Positions 1 through 64,000 of a stretch of DNA of 64,000 bases are shown one piece after another. The notes under the pieces were generated by a model. That model was not told the DNA's origin. It made no database searches and worked only from the letters and a program-made list of their open reading frames with translations. How positions within the stretch are numbered: position 1 is the stretch's first letter; each line of letters begins with the position of its first letter. The stretch is taken from assembly GCF_003938655.1 (NCBI RefSeq), contig NZ_RJJT01000016.1:1-64000 (forward strand), read 5' to 3'. Source of the DNA: Rhizobium pisi. Lineage in GTDB: Bacteria; Pseudomonadota; Alphaproteobacteria; Rhizobiales; Rhizobiaceae. A program made the position numbers and the translations under genes.

Positions 1-87
1 ACCAAAACCGGCCACGGCGTAAGCCGAAACCTCCTTCTTCGCCCTCTGCCAACACGACCGGCAAAGAATCCAATCGCCAAAAAAGCA

Positions 88-114
88 AAACCCGCCGAAA
101 AAATCGACGGGTTT
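88..114 (-). terminator. Hairpin downstream of the SDR gene
   Basis: Arms AAACCCG (88-94) and CGGGTTT (108-114) pair, with three more pairs inside. On the minus strand the hairpin is followed by a T-rich stretch, so it can end the leftward SDR transcript. The left-most 87 bases show no gene. Confidence 0.6.
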
Positions 115-125
115 GTCAGCAGTCT

Positions 126-157
126 GAGCGCCGCTTCCGAGCGGCGCTTTTTGTTTT
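126..157 (+). terminator. Rho-independent terminator of an off-window gene
   Basis: A GC-rich stem AGCGCCGCT / AGCGGCGCT with a 4-nt loop is followed directly by a T-rich tail on the plus strand. It should end a rightward gene lying left of the window and faces the SDR gene, so the two stems form a convergent terminator pair. Confidence 0.8.
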
Positions 158-173
158 GGCCTCGTCAACCGGC

Positions 174-1052
174 CTAAATCGATCTTCGATTTGAGGAATT
201 GTGCAGCCGGTCCGCTTCGCCATCCGGCTCGAAATCGGTCGAGACGCTGACGGCGCGCCATTCCCGATCGGCCTGGATACGCGCCGCATCGGCTTTCTCG
301 ACATTGCGCACCGCGTCGCTGCCGAGCAGCAGCCGGAACGGCGGCTCGTCGAGACCGGCAATATGGATGACGACCGCAGCCGCTTTGGCGGGATCGCCGG
401 GCTGGCGGCCGTCATATTCACGCTGGAAGCGCACCGTCGCCCCGACCGTCTCCGCATACTCAGCCCGCCCCTCCGCAAGCACCGTCGAGGCGCCGGCGAA
501 ATCCGTCCTGAAGCCGCCGGGTTCGATCACCGTCACCTTGATTCCGAAAGGTGCTACCTCTTTCGACAGCACCTCGGAAAAACCTTCGACGCCGAATTTC
601 GCCGCCGAATAGGCGCCACGTCCGGCAGGCCCGATGCGCCCGCCGACAGAGGAGAACTGGATGATGTGCCCCGCCCCCTGCCCGCGCATCAGCGCGATGA
701 CCGCCTTGGTCATGATAACAGTGCCGAACAGGTTGGTTTCGATCTGGGCACGGAAATCGACAAGGCTGGTATCCTCGATCGAGCCGACATTGCCGTAGCC
801 GGCATTGTTGACGAGCACGTCGATACGTCCGAACCTCTTCACACCAGCCGCGACCGCCGCAGCCGCCGCCGCCGCGTCCGTCACATCGAGCGCCAGCGCC
901 AGCACCTGGCCGCCATATCGCTCGGAAAGGTCGGCAAGCTGGGCAGGATCGCGCGCCGTCGCCACCAGATTGTCGCCGGAAGCGAGGACCGCCTCCGCCA
1001 GCGCCCGGCCGAGACCGCGCGAACTCCCCGTAATCAACCAGACCTTGGACAT
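174..1052 (-). CDS. Short-chain dehydrogenase/reductase (SDR family oxidoreductase)
   Basis: A classical SDR of 292 residues. The N-terminal Rossmann motif TGSSRGLG binds NAD(P), NNAG follows near residue 85, and the catalytic Ser plus YSAAK lie near 140-155. The C-terminal extension, after the substrate region, resembles SDRs often annotated as 'oxidoreductase, SDR family' or ketoreductase-like. The ATG at 1052 is preceded by AAGGAGAGG at good spacing, whereas the reading frame open further upstream has no such site. The gene is divergent from an HxlR-type regulator at 1154, which suggests local control by that protein, perhaps in a response to aldehydes or quinones. The substrate cannot be read from sequence. 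Confidence 0.9.
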   Translation of the reverse strand: MSKVWLITGSSRGLGRALAEAVLASGDNLVATARDPAQLADLSERYGGQVLALALDVTDAAAAAAAVAAGVKRFGRIDVLVNNAGYGNVGSIEDTSLVDFRAQIETNLFGTVIMTKAVIALMRGQGAGHIIQFSSVGGRIGPAGRGAYSAAKFGVEGFSEVLSKEVAPFGIKVTVIEPGGFRTDFAGASTVLAEGRAEYAETVGATVRFQREYDGRQPGDPAKAAAVVIHIAGLDEPPFRLLLGSDAVRNVEKADAARIQADREWRAVSVSTDFEPDGEADRLHNSSNRRSI

Positions 1053-1085
1053 CGGAAACCTCTCCTTCTTTGGTTCCCGGCTCAT

Positions 1086-1134
1086 GTATGTTCTATTGTT
1101 TCCAATCGAAAGAAGGTACCCGGACCTTCCATAC
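1086..1134. promoter_or_regulatory. Candidate HxlR operator between SDR and regulator
   Basis: The 101-bp divergent intergenic region holds nested inverted repeats: GAAGGT (1112-1117) with ACCTTC (1124-1129), and an outer GTATG (1086-1090) with CATAC (1130-1134). HxlR-family dimers commonly bind such dyads between their own gene and a divergent oxidoreductase. The assignment is inferred from position and symmetry only. Confidence 0.45.
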
Positions 1135-1153
1135 ACACTTTGAGGTAACTGAC

Positions 1154-1546
1154 GTGGCCAGCGACATGTTCGAATTCTGCTCCAACATGACGGAAGAACA
1201 GGATGCTCGGGCGCGCGCCTTGATCGAGCGGGCGGCGGCGAAGTGGCCGCTGCGCATCCTGCACGTGCTCTCGGACGCCGGCGCCCCCTTGCGCTTCTCG
1301 CGCCTGCTGGAACGCGTCGAGGGCATCAGCCAGAAAGTGCTGACGCAGACGTTGCGCACCCTCGAAAATGACGGTCTCGTCATCCGCACGCTCTACCCGC
1401 AGGTGCCGCCGCGCGTCGAATATGAATTGACCCCGCTCGGCCGCGACCTCCTCATGCAGGTCGCAGCCCTCTGGCGCTGGATCGTCGAGCGCCTGGAGAA
1501 TTTCGATGCGCGGAAAGCCGTCAAGTTGACGGCTGCAGCTGTTTAG
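1154..1546 (+). CDS. HxlR-family winged-helix transcriptional regulator
   Basis: About 130 residues carrying the HxlR pattern: a conserved KWPLRILHVL helix, a wing region ISQKVLTQTLRTLENDGLV, then YELTPLGRDLL. The family senses reactive electrophiles or redox state and usually controls a neighbouring oxidoreductase, here the divergent SDR. I chose GTG 1154 because GAGGT at 1142-1146 sits 7 nt before it; ATG 1166 is the alternative. The 3' end overlaps the convergent histidine kinase by 4 nt. There is a cysteine near the N-terminus (FEFCSNM), as in many redox-sensing members, but whether it senses anything is not shown. Confidence 0.88.
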   Translation: MASDMFEFCSNMTEEQDARARALIERAAAKWPLRILHVLSDAGAPLRFSRLLERVEGISQKVLTQTLRTLENDGLVIRTLYPQVPPRVEYELTPLGRDLLMQVAALWRWIVERLENFDARKAVKLTAAAV

Positions 1547-2919
1547 GCCGGAATTCGGATCGTCGCCCTCAATCCGCCGAGCGGGCTGTCGCCGAGCATG
1601 ACGTTGCCGCCGTGGCTGCGGGCGATGTCGCGGGCGATCGCAAGGCCGAGCCCGGTGCCCGACGCATCGAGATTGCGCGCCGAATCCAGCCGGAAAAACG
1701 GCTTGAACACGTCTTCGCGGTTCTTTTCCGGAATGCCCGGCCCGTCGTCGTCGAAGATAACGGTCAGCCATTTGGCATTGTGCTTGGCCTCGATATCGAG
1801 CCTGTCGGCATAACGCCGCGCATTCGAGGCCAGGTTGGTGACGAGACGCATGAAGGCGTTCGGCCGGACCGATATGTCGTCGTCGCCTTCGATCGAATAG
1901 TTGAACGTCTTGCCGTGCAGGGCGAAATCGGATTCCAGCTTCTGGAAGATCTCGCTGAGTTTCAGCTCGCCGACATCCTCTTCGACCTCGCCGCGCGCAA
2001 AGGCCATGTAGGCCTCCAGCATCGTCTGCATATCGTTGACGTCGTCGTTTAATCCGTGCAGGTCTGGATTGTCGCCGGCGAGCGCCAATTGCAGCTTGAA
2101 GCGGGTGAGAATGGTGCGCAGATCGTGGCTGACGCCGGAAAGCATGGCCGTGCGCTGCTCGATCTGCCGCTCGATTCGCTCGCGCATCTGGATGAAGGCG
2201 AGGCCAGCGCGCCTGATCTCATCGGCGCCGCGCGGATAGAAATTGTCGGCCTTCTGCCCCTTGCCGAAGCTTTCGGCCGCACGCGCCAGCGTCAGGATCG
2301 GCCGGATCTGTCCGCGCAGGAAGAGGATGGAGATGCCGATCAGCACCAGCGAGGTGCCGACCATCCAGACGATGAAGATATGGGTGTTCGAGGCGTAGGT
2401 CTGACTGCGCTTGGCCAGCACCCTGAGGATCTTGTTCTCGAGCTTGATACGAATTTCGACAAGGTTCGAATTGCCGACCGTATCGATCCAGAAAGGCCGA
2501 TGAATCTCGTTGGTGATCTCGTCGCTGAGGATGCCGTCGAGGATTGAGAAGAACGGTTTGACGCGCGGCGGCGGCAGATCGCCATCCGGCTCGATCGAGA
2601 TCTGCAAGTTGAGCTGATCGCGCGCGATGCGGGTGATCTCGTTGTAGTCCGAATTCTGCGGATAGGTCTCGACGATCTCGATGATCGCGGCGATATCGCG
2701 GGTGACGGCAAGCGACAGCCGCTCCGTCACCATCTGCCAGTGGCGCTCCATGAAGACCGCGGCGACGACCGATTGCAGGAGCACCATCGGAATGATGATG
2801 ATCAGCAGCGAACGTGCATAGAGCCCGGTGGGCAGCCGGCGACGCAGCCAGCGGACGATCCAGCGCCAGCCCTGCGCAGGAGTGCGGTCTTCCCGCCGCA
2901 AGCTGTCCATTGTCACCAT
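1543..2919 (-). CDS. EnvZ-type sensor histidine kinase
   Basis: A 458-residue membrane kinase. TM1 lies near residues 38-58, a periplasmic region of about 120 residues follows, TM2 is near 181-202, then a HAMP linker. The HisKA box SHDLRT has the phosphoacceptor His near 265. The ATPase domain has an N box (NLASNARRYA), G1 DDDGPGIP, F box and G2 GTGLGLAI. It lies 70 bp downstream of the OmpR-type regulator and is its obvious partner. A palindromic repeat occupies the gap between them. The signal sensed is unknown. The start may be ATG 2919 or 2910; neither has a strong ribosome site. Confidence 0.9.
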   Translation of the reverse strand: MVTMDSLRREDRTPAQGWRWIVRWLRRRLPTGLYARSLLIIIIPMVLLQSVVAAVFMERHWQMVTERLSLAVTRDIAAIIEIVETYPQNSDYNEITRIARDQLNLQISIEPDGDLPPPRVKPFFSILDGILSDEITNEIHRPFWIDTVGNSNLVEIRIKLENKILRVLAKRSQTYASNTHIFIVWMVGTSLVLIGISILFLRGQIRPILTLARAAESFGKGQKADNFYPRGADEIRRAGLAFIQMRERIERQIEQRTAMLSGVSHDLRTILTRFKLQLALAGDNPDLHGLNDDVNDMQTMLEAYMAFARGEVEEDVGELKLSEIFQKLESDFALHGKTFNYSIEGDDDISVRPNAFMRLVTNLASNARRYADRLDIEAKHNAKWLTVIFDDDGPGIPEKNREDVFKPFFRLDSARNLDASGTGLGLAIARDIARSHGGNVMLGDSPLGGLRATIRIPA

Positions 2920-2942
2920 CAGCGCCGGTCCTGATTTCTACG

Positions 2943-2994
2943 TCTTTGTTCCACGCAATTCCCGGGCAAGCCGCTTCGCCGGAATTGCTCTAGT
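2943..2994 (-). repeat. Rhizobial intergenic palindromic repeat, GCAATTCC/GGAATTGC type
   Basis: The arms GCAATTCC (2955-2962) and GGAATTGC (2981-2988) enclose a GC-rich loop. On the minus strand the element begins TAGAGCAATTCCGG and ends in an A-rich GGAACAAA tail. I recognise this layout from dispersed palindromes in Rhizobium and Agrobacterium genomes. It lies inside an operon, between response regulator and kinase, where it could form a transcript hairpin that alters their ratio. Confidence 0.65.
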
Positions 2995-3691
2995 CGATGC
3001 TCAGCCTGTATCCGATGCCGCGCACGGTCTGCAGCCAGACGGGGTTGGCCGGATCGTCCTCGATCTTGCGCCTCAGCCGGTTGATCTGCACGTCGATCGT
3101 CCGCTCGCCGACTTCGGTGTCGTTGCCGATCAGTTCGTGGCGGGGGATCGTATCGCCGGCGCGCCGCGCAAAGAGCAGCATGATCTCCTGCTCACGGTCG
3201 GTAAGGCGGATCACCTCGCTCGCCCGCTTCAGCTCCTTGCGGGTGAGCGAGAAGGTATAAGGCCCGAACATGACCTGCTCGATCTTCGGCCCCTCGCCGC
3301 CGGCATTGCGCCTCAGGATATTGTTGATGCGCAGCACCAGTTCGCGCGGGTCGAAGGGCTTGGAGAGATAATCGTCGGCGCCCGCCTCCAGGCCTTCGAT
3401 GCGGTTGCCCGATTCCGCCAGCGCCGTCAGCATGATGATCGGCACGTTCTTGATGGCGCGAAGCCCGCGGGTGACTTCGATGCCGGATTCGCCGGGCATC
3501 ATCACGTCCATGATGATCAGGTCGAAATCGAGACCGGTGAGCTTGCGCTGCGCCTCGGCGCCGTCGGCGGCGACGGTGACGCGGAAGCCGTTCTCGGCGA
3601 GATAACGATTGAGCAGCGCCCGGATGCGAGAGTCGTCATCGACCACCAGCAGATGCGCCGCATCGTCGGAAATACCTGTCTTGACCGCCAT
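2990..3691 (-). CDS. petR: OmpR-family response regulator, PetR-like
   Basis: A 233-residue regulator. The receiver domain has acidic residues VVDDDS near 17-21, phosphoacceptor Asp62 in MDVMMPG, and Lys111 in SKPF. A winged-helix DNA-binding domain with the RRKIEDDP and TVRGIGYRL signature follows. The ATG at 3691 abuts the MarR stop directly (TGAATG), so translation is coupled. The MarR/OmpR pair matches the PetP/PetR arrangement described in Rhodobacter capsulatus, where both are needed for cytochrome bc1 gene expression. Here petABC lie about 28 kb away. The symbol rests on that layout and recalled family similarity. Confidence 0.85.
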   Translation of the reverse strand: MAVKTGISDDAAHLLVVDDDSRIRALLNRYLAENGFRVTVAADGAEAQRKLTGLDFDLIIMDVMMPGESGIEVTRGLRAIKNVPIIMLTALAESGNRIEGLEAGADDYLSKPFDPRELVLRINNILRRNAGGEGPKIEQVMFGPYTFSLTRKELKRASEVIRLTDREQEIMLLFARRAGDTIPRHELIGNDTEVGERTIDVQINRLRRKIEDDPANPVWLQTVRGIGYRLSID

Positions 3692-4183
3692 TCAATCCGC
3701 CCTCTGTCTGTCCCGCATGCCCCTGAGGAAAGCCTTTACGCCCTCTCGCGCCTCCGCAGAAGCACCATCGAATGCCCGTTCAATGCGGCGCGATTGCGGC
3801 TCTGCAAGCGCAAGCGCCAGCTCGCGCCCCGATTTCGTTGGATAGAGCTTGCGCTGCCGCCGGTCCTCGGGGCCGGCCACCTGGCGAATATAGCCTGAAT
3901 CGATCAGTTGTTTCAGCACCCTTGCAAGGCTCTGCTTGGTGATCTTCAGCGTATCGAGAAGATCGGCCACCGTCATGCCGGGATTGCGGTTGACGAAATG
4001 CACGACGCGGTGATGCGCCCGGCCGAAGCCGCTCTTTTCGAGGATGGCGTCAGGATCGGAAACGAAGTCGCGATAGGCGAAGAAGAACAGCTCGATGATC
4101 TCGAAATCGATGATGTCGGTATCTTCCATCGGCGTGGCCAGCGGCTCTGGCTTACCTGCTTTCGCTCCGGTCTGTCGTGACAC
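3692..4183 (-). CDS. petP: MarR-family transcriptional regulator, PetP-like
   Basis: About 163 residues with a MarR winged helix: VVHFVNRNPGMTVADLLD, the recognition helix TKQSLARVLKQLIDSGYI and the wing EDRRQRKLYPT. I chose GTG 4183 because AAAGGAAA lies 8 nt upstream; ATG 4129 (MEDTDIID) is the alternative and would remove an 18-residue charged head. It is first in a three-gene leftward unit with the response regulator and kinase. Divergent from it is the decayed aminotransferase fragment, so the intergenic region may once have served both. Confidence 0.85.
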   Translation of the reverse strand: MSRQTGAKAGKPEPLATPMEDTDIIDFEIIELFFFAYRDFVSDPDAILEKSGFGRAHHRVVHFVNRNPGMTVADLLDTLKITKQSLARVLKQLIDSGYIRQVAGPEDRRQRKLYPTKSGRELALALAEPQSRRIERAFDGASAEAREGVKAFLRGMRDRQRAD

Positions 4184-4360
4184 TCGGCATTTCCTTTCTC
4201 TTTCCGCGCATTGCGGGAAAGCTTCGCGAAGATATGCCTGGAAACCAAGGCCCGCCCGGAACTCCGACGCAATACGCGATTTCCCCCTGCGTCTGTGGAT
4301 AAAACGTAATGGGGACAACAATCAACAGGCATGGCGCGCGGGCGCCGGAGGAGTTTGGGA

Positions 4361-4621
4361 ATGGCTTCAATTTTGGCACAGGCCAACCGCATCAACGGAA
4401 GGGCATCCGGCTCGACATTCCCGAATACCGCCGAAGCCAAGGGCTACGCGGATGCGATGATGCTAGATGATCGCGACCTGGTCGCTGAAGCCACAGGCGC
4501 CAACATCTTCTTCGTTAGGGATGGCGTCATTCACACGCCGATCCCGGATTACTTCCCGAATCGCATCACCCGCCAACGACGACTTGAAGGAAGCTATCCG
4601 GCGGCGGTCGCCGCCGGATAA
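4361..4621 (+). pseudogene. Remnant of branched-chain amino acid aminotransferase (ilvE-like)
   Basis: An 86-codon open frame starts at ATG 4361, 7 nt after a good GGAGGAG. Its middle carries a clear IlvE fragment: AEAKGYADAMMLD, VAEATGANIFFV, DGVIHTP. A full enzyme has about 290-300 residues. The N-terminal domain, the PLP lysine region and the C-terminus are missing, and the sequence loses similarity after RITRQ. This looks like a deletion remnant that kept or gained a start site. A working ilvE must be elsewhere for valine, leucine and isoleucine synthesis. It may still be translated as a short peptide. Confidence 0.75.
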
Positions 4622-4667
4622 GACCCTCACGCAATCGGTCCGCTGTGGGTAAAGCCTGTCGGACCTT

Positions 4668-4937
4668 TTACCTGTGCGCCCGCGCCATGACCAGGCCGGC
4701 GAGCGTCGAGAGAATGCCGCCGCCGATGAGACCGCCGATGCCGTCGGCGATCAGGCCGGTCATAGCCGCTTCGCCGCCGACCATGCTGAGCAGCATGCCG
4801 CCACCGATGCCGCCGATCGCGCCTGCGATCGTGCGGGCGACGATATTTAGCGCCTGCTGCTTCAAGGCGGCGCTTGCGGCGTTGCCGCCGATGGCGCCTG
4901 CTATCAATTGGATGACGAGCGGAAGTAGCGCTTCCAT
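4668..4937 (-). CDS. Small glycine-rich hydrophobic membrane protein, unknown function
   Basis: 89 residues from ATG 4937, which has AGGAGG 5 nt upstream. Almost the whole chain is hydrophobic and rich in Gly and Ala, with repeated AGAIGG, GGIGGGM and GGLIGGG motifs resembling glycine zippers. This suggests two or three packed membrane helices. No enzyme motif is visible. It stands alone between the ilvE remnant and an SH3-domain gene. I do not recognise a named family. Confidence 0.7.
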   Translation of the reverse strand: MEALLPLVIQLIAGAIGGNAASAALKQQALNIVARTIAGAIGGIGGGMLLSMVGGEAAMTGLIADGIGGLIGGGILSTLAGLVMARAHR

Positions 4938-5121
4938 GATTTCCTCCTGTGGCGATCTCCCCGATCGCCGATCCATGCCGAACCTTCGGCATATTAGTAT
5001 TTTATCATATTTCGGAGGAAAGCGTTAAGAAAAATCAACCGATGCGGGATTAAGGCAGGTAGAATTGGCTCGGAACGAGGCGGCTCGACGTCCGCCTCGC
5101 TCTCAGTTTCGGCCGATCACG

Positions 5122-5739
5122 TCATTGATAGACGTAGACGATCCGGCGCGTACCGGGATCGACCAGCACCGGCCGGTCGTTGATCCTCGTGTAGCGGTAC
5201 TCGTAGTCGGGAATCGTCTGGAAGGTGACGTCGGCAGGCACCTCGGCGCCGACGACGACATCGCCGCCAAGCCGCACCGTGTCGGCCGGGTTGGTCTCGA
5301 TATAGGTGCGGACCGTCTCCGGCGGCGTGATGGTTTCGACCGACCCGACGGGGCCGAGCAATTCGTCGCCCGGCGCCGGTTGAGGCTCGGCCGGAACGAC
5401 GCTTGCGGTCGTCTCGTAGGTCACGACGGGAACGCCGATCTCGGCGCGATGCTGTTCGACGATGACTGGGCTGCCGCCGCGGTCGACCTGCAGATAATCG
5501 GCATAGACCCAGCCGCGCATGCCGTTGACGTCGACGCGGCACCAGCGGCTACCTTCGATGCAGCCGTCGAGCACTGCGGTCGAGCCACGCGTGGCAAGAC
5601 CGACGGCCGGATATTGCGGGCCCGGGCCGGAGCGGACGTTGAGATCATTGACGGTTGTCGCCATCATCTCCGCCTGCGCCAGACCGCTGCTCGCCAGGAG
5701 CACGGCTCCAGCCAACAGGATGTTTCTCTTCAAGGTCAT
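5122..5739 (-). CDS. Exported SH3b-domain protein with DUF1236-like tail
   Basis: 205 residues from ATG 5739 (AAGGAGA upstream). A signal peptide (about 1-23, ending GLAQA) leads to a bacterial SH3 domain with NVRSGPGPQYP and the WCRV...GWVYADYL core, about 25-85. A Pro-rich linker follows, then a C-terminal region with TPPETVRTYIETNPAD and a terminal VYVYQ typical of DUF1236, often found in rhizobial exported proteins. It is probably periplasmic and may bind cell-wall or protein ligands. No partner gene is adjacent. Confidence 0.85.
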   Translation of the reverse strand: MTLKRNILLAGAVLLASSGLAQAEMMATTVNDLNVRSGPGPQYPAVGLATRGSTAVLDGCIEGSRWCRVDVNGMRGWVYADYLQVDRGGSPVIVEQHRAEIGVPVVTYETTASVVPAEPQPAPGDELLGPVGSVETITPPETVRTYIETNPADTVRLGGDVVVGAEVPADVTFQTIPDYEYRYTRINDRPVLVDPGTRRIVYVYQ

Positions 5740-6027
5740 ATGAGCGTCTCCTTGGTTTCGATGGGCTGACAACGCGCGGCGTTCCACGATGTTCCCCTTG
5801 CCTTGCCCGAGGGGAAACGGCACTCCGAGAATGCGTTGCGCAAACGTTTGAAGAAGCTAGATAAAACCTGAATTTTCCGACCCGTGGCGATGGCGGAAGG
5901 CTTCATAAATTCTTGTTGCAGCCCGTCTTTTTGCCGTGAAACACGCTTGAGAAGCAGAAGATTCCGGCTGCCCTCGCCGCCGTTTCGGACTATATCCTGA
6001 GCATCAGAGATACCAAGCGAGGCACCT

Positions 6028-6681
6028 ATGGGCATGCTCCAGGCCGGCATCATTCCGGTCACCCCCTTCCAGCAGAACTGCACGGTCTTCTTCGATCCCG
6101 ACACGAGTGAAGGTGTCGTCGTCGATCCGGGCGGCGACGTGCCGCTCATCCTTCAGGCGATTGAGAAAAGTGGCCTCACCATCAAGGAAATCTGGCTGAC
6201 GCATGGCCATCTCGACCATGCCGGCGGCGCCAGGGAATTGAAGGAAGCACTCGGCGTCGACGTGGTCGGTCCACATCAGGACGACCTGCCGCTGCTCCAG
6301 CGGATCGAGACCCAAGCCGAGAAATACGGAATATCGGGATTGCGCAACGTTCTGCCCGACCGCTGGCTGAAGGATGGCGACAAGGTCTCCTTCGGCGCCC
6401 ACGAATTCGAGGTCTATCACGCGCCCGGCCATGCGCCCGGCCACGTCATCTATTTCAATCGGGCGCAGAATTTCGCCCATCTCGGCGACGTGCTCTTCAA
6501 CGGCTCGATCGGCCGCACCGACCTGCCCGGCGGCAATCATCAGCAACTGCTCGATTCGATCCGTGACAAGGTGCTGCCGCTCGGCGACGACGTCGGCTTC
6601 ATCTGCGGCCACGGCCCCGGCAGCCGCATCGGCGATGAGCGGCGGAGCAATCCGTTTCTGCAGGAAATCAAGCCTCGATAA
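6028..6681 (+). CDS. Metallo-beta-lactamase-fold hydrolase (glyoxalase II-like)
   Basis: 217 residues. The zinc-binding motif THGHLDHAGG gives His59, His61, Asp63 and His64. A later His in HAPGHAPGHV, Asp in GDVLF and His in CGHGPGS complete the binuclear site. The length fits the short YcbL-type glyoxalase II group, which hydrolyses thioesters such as S-lactoylglutathione. The substrate is inferred from family only. It is convergent with csaA, and a shared hairpin lies between the ends. Confidence 0.88.
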   Translation: MGMLQAGIIPVTPFQQNCTVFFDPDTSEGVVVDPGGDVPLILQAIEKSGLTIKEIWLTHGHLDHAGGARELKEALGVDVVGPHQDDLPLLQRIETQAEKYGISGLRNVLPDRWLKDGDKVSFGAHEFEVYHAPGHAPGHVIYFNRAQNFAHLGDVLFNGSIGRTDLPGGNHQQLLDSIRDKVLPLGDDVGFICGHGPGSRIGDERRSNPFLQEIKPR

Positions 6682-6716
6682 GCATCCGGCACGGACGCAT
6701 CAAACGAACCGCCCGA

Positions 6717-6744
6717 CAAAACGATGTGAGCTTTCGCTCACATC
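6717..6744 (-). terminator. Hairpin across the csaA stop codon
   Basis: A perfect 9-bp stem GATGTGAGC (6723-6731) / GCTCACATC (6736-6744) has a 4-nt loop. On the minus strand it is followed by GTTTTGTC. The csaA stop codon (6738-6740) lies inside the stem. The stem can also act as an end for the convergent hydrolase transcript. Confidence 0.65.
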
Positions 6745-7079
6745 ATCTTCCTGCCGTTCGGCACCGGCTGTTCGACCGCCGCAAGCACGATCGCGCCGTT
6801 CTCGTCTTCGAATCCCAGCGTCAGCACTTCCGAGCGGACCGGCCCGATCTGGCGCGGCGGGAAGTTGACGACGGCGAGCACCTGCCGGCCAATCAGGCTT
6901 TCCGGCGTATAGTGCACGGTGATCTGCGCCGAGGATTTCTTCATGCCGATCTCGGGGCCGAAATCGATGACCAGCTTGAAGGCCGGCTTGCGCGCTTCTG
7001 GAAAGGGGCTCGCCTCGATGATCGTGCCGACACGAATGTCGACGCGCTCGAAATCGGCGTAGGTGATCTCTTCGCTCAT
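6738..7079 (-). CDS. csaA: CsaA-type tRNA-binding domain protein (export chaperone family)
   Basis: 113 residues made of one OB-fold tRNA-binding domain: ADFERVDIRVGTI at the start, FKLVIDFG, YTPESLIGRQVLAVVNFP, and LGFEDENGAIVL near the end. This is the usual length and pattern of CsaA, a dimeric protein reported to bind tRNA or act as an export chaperone. Its stop lies in a terminator stem. The gene stands alone, leftward, after proC. Confidence 0.9.
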   Translation of the reverse strand: MSEEITYADFERVDIRVGTIIEASPFPEARKPAFKLVIDFGPEIGMKKSSAQITVHYTPESLIGRQVLAVVNFPPRQIGPVRSEVLTLGFEDENGAIVLAAVEQPVPNGRKMM

Positions 7080-7132
7080 AAGATCTCCGCAAATTTAAAG
7101 TGTTGGGGCGTCCTTGGTAGACGCGCGGCGCT

Positions 7133-7960
7133 CTAGCCGGCCAGTTCCTCGGCCCGCTTGCGCGCGGCCGCAAGTGCCGCGTCGAACAGAGGCTGCATGC
7201 CGTCCTCGGCCATCAACACGGCGAGCGCTGCCGCCGTCGTGCCTCCGGGAGAAGTCACATTCTGTCGCAGCCGCGAAGCTTCGTCGGGGGACTGGTGCAA
7301 CAGTTCACCAGCCCCCGCGACGGTTTCCCGCGCAAGACGCATGGCGAGGTCCGCCTGCAGACCGAGTTTACGGCCTGCTTCTGCCATACATTCGACGAGA
7401 TAAAACACATAGGCCGGACCGCTGCCCGAAAGCGCCGTCACGGCATCGATATCGGCCTCTGCAGGCACCCATTCCACGGGGCCTGAGACGCGCAGAAGGG
7501 AATGGACGCGCTCGCGCTGCTGATCGTTCACGCCGGCATTGGCAAAGGCGCCGGTGACGCCGCGTCCGACCATGGCAGGCGTATTCGGCATAGCGCGCAC
7601 CATGGCGGCTTTGCCGAGATGTTTTTCGAGGAAGCCGAGGGTCTTGCCGGCTGCGACGGAGACGACGACGGTTTTCGGCCCGACGGCGCTTTTAACCGCC
7701 GGCAACACCGTCTCCATCACCTGCGGCTTGACCGCGAGGAACAGCACGCTCGCCTTCAATTCCGAGGGAAGGACGGTGAGATGGGTCGCGCCCGCCTCGC
7801 CGATCGTCGCCAGCATCGCCGGCGACGGGCCGGGATCGACGACGATGACGGACGAACCCGGAACGCCGCTTTTCAGCCAGCCGGAGAGCATAGCCCCGCC
7901 CATGTTTCCGGCGCCGATCAGGACGACGGGATGTTCCGAGGAAAAAGCCTTTGCCGGCAT
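7133..7960 (-). CDS. proC: Pyrroline-5-carboxylate reductase
   Basis: 275 residues, the normal ProC length. It reduces 1-pyrroline-5-carboxylate to proline with NAD(P)H, the last step of proline synthesis. The N-terminal VLIGAGNMGGAM motif binds the cofactor, and the P5CR signature DAVTALSGSGPAYVF and SPGGTTAAAL lie in the C-terminal domain. The start (MPAKAF) at 7960 leaves one base after the stop of the YbjN-like gene, so the two form an operon with the YbjN-like gene first. The frame is open further upstream, but that stretch overlaps the neighbour. Confidence 0.95.
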   Translation of the reverse strand: MPAKAFSSEHPVVLIGAGNMGGAMLSGWLKSGVPGSSVIVVDPGPSPAMLATIGEAGATHLTVLPSELKASVLFLAVKPQVMETVLPAVKSAVGPKTVVVSVAAGKTLGFLEKHLGKAAMVRAMPNTPAMVGRGVTGAFANAGVNDQQRERVHSLLRVSGPVEWVPAEADIDAVTALSGSGPAYVFYLVECMAEAGRKLGLQADLAMRLARETVAGAGELLHQSPDEASRLRQNVTSPGGTTAAALAVLMAEDGMQPLFDAALAAARKRAEELAG

Positions 7961-7961
7961 C

Positions 7962-8462
7962 TTATGCCTCGCCGACCGTTTCGAAGAGCACGGCTTCCAT
8001 TGCCTTCGTCGCGTCCATGCCGGACCAGACGACGAACTGGAATGCCTGGAAATAGGCCTCGCAAGTGTCAAGCGCGCTGGAAAGCAGCACCTCCACCTGG
8101 CGGTTCGTGGGCTCAGCGCCGCCGGCAAGCAGCAGCGACTGGCGGAAGATGACGACATTTTCCTGGCGCCAGAGGTCGAAATGCCCCATCAGCACCTGCC
8201 CGTTGATCGCCGAAAGCAGCCTGACCACCTCGTTGACCCTGATGTCGGGAACCTTGATGTCGAAGGCGCAGCCGAGATGCAGCGCCTCGAATTCCTCCAT
8301 CCAGGAGAAGGAGACGTGATAGTCCGCCCAGCGGCCCTCGACCGTCATCGCGATCTCGTCCTCGCCGGATCGTTCGAACGACCAGTCGTTGTTGGAGGCA
8401 ACGTACTCGATCATATCGACCGGGTTCGACTGACGCTCGAATTCCAATTCCATCAGGTTCAT
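7962..8462 (-). CDS. YbjN-domain protein
   Basis: 166 residues of the YbjN family: VDMIEYVASNNDWSFER, then a beta-rich core (ISFSWMEEFEALHLGCAF-like), and RLLSAINGQVLMGHFDLW. The fold resembles type III secretion chaperones, and the E. coli member is tied to stress responses. The biochemical role is not established. AAGAAGG precedes the ATG. It is cotranscribed with proC. The minus-strand region upstream (8463-8902) contains no coding gene. Confidence 0.85.
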   Translation of the reverse strand: MNLMELEFERQSNPVDMIEYVASNNDWSFERSGEDEIAMTVEGRWADYHVSFSWMEEFEALHLGCAFDIKVPDIRVNEVVRLLSAINGQVLMGHFDLWRQENVVIFRQSLLLAGGAEPTNRQVEVLLSSALDTCEAYFQAFQFVVWSGMDATKAMEAVLFETVGEA

Positions 8463-8636
8463 GCAGCACCTTCTTGACCGGACGAATGCGACCTAACTTG
8501 GGATACAAACACAAGAAAGACACACGCAAATACCGGAACCACCACTCGGATGATCGTTGAACCGCTGCCAGACTTTAACGCAGATAACCTGCCCGGAGCT
8601 TACCAAGTCGCTTCGAATCATCATTTAAAATCAGTG

Positions 8637-8642
8637 TATAAT
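8637..8642 (+). promoter_or_regulatory. Perfect -10 box for the candidate small RNA
   Basis: TATAAT at 8637-8642 faces right, in a stretch with no rightward gene. The -35 side is weak (TCGAAT at 8613-8618 with an 18-nt spacer), so an activator or another sigma factor may contribute. A start near 8649 is predicted. Confidence 0.5.
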
Positions 8643-8648
8643 GCCCCT

Positions 8649-8795
8649 GCCCACCTGCCAGCCCCCAGAACGGAAAATAGGGCCCACCCTCTGTGGAAAG
8701 CACTTCGAAACTCAATTCAGAAGGGAGAATAAGCGACTCTGCGAATTGGCTTTTTTGGCAGTGTCCACAGGTGGAAAAACTCACCTGAATTTTTT
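8649..8795 (+). ncRNA. Candidate structured small RNA, about 147 nt
   Basis: Between two leftward genes, a rightward unit has a consensus -10, a predicted start near 8649, and a hairpin with T-run at 8768-8795. The 5' segment CCACC-TGCCA (8651-8660) can pair with TGGCA (8756-8760) and GGTGG (8770-8774), closing the RNA end to end. Internal stems CCAC/GTGG (8683-8695) and CAATTC/GAATTG (8713-8748) are possible. The closing stem and the terminator stem share CAGGTGG, so they are mutually exclusive, like an attenuator. No coding sequence is convincing on either strand. I considered 6S RNA, but the arms are too unequal for a clear match. Confidence 0.5.
8768..8795 (+). terminator. Terminator of the candidate small RNA
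   Basis: Stem CAGGTG (8768-8773) / CACCTG (8782-8787) with an 8-nt loop, followed by AA and six T residues. It has terminator form only on the plus strand, yet no plus-strand gene lies upstream for several kilobases. Confidence 0.65.
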
Positions 8796-8801
8796 ATGAA
8801 T

Positions 8802-8835
8802 GATGCGGCATGTGGCAATAAGGCCATGCCGCATC
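8802..8835. repeat. 11-bp perfect inverted repeat
   Basis: GATGCGGCATG (8802-8812) and CATGCCGCATC (8825-8835) are separated by 12 bp and lie directly after the small-RNA terminator. There is no T-run on either side. It may be a transcript-end hairpin for the leftward gene at 8903-9163 or a protein-binding dyad. Confidence 0.55.
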
Positions 8836-8857
8836 TTGCGTCGTATCGGGACTCAAG

Positions 8858-8900
8858 GCATGTCCCGCAAAAATCAGCAGCCGCTTGACGAACGCGACGT
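8858..8900 (+). repeat. Degenerate copy of the GCATGTCGCGCAAAA-type rhizobial repeat
   Basis: The stretch begins GCATGTCCCGCAAAAA and continues with GCAGC and a CGACGT end. It parallels the clear copies at 24855-24899 and 31201-31245, with many mismatches in the right arm. It abuts the stop of the UbiK-like gene. Confidence 0.4.
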
Positions 8901-8902
8901 GT

Positions 8903-9163
8903 TTAGTGGCCTTCGCCGGCAAGCTTTGCCTCGAGCGCCGCGATGCGGGCGGCAAGCGCCTCGTTTTCGTCGCGCGCCTTGATCGCCATCTCGCGCACGG
9001 CTTCGAACTCCTCGCGCTTGACGATGTCCATGCTATTCAGCCAACGCTCGGCCTGGGCGTTGAACGCGGTCTCAATCTCCTTGCGGACGCCCTGGGCGGC
9101 ACCGGCCGCATCGGTCATCAGCTTGGCGAATTCGTCCATGATGCGGTTCGTTCCGGTCGTCAT
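8903..9163 (-). CDS. UbiK/BMFP-domain accessory protein (YqiC family)
   Basis: 86 residues from ATG 9163, which has AAGGGAG about 9 nt upstream. The N-terminal half is amphipathic and helical. The C-terminal half is a coiled coil beginning with DIVKREEFEAVREMA and ending AARIAALEAKL, the pattern of UbiK/YqiC (BMFP domain). In gammaproteobacteria UbiK helps the Ubi complex make ubiquinone under oxygen and binds membrane lipid; that role is inferred here. It is divergent from lgt across about 200 bp. Confidence 0.75.
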   Translation of the reverse strand: MTTGTNRIMDEFAKLMTDAAGAAQGVRKEIETAFNAQAERWLNSMDIVKREEFEAVREMAIKARDENEALAARIAALEAKLAGEGH

Positions 9164-9364
9164 GGCGTTTTTCTCCCTTGGCATGAGGTGAATTCAAGCC
9201 CTTTGGGGCCTTAAGAGTTGAGGTAGGGCTTCGCTGTTGCGGATGCAAGCGCTTTGCGCTGGATCGGCCTTCGGGACCGGCGCGAAAGAGCGATCACGAA
9301 CAATGGACTTGACCGTCCGGGATCGCGGCGGCATGTTCCGCGCAACAAAACAGGTGGGAAAACC

Positions 9365-10213
9365 TTGCCGACAGCAGCCAATCTCCTTGCCATCATGCCT
9401 TTTCCGGATATCGATCCGATCGCCTTTTCGATCGGTCCGCTGGCGATTCACTGGTACGGTCTGGCTTATGTCGCCGGCATCCTGCTCGGCTGGGCCTATG
9501 CGCGCCGCATTGCCGCCAATGACAGTCTCTGGCCCGGCAATGCCTCGCCGATATCGAGGACGCAGCTCGACGATTTCATCGTCTGGGCAGCCCTCGGCGT
9601 CGTCCTCGGCGGCCGTCTCGGCTATATTTTCTTCTATGACCTCTCCGCTGTTCTGCACAACCCCATCCGCGCGGTCGAGATCTGGAACGGCGGTATGTCC
9701 TTCCATGGCGGCCTGACCGGCACGACGATCGCCATGATCATCTTTGCCCGCCGCAATGCCATTCCGATCTGGAGCCTGTTCGACATCGTCGCCGCCGTCG
9801 TTCCCTTCGGCCTCTTCTTCGGCCGCATCGCCAATTTCATCAATGGCGAGCTCTGGGGCCGTCTGACCGACGTGTCCTGGGCCGTGGTCTTCCCGACCGG
9901 CGGGCCCTTCGCCCGTCATCCAAGCCAGCTTTACGAGGCCGGCCTCGAAGGCATCGTTCTGCTGCTGGTGCTGGCTGCTCTCGTCTATGGCATGCGCGCG
10001 CTGAAAAGCCCGGGCTTCGTCACCGGCGTCTTCGTCTGCGGCTATGCGCTGTCGCGCATCTTCGTCGAATTCTTCCGCGAACCCGACGCCCAGCTCGGCT
10101 ATCTCCTCGGCACGAACTGGCTGACCATGGGCATGGTGCTCTCCTCCCCGATGATCCTGCTCGGCCTCTGGGCGATGCTGCGAGCCCGCCGCCAGGCTGC
10201 GCTGCAGCTCTGA
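9365..10213 (+). CDS. lgt: Prolipoprotein diacylglyceryl transferase
   Basis: 282 residues, a seven-helix inner-membrane enzyme that moves diacylglycerol from phosphatidylglycerol to the lipobox cysteine of prolipoproteins. HGGLTG (about 114-119) and the Lgt signature [14 protein letters not shown] (about 153-166) are present. I prefer TTG 9365 because AGGTGGG lies 6 nt upstream; ATG 9395 (MPFPDIDP) has no ribosome site but would still include the conserved PFPDIDP start. It is followed after 18 bp by the COG1565 methyltransferase gene and probably cotranscribed with it. Confidence 0.93.
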
Positions 10214-10231
10214 AACGGCAGGACGCGCGAC

Positions 10232-11332
10232 ATGACCACTGCTTTAGGCGAAAAGATCAAGGCGATCATCCAGGCCAACGGCCCGATCAGCGTCACCGAT
10301 TATTTCTCGCTCTGCCTCGCCGATCCCGAACACGGCTATTACCGCACCCGTGAGCCCTTCGGCCGCGCCGGCGATTTCGTCACCGCGCCGGAGGTCAGCC
10401 AGATTTTCGGCGAGATGATCGGCGTCTTCATCGTCCATGCCTGGCAGCGGCACGGCACGCCTGACGGCGTGCGCCTCGTCGAGATCGGTCCGGGCCGCGG
10501 GACCATGATGGCTGACATGCTGCGCGTCATCTCCCGCATCGCCCCGCCGCTTTTCGACGCCATGACCGTGCATCTCGTCGAAACCAGCGAACGCCTGCGC
10601 GATGTCCAGAACCAGACGCTTGAGGCTTTCGGCGACAAGATCGCCTGGCACAATGGTTTCGATGAAATACCATCAGGCTTCACGCTGATTGCCGCCAACG
10701 AGCTGTTCGACGCGATCCCGATCCGCCAGTTCGTCCGCACGCAGACGGGCTTTCGCGAGCGCATGGTCGGGCTCGATGCCGATGGCGAGCTGACCTTTGC
10801 CGCCGGCGTCGCCGGCCTCGATCCCGTGCTTCTCCCGGAACCGGTGCAGAACCTGCCGCTCGGCACGCTCTTTGAGATCTCGCCCGCCCGCCAGGCGGTG
10901 ATGATCGCGATCTGCGAGCGGCTGCGCGCCTTCGGCGGCACAGCGCTCGCCATCGACTACGGCCATCTCGTTACCGGTTTCGGCGATACGCTGCAGGCCG
11001 TGCGCATGCATGAATTCGACCCGCCGCTCGCCCATCCAGGCGAAGCCGACCTGACGAGCCATGTTGACTTCCAGCAGCTTGCCGAAACGGCGCTCGCAGC
11101 CGGCCTTCACCTGAATGGCGCCCTGCATCAGGGCGACTTCCTGACCGGCCTTGGCATCCTCGAACGCGCAGCCGCCCTCGGCCGCGACCGCGAGCCGCAG
11201 ACCCAGCAGGTCATCCAGACCGCGGTCGACAGGCTCGCCGGCGCCGGCGAAGGCCGGATGGGCGAGCTCTTCAAGGTCATGGCCGTCTCCCACCCCGCCG
11301 TCGATCTCATGCCCTTTCGTCCGGTGGATTGA
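10232..11332 (+). CDS. SAM-dependent methyltransferase, COG1565/MidA (NDUFAF7-like) family
   Basis: 366 residues. YFSLCLADPEHGYY and REPFGRAGDFVTAPEVSQ at the N-terminus, VEIGPGRGTMMADML (SAM site, GPGRG near 86-90), IAANELFDAIPIRQF and the C-terminal DFLTGLGILERA all match the MidA/NDUFAF7 family. The mitochondrial member methylates an arginine of a complex I subunit during assembly. A matching role in NADH dehydrogenase assembly is plausible but not shown for bacteria from this sequence. It sits in the lgt run and is followed by pgeF. Confidence 0.9.
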   Translation: MTTALGEKIKAIIQANGPISVTDYFSLCLADPEHGYYRTREPFGRAGDFVTAPEVSQIFGEMIGVFIVHAWQRHGTPDGVRLVEIGPGRGTMMADMLRVISRIAPPLFDAMTVHLVETSERLRDVQNQTLEAFGDKIAWHNGFDEIPSGFTLIAANELFDAIPIRQFVRTQTGFRERMVGLDADGELTFAAGVAGLDPVLLPEPVQNLPLGTLFEISPARQAVMIAICERLRAFGGTALAIDYGHLVTGFGDTLQAVRMHEFDPPLAHPGEADLTSHVDFQQLAETALAAGLHLNGALHQGDFLTGLGILERAAALGRDREPQTQQVIQTAVDRLAGAGEGRMGELFKVMAVSHPAVDLMPFRPVD

Positions 11333-11444
11333 CAGGGCGCACGCGGCTGGGCCAACATCCCGCGCGAAACAGGAACTTGAAGCGCGCCGCATGGGCGATG
11401 CGCTTGGGAACATGATAACCCCTTCGAAAACTCCGGAATCCCAG

Positions 11445-12239
11445 ATGCAGCACGCGGCCTCTCCAGCACCGATCGAAAGCGCGCTGCTGAACGAAGTGAC
11501 GGACAACGCCATCCGCCACGGTTATTTCACCCGGGCCGGCGGCGTTTCCAAAGGCATCTATCGTGGCCTCAATGTCGGCCTCAGTTCCAGCGACGAGCGT
11601 GAAAATATCATCGAAAACCGCCGCCGCGTCGCCGCCTGGTTCGGCCTGCCGCTCGAGCGGCTGGCAACCGTACATCAGGTCCACTCGCCCGATGTCGTGA
11701 CCGTCGGCGCCGATTACGACGGCGCCCGCCCGGATGCGGATGCAATGGTGACGGCGGTGCCCGGCATTGCGCTCGGCGTGCTCGCCGCCGATTGCGGGCC
11801 GATCCTTTTTGCCGATCCGGACAACCGCGTCATCGGCGCTGCCCATGCGGGCTGGAAGGGCGCGCTGACCGGCATCATCGAAAACACCGTCGCCGCCATG
11901 GAAGCCCTGGGTGCCGACCGCGACAACATCGTCGCTTGCCTCGGCCCCTCGATCAGCCAGGCAAGCTATGAGGTCGGCCCGGAATTCGTCGATCGTTTCA
12001 TCACCGAAAACCCGGATTACGAGCGCTTCTTCCTGCCTTCCGCAACGCCCCGCCACGCCATGTTCGATCTGCCGGCGCTGACCGTCGAGCGGCTGACCCG
12101 GGCCGGCGTGCGCGCCGAGAGCCTCGGCCTCTGCACCTATCCGGATAGCGAGCGTTTCTTTTCCTATCGCAGGACGACACATCTCAAGGAGGCGGACTAC
12201 GGCCGCCAGATTTCAGCAATATCAATCAGGGAGAATTGA
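11445..12239 (+). CDS. pgeF: Peptidoglycan editing factor PgeF / YfiH multicopper-oxidase-like protein
   Basis: About 264 residues of the YfiH (DUF152) family. The zinc ligands appear in VHQVHSPDVV, LAADCGPILFAD and AAHAGWKGAL, and CLGPSISQASYEVG follows. E. coli PgeF removes wrongly incorporated amino acids (L-Ser in place of L-Ala) from peptidoglycan precursors; older annotations say laccase or polyphenol oxidase. The start is uncertain: ATG 11445, 11412 and 11391 are all in frame without a strong ribosome site. The stop overlaps the spacer to the M24 gene by only a few bases, which indicates an operon. Confidence 0.85.
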   Translation: MQHAASPAPIESALLNEVTDNAIRHGYFTRAGGVSKGIYRGLNVGLSSSDERENIIENRRRVAAWFGLPLERLATVHQVHSPDVVTVGADYDGARPDADAMVTAVPGIALGVLAADCGPILFADPDNRVIGAAHAGWKGALTGIIENTVAAMEALGADRDNIVACLGPSISQASYEVGPEFVDRFITENPDYERFFLPSATPRHAMFDLPALTVERLTRAGVRAESLGLCTYPDSERFFSYRRTTHLKEADYGRQISAISIREN

Positions 12240-12244
12240 GCAGA

Positions 12245-13396
12245 ATGGCACTGCACTTCGAAAAGGCCGAGTTCGCAAGCCGGCTTGCGCGCCTCACCGA
12301 AAAGATGAAGGAAGAAAAACTCGACGCCCTGCTGCTCTTCGCTCAGGAAAGCATGTATTGGCTGACAGGCTACGACACCTTCGGCTACTGCTTCTTCCAG
12401 ACGCTGATCGTCAAGAGCGACGGCACCATGGCGTTGCTCACCCGCTCGGCCGATCTTCGCCAGGCCAAGCACACCTCGATCCTCGAGGACATTCACGTCT
12501 GGGTCGACAGGGTCAATGCCGATCCGACGCTCGACCTGAAGAACCTGCTGGTCGAGATGGACCTGCTCGGCGCCCGCATCGGCGTCGAATATGATACGCA
12601 CGGCATGACCGGCCGTGTCGCCCGCCTGCTTGACGCGCAGCTGGCCACCTTCGGCCAGATCGTCGACGCGTCCTATCTCGTCAGCCGCCTGCGCCTCGTC
12701 AAAAGCCCGACGGAGGTCGCCTATGTCGAGCGCGCCGCCGTTCTCGCCGACGATGCGCTCGATGCCGCGATCCGGCTGACCAAGCCCGGCGCCGACGAGG
12801 CCGATATCCTCGCCGCCATGCAGGGCGCGATCTTTTCCGGCGGCGGCGACTATCCCGCCAACGAGATGATCATCGGCTCCAGCGCCGACGCCCTGCTCTG
12901 CCGCTACAAGGCCGGCCGCCGCAAGCTCGACGCCAACGACCAGCTGACGCTCGAATGGGCCGGCACTTACGCGCATTATCATGCCGCCATGATGCGCACG
13001 ATCGTCATCGGCGAACCGATGCAGCGCCACCGCGAGCTCTACAACGCCTGCCGCGAGACGATCGAGGCGATCGAGACCGTGCTGAAGCCTGGCCATACCT
13101 TCGGCGATGTCTTCGACATGCACGCCCGGATCATGGACGACCGCGGCCTTGCCCGCCACCGGCTGAATGCCTGCGGCTACTCGCTCGGCGCCCGCTTCTC
13201 TCCCTCCTGGATGGAGCACCAGATGTTCCATGTCGGCAACCCGCAGCCGATCGAGCCGAATATGTCGCTCTTCGTGCACATGATCATCGCCGACTCCGAT
13301 ACGGGCACGGCGATGACGCTCGGCCAGACCTATCTGACGACACCGGATGCGCCGCGGACTCTTTCGCGCCACTCTCTCGATTTCATCGGCCTCTAA
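12245..13396 (+). CDS. M24 'pita-bread' family protein with degenerate metal site
   Basis: 383 residues from ATG 12245 (GGGAGA upstream), 5 bp after pgeF. An N-terminal creatinase-like domain (ALLLFAQESMYWLTGYDTFGY) leads to a C-terminal M24 fold. The five metal ligands of active aminopeptidase P do not appear. The first Asp region reads LEWAG, the second Asp region AAMMRT, the His region CGYSLGARF, and the two Glu regions FVHMI and LGQTY. This fits metal-free relatives such as creatinase or the ectoine hydrolase DoeA/EutD, which cleave C-N bonds without metal. Annotation as Xaa-Pro peptidase is therefore likely wrong; the true substrate is unknown. Confidence 0.8.
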   Translation: MALHFEKAEFASRLARLTEKMKEEKLDALLLFAQESMYWLTGYDTFGYCFFQTLIVKSDGTMALLTRSADLRQAKHTSILEDIHVWVDRVNADPTLDLKNLLVEMDLLGARIGVEYDTHGMTGRVARLLDAQLATFGQIVDASYLVSRLRLVKSPTEVAYVERAAVLADDALDAAIRLTKPGADEADILAAMQGAIFSGGGDYPANEMIIGSSADALLCRYKAGRRKLDANDQLTLEWAGTYAHYHAAMMRTIVIGEPMQRHRELYNACRETIEAIETVLKPGHTFGDVFDMHARIMDDRGLARHRLNACGYSLGARFSPSWMEHQMFHVGNPQPIEPNMSLFVHMIIADSDTGTAMTLGQTYLTTPDAPRTLSRHSLDFIGL

Positions 13397-13399
13397 TGG

Positions 13400-13467
13400 C
13401 CGGAATTGACCGGTGAGAATCCGGAATTGACAGAAGACCATCCCCGCCCGCATAAATTCGGGCGGGG
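13400..13467 (+). promoter_or_regulatory. Tandem direct repeat and GC-rich hairpin before the lipoprotein gene
   Basis: CCGGAATTGAC occurs at 13400-13410 and again at 13421-13431, exactly 21 bp apart (two helical turns). A strong stem follows, CCCCGCCCG (13442-13450) / CGGGCGGGG (13459-13467), without a T-run. The stem may end the M24 transcript. The direct repeat is a candidate activator site. Confidence 0.4.
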
Positions 13468-13498
13468 CTGACGCGATTGTGGGAAGGACGGACAAGGG

Positions 13499-14308
13499 AT
13501 GACGCGAGCTGCGATTGTGCCCACGCTCCTGGTCGTCACGGCTCTGCTGACCGCCTGCAATACCACCGATGCGCTGACGCCGCAGGTCGATATCGGCGAT
13601 TCCTCCGACGCTACGCCGTCGAGCCCGGTGACACAGAGCGAAGCCGAGCGTCTGGCCGGCACACGCCAGCAGGTCTTCGCCGGAAGCCCGCAGCAGGGCG
13701 GTTACCACCCAGCCTATGATCAGTCGCAACGGGCCTATCGGCAAGGTTCCGGCGCGCCTCCGACGACGATGCAGGCACAGGCCGACGTCCTGTCGAGGAA
13801 TGGCTCCTCGCCTGCCGCCTCCGCCCCGATCGAGGGACAGTCGCTGCCGCCGCCGGCCACTGGCGGCGAGGCTGCGCAGCAGGCCGAAGTGCAGCAACCG
13901 CAACAGACCGCTGCCCTCAATGCCGGCCCCTCCTCTGCCCGCGGCAATACCGTGCGCTTCCTGCCGATCATCGGCGCGCCGGTGCAGGCGGTAACGCCGC
14001 TCTCGCGCCAGCTCGGCGCCGAGGCGCGCGCACACGGCCTCTCCATCAAGAGCTCGAACGATGCGAGCAGCGACTACATCCTCAAGGGCTATCTCTCCGC
14101 CTTCAGCGACGACGGCAAGGTGACCGTCGTCTATGTCTGGGACATTCTCGACAGCGGCGGTGGCCGCCTGCATCGCATCCAGGGGCAGGAAAGCGTACCG
14201 GCAGCCGCGGCCGATCCTTGGGCCGGCGTTCCGGCTTCGGTGATGCAGCAGATCGGCTCGAAGACCATCGCGGAATTCTCCTCCTGGCGGCAGACTCAAG
14301 GCGGTTAG
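13499..14308 (+). CDS. Putative outer-membrane or periplasmic lipoprotein
   Basis: 269 residues. The signal peptide ends in a lipobox LLTAC, with the lipidated Cys at 20. A long low-complexity region rich in Gln, Ser, Ala and Pro (about 40-150) acts as a linker. A compact C-terminal domain (about 155-269) with VRFLPIIGAPVQAVTPLS, DYILKGYLSAFSDDGKVTVVYVWDI and a final AEFSSWRQ resembles conserved rhizobial lipoproteins of unknown role. It is monocistronic, between M24 and prs. Its maturation would need the lgt gene of this window. Confidence 0.85.
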   Translation: MTRAAIVPTLLVVTALLTACNTTDALTPQVDIGDSSDATPSSPVTQSEAERLAGTRQQVFAGSPQQGGYHPAYDQSQRAYRQGSGAPPTTMQAQADVLSRNGSSPAASAPIEGQSLPPPATGGEAAQQAEVQQPQQTAALNAGPSSARGNTVRFLPIIGAPVQAVTPLSRQLGAEARAHGLSIKSSNDASSDYILKGYLSAFSDDGKVTVVYVWDILDSGGGRLHRIQGQESVPAAAADPWAGVPASVMQQIGSKTIAEFSSWRQTQGG

Positions 14309-14351
14309 TCACAAACTTTTTGCAAATATGGAACTCTGTGGCGCGTTTGCC

Positions 14352-14379
14352 CTTGCATTCACGGGGAAGCTGACTAATA
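14352..14379 (+). promoter_or_regulatory. Promoter of prs
   Basis: CTTGCA (14352-14357) and CTAATA (14374-14379) with a 16-nt spacer resemble the housekeeping pattern described for R. etli (CTTGAC and CTATAT). The prs start codon lies 34 bp downstream. Confidence 0.55.
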
Positions 14380-14413
14380 AGCGCGGCTATCAGCGCATAA
14401 CAGGCGGACCAAA

Positions 14414-15346
14414 ATGAAGGTTTTCGCAGGCAATTCGAACCGGCAACTTGCCGAAGCGATCTGCAACTATCTCAATGTTCCCTTGGGGAGAGCCAGTGTC
14501 CGAAGGTTTGCCGATCAGGAAATCTTCGTGGAAATCCAGGAAAATGTGCGCGGTGAGGACGTTTTCCTCGTACAGCCGACCGCCTTTCCGGCCAACGACC
14601 ATCTGATGGAATTGCTGATCATGATCGACGCGATGCGTCGTTCATCAGCCCGCCGCATCACGGCCGTCCTTCCCTATTTCGGTTATGCCCGTCAGGACCG
14701 CCGTGCCTCCGGCCGCACGCCGATCTCCGCCAAGCTGGTCGCAAACCTCATTACCGAAGCCGGCGCCGACCGCGTCATGACGCTCGATCTCCACGCCGGT
14801 CAGATCCAGGGCTTCTTCGATATACCCACCGACAACCTCTTCGCCCTGCCCGTGCTGACGCGCGACATCAAGAGCCACTATGACCTCAGCAACGTCGTGG
14901 TCGTCTCGCCTGACGTCGGCGGTGTGGTTCGCGCCCGCGCGCTTGCCAAACGGCTGGACTGTCTTTTGGCCATCGTCGACAAGCGTCGCGATCGGCCAGG
15001 TGAATCCGAAGTCATGAACATTATCGGCGACATCGCCGGCAAGGACTGCCTGCTGATCGACGACATCGTCGATTCCGGCGGCACGCTTTGCAACGCTGCC
15101 GACGCGATGCTCGCCAAGGGCGCCGCCAGCGTCACCGCCTATATCACGCACGGCGTTCTCTCCGGCGGCGCGGTCACCCGCGTCACCTCCTCGAAGCTGC
15201 GCGAACTCGTCATCACGGATTCCATCCAGCCGACCACGGCCGTGCTCTCGGCACATAATATCCGCATCGTGACGACCGCACCGCTGATCGGCGAAGCCAT
15301 CAGCCGCACGGCCCAGGAAGAATCCGTCTCCAGCCTTTTTGATTGA
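14414..15346 (+). CDS. prs: Ribose-phosphate pyrophosphokinase (PRPP synthetase)
   Basis: 310 residues, the class I length. It makes PRPP from ribose 5-phosphate and ATP for nucleotide, His, Trp and NAD synthesis. [13 protein letters not shown] opens the chain. [18 protein letters not shown] is the conserved divalent-cation and ribose region, [11 protein letters not shown] follows, and the PRPP loop [12 protein letters not shown] is near residue 215-225. Monocistronic, with its own promoter and about 100 bp of untranscribed space after the lipoprotein gene. The product feeds apt further along the window. Confidence 0.96.
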
Positions 15347-15400
15347 GAGGCAGGCTCCGCCGCGTGAATTGCCACGGCGGAGAAACACTTGGCTCGCCGC

Positions 15401-16429
15401 TCAGCGATCGAGAGCCGTCTTCTGCTGCCGATCGACGAGATTGTCGATAAACCAGTTCGGATAGACCGGCGCGGGCTCGGTCGCCGCATCGAGCGCTGCA
15501 AGTTCGCCTTCATCCAGCATCAACCCCGCCGCGCCGAGATTATCGGCCAGTTGATGCGGCTTCGAGGCGCCGAGGAGCACGCTGGAGACCGCTTTTTTTG
15601 CAAGCAGCCAGGCGATCGCCACCTGGGCGACGCTCGCCCCGTGCGCGGCAGCGATCACCCGCATGCGCTCGACCAGCGCGAAACCCCGTTCCTTGTCGAA
15701 GGGCAGAATATCGAAGCCGGAATAGCGGTTTTCGGGATCGCCAAGCGTTTCGCGCGTGTATTTGCCGGAGAGAAAGCCGGAGGCAAGAGGGCTCCAGACC
15801 GTGAGTCCAAGGCCATAGCGCTGCATCATCGGAAGAATGTCGCGCTCGACATCGCGGCCGAGCAGCGAATAATGCATCTGCCCGTGTGTGAAGGGCGCCA
15901 GCCCGTTCGCCTTCTGGATTTCCAGCGCTGCCGCGACCTTCCAGGCCGACCAGTTGGAAAAGCCGATATAACGGACCTTGCCCGAGCGCACGACGGCGTC
16001 GAGTGCCGACAGCGTCTCCTCCAGCGGCGTGAACGGGTCTTCCTTGTGAACGATATAGACGTCGATCCAATCCGTTCCGAGCCGTTTCAGGCTTTCTTCG
16101 ACCGACCAGAGGATATGGCGGCGGGAGAGCCCGGCCTGGCCGAGCGGCGTGCCGGTGCGGAAGCCGACCTTCGTGGCGATCACCACTTCGCTGCGCCGCG
16201 CCTTCAGCACTTGCCCGAGGATCGCTTCCGACTGGCCTGAGGCATAGGCATCCGCCGTATCGAAGAAGTTGACGCCGGCGTCGAGCGCCTGCCCGACGAG
16301 CGCGTCGGCGACATCGGCCTCGGTCTTGTAGATCGAGCCCATGCTGCGGTCGCCCGATGTGAAGGTCATCGCGCCGAAGGCAAGCCTGGAAACGGCAAGG
16401 CCGGTTCTGCCGAGAGTGGTATACTGCAT
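15401..16429 (-). CDS. Aldo/keto reductase
   Basis: 342 residues from ATG 16429 (GGATGGAG upstream). An NADPH-dependent TIM-barrel oxidoreductase: MQYTTLGRTGLAVSRLAFG, the catalytic Asp/Tyr in FFDTADAYASGQSE, Lys in VIATKVG, His in YIVHKED, and the cofactor site SSVLLGASKPHQL. This form resembles the large AKR group often annotated as 'general stress' or YajO-like. The gene is divergent from a LysR-type regulator, which probably controls it. The substrate is unknown. Confidence 0.93.
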   Translation of the reverse strand: MQYTTLGRTGLAVSRLAFGAMTFTSGDRSMGSIYKTEADVADALVGQALDAGVNFFDTADAYASGQSEAILGQVLKARRSEVVIATKVGFRTGTPLGQAGLSRRHILWSVEESLKRLGTDWIDVYIVHKEDPFTPLEETLSALDAVVRSGKVRYIGFSNWSAWKVAAALEIQKANGLAPFTHGQMHYSLLGRDVERDILPMMQRYGLGLTVWSPLASGFLSGKYTRETLGDPENRYSGFDILPFDKERGFALVERMRVIAAAHGASVAQVAIAWLLAKKAVSSVLLGASKPHQLADNLGAAGLMLDEGELAALDAATEPAPVYPNWFIDNLVDRQQKTALDR

Positions 16430-16518
16430 GTCAGTCTCCATCCGTTGGATTGTTGTGATCGGATGGAGGGACAATGCCTGAAAGCATTATTGCGAAAAAC
16501 CCACTAGGGCGATAAGCC

Positions 16519-16539
16519 TTATGAAGTTCAACTTCATAA
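16519..16539. promoter_or_regulatory. 21-bp perfect palindrome, candidate LysR operator
   Basis: TTATGAAGTT (16519-16528) and AACTTCATAA (16530-16539) mirror each other around one central base. The element ends 7 bp before the lysR start and lies in the 117-bp space shared with the aldo/keto reductase gene. A dimeric regulator such as the LysR protein should bind it, and its position over the ribosome-binding region suggests autorepression. Confidence 0.75.
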
Positions 16540-16546
16540 TCGACCC

Positions 16547-17452
16547 ATGGCGCCCGATCCCTTTACCGGACTGACCGAATTCCTGGCCGTCGCCGACGCC
16601 AGGAGCTTTACCGCTGCCGCCGCGTCGCTCGGCGTCACGCCGACGGCAGTCAGCCAGGCGATCCGCGCGCTCGAGAAAAGGCTCGGCGTGCCGCTCTTCG
16701 TCCGCACCACGCGGCGCGTCGCGCTCACCGAAGCGGGTGCAGCCCTTTTCCAGCGGGTTCGCCCCGCCGCAGCCGACATCGCCGATGCCTTTGACATTCT
16801 GGAGGGCTTCCGCGACCGTCCGCTCGGGCATCTGCGCCTCACCGTGCCGCGCATGGCCGTACCCGTGATCGTAACACCGCTGCTGCCGCGATTTCGCCAG
16901 GCCTATCCCGACATATCGGTCGAGGTTTCGGTCGACGATGCGGCGATCGACATTACCGAACAAGGCTTCGATGCCGGCATCCGCATCGGCGAGGCGATCG
17001 AAAAAGACATGATCGCCATGCGGCTGACATCGGATATCACCTGGACGGTTGTCGGCTCGCCCGGCTATTTCGCACGGCATGGCCGACCAGCGACGCCGGA
17101 GGATCTCACCCGGCATCAGGCGATCCGCTACCGCTATCCGACATCGGGCGTCATCTATCGCTGGGAATTCGAGCGTGCCGGACGCGACTTCTCCGTCGAT
17201 GCGCCTGGCGGCCTGATGGTGAACGATTTCCTGCTGCTGCTCGAACTCGCCGAAGCCGGGCTCGGCCTTGCCTATCTGCCGGATATATCAGTCGGCGAGG
17301 TGGTGGCGGCAGGGCGGCTCGAATGCGTGCTACAGGCTTTTCTTCCGACCTCGCCCGGCCTGTTTGCCTATTTCCCCGCCCGCTCGCAGGCGCAGCCCAA
17401 GCTGCGCGCCTTTCTCGACATGGCCTCGACGCTCTTGCGCCGCGAAGGGTGA
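16547..17452 (+). CDS. LysR-family transcriptional regulator
   Basis: 301 residues. The N-terminal winged helix-turn-helix (FLAVADARSFTAAAASLGVTP, SQAIRALEKRLGVPLFVRT) leads to a two-lobed effector domain (about 90-295) with LRLTVPRMA and DAGIRIGEAIEKDMIAMRL, typical of the CrgA/DsdC-like group that control oxidoreductases. It is divergent from the aldo/keto reductase, with the palindrome at 16519-16539 just before its start. There is no clear ribosome site before the ATG; the palindrome fills that space. Confidence 0.93.
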   Translation: MAPDPFTGLTEFLAVADARSFTAAAASLGVTPTAVSQAIRALEKRLGVPLFVRTTRRVALTEAGAALFQRVRPAAADIADAFDILEGFRDRPLGHLRLTVPRMAVPVIVTPLLPRFRQAYPDISVEVSVDDAAIDITEQGFDAGIRIGEAIEKDMIAMRLTSDITWTVVGSPGYFARHGRPATPEDLTRHQAIRYRYPTSGVIYRWEFERAGRDFSVDAPGGLMVNDFLLLLELAEAGLGLAYLPDISVGEVVAAGRLECVLQAFLPTSPGLFAYFPARSQAQPKLRAFLDMASTLLRREG

Positions 17453-17489
17453 CACCTCGGCGGCGCATGCGCTCGATCGTCCGCCCGGA

Positions 17490-18950
17490 TTACGGCTGAT
17501 CCGCTTCCTTGACAACCTGCCCGTTGACGGAGATCGAACCGTCGCGGCTGATGCTGATGTCCCAGCGCGAGCGGCCGTCCGCATCGGTCTTGGCAAAGCC
17601 CTTCACCATCATGATGCCGAAGGAAACCTGGTTGAGATCGGGATCCGTCTTGGCAAGCTCCTGAACCGCGGCGATCGTCTTGTCGAGATCGCGGGCAAGG
17701 ATTGTCGCCTCCATCGAATAGTCCTTCTCGGCGTCGACCCTCCCCTCGATCTTGCCCGTCATGTCGATGTCGTAGACATCGGACTTGGCGCTAATCTTCG
17801 GAAACTCGACGGCGATGCGGCCGTCGCGGAAGAGCTTTTTCGCCATCTCCTCGCCGCTCTTTTCGGACGTTTTGTCGTTGAAATCCATTGCCATGAAGGC
17901 GTCGCCGAAGCCTGCGAAATCCAGATTCGGAACAGCAACCTGCAGATCGAAGCTGGTCGGCATGAAGGTCGAATAGCTTGCCGGCATCAGCGGCGTGTCG
18001 ACGCTGATGTCCTGCGCATTCATGCCGAAGCCGAAACGCATGGCATCGGTCGGCCCGTCCATGACGACGTTATAGCCGAATGCCTTGGCGCCGCCCTTGC
18101 CCACTTCGGTGCTGACGGTCAGGTTGTTAACCCCGATCGTCTCGCTGAACGAGGCAAGAACCGGGAAGGCCTGCTTGAGTATTCCCTTTATCTTGTCGCT
18201 GTTTTCAGGGCTCAATTCCTTCTCGTCGACGTGGTCGAGAACGAAGAAGATCATGTCGCGGATCTGCTTGGCCGGCAGGCCCTTCACCTCGCCCGCGACA
18301 TCGATCGAGTCGGCGCGGATTTCGACCGGCGGCGTCTGCTGGCTGGAAACCTGTTCAAAGAAGTTCGTCATCGAGCCGGTGCCGGCAAAATCGATGCGCC
18401 CATTGCCGCCGGCGCTGTCGGTCGAGCTCAGCTTCTGGTCTATGCCGGCGATGCTGGCATGGACTTCCTCGGTGTCGGATTTGCTGCTGACCTTGATGTC
18501 CTTGGCATTGAACGTGCCGGAGCGCAGATAGCTGATCGCTGGGTCGAAGACCCCGGTATACACAAGCGAAGCGATGGAATAGGCGAAATCCGTCGGCTTC
18601 TGGTCCGGGCCTTTGAAATGGCCGGAGACATTGAACTTGTCGTCTCCCTCGATATTCCAGAGCCCGCTGTCGAGAGGTGTGGCGAACATCGAGAACGGCG
18701 TCAGCCCGCTGATCGCGAATGATGCGGGATCGGATTTGCCAAGCAGCTTCACCAAATCGTAAATGATCTCGTAGCGCGTACCGGCCGGATTGACGGTGAT
18801 CAGGCCGCTCTTCGCCAGATCCTCCGGAAGCAGCTTCGTCAGGGTGTCCTTGACCGCATTGGCGCCGTCCTGGTTGATCTCGACGCTTTGCGCCGTGGTG
18901 ACAAGGCAAAGTGCCAGCAAGCTCGTTGCCGTGACAAGTTTAAGGCGCAT
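17490..18950 (-). CDS. Exported DUF2125-like protein, copy 1
   Basis: 486 residues from ATG 18950 (GAGGAGA upstream). A signal peptide of about 22 residues ends at TTAQS, followed by VEINQDGANAV. The rest is a beta-rich periplasmic protein with repeated 'Y-[ND]-[VI]-D-[MI]-x-G-x-I-x-G' type strands and ends SINGQVVKEADQP-like. The length, start and end match the neighbouring gene at 19064-20524, and the two are recent-looking tandem paralogues. Function is unknown; envelope location is inferred. Confidence 0.85.
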   Translation of the reverse strand: MRLKLVTATSLLALCLVTTAQSVEINQDGANAVKDTLTKLLPEDLAKSGLITVNPAGTRYEIIYDLVKLLGKSDPASFAISGLTPFSMFATPLDSGLWNIEGDDKFNVSGHFKGPDQKPTDFAYSIASLVYTGVFDPAISYLRSGTFNAKDIKVSSKSDTEEVHASIAGIDQKLSSTDSAGGNGRIDFAGTGSMTNFFEQVSSQQTPPVEIRADSIDVAGEVKGLPAKQIRDMIFFVLDHVDEKELSPENSDKIKGILKQAFPVLASFSETIGVNNLTVSTEVGKGGAKAFGYNVVMDGPTDAMRFGFGMNAQDISVDTPLMPASYSTFMPTSFDLQVAVPNLDFAGFGDAFMAMDFNDKTSEKSGEEMAKKLFRDGRIAVEFPKISAKSDVYDIDMTGKIEGRVDAEKDYSMEATILARDLDKTIAAVQELAKTDPDLNQVSFGIMMVKGFAKTDADGRSRWDISISRDGSISVNGQVVKEADQP

Positions 18951-19063
18951 AGTCCGATTTCTCCTCAGCCGCTTTTGTGCGGCCATCCAAAGATGTGAAG
19001 CGCGGCGATGTCAAGCCAAGTGGCGACAGGCAATGGCGATTTCGCCGCGCGGGCGAGCAAGGA

Positions 19064-20524
19064 TTACGGCTGATCCGCCGCCTTGATCACCTGGCCGTTG
19101 ACCACGACCGAACCGCCGCGGCCAATGCTGATGTCCCAGCGCGAGCGGCCATCCGGATCGGTCTTGGCGAAACCCTTCGCCATCATCAAGCCGAAGGAGA
19201 CCTGGCTGAGGTCCGGATCCGTCTTGGCGAGACCTTGTAAGGCCGTAATGGTCTTGTCGAGATCGCGTGCGAGGATCGTCGCCTCCATCGAATATTGCTC
19301 CGCGCCGTCGACCCGTCCTTTGATCTCGCCGCTGATGTCGAAGTCATAAATGTCCGACCTCACGTTGACCTTCGGAACGTCGATGGTGACCTCACCGTCG
19401 GGAAAAAGCTTCTGCATCCCCTTTTCGCCAAACCCTTCAGGTGTGGGCTTGTCGAAATCCAGTGTCACGTACAGGTCGCCGAAAGCCGCAAAATTCATGT
19501 TGGGAACGGCAAGCTTCGCATTGAGGCTGGTCGGCAGCAGAGCCGAGTAGCTTGCCGGCACGAGTGAGCTGTCGAGGCTGATCTCCTGCGCATTGACGCC
19601 AAAACCGAAACGCACAGCGTCGGCTGACCCGTCGACGGCCAAATCGTAGCCGAACGTCTTGGCTCTGACCAATCCCGCCTGGCTTGTCACGGTCGGGTTG
19701 TCGAGGCCGACCGTTTCATTGAACGAGCTGAAAAGCGGCATGATTTGCGTGAGTAGTTCTTTCACCCTGTGATGGGTTTCGCGGCTGTACTCTTCTTCGT
19801 CGTCATGTTCCATGACGAAGACGTATGTGTCGATGAGCTTTGCCAAAGGCACTGCGTTCGCCTTAAGGCCGACATCGATGGAATCGGCGCGAATTTCGAC
19901 CGGCGGCATTCCAGGATCTGATATCCGCTCGAAGAAGCCGGACGTCGAACCGTTGCCGACGAGATCGACACGGCCGTTGCCGCCGGCGCTGTCGGCGAAA
20001 TTTGAGCTGTAATTGGCGTCAGCAAAGCTGAAGCTGGTTTCCTTGGCGGCGAACTTGCTGGAAAGGCTGATCTTCTTGGCCGCGTATGTGCTCGAGCGTA
20101 GAAAATTGATCGCCGGATCGAAGACGCCGCCATAAGCGAACGACTCGAGGGAAAGGGAGAACTCCCCCTGCTTCCGGTCGGGGCCTATGAAACGGACGGA
20201 CATGTCGAGGCTGTCATCACCCTTGATGTCCCAGAGTCCGTTTTCGAGCGGTGTCGCAAACGTCGAGAATGACGTCGATCCGTTGATCGCAGTTGTCGCG
20301 GGATCGGCCCTGGCAAACAGCTTCGCCAGATCGTAGATGATCTCATAACGCGTGCCGGCCGGATTGACTGTGACCAGGCCGCTCTTTGCCAGTTCCTTCG
20401 AAAGCAGCTTCGCCAGATTGTCCCTGACCGCATTGGCGCCGTCCTGGTTGATCTCGACGGCGTCAGCCGTGGTGAAAAGACCAAGTGCCAGCAAGCACGT
20501 TGCCGTGATAAGTTTGAAACGCAT
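19064..20524 (-). CDS. Exported DUF2125-like protein, copy 2
   Basis: 486 residues, the same length as copy 1 to the residue. The N-terminus (MRFKLITATCLLALGLF, then AVEINQDGANAV) and the C-terminus (VVNGQVIKAADQP) align with the paralogue without gaps, while the middle has diverged more (residues about 130-230). ATG 20533 with GGGG upstream is an alternative start adding three residues. Separated by 113 bp from copy 1, so they may be cotranscribed. Function unknown. A gap-free duplication suggests dosage, or a heteromeric pair. Confidence 0.85.
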   Translation of the reverse strand: MRFKLITATCLLALGLFTTADAVEINQDGANAVRDNLAKLLSKELAKSGLVTVNPAGTRYEIIYDLAKLFARADPATTAINGSTSFSTFATPLENGLWDIKGDDSLDMSVRFIGPDRKQGEFSLSLESFAYGGVFDPAINFLRSSTYAAKKISLSSKFAAKETSFSFADANYSSNFADSAGGNGRVDLVGNGSTSGFFERISDPGMPPVEIRADSIDVGLKANAVPLAKLIDTYVFVMEHDDEEEYSRETHHRVKELLTQIMPLFSSFNETVGLDNPTVTSQAGLVRAKTFGYDLAVDGSADAVRFGFGVNAQEISLDSSLVPASYSALLPTSLNAKLAVPNMNFAAFGDLYVTLDFDKPTPEGFGEKGMQKLFPDGEVTIDVPKVNVRSDIYDFDISGEIKGRVDGAEQYSMEATILARDLDKTITALQGLAKTDPDLSQVSFGLMMAKGFAKTDPDGRSRWDISIGRGGSVVVNGQVIKAADQP

Positions 20525-20663
20525 ATTCCGCATGTTCCCCAGCCGGTTGACAGCGGCCATCCAAAGATGGGAAGCGCCTCCGTGTCAATTTGCGCTTTTG
20601 CGGAAATGACAATCTCGCCGCTCATGCGGCGGCTGGTTTCCCGGCAAGTGCGCGCCGCGAATC

Positions 20664-20693
20664 CGCAACTTGCGTTTTCGAGCGACTTATAAT
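20664..20693 (+). promoter_or_regulatory. Candidate promoter of rplY with palindrome
   Basis: TATAAT at 20688-20693 lies 131 bp before the L25 start. An 11-bp palindrome CGCAA-c-TTGCG (20664-20674) covers the -35 position, where no good hexamer exists. The rest of the 300-bp gap (20525-20824) shows no gene. Confidence 0.45.
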
Positions 20694-20824
20694 ATAGGCC
20701 ACCGGTCCGCGTAGACACCCTTGGAGGCAACGCGGATGAGGATGGGGAAACCCGCCTCCGGTTCGATGGCACAAGGCTTTCCGGCCGCCGCCGAACTCTC
20801 CAAATAACCTCGAAAGGAATAGCC

Positions 20825-21433
20825 ATGAGCCACGAAACTTACGAGCTCAAGGCCGAGGCGCGCGAACGGGTTGGTAAGGGGTCCGCCCGTGAACTTCGCC
20901 GCAACGGTTTGATTCCCGCTGTCATCTATGGTGACAAGCAGGCCCCAATTTCTATCGCTCTCAACACCAATGAGGTGACGAAGCGCATTCATGCCGGTGG
21001 TTTCATGACCACCGTGGCGACGATCGAAGTCGACGGCAAGAAGCACAAGGTTCTGCCGAAGGACTACCAGCTCGATCCGGTCCGTGACTTCACGCTGCAT
21101 GTCGATTTCCTGCGCGTCTCTGGCAACACCCAGGTGACCGTCGAAATCCCGGTTCACTTCATCAACGAAGAGAAGTCCCCGGGCATCAAGGTCGGCGGTG
21201 TTCTGAACATCGTTCGCCACGAAGTCGAAGTTCACTGCCCGGCCGATGCGATTCCGGAATTCTTCAACGTTGACCTCAACGGCAAGAAGATCGGCGACAG
21301 CATCCATATTTCGGAAGTCACCCTGCCGAAGGGCGTCACCCCGGTCATCGACCGCGACTTCACGATCGCGACCATCATTGCCCCGGCTGGCGGCATCGAT
21401 GAGGCCGCTGCAGAAGGCGGAGCCGAAGCCTGA
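20825..21433 (+). CDS. rplY: 50S ribosomal protein L25 (CTC form)
   Basis: 202 residues. The N-terminal 5S rRNA-binding L25 domain ([29 protein letters not shown]) is followed by the TL5/CTC C-terminal domain ([23 protein letters not shown] and [14 protein letters not shown]), with an Ala/Glu-rich tail. This is the long, stress-type CTC form usual in alphaproteobacteria. Good ribosome site (CGAAAGGAA). Ends in a strong terminator at 21462-21493. In rhizobia pth usually follows directly; here a GGDEF-EAL gene and a binding-protein gene lie between. Confidence 0.96.
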
Positions 21434-21461
21434 TCGCTTCGACCAATTTGTAAAGCATATG

Positions 21462-21493
21462 GCCCGCTTTCCCCTGGAAAGCGGGCTTTTTTT
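21462..21493 (+). terminator. Terminator of rplY
   Basis: Stem GCCCGCTTT (21462-21470) / AAAGCGGGC (21478-21486), 7-nt loop, then seven T residues. Confidence 0.9.
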
Positions 21494-21619
21494 GCTGCCC
21501 GGAAGGGTTGCGGTTTCAGCAACATTTAACAAATTTATGGAAGCATGCTCCGTCAGCTGCGAAGAAGCCCGCCCAACGCATGACAGCAGATAAGGCCGGC
21601 CGGGGGAGTAGACGGAACC

Positions 21620-23971
21620 ATGAACAATTCCGTTGAGAACAGATTTTTTGCGATAGTATGTGGAGCGCTGCTCGTCTTTGTAGCTCCTCTGTTTGTTCTC
21701 TTCCTCTTTCTCTCTTCCGAACGGGCCGACAAGGAAATACGCGACCATATTTCCGTTCTTCTTGTCGCCAATGCCCAGGCGCTGGCCAAACCTCTCTGGG
21801 ACCTCGACGAGGACAGCGTCACCCAGATCAGCGCCACGGTCGTTTCCCAGGGTGCGATCGTCAAGGTCGAGGTACGCGACCAGTCGGGCCAGCTCGACGT
21901 CAGCCAGTCCACCATTCCGCGCTCCTTCGACGGCAAGCTCGTGCAGGTGTCGCGCGCCATCATCTACAACACCGTCGACGGCCCGAAGAACCTCGGCAGC
22001 ATCAGCGTCTATTACCCGGCACTCGGCCTGTTTTCGGGCCTGAAGCAGGAAGAGGTTGTCTTCATCTCGATCTTCATCTTCGCGGTGCTGACGGTTTTCG
22101 GCACGGCGCTGATCGGCAACCGCATCTTCGTCATCCAGCCGCTGATGCGGCTGACGGCAGCGATCGAGGCGACCCGCCAGTTGGGCTCCCGCCATCATGT
22201 CGACTGGCAGTCGAACGACGAGATGGGCCGGCTTGCCCGCAGCTTCAACGAGATGCAGACCAAGCTCGAAAGCGAGGAGAAAGAGCTGAAGGTCGCCCAT
22301 CGCCGCGCCACCGATATCTACAACCTGACCCCCGCCATGCTCTTCTCGCTCGACGAGGAAGACCGCATCACCGCCGTCAGCGACTACTGGCTGTTGGCCA
22401 CGGGTTATCATCGCGCCGCCGTCATCGGCCGCAACTTCGCCCACCTCGTCACATCAAGCACCCGCGACAGGTTCGTCAGGCGCCGCGAGGCGGAGAATGG
22501 CATGGCCGTCACCGTCAAATTCGTCTGCATGGACGGCCGCATCATGGACGTCCTCATCATGGAATCGGAAGCGGGAGCCGATGCCCAGGACCGCCTCTCG
22601 CTGTCTGTTATGACCGATGTGACCGAGCTCAAGGCCTCCGAGGACCGCAACCACCGCCAGGCGATTACCGACCACCTGACCGGGCTTCTCAATCGCCAGG
22701 GCTTCGAAGCCGTCCTCGACACCAAGATCGCTGCCGCCGATGCCGCAGGCCAGGAACTTGCCTGCCTCTTCGTCGATCTCGACCGCTTCAAGTGGATCAA
22801 CGACAATATGGGCCACGCCGCCGGCGACATGGCCCTCATCGAACTCGTCGAGCGCCTGAAGAGGCATCTTGCCCCCTCCGACGAAGCGGCCCGCCTCGGC
22901 GGCGACGAATTCGCCATCCTGCTGCCGGCCAAGGATGCCGAGAAGCGCGCCAGGATGATGTGCGAGCAGATCGCCTCGATCTTCGAAACGCCCTTCGGTC
23001 CCGACATGCATCTCAGCGCTTCTGTCGGCATCGCCGTCTATCCCAGACATGCCACGACCGCGGCCGAACTGCTGCAGAAATCCGACATGGCGATGTATGC
23101 CAAGAAACGCGACGGCAAGAACGGCGCGCAGCTCTTCGACAACGTCATGCTCGACCGCGCCCGCAGCCGCGCCGAGATCGAGGCCAATATCGAAGCCGGT
23201 CTCGTCGACAACTGGTTCGAGGCCTTCCTGCAGCCGATCGTCAACCTGAACGGCCGCAGCATTGCCGGCTTCGAGGCGCTGATGCGCCTCAACCATCCGC
23301 AAAAGGGCCTGATGCCGCCGGCCGAAATCATCAGCGTCGCCGAGGAGACGGCAAAGATCGTTCGCGTCGGCAATGTCATCATGGAAAAGGCGGTCGGCCA
23401 CCTCGCGAAGATTTCCCGCATATCGGGCATGCAGGATACCTATCTCGCCATCAACTTCTCACCGCTGCAGTTCGAAGCGACCCTGCCGGCCCGCCTTGCC
23501 GCCATCGTCGGTCGTCATGGCATCCGCCCCGAACGGATCGTCGTCGAGATCACCGAAGCCGTGCTGATGCACGACAACCCGCAGATCCGCATGCTCGTCA
23601 CCGAGCTTCGCCGTTTCGGCTGCCGGATTGCTCTCGACGACTTCGGCACCGGCTATTCGTCTTTGAGCTACCTCAACCGTTTCCCCGTCGACATCATCAA
23701 GATCGACCAGTCCTTCACCCGCGCGATCAACGACGGCGACGACGACGTGCGCCAGAAGAGCCGCATGCTGATCGAAGGCATCACCACGCTTTCCCACAAG
23801 ATGAATTGCACCGTTATCGCCGAGGGCATCGAGACCGAAGAGGAATGCCGCACGCTCCACCAGATGGGGCTTGACTACGGCCAGGGCTACCTCTTCCATC
23901 GTCCGCAGCATGCGGCAAAGCTCATCGAGGAATTGGTGGCTCCGCAATCCAACGTCGCGCGCGCCTCGTGA
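21620..23971 (+). CDS. Membrane-bound GGDEF-EAL c-di-GMP enzyme with HAMP and PAS
   Basis: 783 residues. TM1 at about 11-31, a periplasmic sensor region to 145, TM2 at 146-166, HAMP to about 220, PAS at 233-340, GGDEF at 345-510 and EAL at 520-775. The cyclase motif GGDEF (427-431) is intact; the upstream RxxD inhibitory site is not seen. The EAL domain keeps FEALMRL, the NFSP site, EITEAVL, LDDFGTGYSS and AEGIET, so phosphodiesterase activity is expected as well. Good GGGGGAG site. Next is a periplasmic binding-protein gene after 21 bp, a possible ligand source for the sensor. Confidence 0.93.
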   Translation: MNNSVENRFFAIVCGALLVFVAPLFVLFLFLSSERADKEIRDHISVLLVANAQALAKPLWDLDEDSVTQISATVVSQGAIVKVEVRDQSGQLDVSQSTIPRSFDGKLVQVSRAIIYNTVDGPKNLGSISVYYPALGLFSGLKQEEVVFISIFIFAVLTVFGTALIGNRIFVIQPLMRLTAAIEATRQLGSRHHVDWQSNDEMGRLARSFNEMQTKLESEEKELKVAHRRATDIYNLTPAMLFSLDEEDRITAVSDYWLLATGYHRAAVIGRNFAHLVTSSTRDRFVRRREAENGMAVTVKFVCMDGRIMDVLIMESEAGADAQDRLSLSVMTDVTELKASEDRNHRQAITDHLTGLLNRQGFEAVLDTKIAAADAAGQELACLFVDLDRFKWINDNMGHAAGDMALIELVERLKRHLAPSDEAARLGGDEFAILLPAKDAEKRARMMCEQIASIFETPFGPDMHLSASVGIAVYPRHATTAAELLQKSDMAMYAKKRDGKNGAQLFDNVMLDRARSRAEIEANIEAGLVDNWFEAFLQPIVNLNGRSIAGFEALMRLNHPQKGLMPPAEIISVAEETAKIVRVGNVIMEKAVGHLAKISRISGMQDTYLAINFSPLQFEATLPARLAAIVGRHGIRPERIVVEITEAVLMHDNPQIRMLVTELRRFGCRIALDDFGTGYSSLSYLNRFPVDIIKIDQSFTRAINDGDDDVRQKSRMLIEGITTLSHKMNCTVIAEGIETEEECRTLHQMGLDYGQGYLFHRPQHAAKLIEELVAPQSNVARAS

Positions 23972-23992
23972 ACGAAGACCCAAGGAGATGAT

Positions 23993-24709
23993 ATGATGAA
24001 AAGACTCCTGCTTCTCGCCTGCCTGGCGCTGCCATGCGCCGCCCATGCGCAAACGGTGGCTTTCACCACCGAGGATTATGCTCCCTTCAACTATCGGGAA
24101 GGCAAGGAAATCAAGGGCGCGACCGTCGAGCAGGTCGAAAAGGTGATGGCAGCGATCGGTGTCGACTACACGCTCGAGGTCATGCCCTGGGCGCGCGCCT
24201 ATGGCCTTGCCCGTACGGCGCCGATGACCTGCGTCTTTGCGACCGCCCACAACAGCGCGCGCGACCCGTTGTTCAAATGGATCGAGCCGCTGCTCATCGA
24301 CCGCAACATCCTGATCACTCGCAAGGGCTCGGGGGTCACCGCCGCCAATCTGGACGAGGCGAAGAAATATACGATCGGCACCCAGCGCGAGGATTACACC
24401 GAGACGATCCTGAAGGATAAGGGCTTCACCAAGCTCGACGTCGCCAGCGACTTCAACGCCACGCTGCGCAAGCTGCTGAACGGCCGCATCGACATGATGC
24501 CGATCTCCGAACTCTATTTCGACAAGCTGAAAGCCGACCAGCCGGTGGAGATGGTGACTGTGCTGTCCGCCCAGCCGATGGGCATCGCCTGTGAGAAGAG
24601 CTTTCCGGACGATCTGCGCGCCAAGATGCAGGCCGCCCTCGACAAGCTCATTGCCGATGGCGACCAGAAACAGATCTACCTGAAATACGGCATGAACCTC
24701 GCGGACTGA
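23993..24709 (+). CDS. Periplasmic solute-binding protein (SBP family 3-like)
   Basis: 238 residues. The signal peptide ends at AHAQ (about 20). The mature protein follows the amino-acid-binding pattern: FTTEDYAPFNYREGKEIKGATVEQ, a hinge near residue 110, DFNATLRKLLNGRIDMMPISE and a final IYLKYGMNL. No permease or ATPase gene is adjacent, which is typical for orphan binding proteins that signal to a membrane receptor. It starts 21 bp after the GGDEF-EAL gene with AAGGAG upstream, so an operon linking ligand binding to c-di-GMP turnover is likely. Confidence 0.85.
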   Translation: MMKRLLLLACLALPCAAHAQTVAFTTEDYAPFNYREGKEIKGATVEQVEKVMAAIGVDYTLEVMPWARAYGLARTAPMTCVFATAHNSARDPLFKWIEPLLIDRNILITRKGSGVTAANLDEAKKYTIGTQREDYTETILKDKGFTKLDVASDFNATLRKLLNGRIDMMPISELYFDKLKADQPVEMVTVLSAQPMGIACEKSFPDDLRAKMQAALDKLIADGDQKQIYLKYGMNLAD

Positions 24710-24854
24710 CCCCTGTCTGGGTGACCTTGGCCGGCAGACCTCTGCCCTTTCCGCTTGACTTTGCTTTCGTTTCCGGGTGGTGAACTCAGGAAAGATCCAA
24801 GGCGCGCCGCGATCTTTCAGATTCGCTTGCCGCGCTTTAGGTCTCTGATTTCTT

Positions 24855-24899
24855 GCATGTCGTGATCGCAAAACCGCTGCACACTTTTGCGCGACATGC
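24855..24899 (-). repeat. Rhizobial palindromic repeat, GCATGTCGCGCAAAA type
   Basis: On the minus strand it begins GCATGTCGCGCAAAAGTG, then GCAGCGGTTTTGCG, and ends CGACATGC. The outer arms and the GCAAAA/TTTTGC inner arms form a long hairpin just before pth. A near-identical copy lies at 31201-31245. Confidence 0.75.
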
Positions 24900-24920
24900 T
24901 CAAGCGAGGAAAGACAGGCC

Positions 24921-25652
24921 ATGCTGATCATCGCGGGTCTCGGCAATCCCGGCGGCAAATACGCCGGCAACCGCCACAATATCGGCTTCATGGCCGTCGA
25001 TGCCATCCATCGGCGTCACAGCTTCTCGCCCTGGTCGAAGAAGTTCCGGGCCGAGATTGCCGAAGGCGAGATTGCCGGCGAGAAAGTGCTGCTGATCAAG
25101 CCGCAGACCTTCATGAACCTCTCCGGCGAGTCCGTTGGCGAGGCCATGCGCTTCTACAAGCTCCAGCCCGCTGACCTTGTCGCAATCTACGACGAACTCG
25201 ACCTGCTCCCGGGCAAGGCGCGGCTGAAGACCGGCGGCGGTCATGGCGGCCATAACGGCATCAAGTCGCTGGACGCCCATTGTGGCAAGGAATACCGGCG
25301 GCTGCGCCTCGGCATCGGCCATCCCGGCGTCAAGGAAATGGTGCAGAACCATGTGCTCGGCGATTTCGCCAAGGCTGACAAGGTCTGGCTGGAGCCGCTT
25401 CTCGACGCGCTTGCCGACAATGCCGACATGCTGGTGCGAAACGAGGATTCGCAGCTGATGAACAAGATCGCGCTGGCGCTCGGCGGCAAGGCCGAGGAGG
25501 AGAAGCCGCGGAAGGAAGGCAAGGACAGCGACAAGAAGCCAGCCGGCCAGTCGCATATCCGCCAGGCCCGCAACAACAACCAGCCGAAGCTGCCGGCCAC
25601 CGGGCCGATGGCCGACATGTTGAAGAAGATGTTCGGCGGCAAGGGAGACTGA
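24921..25652 (+). CDS. pth: Peptidyl-tRNA hydrolase
   Basis: 243 residues. It frees tRNA from peptidyl-tRNA dropped from ribosomes. Asn10 and the catalytic His20 (in [13 protein letters not shown]), Asp93 in [14 protein letters not shown], and [11 protein letters not shown] are present. The C-terminal 50 residues are a Lys-, Glu- and Pro-rich extension ending [15 protein letters not shown], seen in rhizobial Pth but absent from E. coli. GAGGAAAG precedes the ATG. An acetyltransferase gene follows after 4 bp. Confidence 0.96.
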
Positions 25653-25656
25653 GCCG

Positions 25657-26109
25657 GTGCCGGACCAGGATTTCACCATCCGCCCCGCCACTGCCGGCGA
25701 TCTTCCCGGGCTGACTGTCCTCTACCATCATCTGAACCCGACCGACCCCATTCTCGACGGGACTGTGGCCGAGGAACGTTTCTCCGCCATCCTCGCCCAG
25801 CCCGGCATGGCCGTATTTATCGGCTTTGTAGGCGATCTTGCCGTGGCCACCGTCACGCTCGTCGTCGTGCCGAACCTGACGCGGGGCGGCGCTCCCTATG
25901 CGCTCATCGAAAACGTCGTCACCCATGCCGATCATCGCCAGCGCGGTTATGCCCGCGCCGTCATCGACCATGCGGCCACCGAGGCCTGGAACAACGGTTG
26001 CTACAAGGTGATGCTGCTCACCGGCTCCAAGAACCCGGCGACGCTACGCTTCTATGAGAATTGCGGCTTTGCCCAGGACAAGACCGGCTACCAGATCCGC
26101 CGGCTCTGA
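25657..26109 (+). CDS. GNAT-family N-acetyltransferase
   Basis: 150 residues beginning with GTG 25657, 4 bp after pth. The GNAT fold is clear: FTIRPATAGDLPGL, the acetyl-CoA site VVTHADHRQRGYARAV (R/Q-x-x-G-x-A form), and the terminal NPATLRFYENCGF. The substrate is unknown. Coupling to pth is common in rhizobia, so its role may relate to translation, but this is inference. Confidence 0.9.
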   Translation: MPDQDFTIRPATAGDLPGLTVLYHHLNPTDPILDGTVAEERFSAILAQPGMAVFIGFVGDLAVATVTLVVVPNLTRGGAPYALIENVVTHADHRQRGYARAVIDHAATEAWNNGCYKVMLLTGSKNPATLRFYENCGFAQDKTGYQIRRL

Positions 26110-26120
26110 GCCCATGGGCT

Positions 26121-26432
26121 CTATTCCTCGGGCTCGGTGGTGAACATCAGCGGGAAGCCCATCTCCTTGGCAAGGTCGATGCCCTCCTTGGCCTTGGTCT
26201 CGGCAATATCCCTGGCGCAGACCACGACCACGCAGGAACCGAGCTTGTGCGCTGTCATCATCACCCGATAGCCGGTCTCCTCGCTCATGCGGAAGACGAC
26301 CTTCAGGATCACGATGACGAATTCGCGCGGCGTATAATCGTCGTTGACGAGGATGACCTTGTAGAGCTTCGGCTTATCCAGCTTCGGCTTCACCTTGGTC
26401 TTCGGTTTCAGGACAACGTCATTGTCACTCAT
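26121..26432 (-). CDS. clpS: ClpS adaptor (ClpS2 type)
   Basis: 103 residues from ATG 26432. It delivers N-end-rule substrates to ClpA/ClpP. The core LYKVILVNDDYTPREFVI and the ClpA-contact region are present. The His/Gly pattern of the second half (RMSEETGYRVMMTAHKLG, then CARDIAETKAKEGIDLA) resembles ClpS2 of Agrobacterium rather than ClpS1. Alphaproteobacteria often carry both; ClpS1 should lie elsewhere next to clpA. The acetyltransferase ends just before it, convergently. Confidence 0.88.
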   Translation of the reverse strand: MSDNDVVLKPKTKVKPKLDKPKLYKVILVNDDYTPREFVIVILKVVFRMSEETGYRVMMTAHKLGSCVVVVCARDIAETKAKEGIDLAKEMGFPLMFTTEPEE

Positions 26433-26525
26433 CGGAAAATCCACCCGTTGATGACATGAAAAGGCGGAAGAAACATCCGCCGGACTATATTGCACCGTCA
26501 GCACGGCAGTTCAATGACGTTGATC

Positions 26526-26924
26526 TCACTCTGCGGACAACAGGAGGCAATCTCGCCCAGCTTTTTCGAGGATCGCGACAGCCTTCCTGTCGAAGGTCGC
26601 GAATATTTCGCCGCCGAGCCTGCGACCTTCGAAGACGATGATGCCATCGGCGAAGTCCCCGCCGGCATCGAGAAAAGATAGTCCGGCTTCGACGGCAACT
26701 CTGTCGTAGACAACCTTCCTATCTGATATCAGCAGTCGGATGGCCGCTGATATCTCGGAAGCGCTCTTGCGATAGATCCGGCCTACGACCCAGACGAATT
26801 CGCAAAACGTTAGATTGGAAACGAATAGCCGTTCGGCCTCGCGCATGAATACCCTTGCGCGCTCAGTTTGTTTAGGATCGTCGTGCACGGCCGCGCGCAC
26901 GAGCACATTCGTGTCAACGATCAT
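26526..26924 (-). CDS. vapC: VapC-type PIN-domain toxin
   Basis: 132 residues. A PIN ribonuclease: Asp4 in MIVDTNVLVRA, Glu in LTFCEFVWV, Asp in GGDFADGIIV, and Asp in IFATFDRKAV supply the acidic site. Toxins of this group cut specific RNAs, often initiator tRNA or rRNA. The start overlaps the end of the antitoxin gene by 11 bp. Genome neighbours are all housekeeping genes, so it is likely a solo addiction or stress module. Confidence 0.9.
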   Translation of the reverse strand: MIVDTNVLVRAAVHDDPKQTERARVFMREAERLFVSNLTFCEFVWVVGRIYRKSASEISAAIRLLISDRKVVYDRVAVEAGLSFLDAGGDFADGIIVFEGRRLGGEIFATFDRKAVAILEKAGRDCLLLSAE

Positions 26925-27192
26925 CGCCGATGCCGATCTCGCCCGCCCAACCCGCCTTTATGGCCTCGTCGATCTCCTCGAGAGTCGCATGGATATTCTC
27001 TTTGTTGTCCAGACTTCCGAAGAAGCTTTCCACCGAACCTGCGACCGGCCGCCTTTCCACGGCGACGACCTCGAGTTTGCCGCCAGGCAGGAGATCGACA
27101 TCGATCTTGTCGCCGGGCCTGACCCCGAGGTGCTGAAGCACCTCCTTTTTCAGGGTAACCTGCCCCTTTGCCGTCACCGTGAGAGTTGACAT
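26914..27192 (-). CDS. vapB: AbrB/MazE-type antitoxin of VapC
   Basis: 92 residues from ATG 27192. The N-terminal swapped-hairpin DNA-binding domain MSTLTVTAKGQVTLKKEVLQ resembles SpoVT/AbrB, followed by a hydrophilic tail (about 60-92) that should wrap the toxin. Such antitoxins repress their own operon; a perfect 11-bp inverted repeat lies 20 bp upstream. The antitoxin-first order and overlap with vapC fix the pair. Confidence 0.88.
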   Translation of the reverse strand: MSTLTVTAKGQVTLKKEVLQHLGVRPGDKIDVDLLPGGKLEVVAVERRPVAGSVESFFGSLDNKENIHATLEEIDEAIKAGWAGEIGIGDDR

Positions 27193-27212
27193 GTTCCAGA
27201 TATCCTTTGCTC

Positions 27213-27242
27213 TGAAAGTAAGGTTATATCGCCTTACTTTCA
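27213..27242. promoter_or_regulatory. Operator palindrome of the VapBC module
   Basis: TGAAAGTAAGG (27213-27223) and CCTTACTTTCA (27232-27242) are perfect 11-bp arms separated by 8 bp (TTATATCG, itself -10-like). The element lies just before the antitoxin start, the usual place for autorepression by an antitoxin or by the complex. Confidence 0.75.
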
Positions 27243-27345
27243 AGCCAAGCGTTGCTGGATTTTCAATTCATGTTGCGAACCCTTGACCCGGGACGGTCAT
27301 TCCCGCATAGGCAGGGCAAAGTTACCAATAGATATGGATCAAGCC

Positions 27346-28449
27346 ATGGGCTTCAAATGCGGCATCGTCGGTCTGCCGAACGTCGGCAAATCGACCCTCT
27401 TCAACGCGCTCACCAAGACGGCGGCCGCGCAGGCGGCGAACTATCCCTTCTGCACGATCGAACCGAACACCGGCGAAGTTGCCGTGCCCGATCCGCGCAT
27501 GCGCAAACTTGCCGACATCGCCAAGTCTAAGGAATTGATCCCGACGCGCATCTCCTTCGTCGATATCGCCGGCCTCGTGCGCGGCGCCTCGAAGGGTGAA
27601 GGCCTTGGCAACCAGTTCCTCGCCAATATCCGCGAAGTCGATGCCATCGTGCATGTGCTGCGCTGCTTCGAAGACAGCGACATCACCCATGTTGAGGGCC
27701 GCATCAATCCTGTGGCCGACGCCGAGACGATCGAGACCGAGCTGATGCTTGCCGACCTCGAAAGCCTGGAGCGGCGCACCGAGCAGACGCGCAAGCGCGC
27801 CACCAGCAAGGACAAGGATTCGATGGCGATGCTTCCGATCATGGAAGCCTCGCTGAAGCTCTTGAACGAAGGCAAGCCGGTGCGCACGCTGCTGTCAACG
27901 CTCGACGCCGAGGAGATCGCCATCCTCAAGGGCCTCAACCTGCTGACCTCGCATCCGGTGCTCTACGTCTGCAACGTCGCCGAAGGCGATGCGTCGACCG
28001 GCAATGAATTCACCGAATCCGTCGCCGTCATGGCGAGGGAACAGGGTGCCGAAACCGTCATCATTTCGGCGGCGATCGAAGCTGAGGTCGCCCAGCTTGC
28101 CGAAGAGGAAGCCAAGGAATTCCTCTCCGCCCTCGACCTTGACGAGGCAGGCCTCGACCGGCTGATCCGGGCCGGCTACAAGCTGCTCCACCTCATCACC
28201 TACTTCACCGTCGGCCCGAAAGAAACGCGCGCATGGACGATCGAGCGCGGCACCAAGGCACCGCAGGCAGCCGGCGTCATCCATTCGGATTTCGAGCGCG
28301 GCTTCATCCGCGCCAACACCATCGCCTATGACGATTACATCAAATACAACGGCGAAGTCGGCGCGAAAGATGCCGGCAAGGCGCGCGACGAAGGCAAGGA
28401 ATATGTCGTCCAGGACGGCGACGTCATTCACTTCCGCTTCAACACCTAG
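27346..28449 (+). CDS. ychF: Redox-regulated ribosome-binding ATPase YchF (Obg-like)
   Basis: 367 residues, the normal YchF length, from ATG 27346 (MGFKCGIVGLPNVGKST); ATG 27334 is also in frame. The P loop GLPNVGKST, DIAGLVRGASKGEGLG switch region, and NVAE in place of NKxD explain the ATP rather than GTP preference. A C-terminal TGS domain ends DGDVIHFRF. It binds ribosomes and affects stress tolerance and translation. Stop codon touches the palindromic repeat at 28448. Confidence 0.95.
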   Translation: MGFKCGIVGLPNVGKSTLFNALTKTAAAQAANYPFCTIEPNTGEVAVPDPRMRKLADIAKSKELIPTRISFVDIAGLVRGASKGEGLGNQFLANIREVDAIVHVLRCFEDSDITHVEGRINPVADAETIETELMLADLESLERRTEQTRKRATSKDKDSMAMLPIMEASLKLLNEGKPVRTLLSTLDAEEIAILKGLNLLTSHPVLYVCNVAEGDASTGNEFTESVAVMAREQGAETVIISAAIEAEVAQLAEEEAKEFLSALDLDEAGLDRLIRAGYKLLHLITYFTVGPKETRAWTIERGTKAPQAAGVIHSDFERGFIRANTIAYDDYIKYNGEVGAKDAGKARDEGKEYVVQDGDVIHFRFNT

Positions 28450-28496
28450 AGCATGACGCCGAAAACTGTGAGAGGTTTTCGGGCACATCATGCTCT
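28448..28496 (+). repeat. Rhizobial palindromic repeat, AGAGCATGA type
   Basis: AGAGCATGA (28448-28456) pairs with TCATGCTCT (28488-28496), and CCGAAAAC inside pairs with GTTTTCGG. It starts at the ychF stop codon and probably acts as its transcript end. I recognise this as a dispersed rhizobial palindrome. Confidence 0.7.
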
Positions 28497-28523
28497 GACC
28501 ATTTTCTAGAACAGGCTGCCGCC

Positions 28524-29597
28524 TCAACCGGGCGGCAGCCTGTTTGCGATTGCCGGCGGCAGTGCCCTGAGCACCAGCCGCCGAAGCGGCATCCATCCTG
28601 TTCCGATGACGAGCACGATAGCCCCAACGACGATCAGCGTCGTGAAGATGTAAGTGTCAACAGTCGCGCTTCCGTGCCGGAAGACACTGAAGATCGCAAC
28701 GCCGAGCGACAGCAGCCCCGAGGTAACGAAGGCGCGGCGGTCAATGATGAGACCGATCAGCATCAGCGCTGCCACGGTCGCGACGACCACGGGCGTCCGG
28801 GCGGACATGTTCGCCAAGTCGAAGATACGACCGCCTTCTCCGAAAGACAGCAGGGAAACGGTGCTGTAGAGCAGCGCGGGTGCCGCGCCGAGATGCAGCC
28901 AGAAAGCGATATCCGAGCGCGTCGTCCGGCGCAGCCGGTCGCCGAGATCGAAATAGAGCGCCATCGCGAAGAGACCGAGCGCGCAGATGAGCGCGATCAA
29001 TGCTAGCAATGCAAGGTGATCGACGAAAAATGCGGGATTGCCGCTTAGCCATTGCACCAGGCGCAAAAGCAGGGTGAGCACCAAGGCAAGCGTCGACATG
29101 ATGGCGAGCGCCAGCGACAAGGGCACGCGATAGCGGGCATAGTAGACACCGAGAAGGATCGGGAAGCCGGCAACGAACTGCGTCAGATCAGCCCCGATTT
29201 CGGAAGTCCACGGCGTGAAGACGCGGGACATCAGTAAAAATGTCCAGCAAAGCAGCGCGATCGTCAGGCTGACGGCCGGCAAGGCGAGCCGCTGGCGGCG
29301 CACCAGGATTTCCGAAAGCACGAGGATAGCCGGCGGCACGGCGTAAAGCGGCGCAAGGCCCCAGAGGCCGGCGAGCGCGACGACGACACCGATGGTAATC
29401 AGCACGTCGTGGAACCCGCGCACGAAACGCGGCGTCTCCGTATCCGACCAGGCTTGCCCCTCGGCCGCCATTGCCGGCTGCACCCCGGCGACGGCCACGC
29501 CGCGCGCAATCAGGAACGGCAGAAGCCGCCCGCCCGCCTCCGGCGAAATCAGCCCTTCGCGCGCCGCCTCGTCGAGTATCGACCTCAGTTCCGTCAT
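28524..29597 (-). CDS. Multi-spanning membrane protein of unknown function (DUF2157-like)
   Basis: 357 residues. A soluble N-terminal 60 residues (ELRSILDEAAREGLISPEAGGRLLPFL) precedes about ten hydrophobic segments that fill residues 65-345. The soluble head resembles the DUF2157 start, but I cannot confirm the family. No transport motif is visible. It is divergent from the MaoC pair with 80 bp between. The head could bind a partner while the membrane part acts as a scaffold; this is speculation. Confidence 0.75.
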   Translation of the reverse strand: MTELRSILDEAAREGLISPEAGGRLLPFLIARGVAVAGVQPAMAAEGQAWSDTETPRFVRGFHDVLITIGVVVALAGLWGLAPLYAVPPAILVLSEILVRRQRLALPAVSLTIALLCWTFLLMSRVFTPWTSEIGADLTQFVAGFPILLGVYYARYRVPLSLALAIMSTLALVLTLLLRLVQWLSGNPAFFVDHLALLALIALICALGLFAMALYFDLGDRLRRTTRSDIAFWLHLGAAPALLYSTVSLLSFGEGGRIFDLANMSARTPVVVATVAALMLIGLIIDRRAFVTSGLLSLGVAIFSVFRHGSATVDTYIFTTLIVVGAIVLVIGTGWMPLRRLVLRALPPAIANRLPPG

Positions 29598-29677
29598 GCC
29601 GGTTTATCTCCCCGGAATCATTGAGCCCGCGTGGATGCTATTGTAAGCATTGTGCGCTTGATATGGCGGAGGAGCGA

Positions 29678-30148
29678 ATGTCGGCAGAAAAGCTGTCCCT
29701 GGAGGATTTCGAACCCGGCCGCCGCTTTCCCCTCGGCCCCAAGCTGGTGCTCGCCGAGGAAATCATCGAGTTTGCCAGCGAATTCGACCCGCAGCCGATG
29801 CATATCGACGAAGCCGCCGGCCGCGCCAGCATCCTTGGCGGACTTGCCGCCTCGGGCTGGCATACCTCCGCGATGCTCATGCGCATGATGGCCGACAGCT
29901 ATATCGTGAACGCGCTTTGTGAAGGCGCGCCGGGCATCGACGTGATGGAATGGCGAAAGCCGGTGCTTGCAGGCGACAGGCTGCAGGGTCAGTCTCTCGT
30001 GCTCGAAGCCCGGCCGATGCGCTCTCGCCCCGGCATGGGCATCGTCAAGTTCCGCCACGAGCTGGAAAACCAGCGCGGCGAACTCGTCTGCGTCTCGGAG
30101 AATTCGGTGATGATCCGGATGCGTCCCGGCTCGGAGCTGTCAGCATGA
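29678..30148 (+). CDS. MaoC-like hotdog-fold dehydratase, first of pair
   Basis: 156 residues, a single hotdog domain. The active-site pattern FASEFDPQPMHIDEAAG holds the Asp and His of (R)-specific enoyl hydratases, followed by LGGLAASGWHTSAM. AGGAG precedes ATG 29678. The stop overlaps the next start in ATGA, so expression is coupled. Two hydratases of equal length suggest a heterodimer or distinct chain-length specificities in fatty-acid or acyl-CoA turnover. Confidence 0.88.
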   Translation: MSAEKLSLEDFEPGRRFPLGPKLVLAEEIIEFASEFDPQPMHIDEAAGRASILGGLAASGWHTSAMLMRMMADSYIVNALCEGAPGIDVMEWRKPVLAGDRLQGQSLVLEARPMRSRPGMGIVKFRHELENQRGELVCVSENSVMIRMRPGSELSA

Positions 30149-30612
30149 GGATGTCGGAACTTTACGCCGTCGGCGAGAAGGGCGAGATCGGCAGCTATGC
30201 CTTTACCGAGGAAAATATCATCCGCTTCGCTAAACGCTACGACCCGCAGCGTTTTCATGTCGACAAGGAAGCCGCGAAAGACACCCTCTTCGGCGGCCTT
30301 TGCGCCTCGGGCTGGCACACCACGGCCGCGTGGATGCAGACCTTCCTCGCCTTTTGGGAAAGGCAGCGCGTCGCACTTGCGGAACAGGGCCTGACGGCGC
30401 CGAATCTCGGCCCCTCGCCCGGTTTTCAGAAACTGCAATGGCTGCGGCCGGTCTTCGCGGGCGACGTCATCACCTATTCCGTCGCCTTCCTCTCCAGCCG
30501 GCCGCTCGCATCGCGGCCGGGTTGGCATCTCAACACCATTCTCTGCGAAGGCGTCAATCAGAACGGTGATCCCGTCATGCGCTTCGAAAGCGGCGTCCTC
30601 GAATTCGACTGA
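30145..30612 (+). CDS. MaoC-like hotdog-fold dehydratase, second of pair
   Basis: 155 residues. FAKRYDPQRFHVDKEAAKD carries the Asp/His pair, then FGGLCASGWHTTAAWM. It starts inside the end of the first copy (ATGA). The two proteins are similar over the catalytic part but differ after residue 75, where this one has a longer loop (QGLTAPNLGPSPGFQKLQW). It faces apt convergently, with 23 bp between ends. Confidence 0.88.
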   Translation: MRMSELYAVGEKGEIGSYAFTEENIIRFAKRYDPQRFHVDKEAAKDTLFGGLCASGWHTTAAWMQTFLAFWERQRVALAEQGLTAPNLGPSPGFQKLQWLRPVFAGDVITYSVAFLSSRPLASRPGWHLNTILCEGVNQNGDPVMRFESGVLEFD

Positions 30613-30635
30613 CGCCGCCCGTATCGGATCGGAGC

Positions 30636-31178
30636 TCAGTGCCCGGAAAATTCGACCAGCGTGTGCACGACGACGCCGAGTTCTTCCAGCTTCTTGCGGC
30701 CGCCGAGATCCGGCAGATCGATGACGAAGCAGGCGCCGACCACCTCGGCGCCCATCTGGCGCAGCAGCTTCGTCGCACCAACGGCCGTGCCGCCGGTGGC
30801 GATCAGGTCGTCGACCAGGATCACCTTTTCGCCCGGCTGAACCGCGTCGCGGTGCATCTCCATCTCGTCGACACCGTATTCCAGGCTGTAGGCGATGCGC
30901 ACGGTGTCGTGCGGCAGCTTGCCCTTCTTGCGGATCGGCACGAAGCCCGAGGAAAGCTGGTGCGCCACCGCGCCGCCGAGGATGAAGCCCCGCGCCTCCA
31001 TGCCGGCGATCTTGTCGATCTTCGTACCGGCATAGGGCTGCACGAGTTCGTCGACCGCCCGGCGGAATGCGCGAGGGTTGCCGAGCAACGTGGTGATGTC
31101 ACGGAAAATAATCCCGGGCTTGGGGTAGTCGGGAATGGAGCGAATGCTGGCTGCGAGCTCCGACGTCGTATTGTCCAT
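30636..31178 (-). CDS. apt: Adenine phosphoribosyltransferase
   Basis: 180 residues, the family norm, from ATG 31178. It salvages adenine with PRPP to [35 protein letters not shown], the PRPP loop [14 protein letters not shown] and the C-terminal hydrophobic strands are intact. The gene is single; a palindromic repeat fills the upstream gap. PRPP would come from prs. Confidence 0.96.
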
Positions 31179-31200
31179 GGAAAGTCCATATTCTGCTAAA

Positions 31201-31304
31201 GCATGTCGCGCAAATGTGTGCAGCGGTTTTGCGCTCACGACATGTCGCAAAACCAAAATCCTAAAGCGTGGCAAGCCAATCTGAAAGATCGCCACGCGCT
31301 CTAG
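31201..31304 (+). repeat. Composite rhizobial palindromic repeat
   Basis: The first part (31201-31245) begins GCATGTCGCGCAAATGTG and ends ACGACATGT, matching the element at 24855-24899. The second part (31264-31304) has arms GCGTGGC / GCCACGC around AAGCCAATCTGAAAGATC. It lies between apt and petC and may separate the two leftward units. Confidence 0.75.
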
Positions 31305-31351
31305 GGCATGAAACTGGCTGCACCCTATCAATTGCCAAGGGCAGAACCAAC

Positions 31352-31378
31352 AAAAAAGGCGGCCCGCAAGCCGCCTTT
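31352..31378 (-). terminator. Terminator of petABC
   Basis: On the minus strand AAAGGCGGC pairs with GCCGCCTTT, followed by further T residues. It lies 20 bp past the petC stop. Confidence 0.85.
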
Positions 31379-31397
31379 CGAATTCCGTCAAGAACGC

Positions 31398-32282
31398 TTA
31401 GTGGTCCTTGTTGGCGTAGACCGAGCGTTTCGTCAGGTAGATCAGCACCGTGAAGATCGCCAGGAAGATCATGACCATGAAGCCGGTGCGCTTGCGCTCC
31501 TCGAGATGCGGCTCGGCGGCCCACATCAGGAAGGAGGAGACGTCCTTGGCATACTGGTCGACGGTCTGCGGCGCGCCGTCGTCATAGGTCACCTGGCCGT
31601 CGGAAAGCGGCTTCGGCATGGCAAAGGCGGCAGCCGCATGGAAATACGGATTGTAATGTGCGCCCTGCGGCACCTGGAAACCGGCCGGCGGCTCTTCATA
31701 GCCCGTCAGCAGCGAGTAGATGTAATCAGGGCCGTTTTCCTGATACTGCGTGAAGATGTCAAAGACGAACCGCGGGAAGCCGCGCTCGACTTCGCGAGCC
31801 TTGGCGATCAGCGAAAAGTCAGGCGGAGCCGCGCCGTTGTTGGAAGCGGCTGCCGCCTCTGCATTCGGGAACGGCGACGGGAAGTGATCGGAAGGGACCG
31901 CCTTGCGGGTAAACATCTCGCCGCTGGCGTTCGGGCCGTCCTGAACTTCGTAATTCGCCGCGAAAGCCTTCACCTGCGCCTCGGAATAGCCGAGCTCGTC
32001 GAGCGTGCGGAAGGGCACGAGGTTCATCGAATGGCAGGCGGAACAGACTTCAGTGTAGACCTTGAGGCCGCGCTGGAGCTGGCCCTTGTCGTAATGGCCG
32101 AACGGACCGGCAAAAGTCCATTCCTGCTCCCTCGGCTCCTTCAGCGGATAGTGCGGCGTAGCACCTTCCTCGTGATGGGCCGGAGCGGCACCCTTGGCGG
32201 GCGTCGCCTCCTCGGCCAGGGCTGCGCTGCCGAGAGCGGCAGCAACAGCGAGCGAGAGAATGCTTGCAACAAGCTTTTTCAT
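31398..32282 (-). CDS. petC: Cytochrome c1 of the bc1 complex
   Basis: 294 residues from ATG 32282. The signal peptide ends at ALAEE (about 23). CSACH (80-84) binds haem covalently, and Met in AAAFAMPKPL is the sixth ligand. A single C-terminal helix (MVMIFLAIFTVLIYL) anchors it with the haem in the periplasm. It passes electrons from the Rieske protein to cytochrome c. Unlike Bradyrhizobium fbcH, where cytochrome b and c1 are one polyprotein, here they are separate genes 25 bp apart. Confidence 0.97.
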   Translation of the reverse strand: MKKLVASILSLAVAAALGSAALAEEATPAKGAAPAHHEEGATPHYPLKEPREQEWTFAGPFGHYDKGQLQRGLKVYTEVCSACHSMNLVPFRTLDELGYSEAQVKAFAANYEVQDGPNASGEMFTRKAVPSDHFPSPFPNAEAAAASNNGAAPPDFSLIAKAREVERGFPRFVFDIFTQYQENGPDYIYSLLTGYEEPPAGFQVPQGAHYNPYFHAAAAFAMPKPLSDGQVTYDDGAPQTVDQYAKDVSSFLMWAAEPHLEERKRTGFMVMIFLAIFTVLIYLTKRSVYANKDH

Positions 32283-32307
32283 ATTTCTATTCCTTCCCGT
32301 CGCTCGC

Positions 32308-33576
32308 TCAGGCCGTGGCCGCAGCAACCTTGTTGCGCTTTTCGAGGACCGCTTCGGTGATCGAATTCGGAATGCGGCGCGGTGTTTCCACCAGACCGAG
32401 AACCGGCATCGCGACCAGGAAGAAGGCGAAGTAGAGGAGCGTGCAGATCTGCGAGATCGTGGTGAACAGGCCTTCCGCAGGCTGCGAACCCAGCCAGCCG
32501 AGGATGATCGCGTTGAGCACGAACAGCCAGAAGAACAGCTTGTACCAGGGGCGATAGACCGCCGAACGCACCTTCGAAGTATCGAGCCAGGGCAGGAAGA
32601 ACAGTACGATGATCGCACCGAACATCACGAGCACGCCGCCGAGCTTGGAGTCGATCGGGCCGATGTTGAAGGTGATCGAACGCAGCATCGCGTAGAACGG
32701 CAGGAAGTACCATTCCGGAACGATGTGGGCCGGCGTCTTCAACGGGTCGGCCGGGATGTAGTTGTCGGCATGGCCGAGGAAGTTCGGCAGGTAGAAGACG
32801 AAATAGGCGTAGACCAGCAGGAAGACGGAAACACCAAGCGCATCCTTCATCGTCGCATAGGGCGTGAAGCGCACCGTATCGGTCTTCGTCTTGACCTCGA
32901 CGCCCGTCGGGTTCGTCTGGCCGGTGACGTGCAGCGCCCAGATGTGCAGGACGACGACGCCGGCGATCATGAAGGGCAACAGGTAGTGCAGCGAGAAGAA
33001 GCGGTTCAGCGTCGGCTGGTCCACGGCAAAGCCGCCGAGCAGGAACTGCTGGATCCACTGGCCTACCATCGGGAAGGCCGAGAAGAAGCCGGTGATGACG
33101 GTCGCGCCCCAGAAGGACATCTGACCCCAGGGCAGAACGTAGCCCATGAAGCCGGTCGCCATCATCAGGAGGTAGATGACCACGCCGAGGATCCAGAGGA
33201 TTTCGCGCGGCGCCTTGTAGGAACCGTAGTAGAGACCACGGGCGATGTGGAGGTAGACGGCGACGAAGAAGAAGGATGCGCCGTTGGCATGCAGATAGCG
33301 CAGCAGCCAGCCGTGATTGACGTCGCGCATGATCTTTTCAACGGAGTTGAACGCAATCGACGTGTCGGCGGCGTAATGCATGGCGAGCACGACGCCCGTC
33401 AGGATCTGCACGATCAGCATGACGGCAAGCATGGCGCCGAAGGTGTAGGCGTAGTTCAGGTTCCGCGGAACCGGGTACGCAATGAAGCTGTCATAGACCA
33501 TGCGCGGCAGCGGAAGGCGCGCATCGACCCATTTTTCCAAGCCGGTTGATGGCTCGTAGCTGGAATGGCCACTCAT
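32308..33576 (-). CDS. petB: Cytochrome b of the bc1 complex
   Basis: 422 residues with eight membrane helices. It holds haems bL and bH and both quinone sites. [17 protein letters not shown] and, later, [14 protein letters not shown] (Qo loop PEWY) and the paired His helices are intact. The gene follows petA after 14 bp and precedes petC. Confidence 0.97.
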
Positions 33577-33590
33577 GAATCAGTCTCCCC

Positions 33591-34169
33591 TCAACCGATC
33601 TTGATTTTTGTATCGGACACAAATGAAAAGGTCGGAATCGCCAGGTTCTGCGGCGCAGGACCCTTCCGGATGCGGCCGGCCGTATCGTAGACCGAGCCAT
33701 GGCAGGGACAGAACCAACCATTGTACTCGCCGGCCTGGCCGAGCGGAACGCAGCCGAGATGGGTGCAGGTGCCGACCATGACGATCCAGTTTTCCTTGTC
33801 CTTGCCGCCCGAACGGTCAACACCCGTTGCCTGAGCGTCGGGCGGAAGGTTCGCATTGCGGGCGATCGGATCCTTGAGGTCCGACAGCGCAACGTCGGCT
33901 GCGGCTTTGACTTCTTCCGGCGTGCGGTTGCGGATGAAGATCGGCTTGCCGCGCCACTTGACCGTCAGGGACATGCCGGGCGTAAGGCTCGCGACATCGA
34001 CTTCGATGGAAGCGAGCGCCAAGGTCGACGCATCCGGACGCATCTGGTCGATGAACGGCCATGCGAGCGAAACGGCGCCGACAGCACCCGCCATACCAGT
34101 GGTGAGATAAAGGAAATCACGGCGAGTGGGCTCTGCTGAAGCCTCGCTTGTCGTTACGTGTTCGCTCAC
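33591..34169 (-). CDS. petA: Rieske iron-sulfur protein of the bc1 complex
   Basis: 192 residues starting with GTG 34169 (AGAGGAT upstream). A twin-arginine signal-anchor (TRRDFLYLTTGM, about 15-40) sends the folded protein through Tat. CTHLGC (135-140) and CPCHGS (154-159) hold the 2Fe-2S cluster with two Cys and two His. First gene of petABC. The 287-bp upstream region to the nuclease gene should hold its promoter, possibly under PetR-like control, which I infer only from the Rhodobacter precedent. Confidence 0.97.
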   Translation of the reverse strand: MSEHVTTSEASAEPTRRDFLYLTTGMAGAVGAVSLAWPFIDQMRPDASTLALASIEVDVASLTPGMSLTVKWRGKPIFIRNRTPEEVKAAADVALSDLKDPIARNANLPPDAQATGVDRSGGKDKENWIVMVGTCTHLGCVPLGQAGEYNGWFCPCHGSVYDTAGRIRKGPAPQNLAIPTFSFVSDTKIKIG

Positions 34170-34456
34170 GGCTTATCCATCCTCTGCGCAAATTGTCGCG
34201 GAATTCCGCCCCGCCCCCTTTACCGGCGAATCTCTCTGGACACAATTCGGCCATAGATTCCCCGGCAATCCGGCGCGTTCTATGCTTGATCGCAAATTAT
34301 GTCCAGCCTTGACAAGGGGATGAGGGCACAATGTCGCGGGAAATTTCCGATGAAATTTTTAAGGCAAACACCCGCTTGTTATTATGTTGCGTTGCAACAA
34401 AAAGGCCGCCGTGATAGGCGCTGTCGCAATCACGCCAGCAAGCCGGACCGGAGCGG

Positions 34457-35389
34457 ATGAGAGACACGATTTATTGCGTATTCAGCGTCCTCACGACCCT
34501 CGTCCTCGCCGTCGTCTCGCTGCGCTATGTCAAAGATTTCTATCTGCTTTCCTTCTTTTACAGCTTCCAGCTCCACCTGGCGGTAGCTGCGGCGGCCGCG
34601 TCCATCGCGGCTGTTGTCGTCAAGCGGCACTGGTATGGCTTTCTGACACTCGGCGTCTCGCTGGTCCTTGCCGCCCACGGCGTCGTGATGACGCGCGAAT
34701 TCGTCCAGCCCGCGGTCGACGAGAACCGTCCCGCTCTCTTCCGGCTGCTGTCCTTCAATATCGAAAACGATAATTTCGCAAACGGCCCTGGCATCGCCGA
34801 CATGGTCATCGCCTCGGGCGCCGACGTCGTCAACATCCTGGAGGCAGAACCGCTGCTGTCGGAACTGCCGCGGCTCTTGAAGACCTATCCCTATTACATC
34901 GGCTGCGGCGTCGGCATGGAGCAATGCGATACGCTCGTTCTGTCGAAGCGCCCGCTGATCGAACCCCGCATCCGCAACCTCGGCCTGCTCTGGCGCAACC
35001 GGCTAACGGTCTCGACGATCGATTTCGACGGCCGGAAGGTCAATTTCCTCGCCGCGCACCTGACCAAACCCTATTATGACGAATTCCACGGCCTTGAGAT
35101 CGAAGATCTCGACGAGATCATCCCTTCCCTGCCCGGACCACTCGTTCTTGCCGGCGATTTCAACACGTCGATTCTAGCGCCCGACGTGCAGTATCTCATG
35201 CGCCGCCAGGGCCTTGGCACGGCATCGCTGGAGCCCGCGACATGGCCGATCCGCGCCGGTCCCTTCGGCATTCCGATCGATCACGTCTTCAGCAAAGCGC
35301 CTCTCCGGCTGAAATCGGTCCACCGCATCGAAAACAGCTTCGGATCAAATCATTTTGGCCTCTTGGCGGAATTCGTCGTCGACCCCTGA
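34457..35389 (+). CDS. Membrane-anchored endonuclease/exonuclease/phosphatase family protein
   Basis: 310 residues. Three hydrophobic segments (about 7-23, 33-52, 57-77) anchor a periplasmic EEP domain that begins FRLLSFNIENDN. The domain keeps the catalytic order: Asn in FNIEN, Glu in NILEAEP, Asp/Asn in AGDFNT, and Asp-His in IDHVF plus SNHFGLLAEF. The family includes nucleases and phospholipases; exposure at the periplasm suggests a lipid or extracellular substrate. The 3' end overlaps the convergent ABC transporter gene by 45 bp. Confidence 0.88.
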   Translation: MRDTIYCVFSVLTTLVLAVVSLRYVKDFYLLSFFYSFQLHLAVAAAAASIAAVVVKRHWYGFLTLGVSLVLAAHGVVMTREFVQPAVDENRPALFRLLSFNIENDNFANGPGIADMVIASGADVVNILEAEPLLSELPRLLKTYPYYIGCGVGMEQCDTLVLSKRPLIEPRIRNLGLLWRNRLTVSTIDFDGRKVNFLAAHLTKPYYDEFHGLEIEDLDEIIPSLPGPLVLAGDFNTSILAPDVQYLMRRQGLGTASLEPATWPIRAGPFGIPIDHVFSKAPLRLKSVHRIENSFGSNHFGLLAEFVVDP

Positions 35390-37258
35390 GCCCTGATCCT
35401 CGTCCGCCGCGAGGAAGCCGCCGGACTGGCGCGCCCAGAGTTCGGCATAGAGCCCGCCGCGGGAAAGCAATTCGTCGTGGCTTCCCTCTTCGATGATGCG
35501 GCCGAGATCGACGACGATCAGCCGGTCGAGCGCAGCGATCGTCGACAGGCGGTGTGCGATCGCCAGCACCGTCTTGCCCTCCATGATCCGATGGAGATTG
35601 GACTGGATCGCCTCTTCCACTTCCGAATCGAGCGCCGAGGTCGCCTCGTCGAGCACGAGGATCGGCGCGTCCTTCAGCATGACGCGGGCAATGGCGATAC
35701 GCTGCCGCTGCCCTCCCGACAGTTTGACACCGCGCTCGCCGACATGCGCATCGAAGCCTTTGCGGCCCTGCTGGTCCTGCAGGCGGGAAATGAAATCGAT
35801 CGCCTCGGCGCGCCGGGCCGCCTCGACCAGCCGCTCCTCGCCGGCATCCGGCCGCCCGAACAGGATGTTGTCGCGCACCGAGCGATGCAGCAGCGAGGTG
35901 TCCTGGCTGACGACGCCGATCTGCGTCCTGAGCGATTCCTGCGTCACGGCCGATATATCCTGGCCGTCGACGAGGATGCGGCCGCCCTGGATATCATATA
36001 GGCGCAGCAGCAGGTTCATCAGCGTCGATTTTCCCGCGCCCGACCGGCCGACGATGCCGACCTTCTCGCCCGGGCGTATGGTCAGGGAGAAATTCTCGAC
36101 GACGGGCTGGTGATCCTTGCCGTAATGGAAGGAAACATTGTCGAAGCGGATGCCGGGCTGCCGGATCACCAGGCTCTTGGCACCGGGCCGATCGACGAGG
36201 CCCAGCGGCTGGGAGATCAGTTCGGCGGAGTTCTGGATGGTGCCGAGATTGCGCATGATGCCGTTGAACTGCGTCATCAGCCGCCCGAGCAGGAAATTCA
36301 GCCGCAGCACCAGCGCCAGCGAGAATGCCACCGCGCCGGAGCTGACCAGGCCGCGCAGCCAGAGATCGACGCTCAAGCCCGCCATCGTCACGATCATCAG
36401 GCCGGAGAGCAGCGCCATGGAGGCCCTGACACCGGTGATGAAGCGTGTGAAACGCAGCACCGTGTCCTGATAGATGTCGAAGCCCTGCCGCATATAGCGG
36501 TCGCTCTCTTCGTCGCGCGCAAAGAGCTTCAGCGTCTGCATGTTGCTGTAGGAATCGACCATCCGCCCGTTCAGCATCGATCCGGCTTCCGCCGTTTCGC
36601 GGGAATGACGGCGGATCCTCGGAACGAAATGCCGGGCAAGCAGGCTGAAAGCGCCGAGCCAGAACAGAACGACGGCGGCAAGGGAAAGGTCCAGCCGGGC
36701 GACGAGCACCAATGTCGTTACCGCATAAATGCCGACGAACCACACGCTTTCCATCAGCGACGTGACGAGATCGCCGGTTGCCTGCCCGGCCGACCAGACC
36801 TTGGTGACGATGCGCCCGGAGAAATCGCTCTGAAAGAACGACAATGACTGTCTTGAGACATGGAGATAGGATTGCCAACGTGCTAGATTGTAGAAGCCGG
36901 GCGTGATCACCTGCTGATCGACCAGCGCGATCAGGAAGGCAATGACGAAACGCACGATCCCGATCAAGGCGAGCATGCCGAACAGCTCACTGCCATGAGC
37001 TGCGAGCAGGCCGCTCCAACCGGCGCCGGGCGTGATGCTGGCGAGAATGTCGACCAGCCGGCCGACGAACCAGAAGAGCGCGGCCTCGATGGCCGCCGAT
37101 GCGCCGCCGAGAATGAGCATGGCGATGAAAGGCATCTTCGCCTGGCCGATATAGAACCGGATGAATCCGAGCGTCGAGCGCGGCGGCTGGAGATTGGCGC
37201 GCGGACGGAAAGGATCGATCCAGGTTTCGAACAGGCGAAGGATGGGGCTCAAGAACAT
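35345..37258 (-). CDS. ABC transporter half-exporter (MdlB/MsbA-like), copy A
   Basis: 637 residues from ATG 37258. A six-helix exporter domain (about 50-345) precedes an ATPase domain with Walker A GRSGAGKST, signature LSGGQRQRIAIARV and Walker B ILVLDEATSALD. The frame is open upstream for 115 codons but without similarity. Its layout matches the gene at 37756-39612; the two could form a heterodimer, with an RHH gene between them on the other strand. The substrate is unknown. Confidence 0.9.
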   Translation of the reverse strand: MFLSPILRLFETWIDPFRPRANLQPPRSTLGFIRFYIGQAKMPFIAMLILGGASAAIEAALFWFVGRLVDILASITPGAGWSGLLAAHGSELFGMLALIGIVRFVIAFLIALVDQQVITPGFYNLARWQSYLHVSRQSLSFFQSDFSGRIVTKVWSAGQATGDLVTSLMESVWFVGIYAVTTLVLVARLDLSLAAVVLFWLGAFSLLARHFVPRIRRHSRETAEAGSMLNGRMVDSYSNMQTLKLFARDEESDRYMRQGFDIYQDTVLRFTRFITGVRASMALLSGLMIVTMAGLSVDLWLRGLVSSGAVAFSLALVLRLNFLLGRLMTQFNGIMRNLGTIQNSAELISQPLGLVDRPGAKSLVIRQPGIRFDNVSFHYGKDHQPVVENFSLTIRPGEKVGIVGRSGAGKSTLMNLLLRLYDIQGGRILVDGQDISAVTQESLRTQIGVVSQDTSLLHRSVRDNILFGRPDAGEERLVEAARRAEAIDFISRLQDQQGRKGFDAHVGERGVKLSGGQRQRIAIARVMLKDAPILVLDEATSALDSEVEEAIQSNLHRIMEGKTVLAIAHRLSTIAALDRLIVVDLGRIIEEGSHDELLSRGGLYAELWARQSGGFLAADEDQGSGVDDEFRQEAKMI

Positions 37259-37421
37259 GGAAAACGATATAGGCGGATTGAGGGGAGCGGCAAAGGGAAT
37301 GAAAAGCGGACGCAACCTTATATTTTCGTAATTATCGGTAACATCGGCGGCATCGCCATTGATTGCTCCCGAACCCGTCACAATCTGACGATACGATCGC
37401 GCTTCACCGGAGAGAAGGTCG

Positions 37422-37652
37422 ATGGAAACGAAAATGCTTGATGCGCATATTCCGATTCCGCTTGCAGAAAGGCTCGATGCCATGGCGATCGACCTGGCGC
37501 AGCCGCGCGACGAGATCGTGACCGAAGCCATCACCACCTGGCTCGACCGCGAGGAGCGCCGCCGCATTACAGCGCTGCGCACGATCGCCGCCGCCAACAC
37601 CATCGTTCTTGTCGAGCATCACCGGGTGATCGACTGGGCCGACAGCCTTTGA
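37422..37652 (+). CDS. RHH (ribbon-helix-helix) DNA-binding protein, CopG/ParD-like
   Basis: 76 residues. DAHIPIPLAERLDAMAIDL and RDEIVTEAITTWLDREE give the ribbon-helix-helix pattern of CopG/ParD proteins. GAGAAGG precedes the ATG. A toxin gene is expected after an antitoxin of this kind, but a hairpin and a leftward ABC gene follow, so it is an orphan. It could regulate the two flanking ABC exporter genes, one of which is divergent from it. Confidence 0.8.
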   Translation: METKMLDAHIPIPLAERLDAMAIDLAQPRDEIVTEAITTWLDREERRRITALRTIAAANTIVLVEHHRVIDWADSL

Positions 37653-37718
37653 ATGAAAAGAGGCAGGCGCGGTTCAGGTCTTCAGCAACCGCCCTGTAAG
37701 CTCAAAGCCTAAGAATTC

Positions 37719-37754
37719 GATAGGCCCTCCCCGCTTCCCCGGGGAGGGCCTATC
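37719..37754. terminator. Strong bidirectional hairpin
   Basis: GATAGGCCCTCCCC (37719-37732) and GGGGAGGGCCTATC (37741-37754) form a perfect 14-bp stem with an 8-nt loop, one base past the stop of the leftward ABC gene and 67 bp past the RHH gene. T residues are few on either side, but stability is high. Confidence 0.75.
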
Positions 37755-37755
37755 G

Positions 37756-39612
37756 TTATTCCGCCGCCTCTTCCGCCTCCTCGGCGTGATCGGAGAGGAA
37801 GCCGCCGGACTGGCGGTTCCAGAGGTCGGCATAGATGCCGCCGCTCTCGATCAGTTCGCTGTGCGAACCGGCCTCGATGATCCGCCCCTTGTCGAGCACG
37901 ATCAGCCGGTCCATCTCCGTCAGCGTCGAAAGCCGGTGGGCGATCGCGATCACCGTCTTGCCCTCCATCAGGGCGAATAGGTTCTCCTGGATCGCCGCCT
38001 CGACTTCCGAATCGAGCGCCGAGGTCGCCTCGTCGAGCACCAGGATCGGCGCGTCCTTCAGGAAGACGCGGGCGATCGCGATGCGCTGCCGCTGGCCGCC
38101 TGACAGTTTGACGCCGCGTTCGCCGACCTGGGCGTCAAGGCCTGCACGCCCCTGCATGTCGACGAGCCCTTCGATGAACTCCCAGGCATTGGCGCGCTTG
38201 GCCGCCTCGATCACCTCGGCGTCGGTCGCCTCCGGCCGGCCGTAGGCGATGTTGTCGCGGATCGAACGGTGCAGCAGCGAGGTATCCTGCGTCACCACGC
38301 CGATCAGCGAACGCAGGCTCTCCTGCGAGACGCCTGATATATCCTGCCCGTCGATGGTGATGTGGCCGGCTTCCAGGTCGTAGAAACGCAGCAGCAGGTT
38401 CATCAGCGTCGTCTTGCCGGCGCCGGAGCGGCCGACCAGCCCCACCTTCTCGCCCGCCTTGATGTCGAGCGACAGATTGTCGATGACGCCCTTGCTCTTG
38501 CCGTAGTGGAAGCGGATGCGGTCGTAGTGGATCGCACCCTTCTTAGCCGTCAGGGTGGGTGCGCCCGGCTTGTCGACGATGTCGTGCTGTTTGCTCATCA
38601 TCTCCATGCCGTCATAGACCGTGCCGATATTCTCGAACAGCGCCGAGACTTCCCACATGATCCATTGCGACATGCCGTTGACGCGCATGGCAAGACCGAT
38701 GGCGATGGCAATCGCGCCGACCGAGATTGCCCCGTTCAGCCAGAACCAGATCGACAGGCCCGATACGACGAAGAGCGCAACGCAGTTGTTCAGGTAGACG
38801 CTGATGTGGAAAAGCGTCACCTTGCGCATCTGCTTGTGCACGGTCTGCAGGAACTCGTCCATGCCCTCCTTGGCATAGACCTCCTCGCGCCCCGCATGCG
38901 AGAACAGCTTGACGGTCGCGATGTTGGTATAGCTGTCGACCACGCGCCCCGTCATCATCGAGCGCGCATCGGCCTGCGCGGCCGCGATCTTGCGAAGCCG
39001 CGGCACGAAATAGGAAACGATGCCGATATAGACGGCGAGCCAGACGAGGATCGGGATCATCAGCCGCCAGTCGGCCGCGGCAATCACGATGATCATCGTC
39101 AGGAAGTAGGTGACCACATAGACGAAGACGTCGAGGATCTTCATCACCGTTTCGCGCACGGCAAGCGAGGTCTGCATCACTTTGGTGGCGACACGCCCGG
39201 CAAACTCGTTGGCGAAGAACGTCATGCTGTGGCGCAGCAGAAAGCGGTGCATCTGCCAGCGTGCGATCATCGGATAATTGCCGAGCATCATCTGGTGCAT
39301 GATGAGCGAATCGAGACCGGCCGCCAGCGGCAAGCCGACGAGCACCAGCGCCGCCATCCAGAAAAGCTTATGGCCTTGCGCCTGCAGGAAGGTGGCGCGG
39401 TCGGCATTGGTCAGCCAGTCGACGATGTCGCCGAGGAACTGGAAGAGCGCCACTTCACCGACGGCAATCAGCGCCGTCAGCACGGCCATCAGCCCGAGCC
39501 AAGGCGCTGCCGGTTTGCTGTAGTGCCAGCAAAAGGCAAAGAGACCCTTCGGAGGGGCGACAGGCTCCTCGCTCGGAAAGGGATTGAGTCTCTGTTCGAA
39601 CCAGCCAAACAT
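37756..39612 (-). CDS. ABC transporter half-exporter (MdlB/MsbA-like), copy B
   Basis: 618 residues. Exporter membrane domain about 30-325, ATPase domain with GRSGAGKTT, LSGGQRQRIAIARV and ILVLDEATSALD. The ATPase part is almost the same as in copy A, the membrane part much less so. A Glu-rich tail (HAEEAEEAAE) ends the chain. The start region is clean at ATG 39612. Copy A and B probably arose by duplication and may pair. Confidence 0.92.
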   Translation of the reverse strand: MFGWFEQRLNPFPSEEPVAPPKGLFAFCWHYSKPAAPWLGLMAVLTALIAVGEVALFQFLGDIVDWLTNADRATFLQAQGHKLFWMAALVLVGLPLAAGLDSLIMHQMMLGNYPMIARWQMHRFLLRHSMTFFANEFAGRVATKVMQTSLAVRETVMKILDVFVYVVTYFLTMIIVIAAADWRLMIPILVWLAVYIGIVSYFVPRLRKIAAAQADARSMMTGRVVDSYTNIATVKLFSHAGREEVYAKEGMDEFLQTVHKQMRKVTLFHISVYLNNCVALFVVSGLSIWFWLNGAISVGAIAIAIGLAMRVNGMSQWIMWEVSALFENIGTVYDGMEMMSKQHDIVDKPGAPTLTAKKGAIHYDRIRFHYGKSKGVIDNLSLDIKAGEKVGLVGRSGAGKTTLMNLLLRFYDLEAGHITIDGQDISGVSQESLRSLIGVVTQDTSLLHRSIRDNIAYGRPEATDAEVIEAAKRANAWEFIEGLVDMQGRAGLDAQVGERGVKLSGGQRQRIAIARVFLKDAPILVLDEATSALDSEVEAAIQENLFALMEGKTVIAIAHRLSTLTEMDRLIVLDKGRIIEAGSHSELIESGGIYADLWNRQSGGFLSDHAEEAEEAAE

Positions 39613-39998
39613 GAAATTGCTCCGAAACGTCAGCGTTCCGGCTCCCGGCTTCGCGCCATCCCAGCGCTACGCAAGCAAATATGGGAACCGGACGTTCTAA
39701 GGGCGAGGCTTAAACAGCCGCGCAATGGATCAAAAGGGGGATTTTTAGAAAGAAGCCCGCTCTAGCGGCGCCATGTCGCCTTGATCGGCATCACGGCGGG
39801 AAGGCGCATAATGAGCAAAATATTCATGTGGCCCTCCCTGCTGGCGATTGAAGACGTGCATCCATAACGCGAAAAGCGGGAAACTTCCAGCCCCGTGATG
39901 GCGCAAATTGACTGTTTCTGGGCCAAACCGCGCCCTGTTGCGCCGAAATCACAGTTGCATTAGGCCTCTCGCGTCGGAACGAAACAAACGGCGCATAG
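39613..39998. other. Intergenic region without gene, 386 bp
   Basis: The region separates the leftward ABC gene from trmL and must hold both promoters. A TTGACT hexamer lies near 39909, but no paired -10 at normal spacing is convincing. I see no repeat, RNA or small gene with support here. Confidence 0.6.
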
Positions 39999-40460
39999 AT
40001 GACGAACCTCAGATTGGCACTCTACCAGCCGGATATCCCCGGCAATACCGGCACGATCCTGCGTCTTGCCGCCTGCCTCGGTTTCGCCGTGGACCTGATC
40101 GAGCCCGCCGGCTTCGACGTTTCCGACCGCAACCTGAAACGCGCTGGCATGGATTATATCGCCGCCGCAGCGCTGACCCGCCATGTCAGCTGGGATCATT
40201 TCGAGGCATGGCGCGCCGCAACCGGTCGCCGCCTGATCCTTGCCTCGACCAAGGCTGCGGAGCGCTATACCGATTTTGCCTTCCGTTCGGACGACATCCT
40301 GCTTTTCGGCCGCGAAAGCGCCGGCGTGCCGGACCATGTGCATGAAAAGGCCGATGCCCGCATCCTGATCCCGATGGTCGAGGGCCAGCGGTCCATCAAT
40401 GTCGCAGTCTCGGCAGCGATGATCGTCGGCGAGGCGATGCGCCAGACCGTCTGGATCTGA
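39999..40460 (+). CDS. trmL: tRNA (cytidine/uridine-34 2'-O)-methyltransferase TrmL
   Basis: 153 residues, the usual size. A SPOUT enzyme that methylates the wobble ribose of tRNA-Leu isoacceptors. LALYQPDIPGNTGTILRLAA, DILLFGRESAGVPDHVHE and the knot end IPMVEGQRSINVAVSAAM are conserved. In rhizobia trmL commonly lies near petA and hemF, and this window keeps that neighbourhood with extra genes between. Confidence 0.95.
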   Translation: MTNLRLALYQPDIPGNTGTILRLAACLGFAVDLIEPAGFDVSDRNLKRAGMDYIAAAALTRHVSWDHFEAWRAATGRRLILASTKAAERYTDFAFRSDDILLFGRESAGVPDHVHEKADARILIPMVEGQRSINVAVSAAMIVGEAMRQTVWI

Positions 40461-40646
40461 TCGGCACCGGCTTCAGCGGAATTGCCGCCCAGCTCGCAAA
40501 ATGACGTTGCCAAGCCGCGGAACTGCGTTATATTTATTAGCCGAGCAATCAAAAATGCCGATTGCCTCCTATAATTTCAACGGCTTGAGAAGATTGTCCG
40601 TCGGTTCGCGTCCCTTCGACAGATGAAAGAAGAATAAAAACAAGAC

Positions 40647-42293
40647 ATGGATTCCACCGTTACCATGATCAACCTGTTCGGCGCCGTGGCTCTGCTGCTG
40701 TTCGGCCTTGCGCAGGTGAAGGATGGGGTGTCCAGAGCCTTCGGCGCACGGCTCAGAACGGGTCTTGCGACCGGGACGCGCAGCGGCTTTCGTTCCTTCC
40801 TGTCGGGGCTCGTGGCGACCGTCGCCCTGCAAAGCTCGACGGCAACGGCGCTGATGACCGCATCCTTCGTCGAGCGTGATCTGATCAAGCCGCGCATGGC
40901 GCAGATCGTCCTGCTCGGCGCCAATGTCGGCACGGCGATCACCGCCTGGATCGTGGCGACGGGCATCGAATGGCTCTCCCCGCTGCTGATCCTGGCCGGC
41001 ATCGTGCTTTGCCGTGGCCGCTCCAGCACCCGTCAGGGCGGCGGCGGCGCGCTGATCGGCATCGGCCTGATGCTGTTGTCGCTGCATCTCCTTGACCTTG
41101 CGACGGAGCCGATGCGCGCTTCTCCGGCGCTTGCCGCCTTCATCGGCCTGCTGGACGGTGCCTTGCCCGTGGCGCTGCTCTTTTCGGCAGCCCTTGCCTT
41201 CGTGTCTTCATCAAGCCTCGCGGTGGTGGTGCTCATCCTGTCGCTCGCCTCGGCCGGGCTCATTTCAGCCGAACTCGTCATCGTGCTCGTGCTGGGCGCC
41301 AATCTCGGCGGCGCCATACCGCCTGTTGTCGCGACACTATCAGGTCCGGCCTCGGCACGACGCGTCACCATCGGCAATCTCGCAATCCGCACGCTCGGAT
41401 GCATCATCGCGCTGCCGCTCGCAGGTTACGGCGCGGAACTCATCCAGATGCTGCCCTTCGGGCCTGCCAAGCTGCCGGTCGATGCCCATCTTGCCTTCAA
41501 CCTTCTGCTCGCCGCATTCGCCTGGCCCGTCTCCCGGCCGCTCGCCGCCCTGATGGCCCGACTTGTGCCGGATCAGGCCGAGCCCGACAACGCGCCCAAA
41601 TATCTGGATGCGAATGAACTTTCGACGCCCGTCATTGCCCTTGCCAGCGCCACCCGCGAAGTGCTCGGCATCGGCGACCTCATCGAGCGCATGCTGATGC
41701 GGGTCTCCGAAGCTCTCGAACATAGCGACGCGTCGAGACTTTCCGAGATTGCAGCCCTCGAGGAGCGCGTCGACCGGCTGCAGCAGGCCGTGAAGGTCTA
41801 TCTCTCCAAGCTCGGCCGTGAAGGCCTCAGCGACGAAAACGCCCGCCGCTCGATCGTCGTCATCGATTACGCGATCAACCTCGAACATATGGGCGACATC
41901 ATCGAGAAGGGCCTCTCGGAGCAGGTGTCGAAGAAAATCTCGCTCGGGCTCAAATTTTCCGAAGACGGCCACCAGGAACTACGAAAGCTGTTCGATCTGA
42001 CGATCGATAATCTGCGCGTCGGTCAGACGATCTTCGTTACCCGCGATTTCAATCTCGCACGCCAGATGATGGAGGTGAAGGTCGAGGTGCGACGGATGGA
42101 AAAACAGTCGGCCGAGCATCATCTCGAACGCCTGCGTGACGGCCGTGCTGACAGTCTGCAGACGAGTTCCCTGCATCTCGATATGCTGCGCGACCTGAAG
42201 CGGATCAACGCCCATATCGTCTCGGTAGCGCATCCGATCATGGATGAAAGCGGCCTGCTGATCGAAAGCCGCGTGCGGAGCGCGGCGGAGTGA
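40647..42293 (+). CDS. Na+/phosphate cotransporter with PhoU-like tail
   Basis: 548 residues. The membrane half (1-310) has the NptA double QSS repeat: VALQSSTATALM and, in the second half, FVSSSSLAVVVL, where the first Q is replaced. A soluble C-terminal half (about 335-545) resembles PhoU helical bundles (SEIAALEERVDRLQ, INLEHMGDIIEKGL). It imports phosphate or exports it, depending on gradient. TATAAT at 40570-40575 lies upstream, with a weak -35. The next gene is convergent, 3 bp away. Confidence 0.9.
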   Translation: MDSTVTMINLFGAVALLLFGLAQVKDGVSRAFGARLRTGLATGTRSGFRSFLSGLVATVALQSSTATALMTASFVERDLIKPRMAQIVLLGANVGTAITAWIVATGIEWLSPLLILAGIVLCRGRSSTRQGGGGALIGIGLMLLSLHLLDLATEPMRASPALAAFIGLLDGALPVALLFSAALAFVSSSSLAVVVLILSLASAGLISAELVIVLVLGANLGGAIPPVVATLSGPASARRVTIGNLAIRTLGCIIALPLAGYGAELIQMLPFGPAKLPVDAHLAFNLLLAAFAWPVSRPLAALMARLVPDQAEPDNAPKYLDANELSTPVIALASATREVLGIGDLIERMLMRVSEALEHSDASRLSEIAALEERVDRLQQAVKVYLSKLGREGLSDENARRSIVVIDYAINLEHMGDIIEKGLSEQVSKKISLGLKFSEDGHQELRKLFDLTIDNLRVGQTIFVTRDFNLARQMMEVKVEVRRMEKQSAEHHLERLRDGRADSLQTSSLHLDMLRDLKRINAHIVSVAHPIMDESGLLIESRVRSAAE

Positions 42294-42296
42294 CGG

Positions 42297-42557
42297 TCAG
42301 TCCGCCGAAGGCAGGCGGCGCATGGTGAATTCGATCCGGTCGCCATCAAGCTGGCGCCAGCTTTCCACCTCGGTCCAATAAGCCGCTTTCGGATATTCGT
42401 CGAACCATTCGCGCGCCTTGGCGCGCGCGTCGATCAGGCCGAGGCAATATGTCTCACGCACGAAATGGTCTTTCTTGCGGGCAGGATTTTCCGCCCGGTG
42501 TTTCGCCATTCTGCGCTTCAGGCCGTCGAAGGACGGGGGTCCTGGAATTTTTGCCAT
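42297..42557 (-). CDS. Small conserved protein of unknown function next to hemF
   Basis: 86 residues from ATG 42557, with AAGAGGTAGG upstream. Basic N-terminal half (KRRMAKHRAENPARKKDHF), then GLIDARAKAREWFDEYPKAAYWTEVESWR. No known motif. It is divergent from hemF and convergent with the phosphate transporter. I do not recognise a named family. Confidence 0.75.
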   Translation of the reverse strand: MAKIPGPPSFDGLKRRMAKHRAENPARKKDHFVRETYCLGLIDARAKAREWFDEYPKAAYWTEVESWRQLDGDRIEFTMRRLPSAD

Positions 42558-42734
42558 CAAACCTACCTCTTGGGGAAAAAGTAGTATCGAATTCCTCGCT
42601 TTGCGAGTCGAATCTCGAAGGCTGACACTCGCCCGCCTCGGCTTGGCGAGATGCGGCGCCACCTGCTAGATGTGGCCGACAACAAGGAATGAGCGAGTCG
42701 CGTCCGCAATGGATGCCGGCCGCTGGAGGCGTAA

Positions 42735-43646
42735 ATGGAAAGACCGGAACTGCCGATCGGCTTGCCTGAGGATATCGAAGAGAAGAAGGCGGCTGCCCGC
42801 AGCTGGTTCGAAGGGCTGCGCGATACGATCTGCGCCTCCTTCGAGGCCCTCGAAGACGAGTTGGAAGGCCCGCTCTCCGACCAGGAACCCGGCCGCTTCG
42901 TCGCCAAGGACTGGTCGCGCGAAAACGGCGCGGGCGGCGGCGGCCTGATGTCGATGATGGAAGGCCGCGTCTTCGAGAAGGTCGGCGTTCACACCTCGAC
43001 GGTCCATGGCGAGTTCTCCCCGGATTTCCGGGCGCAGATCCCCGGCGCCAAGGAGGATCCGCGTTTCTGGGCCTCCGGCATCTCCCTGATCGCCCATCCC
43101 GTCAATCCCAACGTTCCGGCGGTGCATATGAACACCCGAATGGTCGTCACCACGAGCCGCTGGTTCGGCGGCGGGGCCGATCTGACGCCGGTGCTGTCGC
43201 GCCGCCGCACGCAGGAGGATGAGGACAGCCAGCTCTTCCACAAGGCCATGGAAATCGCCTGCCGCAACCATGCGATCGCCGATTACGATGCCTACAAGGC
43301 CTGGTGCGACGACTATTTCTTCCTGAAGCACCGCAACGAGCCGCGCGGCATCGGCGGCATCTTCTACGACTGGCTGCATTCGAGCGAGGAAGCCGGCGGC
43401 TGGGATGCCGATTTCGCCTTCACGCGCGATGTCGGCCGGGCCTTCGCCATGGTCTACCCGAAGATCGTCCGCTCCAACTTCAATAAGATGTGGACGGAGG
43501 CCGACCGTGACGAACAATTGATCCGCCGGGGCCGATACGTCGAATTCAATCTGCTGTATGATCGCGGCACGATCTTTGGCCTGAAGACCGGCGGCAACGT
43601 CGAATCCATTCTCTCCTCGCTGCCCCCCGTCGTCCGCTGGCCGTGA
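42735..43646 (+). CDS. hemF: Oxygen-dependent coproporphyrinogen III oxidase
   Basis: 303 residues, the family length. It converts coproporphyrinogen III to protoporphyrinogen IX with O2 in haem synthesis. [33 protein letters not shown] and [16 protein letters not shown] are the diagnostic stretches. It would supply haem to the nearby cytochrome genes. An oxygen-independent HemN is expected elsewhere for low-oxygen symbiotic life. Confidence 0.96.
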
Positions 43647-43749
43647 AACTGTGAGATCTCGTCGATAAATTCGAAGTGAGGTACCTTCATAAAAATTCAG
43701 TGCGTCCTAACTTTATATGCATGTGCGTAACAATCGGAGGAGGATTGTC

Positions 43750-44013
43750 ATGACGATACAAAGCGGCTCGCCTGTATCCACGAATGTTCAGGAAACACCC
43801 CGCGTGATCGACACGCCGGAATTCCTGACGCGCATCGCCGAGCAACTGAGAGCCAAGAGCGGCTCGGATTTGCCTCTCTCCTGCTTCATCGAGCAGGTCA
43901 AACTGCAGCTGGCCGGCGGAAAGTCGCCGGAAGAACTGCAGAAAGAGGCAGCCAACAGCAACATGCCCCGCCATCTCTCGGATACCTACAAAGCCTGGGC
44001 AATGCCCGATTGA
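43750..44013 (+). CDS. Small helical protein of unknown function
   Basis: 87 residues from ATG 43750 with GGAGGA upstream. A polar head is followed by two predicted helices (FLTRIAEQLRAKSGSDLPLSCF and EQVKLQLAGGKSPEELQKEA) and AWAMPD at the end. It looks soluble. A second small gene lies 112 bp downstream on the same strand. No family recognised. Confidence 0.7.
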   Translation: MTIQSGSPVSTNVQETPRVIDTPEFLTRIAEQLRAKSGSDLPLSCFIEQVKLQLAGGKSPEELQKEAANSNMPRHLSDTYKAWAMPD

Positions 44014-44125
44014 AAGACCTTCTCCGGTCGACACCTGATGCCGGCCGGAACCTTCTCTTCCCACGTACATTCATCAATCGCGTGAAAACGCATTGGCCGT
44101 TGCGTTTCAGACAGAGGAGAAAACC

Positions 44126-44311
44126 ATGCGACTTTTCGAATGCGGCACGCTCGTTCCAGGCTGCGCCTGGCACACCCGGGCAGACAATGACGCGGAAGTC
44201 GTCCGCCGCGCCGTCGAGCACCTGAAGACCGCCCACGGCGAAACGACCATCCGCGAAAACATGGTCGACAACATCAAGGCCCGCATCCGCGACGAGGCGA
44301 CCGCAGCCTGA
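44126..44311 (+). CDS. DUF1059-domain small protein
   Basis: 61 residues from ATG 44126 with AGAGGAG 7 nt upstream. FECGTLVPGCAWHTRADND and AVEHLKTAHGE match DUF1059, a compact domain with two conserved Cys and a His that could hold metal. Function unknown. Monocistronic or weakly linked to the preceding small gene. Confidence 0.82.
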   Translation: MRLFECGTLVPGCAWHTRADNDAEVVRRAVEHLKTAHGETTIRENMVDNIKARIRDEATAA

Positions 44312-44384
44312 TTGCCGATGGCAGACAGCAGCGATATCAGAGGCTCGAGCCGCGCCGCATCCACCGGATGCGACGCCGCATTGC

Positions 44385-45638
44385 CTATTGCACGCGCTCC
44401 TGCAACCGGGCGAGCAATGCCGCCCGATCGGAAGCGAAGTTTTCCTCCACCCACTGGTTTTCCAACGCCGCCAACAGTTCGCCGACACGCGGACCAGAGG
44501 CGATGCCGGCCGAGATGACGTCGCCGCCATTCACAGGAAATGCCGGTTTCTTCCAGTTCACCGCCAGTTGAAGCAGCTTGATGAGCCGCGCCGTGCGCGC
44601 CATTTCGGAAAGATCGCCTTCGGCCTTGCCGCGCGCAACGGCGAGCGCCAGCTTCAGCCGTGTCGTGATGCCGTCTGTGCCGTTGCGATAAAGCAGCCGC
44701 TCAAAGGCGGCCGACGAGATTTCGTCATTGACCGGTGCAGCCATTGCCCAGGCATTGAGGGTGGCCGCTTCCGCATTCGAGAGTCTCAGCCGGGCCGCAA
44801 GCGCCTCCAGCCGTGCGGCATCGGGCGGCACGATCGCCGCAAGGCGCAGCAGCGGATCGGGCGCCCAGCCGAGCGCCTTTTCGGTGGCGACCAGCGACGG
44901 GATCGCATCGATCCCCCATCGTTCCGTTTCCGGCAGGATTTCCGTCAGCACCGCCACCTGTCGCATCCAGAGCAGCGCCCGGCCGGGATCGTCGGCGCTG
45001 AGCAGCTTTCTAAGCTCCGACCAGACGCGCTCCGCCGACAACGCCTTCAGTTTCGAGCGCGCCGCCGAACAGGCCTTCAGCCCCTCGGCATCCGGCCGGC
45101 CGGAACCGTAATAAGCAAAGAAGCGGAAGAAACGCAGGATGCGCAGATGATCCTCGGCGATGCGCGTTGCCGGATCGCCTATGAAGCGGATGTTGCGCGT
45201 CTCGATGTCGGCAAGCCCGCCGACGAGATCCATCACCTCGCCCTCGGCATCGGCATAGAGCGCATTGATCGTCAGATCCCGCCGCTCGGCATCGGCCTTC
45301 CAGTCGGTGCTGAAGGCGACCTTGGCACGGCGTCCGTCGGTCTCGACGTCGGTGCGCAGCGTCGTCACCTCAAAGGGCTTGCCATCGATGACGAGCGTCA
45401 CGGTGCCGTGCTGCATACCCGTTGGAACCGCCTTGACGCCAGCCGCAGCCGCCCGCTCCATGACGATCTCGGGCGTCAGTGTCGTGGCGATGTCGATATC
45501 GCTGACCGGCAACCCCATCAGGCTGTTGCGCACCGCGCCGCCCACCACGCGCCCTTCCCCGCCATCGGCGTTGAGAAGTGCCAAGACCTGGCCGAGCGCC
45601 GGATCGCGGAACCATGCTTGGTCGGCAAGGCCGGTCAT
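44385..45638 (-). CDS. CCA-adding / poly(A) polymerase family nucleotidyltransferase
   Basis: 417 residues. GRVVGGAVRNSLMGLPVSDIDIA is the polymerase-beta nucleotidyltransferase signature with the two catalytic Asp in DID. RRDLTINALYAD and AEDHLRILRFFRF (RNA-binding neck) follow, then a C-terminal domain of about 220 residues. Short CCA enzymes of alphaproteobacteria have this form; whether it adds CCA or poly(A) cannot be told apart by eye. The start overlaps the Nudix stop by 4 bp. Confidence 0.9.
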   Translation of the reverse strand: MTGLADQAWFRDPALGQVLALLNADGGEGRVVGGAVRNSLMGLPVSDIDIATTLTPEIVMERAAAAGVKAVPTGMQHGTVTLVIDGKPFEVTTLRTDVETDGRRAKVAFSTDWKADAERRDLTINALYADAEGEVMDLVGGLADIETRNIRFIGDPATRIAEDHLRILRFFRFFAYYGSGRPDAEGLKACSAARSKLKALSAERVWSELRKLLSADDPGRALLWMRQVAVLTEILPETERWGIDAIPSLVATEKALGWAPDPLLRLAAIVPPDAARLEALAARLRLSNAEAATLNAWAMAAPVNDEISSAAFERLLYRNGTDGITTRLKLALAVARGKAEGDLSEMARTARLIKLLQLAVNWKKPAFPVNGGDVISAGIASGPRVGELLAALENQWVEENFASDRAALLARLQERVQ

Positions 45639-46285
45639 GCATAAAGCCTTTCATAAAGCGTGCGGACGATGCCGGCGGTAATGCCCCAGATCATCCTGGT
45701 TTCATAGGGCATCCGGTAGAAATGCCGGTCGATGCCGTCGATGACGCGCTTGTCGCGGCTGTGATTGGCCGGGTTCATCAAAAAGGAAAGCGGCACCTCG
45801 AACACGTCGTCCACCTCGGCCGGATTCGGCGTCAGCGCGAAGCCCGGCGAGACGACGCCGAGCACCGGCGTGATGCGGAAGCCCGTCGAGGCGAGATAGT
45901 TCGGCAGCCGGCCGACGGTTTCGACGTAGGAGCCGGCAAGGCCGATCTCCTCCTCCGTCTCGCGGATCGCCGCCATTTCAGGCGAGACATCGGCGGGATC
46001 GATCGAGCCGCCGGGAAAGGCGATCTGCCCGGAATGCTTGCGCAGCGTCGCCGTGCGCTTGGTGAAGATCACATGCGCCTCCTCGCCGTCGTCGACGACG
46101 GGCACGAGCACGGCGGCATCGCGCAGCTTGAAGGTCGCGACCTCCGCCACGATATCGGGGTTGAGGATATGGTCCCCGTGATCGCGCCAGGCATGGTCCA
46201 CCGGCCCGCCGCTCTGATTGAGCGCGCGACGGCGGAATTCGGCCGCTGAAAACAGCGGATAACGTTGGGCAATAGCATCGTTCAT
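45635..46285 (-). CDS. Nudix hydrolase, CoA-pyrophosphatase type
   Basis: 216 residues from ATG 46285. The Nudix box is of the CoA-diphosphatase (NudL/YeaB) form: AFPGGSIDPADVSPEMAAI then RETEEEIGL, preceded by the LRKHSGQIAFPGG stretch. It should hydrolyse CoA or oxidised CoA to 4'-phosphopantetheine and 3',5'-ADP. It overlaps both neighbours by 4 bp (ATGA at each end), the middle of a tightly coupled three-gene unit. Confidence 0.9.
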   Translation of the reverse strand: MNDAIAQRYPLFSAAEFRRRALNQSGGPVDHAWRDHGDHILNPDIVAEVATFKLRDAAVLVPVVDDGEEAHVIFTKRTATLRKHSGQIAFPGGSIDPADVSPEMAAIRETEEEIGLAGSYVETVGRLPNYLASTGFRITPVLGVVSPGFALTPNPAEVDDVFEVPLSFLMNPANHSRDKRVIDGIDRHFYRMPYETRMIWGITAGIVRTLYERLYA

Positions 46286-46905
46286 CGGCAAAGCGCATCC
46301 AATTCTTCGGCCGGCATGACAGGGAAGACCTCGCCTGCGGAGCGGACCGCAAACATCGCCTGCCCCTCGACATCGAGTGTCTCGCCGAGCGCGACCAGTT
46401 CATACATCACCGCACGCGACACCAGCGCCTCCAGCCGCCCGCGCACATGCAGGTAGGGTTTCAGTTCGGCATTGTCGCCGGCAATGGCAAAACGCAGCCG
46501 ATGCTCTCCTCCCGCCTCCACGACATCACCGACATTGGTGCGGAATGTCAGCACCTGGTAGCCCTCCCGCGCCGTCACGCTCATCTCCACGGCGACGAAC
46601 GGCGCGTCGGCGACCCTTATGCCAACCTTTTCCACAGGAGTTACGAGATAGGTCTTCTCGTCCTCGTCCCTCCTCAAAACCGTCGAAAACAGCCGCACCA
46701 GCGCCGGCCGGCCGATCGGCGTGCCCATGTAGAACCAGGTGCCGTCGGCCCTGATCTCCATGTCGATATCGCCGCAGAAGGGCGGATTCCACCGCTCCAC
46801 CGGCGGTAACCCTGGTTTTTTGCCGCCGTTTTCCTGGGACGCGCGCGAAATCAGCGCGGCAAGCCCCGCCGCATCCGCCTGTCCGCTGATTTCCTCGGCT
46901 GCCAT
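46282..46905 (-). CDS. DUF1285 protein
   Basis: 207 residues. LPPVERWNPPFCGDIDMEI then DGTWFYMGTPIGRPALVRLF and EDEKTYLVTPVEKVGI are the DUF1285 pattern, a beta-rich fold of unknown function conserved across proteobacteria. First gene of the DUF1285 - Nudix - CCA unit and divergent from the MoxR operon. In many alphaproteobacteria these five or six genes stay together. Confidence 0.88.
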   Translation of the reverse strand: MAAEEISGQADAAGLAALISRASQENGGKKPGLPPVERWNPPFCGDIDMEIRADGTWFYMGTPIGRPALVRLFSTVLRRDEDEKTYLVTPVEKVGIRVADAPFVAVEMSVTAREGYQVLTFRTNVGDVVEAGGEHRLRFAIAGDNAELKPYLHVRGRLEALVSRAVMYELVALGETLDVEGQAMFAVRSAGEVFPVMPAEELDALCR

Positions 46906-47063
46906 TCTTCCGTCCCGGTTTGTCCTTAACGAAGTAAAGTCACGAGATAGTCATTCGCAACGAACTTGTCAGCCCGTCGCATCTCCATAACTCTATCGAG
47001 TATGAGGCAGATGTATAAGTCCGCCGATTCGCTGCCGAATGATTTCAGCCGTTGGAGATGCCC

Positions 47064-48074
47064 GTGGGTATGATGAAGACCGAAGCCAGCCTCGATGAAA
47101 AGGCGATCGTCGCCGCCGCCGAAAGGGCGCTCTCCGATATCGCCGCCATCCGCGTGGAAGTCTCGAAGGTGATCTTCGGTCAGGAAGGCGTGGTCGAGAA
47201 CACGATTCTCGCAGTACTCTCCGGCGGCCACGCCCTGCTCGTCGGCGTTCCCGGCCTTGCCAAAACCCGGCTGGTGACGACGCTCGGCGAAGTGCTCGGT
47301 CTTGCCGCCAACCGCATCCAGTTCACGCCCGACCTGATGCCCTCGGATATTCTCGGCTCCGAGGTGATGGACCAGGACGATAGCGGCCGCCGCTCCTTCC
47401 GCTTCGTCAAGGGGCCGGTCTTCGCCCAGCTTCTGATGGCCGACGAAATCAACCGCGCCTCGCCGCGCACGCAGTCGGCGCTGCTGCAATCCATGCAGGA
47501 ATATCACATCACCATCGCCGGCCAGCGCTACGACCTGCCCGCGCCCTTCCACGTGCTTGCCACCCAGAACCCGCTGGAGCAGGAAGGCACCTATCCCCTG
47601 CCCGAAGCCCAGCTCGACCGCTTCCTGCTGCAGGTCGACGTCAACTATCCCGAGCTTGCCGCCGAGCGCCAGATCCTGCTCGAGACGACCGGCTTGAGCG
47701 AAACCCGGCCGCAAGCCGTCATCGATGCGCAGCGGCTGATCGAGATCCAGACGCTGGTGCGCCAGATGCCGGTGAGCGACACGGTGGTCGACGCCATTCT
47801 TTCGCTGGTGCGCTCCGCCCGTCCCGGACAGGGCAATGCCTCGACCGACAAGAACGTCGCCTGGGGCCCTGGCCCGCGCGCCGGCCAGGCGATGATGCTC
47901 TGCGCGCGTGCCCGCGCGCTCTACGAAGGCCGTCTCGCCCCGTCCCTGGACGATATCTTCGCGCTCGCCGAACCCATTCTCCAGCACCGCATGGCGCTGA
48001 CTTTCGCGGCCCGCGCCGAAGGCATGTCGGTGCGCGATGTCATCGCCGGACTGGTCAGGCAGGCAAAGGGATAA
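47064..48074 (+). CDS. MoxR-family AAA+ ATPase
   Basis: About 336 residues from GTG 47064 (GGAG 6 nt upstream); ATG 47070 is an alternative. Walker A-like GVPGLAKTR (Gly for the usual GxxGxGKT), Walker B LLMADEINRA, sensor-1 LATQNPLEQEGTYPLPEAQ and arginine finger PEAQLDRFL are typical of MoxR. MoxR proteins act as chaperone-like ATPases with vWA-domain partners. First gene of a five-gene operon with a DUF58 protein and two large membrane proteins. Confidence 0.93.
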   Translation: MGMMKTEASLDEKAIVAAAERALSDIAAIRVEVSKVIFGQEGVVENTILAVLSGGHALLVGVPGLAKTRLVTTLGEVLGLAANRIQFTPDLMPSDILGSEVMDQDDSGRRSFRFVKGPVFAQLLMADEINRASPRTQSALLQSMQEYHITIAGQRYDLPAPFHVLATQNPLEQEGTYPLPEAQLDRFLLQVDVNYPELAAERQILLETTGLSETRPQAVIDAQRLIEIQTLVRQMPVSDTVVDAILSLVRSARPGQGNASTDKNVAWGPGPRAGQAMMLCARARALYEGRLAPSLDDIFALAEPILQHRMALTFAARAEGMSVRDVIAGLVRQAKG

Positions 48075-48087
48075 GGAAGCCGGACGC

Positions 48088-49008
48088 GTGGCATCTATCG
48101 GACAGATCGTCAACCCGACGTCAGGCAGCGATGCCCTTTCCCGCGCCAGGCAGCGGGCGGCCCTGATACCGGACTGCCTGGTGGAAGCCAAGCGCATCGC
48201 CAACACGGTGATCGCCGGCTGGCATGGCCGCCGCAAGCGTGGCATCGGCGAGAATTTCTGGCAATTTCGCCCCTATGCCGAAGGCGAAAGCTTGTCGCGC
48301 ATCGATTGGCGCCGCTCTGCCCGCGACGACCATACCTATGTGCGCGAGCGCGAATGGGAGGCGGCACACACCATCTGGCTCTGGTGCGACATGTCGCCCT
48401 CGATGATGTACAAGTCGAGCTACGGCAGCGTCTCGAAGGAAAGCCGGGCGCTGGTCGTCATGCTGGCGCTTGCCGAAATCCTTGCCCGCTCCGGCGAACG
48501 CATCGGCTGCCCGGGCATCATGGATCCCGTCTCCACTCGCACCGCAGCCGAACGGCTGGCGGCGGCACTCATGCATACGCCGCTGACCGGCGGCCTGCCT
48601 GATACGGCGATGATCCGCGGCTGGAGCGACCTCGTGCTCATCGGCGATTTCCTCGACGATGCGCCAGCAATCATGGAGCGCCTCGGCCCGCTTGCCCGCC
48701 GCGGCCTGCGCGGCCATGTAATCGAGATATCAGATCCCGCCGAGGAGCTGTTCCCCTATAGCGGCCGCACCGAATTCACCGATCCGGAAACCGGCGCCAG
48801 GCTGATTGCCGGCCGCGCCGAACACGTCCGCGACGCCTATCGCAACGCCTACCTCGCGCGCCGGGAGAACCTCGGCCAGTCGCTTCGCCATCTCGGCTGG
48901 ACCTTTGCGACCCACCGCACAGATCACCTCGCTTCGGAAGCGCTGGTCGCCATACATATGTATCTCTCGGGCATGCCGGCCAAGGCGACGCATGGAGGGA
49001 TGTTATGA
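48088..49008 (+). CDS. DUF58 protein (vWA-like, MoxR partner)
   Basis: 306 residues from GTG 48088, with AAGGAAG upstream and 13 bp after the MoxR gene. RKRGIGENFWQFRPYAEGE then DWRRSARDDHTYVREREWE is the DUF58 signature. WLWCDMSPSM has the DxSxS metal-site form of vWA domains. Its stop overlaps the next start by 4 bp. No membrane segment is seen, so it should be cytosolic and bridge the ATPase to the membrane proteins. Confidence 0.9.
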   Translation: MASIGQIVNPTSGSDALSRARQRAALIPDCLVEAKRIANTVIAGWHGRRKRGIGENFWQFRPYAEGESLSRIDWRRSARDDHTYVREREWEAAHTIWLWCDMSPSMMYKSSYGSVSKESRALVVMLALAEILARSGERIGCPGIMDPVSTRTAAERLAAALMHTPLTGGLPDTAMIRGWSDLVLIGDFLDDAPAIMERLGPLARRGLRGHVIEISDPAEELFPYSGRTEFTDPETGARLIAGRAEHVRDAYRNAYLARRENLGQSLRHLGWTFATHRTDHLASEALVAIHMYLSGMPAKATHGGML

Positions 49009-51818
49009 ACGCCCTTCCCTTCGCTTTCGCCTATCCCGCCATTCTCGGCGCCCTCGTTGCGCTCCCCGTCATCTGGTGGTTGCTGCGTCTGACGCCGCCG
49101 CGCCCGAAGACCGAGGTCTTCCCGCCGCTGAAGATCCTCGCATCCGTGCTGAAGCGCGAGGAGACGCCGGCGCAGAGCCCCTGGTGGCTGACGCTGCTGC
49201 GCATGCTGCTCGCCGCCACCATCATCCTTGCGATCGCCGATCCGGTCTTCAACCCGCGCACAAGTTCGCTGGCCTCAGGCGGCCCGCTCGTCCTCTTCGT
49301 CGACAACAGCTGGGCGGCCGCACCCGACTGGGAGCGCCGGGTCCAGACCGCAGGCGCGCTGATAGACGACGCCGAATCCGCCGGCACGCCGGTGTCGATC
49401 GCCTTCACCGCCGATCCGACCAACGACGCCGTTCCCGGCACCGCGGCCAGCGCCCGCGACAAGCTGCGCGCCGCCGAGCCGCGACCGCTGGTGCCGGAGC
49501 GCGAACGTGCCTTCCAGGCGCTGCGCGCCGCCCTGAACGGCGTCAAGCCCGGCACCCTCGCCTTCCTCACAGACGGCGCAGCCGCCAAGGCCGACGACGC
49601 TACGGTGCGACAACTGGCCGAACTGCAGCCCACCGATCTCCGCCTGATCGAGGGCGATGCCGCAAAGACGGTCGCGGTCACCGCAGCCAGCAATGCGGCT
49701 GATGCCATGACCGTCAAGGTCACGCGGCTCAACAGTGCGCATGCCGCATCCGTGGCGCTGAACGCCGTCGATGCCCAGGGGCGCTCGATCGCCAACGGCC
49801 GGGTGGATTTCAGCCCCGGCCAGAGCGTCGCGACGAGTTCGATCACCGCTCCCTTCGAGATGCGCAACGATTTCGCGCGCATCAGCGTCGACAACGGCGC
49901 GACGGCAGGCGCCGTCCACCTTCTCGACGACGCATTCAAGCGCCGTCGCGTCGTTCTGCTGTCGGGTGCGGGAGGCGACGAGTTCCAGCCGCTGCTCTCG
50001 CCGCTCTATTATATCCAGCGGGCGCTGCAGCCTTATGCGGATCTGATCCAACCCGCCGATTCCGATCTTGCCGTCGCCATACCGAAGCTTCTTGCCAACA
50101 ATCCCTCCATCATCATCATGGCCGATATCGGCCGGCTGCCGGAGGAGACCTACGAACCCCTGACACGCTGGATATCGAACGGCGGCATGCTCCTGCGTTT
50201 TGCCGGCCCGCGCATGGCGGCAGCACCTGCGGACGATCCGCTGATCCCCGTCATCCTGCGCCAGGGAGAACGGGCGCTGGGCGGTACATTGTCCTGGAGC
50301 GAACCGCAATCGCTGGCCGAATTTCCGAATTTCGGGCCGTTCGCCGGCATAGCGCGTCCCGCGGACGTCGTCGTCAAGCGGCAGGTGCTTGCCGAACCGA
50401 CGCCCGATCTTGCCGAGCGCACCTGGGCGAGCTTGGCCGACGGCACGCCGCTCGTGACGATGAAGCAACTCGCATCCGGCCAGATCGTCCTGTTTCACGT
50501 CACGGCGGAGGCGACCTGGTCCGATCTGCCGATCTCCGGCACCTTCGTCGACATGCTGCGCCACCTCCTGCAGATATCGCGCTCAGGCGGCGTGACGTCG
50601 GAGGCGCGCGGCAATGCGCGTGTTGCCGAAACCCTGCCGCCGTTCCGGATGCTGACGGCCAAGGGCATGCTCGTCTCCGAGACGGGCGCGGCGCGCCCGC
50701 TCACTCCCAAGGCCGGAACCGAACCGACGGCGAATTTCGACAATCCGCCCGGGCTCTACGGCTCGGAAGACGGTTTCACCTCCCTGAACGTACTGCCGGA
50801 GGACGCGGAACTGAAACCGCTCGACATAACGGGAACCAATGCCGTTCGCGAAGGCCTGATCGGCGGCGAAAGCTGGTCGGCAAAGCCGGCGCTGTTCCTC
50901 GCAGCCTTTCTGTTGCTGCTCGCCGATAGCCTGATCGTCCTCTTCATGAACGGCGCGTTCTCGCGATTGCGCCCGGCCGCCCGCACCATGGGCGTGATCG
51001 CGGTGGCAATCGGCGCGGGCTTCCTCATGCAGCCCGGCACGCTTCACGCCAACGACGTCAGGCCCGGCGACGACGTCATCCTGGAGAGGCTGGACAATAC
51101 CCATCTCGCCTATGTCGTCACCGGCGAACAGGAGGTGGACGATATATCGGAGCGTGGCCTGGAAGGCCTCACCCAGTTCCTGACCTTCCGCACGACGCTG
51201 GAGCCGGCGCCGCCCGTCGGCCTCGACCTCACCAAGGACGAGCTCGCCTTCTATCCGATCATCTACTGGCCGGTCTCGGCGACGGCACCGATGCCGTCCT
51301 CGGCCGCGATCAGCCGCATCGACGCCTATATGCGCAATGGCGGCACCGTGCTTTTCGACACGCGCGACCAGATCAGCGCATTGGATAATGGCGGCAATGT
51401 CAGCGCCAACGGCCAGAGACTGCAGGAAATCCTCGCCAACCTCGATATTCCGCCGCTGGAGCCGGTGCCGTCGGATCACGTGCTGACGAAATCCTTCTAT
51501 CTCCTGTCGAGCTTTCCCGGCCGTTATACCGGCAGCCCTCTCTGGATCGAGGCGCGGCAGGGCGGTCGCGAGCCAAGCGCAAAATCGGCGGCGACGGCCG
51601 ACGGCGTTTCACCGATCCTGATCACCGGCAACGATTTCGCGGGAGCCTGGGCGATCGACGAGAACGGCACGCCGATGCTGCCGACCGTGCCCCAGGATGA
51701 AACGCAGCGCGAATATGCCTACCGTTCCGGCGTCAACATCATGATGTACATGCTGACCGGCAACTACAAGACAGACCAGGTTCATGTTCCCGACCTGCTC
51801 GAGCGGTTAGGACAATGA
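49005..51818 (+). CDS. BatA/DUF4159 large membrane protein
   Basis: 937 residues. The N-terminal BatA region (FAYPAILGALVALPVIWWLL, TM 8-27; PRPKTEVFPPLKIL; TM near 63-80) is followed by a vWA-like domain (PLVLFVDNSWAAAPDWERR) and a long periplasmic part. Two more helices near 625-650 and 664-682 lead to a C-terminal DUF4159 region (AFYPIIYWPVSAT, NGGTVLFDTRDQ). It is fused where other genomes have separate genes. Translationally coupled to the DUF58 gene. Exact role unknown; envelope remodelling or protein-complex assembly is often suggested for such operons. Confidence 0.88.
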   Translation: MNALPFAFAYPAILGALVALPVIWWLLRLTPPRPKTEVFPPLKILASVLKREETPAQSPWWLTLLRMLLAATIILAIADPVFNPRTSSLASGGPLVLFVDNSWAAAPDWERRVQTAGALIDDAESAGTPVSIAFTADPTNDAVPGTAASARDKLRAAEPRPLVPERERAFQALRAALNGVKPGTLAFLTDGAAAKADDATVRQLAELQPTDLRLIEGDAAKTVAVTAASNAADAMTVKVTRLNSAHAASVALNAVDAQGRSIANGRVDFSPGQSVATSSITAPFEMRNDFARISVDNGATAGAVHLLDDAFKRRRVVLLSGAGGDEFQPLLSPLYYIQRALQPYADLIQPADSDLAVAIPKLLANNPSIIIMADIGRLPEETYEPLTRWISNGGMLLRFAGPRMAAAPADDPLIPVILRQGERALGGTLSWSEPQSLAEFPNFGPFAGIARPADVVVKRQVLAEPTPDLAERTWASLADGTPLVTMKQLASGQIVLFHVTAEATWSDLPISGTFVDMLRHLLQISRSGGVTSEARGNARVAETLPPFRMLTAKGMLVSETGAARPLTPKAGTEPTANFDNPPGLYGSEDGFTSLNVLPEDAELKPLDITGTNAVREGLIGGESWSAKPALFLAAFLLLLADSLIVLFMNGAFSRLRPAARTMGVIAVAIGAGFLMQPGTLHANDVRPGDDVILERLDNTHLAYVVTGEQEVDDISERGLEGLTQFLTFRTTLEPAPPVGLDLTKDELAFYPIIYWPVSATAPMPSSAAISRIDAYMRNGGTVLFDTRDQISALDNGGNVSANGQRLQEILANLDIPPLEPVPSDHVLTKSFYLLSSFPGRYTGSPLWIEARQGGREPSAKSAATADGVSPILITGNDFAGAWAIDENGTPMLPTVPQDETQREYAYRSGVNIMMYMLTGNYKTDQVHVPDLLERLGQ

Positions 51819-51819
51819 T

Positions 51820-53889
51820 ATGACGTTCGATTTTTCGCCCTTCCTGCCCTGGCCGGTTCTGGCGACGCTGGCCGCCGTCAGCGCTGTTATCGCCGCCTTC
51901 GCGATCTGGCGCGGCGTGCGCGGCGCCTGGATCAGGACGCTGGCCGCGCTCGCCCTGCTGGCCGCGCTGGCCAATCCCGTGCTGCTGCAGGAGGACCGGG
52001 ATCAGCTTTCGACGATAGTCCCCGTCATCGTCGACCGAAGCCAGAGCCAGCAGACGCCCGATCGCGTCAAGATGACAGACGACGCGCTTGCCGCCCTGAA
52101 GGGACAGCTCGCCCGCTTTCCCCAGATAGAGCCCCGCTTCATCGATGTCGAAGGCGACGTCAATTCCGACGTGCCCTCCACGCGCCTGTTCGACGCGCTG
52201 GCCGCCAACATCGCCGATGTCCCCCCTTCCCGCGTCGGCGGCGCCATCATGCTGACGGACGGCGAAGTCCATGATGTCCCTGCCGCCAATCAGGCGCTCG
52301 GCTTCGACGCGCCGATCCATGGCCTCGTGACCGGCAGGCCCAAGGAATTCGATCGCCGTATCGAAGTCATCAAAGGGCCGCGCTTCGGCATCGTCAACGA
52401 AGAGCAGCAGGTCATCCTGCGCGTTTTCGACGACGGCCCGAGCCCCGGCGGCACTGCCGATGTCGTCGTGAAGATGAACGGCAATGAGATCGCCACCCTG
52501 CGGGCGACGCCCGGCCAGGACACGCCCTTCTCCTTCAAGGTGCCCGGCGGCGGCAGCAATGTGCTCGAATTCTCCGTCGCCGAGCTTCCCGGCGAAGTCA
52601 CGGCCGCCAACAATCGCGCCGTCCATGTCATCGACGGCATCCGCCAGAATTTGCGCGTCCTGCTCGTTTCCGGCGAGCCGCATGCCGGCGAGCGCGCCTG
52701 GCGCAACCTCCTGAAATCCGACGCCTCGGTCGATCTCGTCCACTTCACCATCCTGCGTCCACCGGAAAAGCAGGACGGTACGCCGATCAACGAGTTGTCG
52801 CTGATCGCCTTCCCGACACGCGAACTCTTTGTCGACAAGATCAAGGATTTCGACCTGATCATCTTCGACCGCTACCAGCATCGTGGCGTTCTGCCGCTGC
52901 TCTACTACGACAACATCGCCCAATACGTCGAAAACGGCGGTGCGTTGCTGATCGCCGCCGGCCCCGAGCATGCCGGTCCGGATTCCATCGCCATGACGCC
53001 GCTTTCCTCGGTTCTGCCGGCAATGCCCACCGGCCAGATGATCGAGAGAGCCTTCTATCCCCGCCTCTCGGAGGAAGGCCGCAAGCATCCCGTCACCCGC
53101 GGCCTGGACGGCTCGGGCGAAGACCCGCCGCATTGGGGCCGCTGGTTCCGCAGCGTCGACGTCGAGAAGCCCGAAGGCGAGACGATCATGCTCGGCGCCG
53201 ACAACCATCCGCTGCTGGTGCTGAACCGCGCCGGCCAGGGCCGCGTCGCCATGCTGCTGTCCGATCAGGGCTGGCTTTGGGCGCGCGGCTTCGAAGGCGG
53301 CGGTCCGAATGTCTCGCTCTATCGCCGCATCGCCCATTGGCTGATGAAGGAACCGGCGCTTGAGGAAGAAGCGTTGACGGCGCGCGCCTCCGGCCGCACT
53401 CTTGAAGTCACGCGCCAGACGATCGGCGACAATCCAGGCAACGCCACCGTACGTTATCCCTCCGGCAAGACCGAAACCCTGCCGCTCACCCAGACCGAAC
53501 CCGGCCTTTACAAGGCCGAAAAGCGGATGGACGAGATCGGCCTCTTCGAAATCCGCAACGGCCAGCTCTCGACCCTCGTCCACATCGGCGCCGTCGACGC
53601 GCCGGAATTCAAGGCGATGATCTCGACGACGGATGTGCTGAAGCCGGTCGCCGACAGGAGCAAGGGTCTCGTTACCCGTGTCGCCGATGCAGACGGCGAA
53701 ATCAGCGTGCCGCCGATCCTGCCGGTGCGCGGCCAGGTCCGCGTCTCCGACAACGATCGCATGATGATCCGCATGACCAGCGAGACGGTTCTGAAGGGCA
53801 TCAACACGCTGCCGCTCTTTGCCGGTTTTGCCGGCGTCGGCATCCTGCTCTTCGCCTTTGGCGCCATGTGGTGGCGTGAGGGAAGGTAA
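51820..53889 (+). CDS. Large membrane protein of the MoxR operon, GATase1/vWA-like
   Basis: 689 residues. Two N-terminal helices (about 8-27 and 38-56), a large periplasmic body and one C-terminal helix (about 664-683). The body holds a segment GGALLIAAGPEHAGPDSIA that resembles a class I glutamine amidotransferase-like fold, without an evident catalytic triad. It starts one base after the previous stop. Conserved operon partner in alphaproteobacteria; no activity can be assigned. Confidence 0.85.
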   Translation: MTFDFSPFLPWPVLATLAAVSAVIAAFAIWRGVRGAWIRTLAALALLAALANPVLLQEDRDQLSTIVPVIVDRSQSQQTPDRVKMTDDALAALKGQLARFPQIEPRFIDVEGDVNSDVPSTRLFDALAANIADVPPSRVGGAIMLTDGEVHDVPAANQALGFDAPIHGLVTGRPKEFDRRIEVIKGPRFGIVNEEQQVILRVFDDGPSPGGTADVVVKMNGNEIATLRATPGQDTPFSFKVPGGGSNVLEFSVAELPGEVTAANNRAVHVIDGIRQNLRVLLVSGEPHAGERAWRNLLKSDASVDLVHFTILRPPEKQDGTPINELSLIAFPTRELFVDKIKDFDLIIFDRYQHRGVLPLLYYDNIAQYVENGGALLIAAGPEHAGPDSIAMTPLSSVLPAMPTGQMIERAFYPRLSEEGRKHPVTRGLDGSGEDPPHWGRWFRSVDVEKPEGETIMLGADNHPLLVLNRAGQGRVAMLLSDQGWLWARGFEGGGPNVSLYRRIAHWLMKEPALEEEALTARASGRTLEVTRQTIGDNPGNATVRYPSGKTETLPLTQTEPGLYKAEKRMDEIGLFEIRNGQLSTLVHIGAVDAPEFKAMISTTDVLKPVADRSKGLVTRVADADGEISVPPILPVRGQVRVSDNDRMMIRMTSETVLKGINTLPLFAGFAGVGILLFAFGAMWWREGR

Positions 53890-53894
53890 TCTTC

Positions 53895-54311
53895 ATGTCG
53901 GAATTCGAGCTCACCACCTCGCCCTCGCAGGAGGAACTCGCGGCGATCACCGATGCGCTCTCGGCCTTCAACAACGGCGATGCCGGCCCCTCGGAGCGCC
54001 GGCCGCTTGCGGTCCTCATCCGCGATACCGACGGCAAGGTGACCGGCGGCCTGTCGGGCTTCACCGCCTGGGGCTGGCTCTTCACCCAGATGCTCTATAT
54101 TCCCGATACGCTGCGCGGCAGCGGTCTCGCCGGCAATATCCTCGCTAAGGCGGAAGAAGAGGCGAGAGCCCGAGGGTGCCGCGGCGCCTGGATCGACACG
54201 TTCAATCCGCAGGCTCTGCGGGCCTATCTGCGCCAAGGTTATGAGGTCTTCGGCGAACTCGAGGATTTCCCGGAAGGCCGCACGCGCAGCTTCCTGAGAA
54301 AAAACCTGTAG
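53895..54311 (+). CDS. GNAT-family acetyltransferase at the end of the MoxR operon
   Basis: 138 residues, 5 bp after the previous gene, so probably cotranscribed. LAVLIRDTDGKVTGGLSGF, MLYIPDTLRGSGLAGNILA (acetyl-CoA loop) and RAYLRQGYEVFGEL are GNAT features. Its pairing with the MoxR set may be coincidence of spacing. A convergent acetyltransferase gene of a different subgroup lies 9 bp away. Confidence 0.9.
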   Translation: MSEFELTTSPSQEELAAITDALSAFNNGDAGPSERRPLAVLIRDTDGKVTGGLSGFTAWGWLFTQMLYIPDTLRGSGLAGNILAKAEEEARARGCRGAWIDTFNPQALRAYLRQGYEVFGELEDFPEGRTRSFLRKNL

Positions 54312-54320
54312 GAGCCTGAA

Positions 54321-54821
54321 TCACTCCCGCCAGGCGATCGTGCCCTTCAGCCGCTCGTGCACGCCCTCGGCGATCGGAACGACGAGCACGCGGCCGGGAT
54401 CGACAGGTCCTGGAAAGCAAAGCGCGTTGTAGGCGACCTTCTCGAAGCCGAGCGGACCGTAATAGGGCGGATCGCCGACGAGGATGACGGCTTCTGAGCC
54501 CTTGCGTCTTGCCGCCTCCACCGCGATCCGCACCAGTTCCCGGCCGATGCCGATGTTCTTGTGCGAGGGGCGGACGGCGAGCGGGCCAAGCAGATGCCCC
54601 TTCACGGAGCCTGCCAGCACCGGCGTCATGCGCACCGACGCGATCGTTTCGCCATTGTCGGTGCAGATGAAGGAGAGCGAAAGATCATGCGGCCCCTGCT
54701 CGCGGATGCGTGCGGCGGCACGCGTGAAGCGGCCCGGACCGAAAGCTTCTTCGTTGATATGTTCGATGGCGGCGTCATGAGACGCGTCTTCTGTGAGGTA
54801 GACGAGATCGTGCTTGTACAT
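54321..54821 (-). CDS. GNAT-family acetyltransferase, YhbS-like
   Basis: 166 residues from ATG 54821 (MYKHDLVYLTEDASHD). ASVRMTPVLAGSVKGHLLGP, LAVRPSHKNIGIGRELV (acetyl-CoA loop) and LGFEKVAYNALCFPGP place it in the YhbS group. No strong ribosome site precedes this start and the frame is open upstream, so a longer N-terminus is possible. Its substrate is unknown. Confidence 0.85.
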   Translation of the reverse strand: MYKHDLVYLTEDASHDAAIEHINEEAFGPGRFTRAAARIREQGPHDLSLSFICTDNGETIASVRMTPVLAGSVKGHLLGPLAVRPSHKNIGIGRELVRIAVEAARRKGSEAVILVGDPPYYGPLGFEKVAYNALCFPGPVDPGRVLVVPIAEGVHERLKGTIAWRE

Positions 54822-55088
54822 GATGACAGAAACCGGATGGACAGATTGATGGGTCTCGAACACGCCTTGGGCGTTCGGGAGCATCAGCGTCGTCGCGGGT
54901 TTCTGGAAATGAACATCAGGCCGGGGTCTCTCAAATCGTGAAAACGCCGATAGCAGGAAAAATTTCTGCCGTCCAACGCAAAATACATTTTTGCCAGGCG
55001 TGACGCACTGTTCAATCTTTACCGCCTGCAAAGCCCCACTATCTCAGCTAACTTCGATCCCCAAACGCAAATCAAGGAAATGAAGATC

Positions 55089-56075
55089 ATGGGAATGCTG
55101 GTGGACGGCGTCTGGCATGACATCTGGTACGATACGAAAGAGAGCAAGGGCCAGTTCAAGCGGCAGCCCTCGCAGTTCCGCAACTGGGTGACGCAGGACG
55201 GCGAAGCCGGCCCTTCCGGCAGCGGTGGATTCAAGGCCGAAGCCGGGCGTTACCATCTCTATGTCTCGCTCGCCTGCCCCTGGGCGCACCGCACGCTGAT
55301 CTTCCGCAAGCTGAAGAAGCTGGAAGACCTGATTTCGGTCTCCGTCGTCGACCCGCTGATGCTCGAAAACGGCTGGGAGTTCAGGATCGGCGATGGCGCT
55401 ACCGGCGACCATCTCTTCGGCGCCGCCACCCTCTGGCAGATCTACGTCAAGGCCGATCCGCATTATTCCGGCCGCGTGACCGTTCCTGTCCTCTGGGACA
55501 AGAAGTCAGGCACGATCGTCAACAACGAATCCGCCGAGATCATCCGCATGTTCAACAGCGCCTTCGACGGGCTGACCGGTTCGAAGGCCGATTTTTACCC
55601 TGAGGATATCAGCGCCGAAATCGACGCGCTGAACGCCACCGTCTACGACAACGTCAACAACGGCGTCTACAAGGCGGGCTTTGCCACTACCCAGGAAGCC
55701 TATCAGGAAAATGTCGGCAAGCTGTTCGAGACGCTCGATATGCTCGACGAACGCCTGGGCAAGAGCCGCTACCTCGTCGGCGACAGGCTGACCGAGGCCG
55801 ACTGGCGCCTCTTCACCACGCTGGTGCGCTTCGATCCCGTCTATGTCGGCCATTTCAAGTGCAACATCCGCCGCATCGCCGATTACCGCAACCTGGCAGG
55901 CTATCTCCGCGATCTCTATCAGACGGCAGGCATTGCCGAGACGGTAAATCTGAAGCATATCAAGCAGCATTATTACCGCAGCCACAAGACGATCAACCCG
56001 ACCGGCATCGTCCCCGTCGGCCCGGCGCTCGATCTCGACAGCCCACATGGCCGCGCGAGGCTGAATGCCGCCTGA
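55089..56075 (+). CDS. Glutathionyl-hydroquinone reductase (xi-class GST, YqjG/ECM4)
   Basis: 328 residues from ATG 55089, with AAGGAA about 9 nt upstream. LYVSLACPWAHRTLIFR carries the catalytic Cys63 in the CPWA motif that defines the xi class, NNESAEIIRMFN binds glutathione, and the C-terminal domain holds LVGDRLTEADWRLF and FVRFDPVYVGHFKCN. It removes glutathione from glutathionyl-hydroquinones. Monocistronic, ending 6 bp before a convergent Nudix gene. Confidence 0.93.
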   Translation: MGMLVDGVWHDIWYDTKESKGQFKRQPSQFRNWVTQDGEAGPSGSGGFKAEAGRYHLYVSLACPWAHRTLIFRKLKKLEDLISVSVVDPLMLENGWEFRIGDGATGDHLFGAATLWQIYVKADPHYSGRVTVPVLWDKKSGTIVNNESAEIIRMFNSAFDGLTGSKADFYPEDISAEIDALNATVYDNVNNGVYKAGFATTQEAYQENVGKLFETLDMLDERLGKSRYLVGDRLTEADWRLFTTLVRFDPVYVGHFKCNIRRIADYRNLAGYLRDLYQTAGIAETVNLKHIKQHYYRSHKTINPTGIVPVGPALDLDSPHGRARLNAA

Positions 56076-56081
56076 AGCTTC

Positions 56082-56558
56082 TCACCAGCGGTGGTCGGGC
56101 TCCTGCTCGCCACGAAGCTCGGCGAGGCGGCGATGCGTCGCCTCGGTCGTGCCCGCAGGCAAGCTGTCGAGAGAGAAGAAGCCGCTGTCGGAGATTTCCC
56201 AGTCCGGCGGGCGCGGCGCCGTCTGCTCGACGGTCGCCCGGTAGAACACGACATGGTCGCGCGTTGTAGTCGAGGTGTTGAAATAGACCTGGATCAGCTG
56301 CGGCTTGCCGATGATCCTGAGGTTGCCCTCCTCGCGCAGCTCCTTGGCCAGCGCTTCCGCGACCGTCTCGTTGCGCTCCAACCCGCCGCCCGGCATATGC
56401 CAGCCGCCGACATAGCTATGGCGCACGAGGAAAATCCGCCCCTCGGCATCGAAGCAGGCGGCCCGGACGCCCATCGTCATGCCGCGGGCGAAGGAGAAAT
56501 AGACATGCAGGAGGCGCAGTGCCGCCCTGATGTGAAGGGGCCGCTTCTCTTTATCCAC
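56082..56558 (-). CDS. Nudix hydrolase
   Basis: About 158 residues from GTG 56558 (GGGAG 5 nt upstream); ATG 56582 is an alternative. The Nudix box reads GGGLERNETVAEALAKE then LREEGNL, where the usual Arg-Glu is Lys-Glu followed by an LREE. Preceded by GWHMPGGG. No substrate can be inferred. It is convergent with the hydroquinone reductase gene and divergent from the phosphoesterase gene. Confidence 0.88.
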   Translation of the reverse strand: MDKEKRPLHIRAALRLLHVYFSFARGMTMGVRAACFDAEGRIFLVRHSYVGGWHMPGGGLERNETVAEALAKELREEGNLRIIGKPQLIQVYFNTSTTTRDHVVFYRATVEQTAPRPPDWEISDSGFFSLDSLPAGTTEATHRRLAELRGEQEPDHRW

Positions 56559-56631
56559 CGTTGCTCCCTTTCGGCTATTCATCACGCCGGATGTGTTTGA
56601 TTTGTCAATAAGCTGGTCTATGTCTCGTAGA

Positions 56632-57540
56632 ATGTTCAAGCTCGCGCATATTTCCGACGTCCACCTCGGACCTCTGCCCCGTCTTTCCGTTCAAGAGCTG
56701 TTTTCCAAACGCATAACCGGCTTTGTGAACTGGCATCGAAATCGACGCAAGCACCTTTTCGGCAGCACGCTGGATCTACTGCTCGACGACATCCGCGCCC
56801 ATCAGGCCGATCACCTGGCCGTCACCGGCGATCTCGTCAATCTGGCGAGCGGCATCGAGATCCGCGCCGCCGCCGCGTGGCTGCGCGAACTCGGCGATCC
56901 CGCCGACACCTCGGTCGTTCCCGGCAATCACGATGCCTATGTGCCCGGCGCCTACGAAAAGTCGATGCGTGCCTGGTACGATTATGTCCGCGGCGATCTT
57001 TCCCCGCCGCAATGGCAGGAAGACCGCCACATCTTCCCCTATCTGCGCATCCGCGGCAAAGTCGCGATCGTCGGCTGCTCGACGGCGGTCGCCACCCCTC
57101 CCTTTGCCGCCTCCGGCTTCTTCGGCGCCCGCCAGGCCCGTGACACGGTGAACATGCTGCGCGCGGCCGGTGAAGCCGGTCTCTTCCGCGTCGTCATGAT
57201 CCACCATCCGCCGATCCGCGGCGCCACCGCCTTCTACAAGCGCATGATCGGCATCCGCCGTTTCGCCGCCGTGATTTCGACCGGCGGCGCCGAGCTCGTG
57301 CTGCACGGCCACACGCATCTCAACACGCTACATTGGCTGCGCGGCCAGGTGCAGCCGGTGCCCGTCGTCGGCATCGCGTCGGCCTCGCAGGGACCGGGCA
57401 GCATCAAGCCGCCCGCCGCCTACAACCTCTTCTCGATCGACGGCTCTCCCGGCGCCTGGGAGCTCACCGGCGAGCGCTTCAGCGTGAACAGGGCCGGTGA
57501 CGCCGTCATGCCGGAAAGCACCAATATTTTCGTACGTTAG
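56632..57540 (+). CDS. Calcineurin-like metallophosphoesterase
   Basis: About 302 residues from ATG 56632; ATG 56620 would add four. The full metal-site order is present: AHISDVHLG, VTGDLVN, VVPGNHDAY, MIHHPPIR and LHGHTHLN. Such enzymes act on cyclic nucleotides, nucleic acids or phospholipids; this subgroup is unassigned. No signal peptide, so cytosolic. Confidence 0.9.
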   Translation: MFKLAHISDVHLGPLPRLSVQELFSKRITGFVNWHRNRRKHLFGSTLDLLLDDIRAHQADHLAVTGDLVNLASGIEIRAAAAWLRELGDPADTSVVPGNHDAYVPGAYEKSMRAWYDYVRGDLSPPQWQEDRHIFPYLRIRGKVAIVGCSTAVATPPFAASGFFGARQARDTVNMLRAAGEAGLFRVVMIHHPPIRGATAFYKRMIGIRRFAAVISTGGAELVLHGHTHLNTLHWLRGQVQPVPVVGIASASQGPGSIKPPAAYNLFSIDGSPGAWELTGERFSVNRAGDAVMPESTNIFVR

Positions 57541-57698
57541 CCTTCTCTCCGCACCGTCTTTATCCAGCGCTTCAATCGGCCTGTGAAGACATCGGGCCAT
57601 CCTCACAACATTTGCCGTCGAGGCTGCTTACCCCCTTGGTATTTTTGGCGTTAAGCGTACACTCCAGATAACTGCATCGCCTCAGAACGGAGCCGCCA

Positions 57699-58259
57699 AT
57701 GACTTCCCCCTTCCATCGCATGTGCAGAATTTCGCTCGTTGCCGGCTTTGCCGTTGGCATCGCAACGGCCGCCTTCGCGGTCGGTGACAACAACGACGAC
57801 ACCAATCCACCGCCGAAGACCCAGACGACCAAGACCTGCACCGGTGGCAAGGTCTGGGACAAGGCGAAGAAGGAATGCGTCACCCCGAAGAAGAGCAGCT
57901 TCAACGACGACGATCTTTACAAGTTCGCCCGCGAATTCGCCTATGCCGGCCAGTATGAGAACGCCATCACCGTGCTCAACCTTGCCAGCAACCAGAACGA
58001 TCCGCGCATCCTGAACTACCTCGGCTATGCCAACCGCAAGGCCGGCCGCATGGAACTCGGCATGTCCTATTATCGCAAGGCGCTGCAAGCGGATGAGAAC
58101 TACATCCTCGCACGCTCCTACATGGGCATGGCGCTGGTGGAACAGGGAGACATTCAGGGCGCCCGCGTCCAGCTCGTCGAAATCCGCGATCGCGGCGGCG
58201 AAGGCACCTGGGCCTATCGCGCTCTGCTGCAAAGCTTGAACGGATACAGGACATATTGA
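57699..58259 (+). CDS. Exported TPR-repeat protein
   Basis: 186 residues. The signal peptide (about 1-28, ending ATAAFA) leads to an acidic and Pro/Thr-rich linker with a Cys pair (TCTGGKVWDKAKKECV). TPR-like helices follow (AREFAYAGQYENAITVLNLA, LNYLGYANRKAGRMELGM, YYRKALQADENYILARSYMG). It likely sits in the periplasm and scaffolds protein contacts. It is 188 bp upstream of the sigma gene and on the same strand. No partner can be named. Confidence 0.88.
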   Translation: MTSPFHRMCRISLVAGFAVGIATAAFAVGDNNDDTNPPPKTQTTKTCTGGKVWDKAKKECVTPKKSSFNDDDLYKFAREFAYAGQYENAITVLNLASNQNDPRILNYLGYANRKAGRMELGMSYYRKALQADENYILARSYMGMALVEQGDIQGARVQLVEIRDRGGEGTWAYRALLQSLNGYRTY

Positions 58260-58447
58260 CGCAAGCTTTGTGGGCTACGCTACGAAAATCCCTTGAGAAA
58301 GGGGGGATGAAGACGACCGGATGCTTGCACAGTACAGGAGACTTGTTTCATAAAGCGCATGCATCGTCGGCGCCGTTAAAGTCGGCTTCGCGCCCGACAG
58401 CGAAACCTTCGTCCGCGAAACCATTGTGAATGCTTCTTGGATAGACA

Positions 58448-58957
58448 ATGCGTCAGCCCGCAACGACCATCGATCTCCGGCGTGACCTCGTCGGCCTTCT
58501 GCCCCGCCTTCGCCGCTTCGCGATTACGCTCGCGGGTGATGTTGCGGTGGCCGACGAACTGGTCCAGGCCATCTGTCAGCGCGCCATCACCAAAGGACAC
58601 CAGTGGAACGGCGAAGGCCGGCTGGAAAGCTGGATCTATACGCTCGCCCGCCAGCAATGGGCCGACGACAGCCGCAAGCGCAAGCCGAAGGCGTCGGCCC
58701 GCAGCAACGTCACCGATATCAGAGAGGCTGCGCGCGAACGCTCTGCCGCGGCCGATCCCGATGTCATCCATCGCATGATCGCCGAAATGCCGGACGGCGT
58801 TTCCTCGATTTTCCTGCTCGTCGACGTCGAAGGCCACAGCTATCAGCAGGCCGCAGACATCATGGGCATTCCCGCGGCAAGCGTCGTCTCCCAGCTCGCC
58901 ACCGCAAGGCTGCATTTTGCCGGGCTCGCCGGCTCCCACCCGATCCACAGGTACTGA
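58448..58957 (+). CDS. ECF-family RNA polymerase sigma factor
   Basis: 169 residues. Region 2 (DLVGLLPRLRRFAITLAGDVAVADELVQ, FAAL-like LESWIYTLARQQWAD) and region 4 (MPDGVSSIFLLVDVEGHSYQQAADIMGIPAASVVSQLATAR) are present, without regions 1 and 3. The anti-sigma gene starts 2 bp after its stop. No EcfG-type GGAAC/CGTT pair is evident upstream. Weak ribosome site. The genes it controls are unknown. Confidence 0.9.
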   Translation: MRQPATTIDLRRDLVGLLPRLRRFAITLAGDVAVADELVQAICQRAITKGHQWNGEGRLESWIYTLARQQWADDSRKRKPKASARSNVTDIREAARERSAAADPDVIHRMIAEMPDGVSSIFLLVDVEGHSYQQAADIMGIPAASVVSQLATARLHFAGLAGSHPIHRY

Positions 58958-58959
58958 AT

Positions 58960-59802
58960 TTGCTCGATCTCAGGAAATTGCCGCTCGAAGCCCAGCTCAC
59001 CGCCCTTCTCGACGGCGAAGTCTCGCCCGAACAGCGCCACGAACTGGAGCAGCGCCTGGCAAGCGACGAGAATGCGCGCCGGCTGCATGAAAAACTGCGC
59101 CACGGCGCCGATTTCGGCCGCCGCCGCCTCGACGATGTCCTGAAGGAGCCGGTGCCGCTTTCCCTCGTCCGCTCGATCAAGAGCACGCAGCCGCCGAAGA
59201 CGCCGATTGCCCAGCGCGCCACGCGCCCGCAGGTGAAACTGGCGCCAAGCGGTCCGCAGGCGCTGGCCGCTGCCCTCATCCTCTTTGTCGTCGGTTGCGG
59301 CATCGGCTATTTCGTCGGCAATAGCCCGGATGCCGACGACATCGCCACCACGACTGCCACCACGGCGCCCGCCAATACCAGCGACTGGCTGGGGGATGTC
59401 ACCGCTTATCAGCGCCTGCTGATGCGCCAGCCCCGCCATCTCGTCGAAGTGCCCGCCTCGCAGGCCGAGGAAATCTCCAGCTGGTTGACGACTGCAATCG
59501 GCGTGCCCTTCCGCGTGCCCGATCTTTCCGCAGAATCCTGGACCTTCCAGGGCGCGCGCGTCATCCTCGGCGACAGCCGCCCTGTCGGCCAGCTCGTCTA
59601 TTCCAACAATGACGGCGACATCATCTCCATCTGCTTCCGCAAGGATGCGCAGCCGCCGGAGACCGACGACTTCAAGGAAACGATCAAGGACGAGATCGGC
59701 CTCGTGACCTGGCACAATGCCGGCACTTCCTATGTACTCGCCGGCCCCTCCTCCGAGGCCACGCTCGGCCAACTCGCCATGGAGATCGCGACAGCGATCT
59801 GA
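58960..59802 (+). CDS. Membrane anti-sigma factor
   Basis: 280 residues from TTG 58960, AGGT a few bases upstream. The cytosolic N-terminal domain (about 1-98, EAQLTALLDGEVSPEQRHEL) is of the anti-sigma head type but lacks the zinc HxxxCxxC motif. One helix at about 100-120 (ALAAALILFVVGCGIGYFVG) anchors it, and a periplasmic domain of about 155 residues follows. It should hold the sigma factor at the membrane until an envelope signal is sensed. Confidence 0.88.
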   Translation: MLDLRKLPLEAQLTALLDGEVSPEQRHELEQRLASDENARRLHEKLRHGADFGRRRLDDVLKEPVPLSLVRSIKSTQPPKTPIAQRATRPQVKLAPSGPQALAAALILFVVGCGIGYFVGNSPDADDIATTTATTAPANTSDWLGDVTAYQRLLMRQPRHLVEVPASQAEEISSWLTTAIGVPFRVPDLSAESWTFQGARVILGDSRPVGQLVYSNNDGDIISICFRKDAQPPETDDFKETIKDEIGLVTWHNAGTSYVLAGPSSEATLGQLAMEIATAI

Positions 59803-59887
59803 CATATGCGATCGACGCGCTTTTGCCGACGTTGACGCGCCGACGGAACGGAAGCGGGAGGATGGAAAGTGGCCATCGGCACTGGCA

Positions 59888-60045
59888 GCCCCCTCATCCG
59901 CCTGCCGGCACCTTCTCCCCGAGGGGAGAAGAGACATGCGGCAACGTCTCGCCCCTAAAGCCTCGACAGCAAGAAGTCAGGGCAAAAGGCTTGCTCTCCT
60001 CTTCTCCCCTCGGGGAGAAGGTGCCCGTAGGGCGGATGAGGGGGC
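59888..60045. repeat. Long rhizobial inverted repeat (CCCCTCATCCGCC...GGCGGATGAGGGG type)
   Basis: Left arm 59888-59933 carries GCCCCCTCATCCGCC and GCACCTTCTCCCC; right arm about 60000-60045 carries GGGGAGAAGGTGC and GGCGGATGAGGGGGC. The loop of about 65 bp has no gene. I recognise this as a family scattered in Rhizobium intergenic regions. The rest of the 338-bp gap (59803-60140) has no gene. Confidence 0.8.
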
Positions 60046-60098
60046 CGCACGGCACGCCCTTCATTGCGTTTCGCTAGCGTACAGCGAAGACGGCATCA

Positions 60099-60128
60099 TC
60101 AGGCCGCACCAAGGCGATCGCGGCCTGA
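60099..60128 (-). terminator. Possible leuA transcript-end hairpin
   Basis: TCAGGCCGC (60099-60107) and GCGGCCTGA (60120-60128) form a 9-bp stem with a 12-nt loop, 12 bp past the leuA stop. There is no T-run, so termination would be weak or need Rho. Confidence 0.4.
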
Positions 60129-60140
60129 GACTTTCCGATA

Positions 60141-61871
60141 TCAGGCCTTGCCGGCCTTCACGTCGAGCACGCGGTTGGCGGCCGAGACGATCGCTTCCAG
60201 CGATGCCGCAACGATGTTGGTGTTGATCCCCGCGCCGAAGAGCTTGCCGCCCGGATAGGACGTTTCGACATAGGAGATCGCCGCGGCATTCGAGCCATGC
60301 TGGAGCGAGTGCTCGGAATAGTCCTCGACCGACATCTCGATGCCGAGATAATGCGACAGCGCGTTGATGAAGCCGTCGATCGGGCCGTTGCCGCGCCCTT
60401 CGATGCGCTTGATCTCGCCATTGTCGGTGATCTCGGCCGCAACGATCCGCTGGCCCTTGCGCTCGGTGTCGGGATAGGTGTGGTGGTCGATGAACTTGAG
60501 ACGGGCATCCGGCTGGGTCACGTAGCGTTCGATGAAGCGGTCATGGATACGCTTCGAGGGAAGCTCCTTGCCCTCCACATCGGTGATGCGCTGGATGTCC
60601 TCGCGGAACTCGACCTGCAGGTTGCGCGGCAGGTTCAGCCCATAATCCTGCTGGAGGATATAGGCGATGCCACCCTTGCCGGACTGCGAGTTGATGCGGA
60701 TGATCGCCTCATAGGAACGGCCGACGTCACGCGGGTCGATCGGCAAATAGGGCACTTCCCAGACCGGATGGTTGGCGACCTGCGCGGCCTTCATGCCCTT
60801 GTTGATCGCATCCTGATGCGAGCCGGAGAAGGCCGTATAGACCAGTTCGCCGACATAGGGGTGGCGCTCTGCAATCGCCATCTGGTTCGAATACTCGAAC
60901 ACGTCCTTGATGTGCTCGATATTAGAGCAATCGATGCCTGGATCGACCCCTTGCGTGAACATGTTGAGCGCCATGGTGACGACGTCGACATTGCCGGTGC
61001 GCTCGCCATTGCCGAAGAGCGTGCCTTCGACGCGGTCGGCGCCCGCCAGCAAGGCCAGTTCGGCAGCCGCGATGCCGGTGCCGCGGTCGTTGTGCGGGTG
61101 CAGCGAGACGATCAGGTTCTCGCGATTGTCGAGGTTGCGGCACATCCATTCGATCTGGTCGGCATAGACGTTCGGCGTCGCCATCTCGACGGTGGACGGC
61201 AGGTTGATGATCAGCTTGTTGTCGGGCGTCGGTTTGACGACCTCGATGACGGCGTTGCAGATCTCCAGCGCCACTTCCAGTTCGGTGCCGGTAAAGCTCT
61301 CCGGCGAATATTCGAAACGGTAGCCGCCGCCTGCCCTGGCCGCCATATCGGTGATCATCTTGGCGGCGTCGACGGCGATCTGCTTGATGCCCTGCACATC
61401 CTTGGCGAAGACGACGCGGCGCTGCAGCTCGCTGGTCGAATTGTAGAAATGCACGATCGGCCGGTTTGCGCCTTCCAGCGCTTCGAAGGTGCGGGTGATG
61501 AGCTCCGGGCGGCACTGTACCAACACCTGCAGGGAGACGTCGGCGGGCACGTTGCCCTCCTCCACGCACCAGCGGGCGAAATCGAAATCCGTCTGCGAGG
61601 CGGAGGGGAAACCGATCTCGATTTCCTTGAAGCCCATCTCGAGCAGCAGCTGGAACATGCGGGCCTTACGGTCGTGGCCCATCGGGTCGACGAGCGCCTG
61701 GTTGCCGTCGCGCAAGTCGACCGAACACCAGACCGGCGCCTTGGTGATGGTCTTGGTCGGCCAGGTACGGTCGGGAATGTTCACCTGCGGATAGGGCCGG
61801 TATTTCACCGCGGCATCGGGCATGCCCTTGGCGGAAGCGTTTGCGGAGGACCGGTTGGTCGGTTTGTCCAT
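60141..61871 (-). CDS. leuA: 2-Isopropylmalate synthase, long form
   Basis: 576 residues from ATG 61871 with GAGGAGA upstream. It condenses 2-oxoisovalerate and acetyl-CoA, the first committed step to leucine. SVDLRDGNQALVDPM and the His-x-His-Asn SLHPHNDRGTG metal site are intact. The C-terminal regulatory domain (from about 440) with GNGPIDGFINALSH should bind leucine. Longer than E. coli LeuA (523), as in the LeuA2-like group. Upstream is a leucine-coding leader peptide with an attenuator stem, so expression should fall when charged tRNA-Leu is plentiful. Confidence 0.96.
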   Translation of the reverse strand: MDKPTNRSSANASAKGMPDAAVKYRPYPQVNIPDRTWPTKTITKAPVWCSVDLRDGNQALVDPMGHDRKARMFQLLLEMGFKEIEIGFPSASQTDFDFARWCVEEGNVPADVSLQVLVQCRPELITRTFEALEGANRPIVHFYNSTSELQRRVVFAKDVQGIKQIAVDAAKMITDMAARAGGGYRFEYSPESFTGTELEVALEICNAVIEVVKPTPDNKLIINLPSTVEMATPNVYADQIEWMCRNLDNRENLIVSLHPHNDRGTGIAAAELALLAGADRVEGTLFGNGERTGNVDVVTMALNMFTQGVDPGIDCSNIEHIKDVFEYSNQMAIAERHPYVGELVYTAFSGSHQDAINKGMKAAQVANHPVWEVPYLPIDPRDVGRSYEAIIRINSQSGKGGIAYILQQDYGLNLPRNLQVEFREDIQRITDVEGKELPSKRIHDRFIERYVTQPDARLKFIDHHTYPDTERKGQRIVAAEITDNGEIKRIEGRGNGPIDGFINALSHYLGIEMSVEDYSEHSLQHGSNAAAISYVETSYPGGKLFGAGINTNIVAASLEAIVSAANRVLDVKAGKA

Positions 61872-61986
61872 TGTCTTGTCTCCTCGTCCCGGCATTTGCC
61901 CCGCCTCTTAGCCGATCGCATCGGGCTTGGCGATAAACAAATGCGGACCTTCGTCGGTCGTTAGGTCAATTTTGAAAATGAGTCGC

Positions 61987-62030
61987 GAGGAGCGATGGCC
62001 GGGCGGGCTTTCGGCCGCCGGGCGCTCCTC
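61987..62030 (-). promoter_or_regulatory. leuA attenuator hairpin
   Basis: On the minus strand GAGGAGCG and CGCTCCTC form the outer arms, with a GC-rich inner stem (CCCGGCGG/CCCGCCCGG type). A TTTTC stretch follows after nine bases. The stem starts at the leader stop codon, so ribosome position on the leader can decide whether it folds, as in classical leucine attenuation. Confidence 0.75.
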
Positions 62031-62154
62031 AAAGGACCCGGCAACCGCGCGTAAGGCCGAGGAGAAGAAGCGAGGTCAGGGCGCGCGTATTGTCACGCAG
62101 GGCGATGCGGCCGCGTGCAATGCTGTCGGAAATCTTGGCGCCAGTGGTCTTCAT
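62029..62154 (-). CDS. leuA leader peptide (leucine attenuation)
   Basis: 41 codons from ATG 62154 to TGA. The peptide begins MKTTGAKISDSIARGRIALR and near the end reads ALTSLLLLGLTRG, with four leucine codons in a row plus three flanking ones. This is the signature of a leucine leader. The ATG lies 7 nt after a predicted -10 box, so the first transcribed base is about the A of the ATG, making it leaderless. The sequence is too short for usual gene finding. The attenuator stem overlaps its stop. Confidence 0.8.
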   Translation of the reverse strand: MKTTGAKISDSIARGRIALRDNTRALTSLLLLGLTRGCRVL

Positions 62155-62161
62155 GGCCGCG

Positions 62162-62190
62162 CTTATAACCTTGGGCGGCGGAACTGGCAA
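62162..62190 (-). promoter_or_regulatory. Promoter of the leuA leader
   Basis: On the minus strand TTGCCA (62185-62190), 17-nt spacer, TATAAG (62162-62167). The leader ATG is 7 nt downstream, consistent with a leaderless transcript. The benE stop lies 26 bp upstream of the -35 box. Confidence 0.7.
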
Positions 62191-62215
62191 GCCCTCGCCG
62201 CGCGCCGGCCTTCCG

Positions 62216-63415
62216 CTACTTCGACGGAGACCGGCCTTTCGCCAACTTGACCAGTTGGGACAGTGCGAGCATCAGCCCGCCCGCGATCAATCCCCAGAAA
62301 GCGCCCGAGATGCCGCCGAAGGAAACACCGGATGCGGTAACGAGGAAGGTGATCGCCGCCGCCTCGCGCGATTCCTGCGCCTGAAAGGCCGACATCGCCG
62401 AGGATGAGAAGGCACCGACCAGCGCCAGTCCCGCCACGGCCTCGATAAGGATGGGAGGCGCCAAGGCGACGAAGGCCGTCATTGCGCCTGCAAGCAGCCC
62501 GAGGATGATATAACCGACACCAGCGATCAGCGATGCCCAATAGCGCCGCTTCGGATCGGCATGTGCATCTTGGCCCGCGCACATCGCCGCGGTGATCGCC
62601 GCCAGATTGACGGCGTGGCCGCCGAAAGGCGCCGACAGCAGCGAGAAGAAGCCGGTGACGGCAAAGAGCGGCCCGGGCTTCGGATCGTAAAGATTGACCT
62701 TGAGAACAGCGATGCCGGGAATGTTCTGCGAGGCCATGGTGACGATGAAGAGCGGCAGCGCGATTGAGATGAAAGCGGCAAAGTTGAACACCGGCCGGAC
62801 GATTTCCGCCGCCGGCACCAGCGATTGTTCGAGCGAGGCGAAGGCGCCGTCGGGAATATCGACGCCGAAGGCAAGCACCAGCACGAAGGCTGCAAGTGCC
62901 GCCGGCACCGCCCAGAGCCGCGTGAAGGCGCCGACGACAATCCAGGAAATGACGATCGGCAGCCCGAACAGCGGATTGAAGCCGATCGCCTTCACCGGCG
63001 CAAAGCAGAGGCCGATTAGCACGCCGGCGAGCATCGCATTGGCGAGCGGCGCCGGAATGGCGGCGACCGCCCGTCCGAGCGGCTTGAACAGTCCGGCGAT
63101 GACGATCAGCCCGGCACAGACCAGGAATGCCCCGACCGCCGCATTGAAACCGCCCTCGATCGCACCGGTGCTTGCGAGCAGCGCCGCACCCGGCGTCGAC
63201 CAGGCGATGCTGATCGGCAATCGGGTGACGGCGCTCAGCACGACCGCGCAGATACCCATGGAGATCGACAGAGCCATCAATCCCGAGGCCGCCTGCGCGT
63301 CCGTCGCACCCACCGCCTGCAGACCATGCAGCACGACGGCGAAGGAGCTGGCGAAACCGACGAAAGCGGTAAGCAGGCCCATGAACAGCGCCTGGACGGA
63401 AAAATCTTTGAGCAT
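62216..63415 (-). CDS. benE: BenE-family benzoate/H+ symporter-like transporter
   Basis: 399 residues with about 12 membrane helices. AISMGICAVVLSAVTRLPIS-like, WSTPGAALL, NAMLAGVLIGLCFAP, and SAPFGGHAVNLAAITAAMC (the NLAA region) match the BenE/NCS2-related family. Benzoate or another aromatic acid is the family substrate; no aromatic-degradation gene is nearby, so the real ligand is open. A short inverted repeat (63511-63531) lies upstream. The start ATG 63415 has only a weak ribosome site. Confidence 0.88.
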   Translation of the reverse strand: MLKDFSVQALFMGLLTAFVGFASSFAVVLHGLQAVGATDAQAASGLMALSISMGICAVVLSAVTRLPISIAWSTPGAALLASTGAIEGGFNAAVGAFLVCAGLIVIAGLFKPLGRAVAAIPAPLANAMLAGVLIGLCFAPVKAIGFNPLFGLPIVISWIVVGAFTRLWAVPAALAAFVLVLAFGVDIPDGAFASLEQSLVPAAEIVRPVFNFAAFISIALPLFIVTMASQNIPGIAVLKVNLYDPKPGPLFAVTGFFSLLSAPFGGHAVNLAAITAAMCAGQDAHADPKRRYWASLIAGVGYIILGLLAGAMTAFVALAPPILIEAVAGLALVGAFSSSAMSAFQAQESREAAAITFLVTASGVSFGGISGAFWGLIAGGLMLALSQLVKLAKGRSPSK

Positions 63416-63510
63416 GGCCGGACTCGCTGCAGCGGGAATGGCGCATGGAGCATGACGATTGCCACCCGCGCAAGCCCGGAATCAGCCCTTTCGGTCCAGC
63501 CCTCGCCGAT

Positions 63511-63531
63511 GGATGATGGCAAGCATCATCC
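63511..63531. promoter_or_regulatory. Inverted repeat upstream of benE
   Basis: GGATGATG (63511-63518) and CATCATCC (63524-63531) are perfect 8-bp arms around GCAAG. It lies about 95 bp before the transporter start and just after the clpP terminator, a fitting place for an operator. Confidence 0.5.
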
Positions 63532-63534
63532 GAA

Positions 63535-63572
63535 AACAAAGCGCCCTTGCCTGCGGTCGGCAGGCAAGGGCG
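63535..63572 (-). terminator. Terminator of clpP
   Basis: Arms GCCCTTGCCTGC (63543-63554) and GCAGGCAAGGGC (63560-63571) are perfect with a 5-nt loop. On the minus strand TTTGTTTTC follows. Confidence 0.88.
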
Positions 63573-63599
63573 GTATTCGGCAGCTTCGACTGAGAAAAC

Positions 63600-64000
63600 T
63601 CAGATATCGGACTGCGACGTCACGATCCGCGAAACGAGGCCGTAGTCCTTCGCCTCTTCGGCCGAAAGCCAGTAGTCACGATCCGTATCCTTGGCGATCT
63701 TGTCGAGCGGCTGGCCGGTGGCCGTAGCCATGATCCTGTTCAGGCGCTCGTTCATCTTGATGATCTCGCGCGCCTGGATCTCGATGTCGGACGCCATGCC
63801 GCGCGTGCCGCCCGAGGGTTGATGCAGCAGGAAGCGCGTGTTCGGCAGGCACAGACGCCGCTCCTTCGGAACGGCGACATAGATAAGCGCGCCGGCCGAG
63901 GCGACCCAACCCGTACCGATCATCCAGACCTTCGGCTTGATGAACTTGATCATGTCATGGATGGAATCGCCGGATTCGACGTGGCCGCCGGGCGAATTGA
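63600..64000 (-). CDS. clpP: ATP-dependent Clp protease proteolytic subunit (5' end off window)
   Basis: The C-terminal 133 residues of a ClpP, continuing past the window edge; the frame reads [20 protein letters not shown] at the edge. The catalytic Ser is in [10 protein letters not shown] (the usual motif has ASMG), His in [10 protein letters not shown], and Asp in [13 protein letters not shown]. The [12 protein letters not shown] end is standard. Rhizobia have several ClpP copies; this resembles the shorter 'ClpP3-like' form. It could work with the ClpS2 gene of this window through ClpA. Confidence 0.92.

Follow-up and report, generated by a model that had tools for sequence, protein, structure and literature searches.

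The leuA gene of Rhizobium pisi is preceded by a conserved leader that we read, from sequence comparison, as an alphaproteobacterial LEU-type element. A probably leaderless reading frame ends in a run of leucine codons, the last of these lies 5 nt before a conserved stem, and this stem, together with a second helix that crosses it, is inferred to form an H-type pseudoknot. This anatomy is fitted better by the LEU element known from actinobacteria than by a terminator attenuator, and the LEU-type reading follows from that comparison. The window examined here is a stretch of 64,000 nt, and the features described within it lie on its complementary strand.

The leuA gene, encoding 2-isopropylmalate synthase, occupies 60141–61871 (ATG at 61871–61869), and its relatives align over the whole query; its Shine-Dalgarno sequence, GAGGAG, was read at 61880–61885. 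Upstream, a frame of 41 codons and a TGA (62029–62154; ATG at 62154–62152, TGA at 62031–62029) encodes the leader peptide MKTTGAKISDSIARGRIALRDNTRALTSLLLLGLTRGCRVL, with the C-terminal tail SLLLLGLTRGCRVL read at its coordinates, and the leucine run TCG CTT CTT CTC CTC GGC CTT (SLLLLGL) lies at 62053–62073. The sequence-only reading, an earlier annotation of this DNA made without database searches, had noted such a frame with its leucine run before leuA; its coordinates were confirmed, and the tail and the run recur across Rhizobiales. The leader peptides of the relatives are mostly 37–41 amino acids long (range 25–41); their N-termini vary, their tail is constant, such as SLLLLGLTRGCRVx or LLLLGLIGDRRVx, and the alignment across the order found the leucine run conserved, which removes one ground on which the earlier reading might have failed.

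Of the 122 loci collected, 42 (L001–L042) had been retrieved by a search with the leader DNA, which would bias a count. Conservation was therefore judged on the 80 leuA loci retrieved with the protein only: 69 of these carry the leader. As these 80 loci are the best of 592 relatives, they represent near relatives. The automatic search found the leader in 68 of them, and L057 carries it too. The protein-fetched loci without a leader are L102, which has no upstream DNA, and L112, L113 and L115–L122, which are outside the group. When the loci fetched by leader DNA were included, the automatic count was 108 of 122, and among its 14 misses L036, L037 and L057 do carry the leader. A DNA search with the leader matched 102 of 199 genomes of the family, in 61 of 109 genera, with the matches often covering no more than the end of the leader and the stretch just after it. 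A covariance model search of the order, whose strict large-search filters may lose weak matches, hit 19 of 297 genomes, with 12 in the family of the window, six in family f11 and one in family f34. The f34 match (L161) was weak and its printed stretch held no leader, and it was counted as chance. Within the genome of the window no second copy was found, the next model match having an E-value of 0.8, and a leuA protein of the same type (E <= 1e-50) was present in 1 of 21 genomes from the other families of the order.

The composition of the run points to a reading ribosome. Over the final 16 codons of 75 representative leaders, leucine is encoded by CTT 260 times, CTC 118 times, CTG 28 times, CTA 12 times and TTG once; in the coding sequences of the window, CTG is the commonest leucine codon (652 of 1512) and CTT accounts for 196. 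The excess of CTT and CTC, both of which are decoded by tRNA-Leu(GAG), gives a Fisher p of about 2e-61, not corrected for kinship, and is confined to the run. Together with the conservation of the run, this bias agrees with the earlier view of the frame as a leucine-codon leader of leuA. The spacer between the last leucine codon and the first stem (62048–62052) is also preserved: when no spacing was imposed, the stem that encloses the stop codon began 5 nt past the last leucine codon in 69 of the 75 leaders. The same distance was found in L115, L120 and L121, loci that had been picked by eye, and L112 gave no result. It resembles the spacing of frameshift pseudoknots.

The stem in question, S1, pairs CGGTTGCCGGG (62037–62047) with CCCGGCGGCCG (62012–62022). 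In the alignment of 75 representatives, its 11 base pairs are paired in every sequence (825 of 825 cells), and one of them varies, being G-C in 47 sequences, A-U in 25 and G-U in three. The second helix, S2, is formed by GAGGAGCG (62023–62030), which overlaps the stop codon and adjoins the 3' arm of S1, and CGCTCCTC (61987–61994); 91.2% of its cells are paired, and three of its pairs are altered on both sides among the 75 sequences. When the helices are slid along the alignment, no more than 53.5% of cells are paired; in the register given here the figure is 96.3%. In a shuffle test with five measures, three were exceeded in 0 of 500 shuffles, while the number of pairs changed on both sides (108 of 500) and the number of pair types (66 of 500) were not unusual; many columns of the conserved core are invariant. 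Because the 5' arm of S2 abuts the 3' arm of S1, the two helices together would make an H-type pseudoknot, with an L1 of 6 nt and an L3 of 17 nt in the window. This arrangement was recovered by a strict pseudoknot finder in 66 of 75 leaders compared with 0 of 300 resampled sequences, and 61 of the 66 hits have a junction of 0 nt. RNAalifold, run on the 75-row alignment, returned S1 and three further pairs only, S2 crossing S1. Folded by itself, the leader of the window does not have an unusual minimum free energy (z 0.04); the structural case thus rests on comparison, which supports both helices and from which we infer that they coexist as a knot.

The start of the leader was examined in the same comparative way. 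The sequence-only reading had placed a TATAAG box (62162–62167) 7 nt before the leader ATG and a TTGCCA (62185–62190) 17 nt upstream of the box; these positions are right, and the spacing recurs across Rhizobiales. Three features stand out over 105 nonredundant loci: TTGC at -36 to -33, found in most of them, TATA at -13 to -10, and a C (95%) at -1. Motifs resembling a Shine-Dalgarno sequence precede the leader ATG in two of the 105. As the ATG in this set had been picked partly by the -10 box, the test was repeated on the 38 of 75 representatives with a single in-frame ATG. In these leaders TTGC is found at the same positions, C occupies -1 in 95%, and a blind promoter search placed a -10 box 5–9 nt 5' of the ATG in 26 of 38. 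Tetramers like a Shine-Dalgarno sequence occur in 1 of the 38, compared with 37 of 74 at leuA, where the start had been picked partly by that sequence. It is therefore well supported by the sequences that the leader is translated from a 5'-terminal AUG, the leaderless start without a Shine-Dalgarno sequence that had been proposed: the distance between promoter and ATG is fixed. For Sinorhizobium, the accessible text of one study gives 171 mapped leaderless transcription start sites (PMC3616915), and the available parts of two others describe trpL as leaderless (PMC7298713, PMC10117765); neither PMC3616915 nor PMC10117765 has the word leuA in its main text. In addition to trpL, these genomes would have another leader peptide that is probably leaderless.

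The mode of control assumed in the sequence-only reading fared differently. That reading had set the stop codon on a GC-rich hairpin followed by a T stretch, and the conserved GC-rich structure at the stop is upheld, but the T stretch is not: in the interval from +20 to +75 relative to the stop, 3 of 105 leuA leaders have a T5 run. The eight nucleotides after the picked helix contain 1.64 T on average (105 loci, in a few of which, for example L020, L022 and L101, another helix was picked), and the sole T-rich piece in the window, ATTTTC at 61979–61974, starts 8 nt past the stem and is not conserved among relatives. A terminator scan of 61850–62230 found none (shuffles gave a mean of 0.7), and a 1:2 pause or protector helix was undetectable, falling below 0.05 in 1 of 75 leaders with a median of 0.355. 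The trpE leader served as a positive control and shows GGCGGC and T6 in 12 of 12 genomes of the genus. Set against this T6-bearing leader, the lack of a conserved U-tract and the empty scan led us to reject an intrinsic terminator as the conserved read-out. Attenuation by such a terminator, as originally proposed for leuA, is not supported, and the sequence predicts no terminated leader product; a released leader RNA acting in trans, also raised in the sequence-only reading, is hypothetical. A leucine-rich leader with a GC-rich hairpin, in other words, need not mean a transcription terminator.

The enterobacterial leu attenuator has a canonical terminator, unlike the rhizobial leuA leader. The two share leucine control codons in the leader peptide of a leu gene (PMC6123439). 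The trpL/rnTrpL leader of Sinorhizobium and Rhizobium, so far as the accessible parts of PMC7298713 and PMC10117765 describe it, is likewise a leaderless leader peptide 5' of a biosynthetic gene. It differs in its hairpin with T6, and in a stop codon that precedes the antiterminator arm, whereas the stop of the leuA leader lies inside the S1 loop. In the genome from which the window comes, the trpE leader (L126; outside the window, at around 70 kb on contig C7) encodes the peptide MITSLNIAVWWWAR, has a canonical hairpin and T6, and is separated from the leuA leader by about 8 kb. Mycobacteria have leaderless poly-Cys attenuator ORFs, reportedly described by Canestrari et al. in 2020. As leaderless upstream ORFs that end in a run of the sensed codon, they resemble the present leader, judging from the accessible parts of PMC13236596, PMC4633059 and PMC9094748, but they sense cysteine and are likened here by ORF layout alone, not by RNA structure.

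The closest counterpart is found in actinobacteria, and leuA of Lentzea and Saccharothrix did appear among the protein relatives (66–67% identity). As described in the available part of Seliverstov et al. 2005 (PMC1262725), the actinobacterial LEU element lies 5' of leuA and comprises an ORF with a leucine run, a pseudoknot and a base stem between the run and the Shine-Dalgarno sequence; the position, the ORF with its leucine run and, probably, the pseudoknot are shared by the rhizobial leader. The Streptomyces lividans leuA leader peptide (LeuL1) is leaderless as well, and no typical Rho-independent terminator accompanies it in the accessible text of PMC8079986. There are also differences: the leader here has 41 codons versus 15 in S. 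lividans, the arm sequences differ, and the distance from the stop of the upstream ORF to leuA is about 150 nt in most loci here compared with 75–80 nt. The LEU element of PMC1262725 also has an alternative hairpin; the candidate counterpart here, the inner hairpin considered below, is not the same one. As for the base stem, in the window the leucine run (62065–62058) is complementary over 8 nt to 61886–61879 at the leuA Shine-Dalgarno sequence, but when compared with synonymous variants this pairing fell below 0.05 in 9 of 74 leaders, and in 2 of 74 with variants using CTT and CTC only, so that it is not supported as a general feature. Own against swapped partners gave 23 of 2000, a figure confounded by kinship, and in the actinobacterial control the base stem fell below 0.05 at 11 of 32 loci.

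The actinobacterial set of 33 loci was made up of four from the protein relatives and 29 best-matching ones (from the best 30 matches, with 71 of 79 genomes matched), and these are the loci nearest to Lentzea rather than a random draw. An unanchored pseudoknot finder gave a hit in 19 of the 33 compared with 4 of 165 resampled sequences, several of its S2 picks having loops of 36–49 nt. A scan that imposes no distance but requires a stem enclosing the stop placed the stem 5 nt past the last leucine codon in 26 of the 33, with six at other spacings and one without a candidate; an anchored scan (29 of 33) was not used for the spacing because it imposed 5 nt. The Rhizobiales covariance model matched the actinobacterial leaders weakly (best E 0.087), and for this reason common descent of the two groups of leaders is put forward only as a suggestion from the sequences. 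The shared 5-nt spacing alone is modest evidence, as few lineages are independent, and convergent design is possible. It is nevertheless a tentative proposal of ours, held with less than even confidence, that the leuA leaders of Alphaproteobacteria and Actinobacteria are one ribosome-gated device, in which the last leucine codon of a leaderless leucine ORF is kept at a distance of 5 nt from the stem of a pseudoknot. The knot would then act as a brake on the ribosome at the sensing codon, and the switching of leuA would involve no intrinsic terminator.

On balance, we lean towards a leucine-charging sensor of LEU-element type as the control of leuA, though not by much. The transcript would begin with the A of the leader ATG or with a neighbouring base, as the promoter suggests, so that ribosomes would bind an AUG at the very 5' end and would use no Shine-Dalgarno sequence. 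The ribosome would read 27 codons and then the run of mostly CTT and CTC leucine codons, the last of which would lie 5 nt before an H-type pseudoknot holding the stop codon in its first loop. When charged tRNA-Leu is scarce, the ribosome would stall on the run and, with the last CTT in its A site, would stand directly before the knot; when leucine is ample, it would open S1, terminate within the loop and leave. leuA would be expressed in the stalled state. How the state of the leader might reach leuA is a more doubtful matter, for which access to the leuA ribosome-binding site, by analogy with the base-stem proposal in actinobacteria, is our best single guess, albeit one that is more probably wrong than right; Rho-dependent or U-poor termination would rank next. 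Masking of the Shine-Dalgarno sequence by the freed leucine run, through the 8-nt match given above, is possible.

Three other explanations were weighed against this sensor. Classical ribosome-mediated attenuation, in which S1 would be the antiterminator and S2 with an inner hairpin (CCGGCGG with CCGCC or CCGCTGG) a U-poor terminator, would account for the leucine run and for a stop codon enclosed by the structure. The inner hairpin and S1 compete because they draw on the same bases; the hairpin beats shuffles (below 0.05) in 19 of 75 leaders with a median of 0.085, and shows matched changes such as CCGGTGG with CCACCGG; two alternating hairpins instead of a pseudoknot are thus possible, and a few lineages are T-richer after the stem (4–5 of 8 in five loci, besides the three leaders with T5). 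However, a U-tract is not conserved at leuA, though trpL of the same genus keeps its T6, no terminator was found by the scan, the 1:2 helix fell below 0.05 in one leader only, and the first bases of the S2 5' arm would be hidden under a ribosome standing at the stop. We therefore regard classical attenuation as unlikely. Read-out by Rho, with the naked RNA up to leuA serving as a loading site after release at the stop, seems to us unlikelier still: the empty terminator scan would suit it, as would the roughly 115 nt from the S2 3' arm to leuA in the window and the slight surplus of C over G in the 45 nt after S2 (13.3 versus 9.3; 72 leaders), but the surplus is small and the figure comes from leuA leaders alone.

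The conserved core might instead bind a protein or a ligand, with the leucine codons secondary, a view that the authors of PMC1262725 took of the actinobacterial element. The many invariant columns of the core would agree with this, and the available part of PMC1262725 argues for a regulatory protein because leucine-codon mutants of Streptomyces did not fit attenuation. The confinement of the CTT/CTC bias to the run and the fixed 5-nt distance nevertheless point to a reading ribosome, and Rfam gave no match at gathering, with three sub-threshold matches at E up to 10; we consider a binding site improbable, the least favoured of the three. The mechanism of the actinobacterial LEU element has long been open, Streptomyces leuA mutants being at odds with classical attenuation in the accessible text of PMC1262725. 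Rhizobia are easily handled and would offer a second lineage, one in which the distance from codon to stem hardly varies, and this makes the question testable.

The novelty of the rhizobial element is our reading of a limited literature. Vitreschak et al. 2004 is said to be the likeliest print source for rhizobial leuA attenuators. Among the titles and abstracts listed in a limited search, which did not take in that study, no paper on a rhizobial leuA leader or LEU element appeared. Among 17 wider proteobacterial leuA leaders, three gave candidates (spacings 4, 5 and 6), four gave none and ten were unplaceable with the motif used. The best matches to the Rhizobiales model from outside the group were leuA upstream regions labelled Rhodospira and Roseospira (L113:1849-1944, E 0.073; L116:1866-1959, E 0.023), both with an 11-bp stem like S1. 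One contig labelled Dechloromonas aromatica, from a metagenome-assembled genome (L111), carries a Mesorhizobium-like leuA with the leader and is probably mis-binned.

Directly 5' of the leuA Shine-Dalgarno sequence, a second stem pairs GCATTTG with CAAATGC (61944–61938 with 61898–61892, complementary strand). Matched changes in this stem, for example CATTCGC with GCGAATG, are seen in some Rhizobiaceae, but as a general feature it reached 0.05 or less against resampling in just 6 of 70 leaders and is thus clade-limited. Its 3' arm contains an ATG (61893–61895, complementary strand) that is in frame with leuA, 24 nt 5' of the start used here, and out of frame in some relatives.
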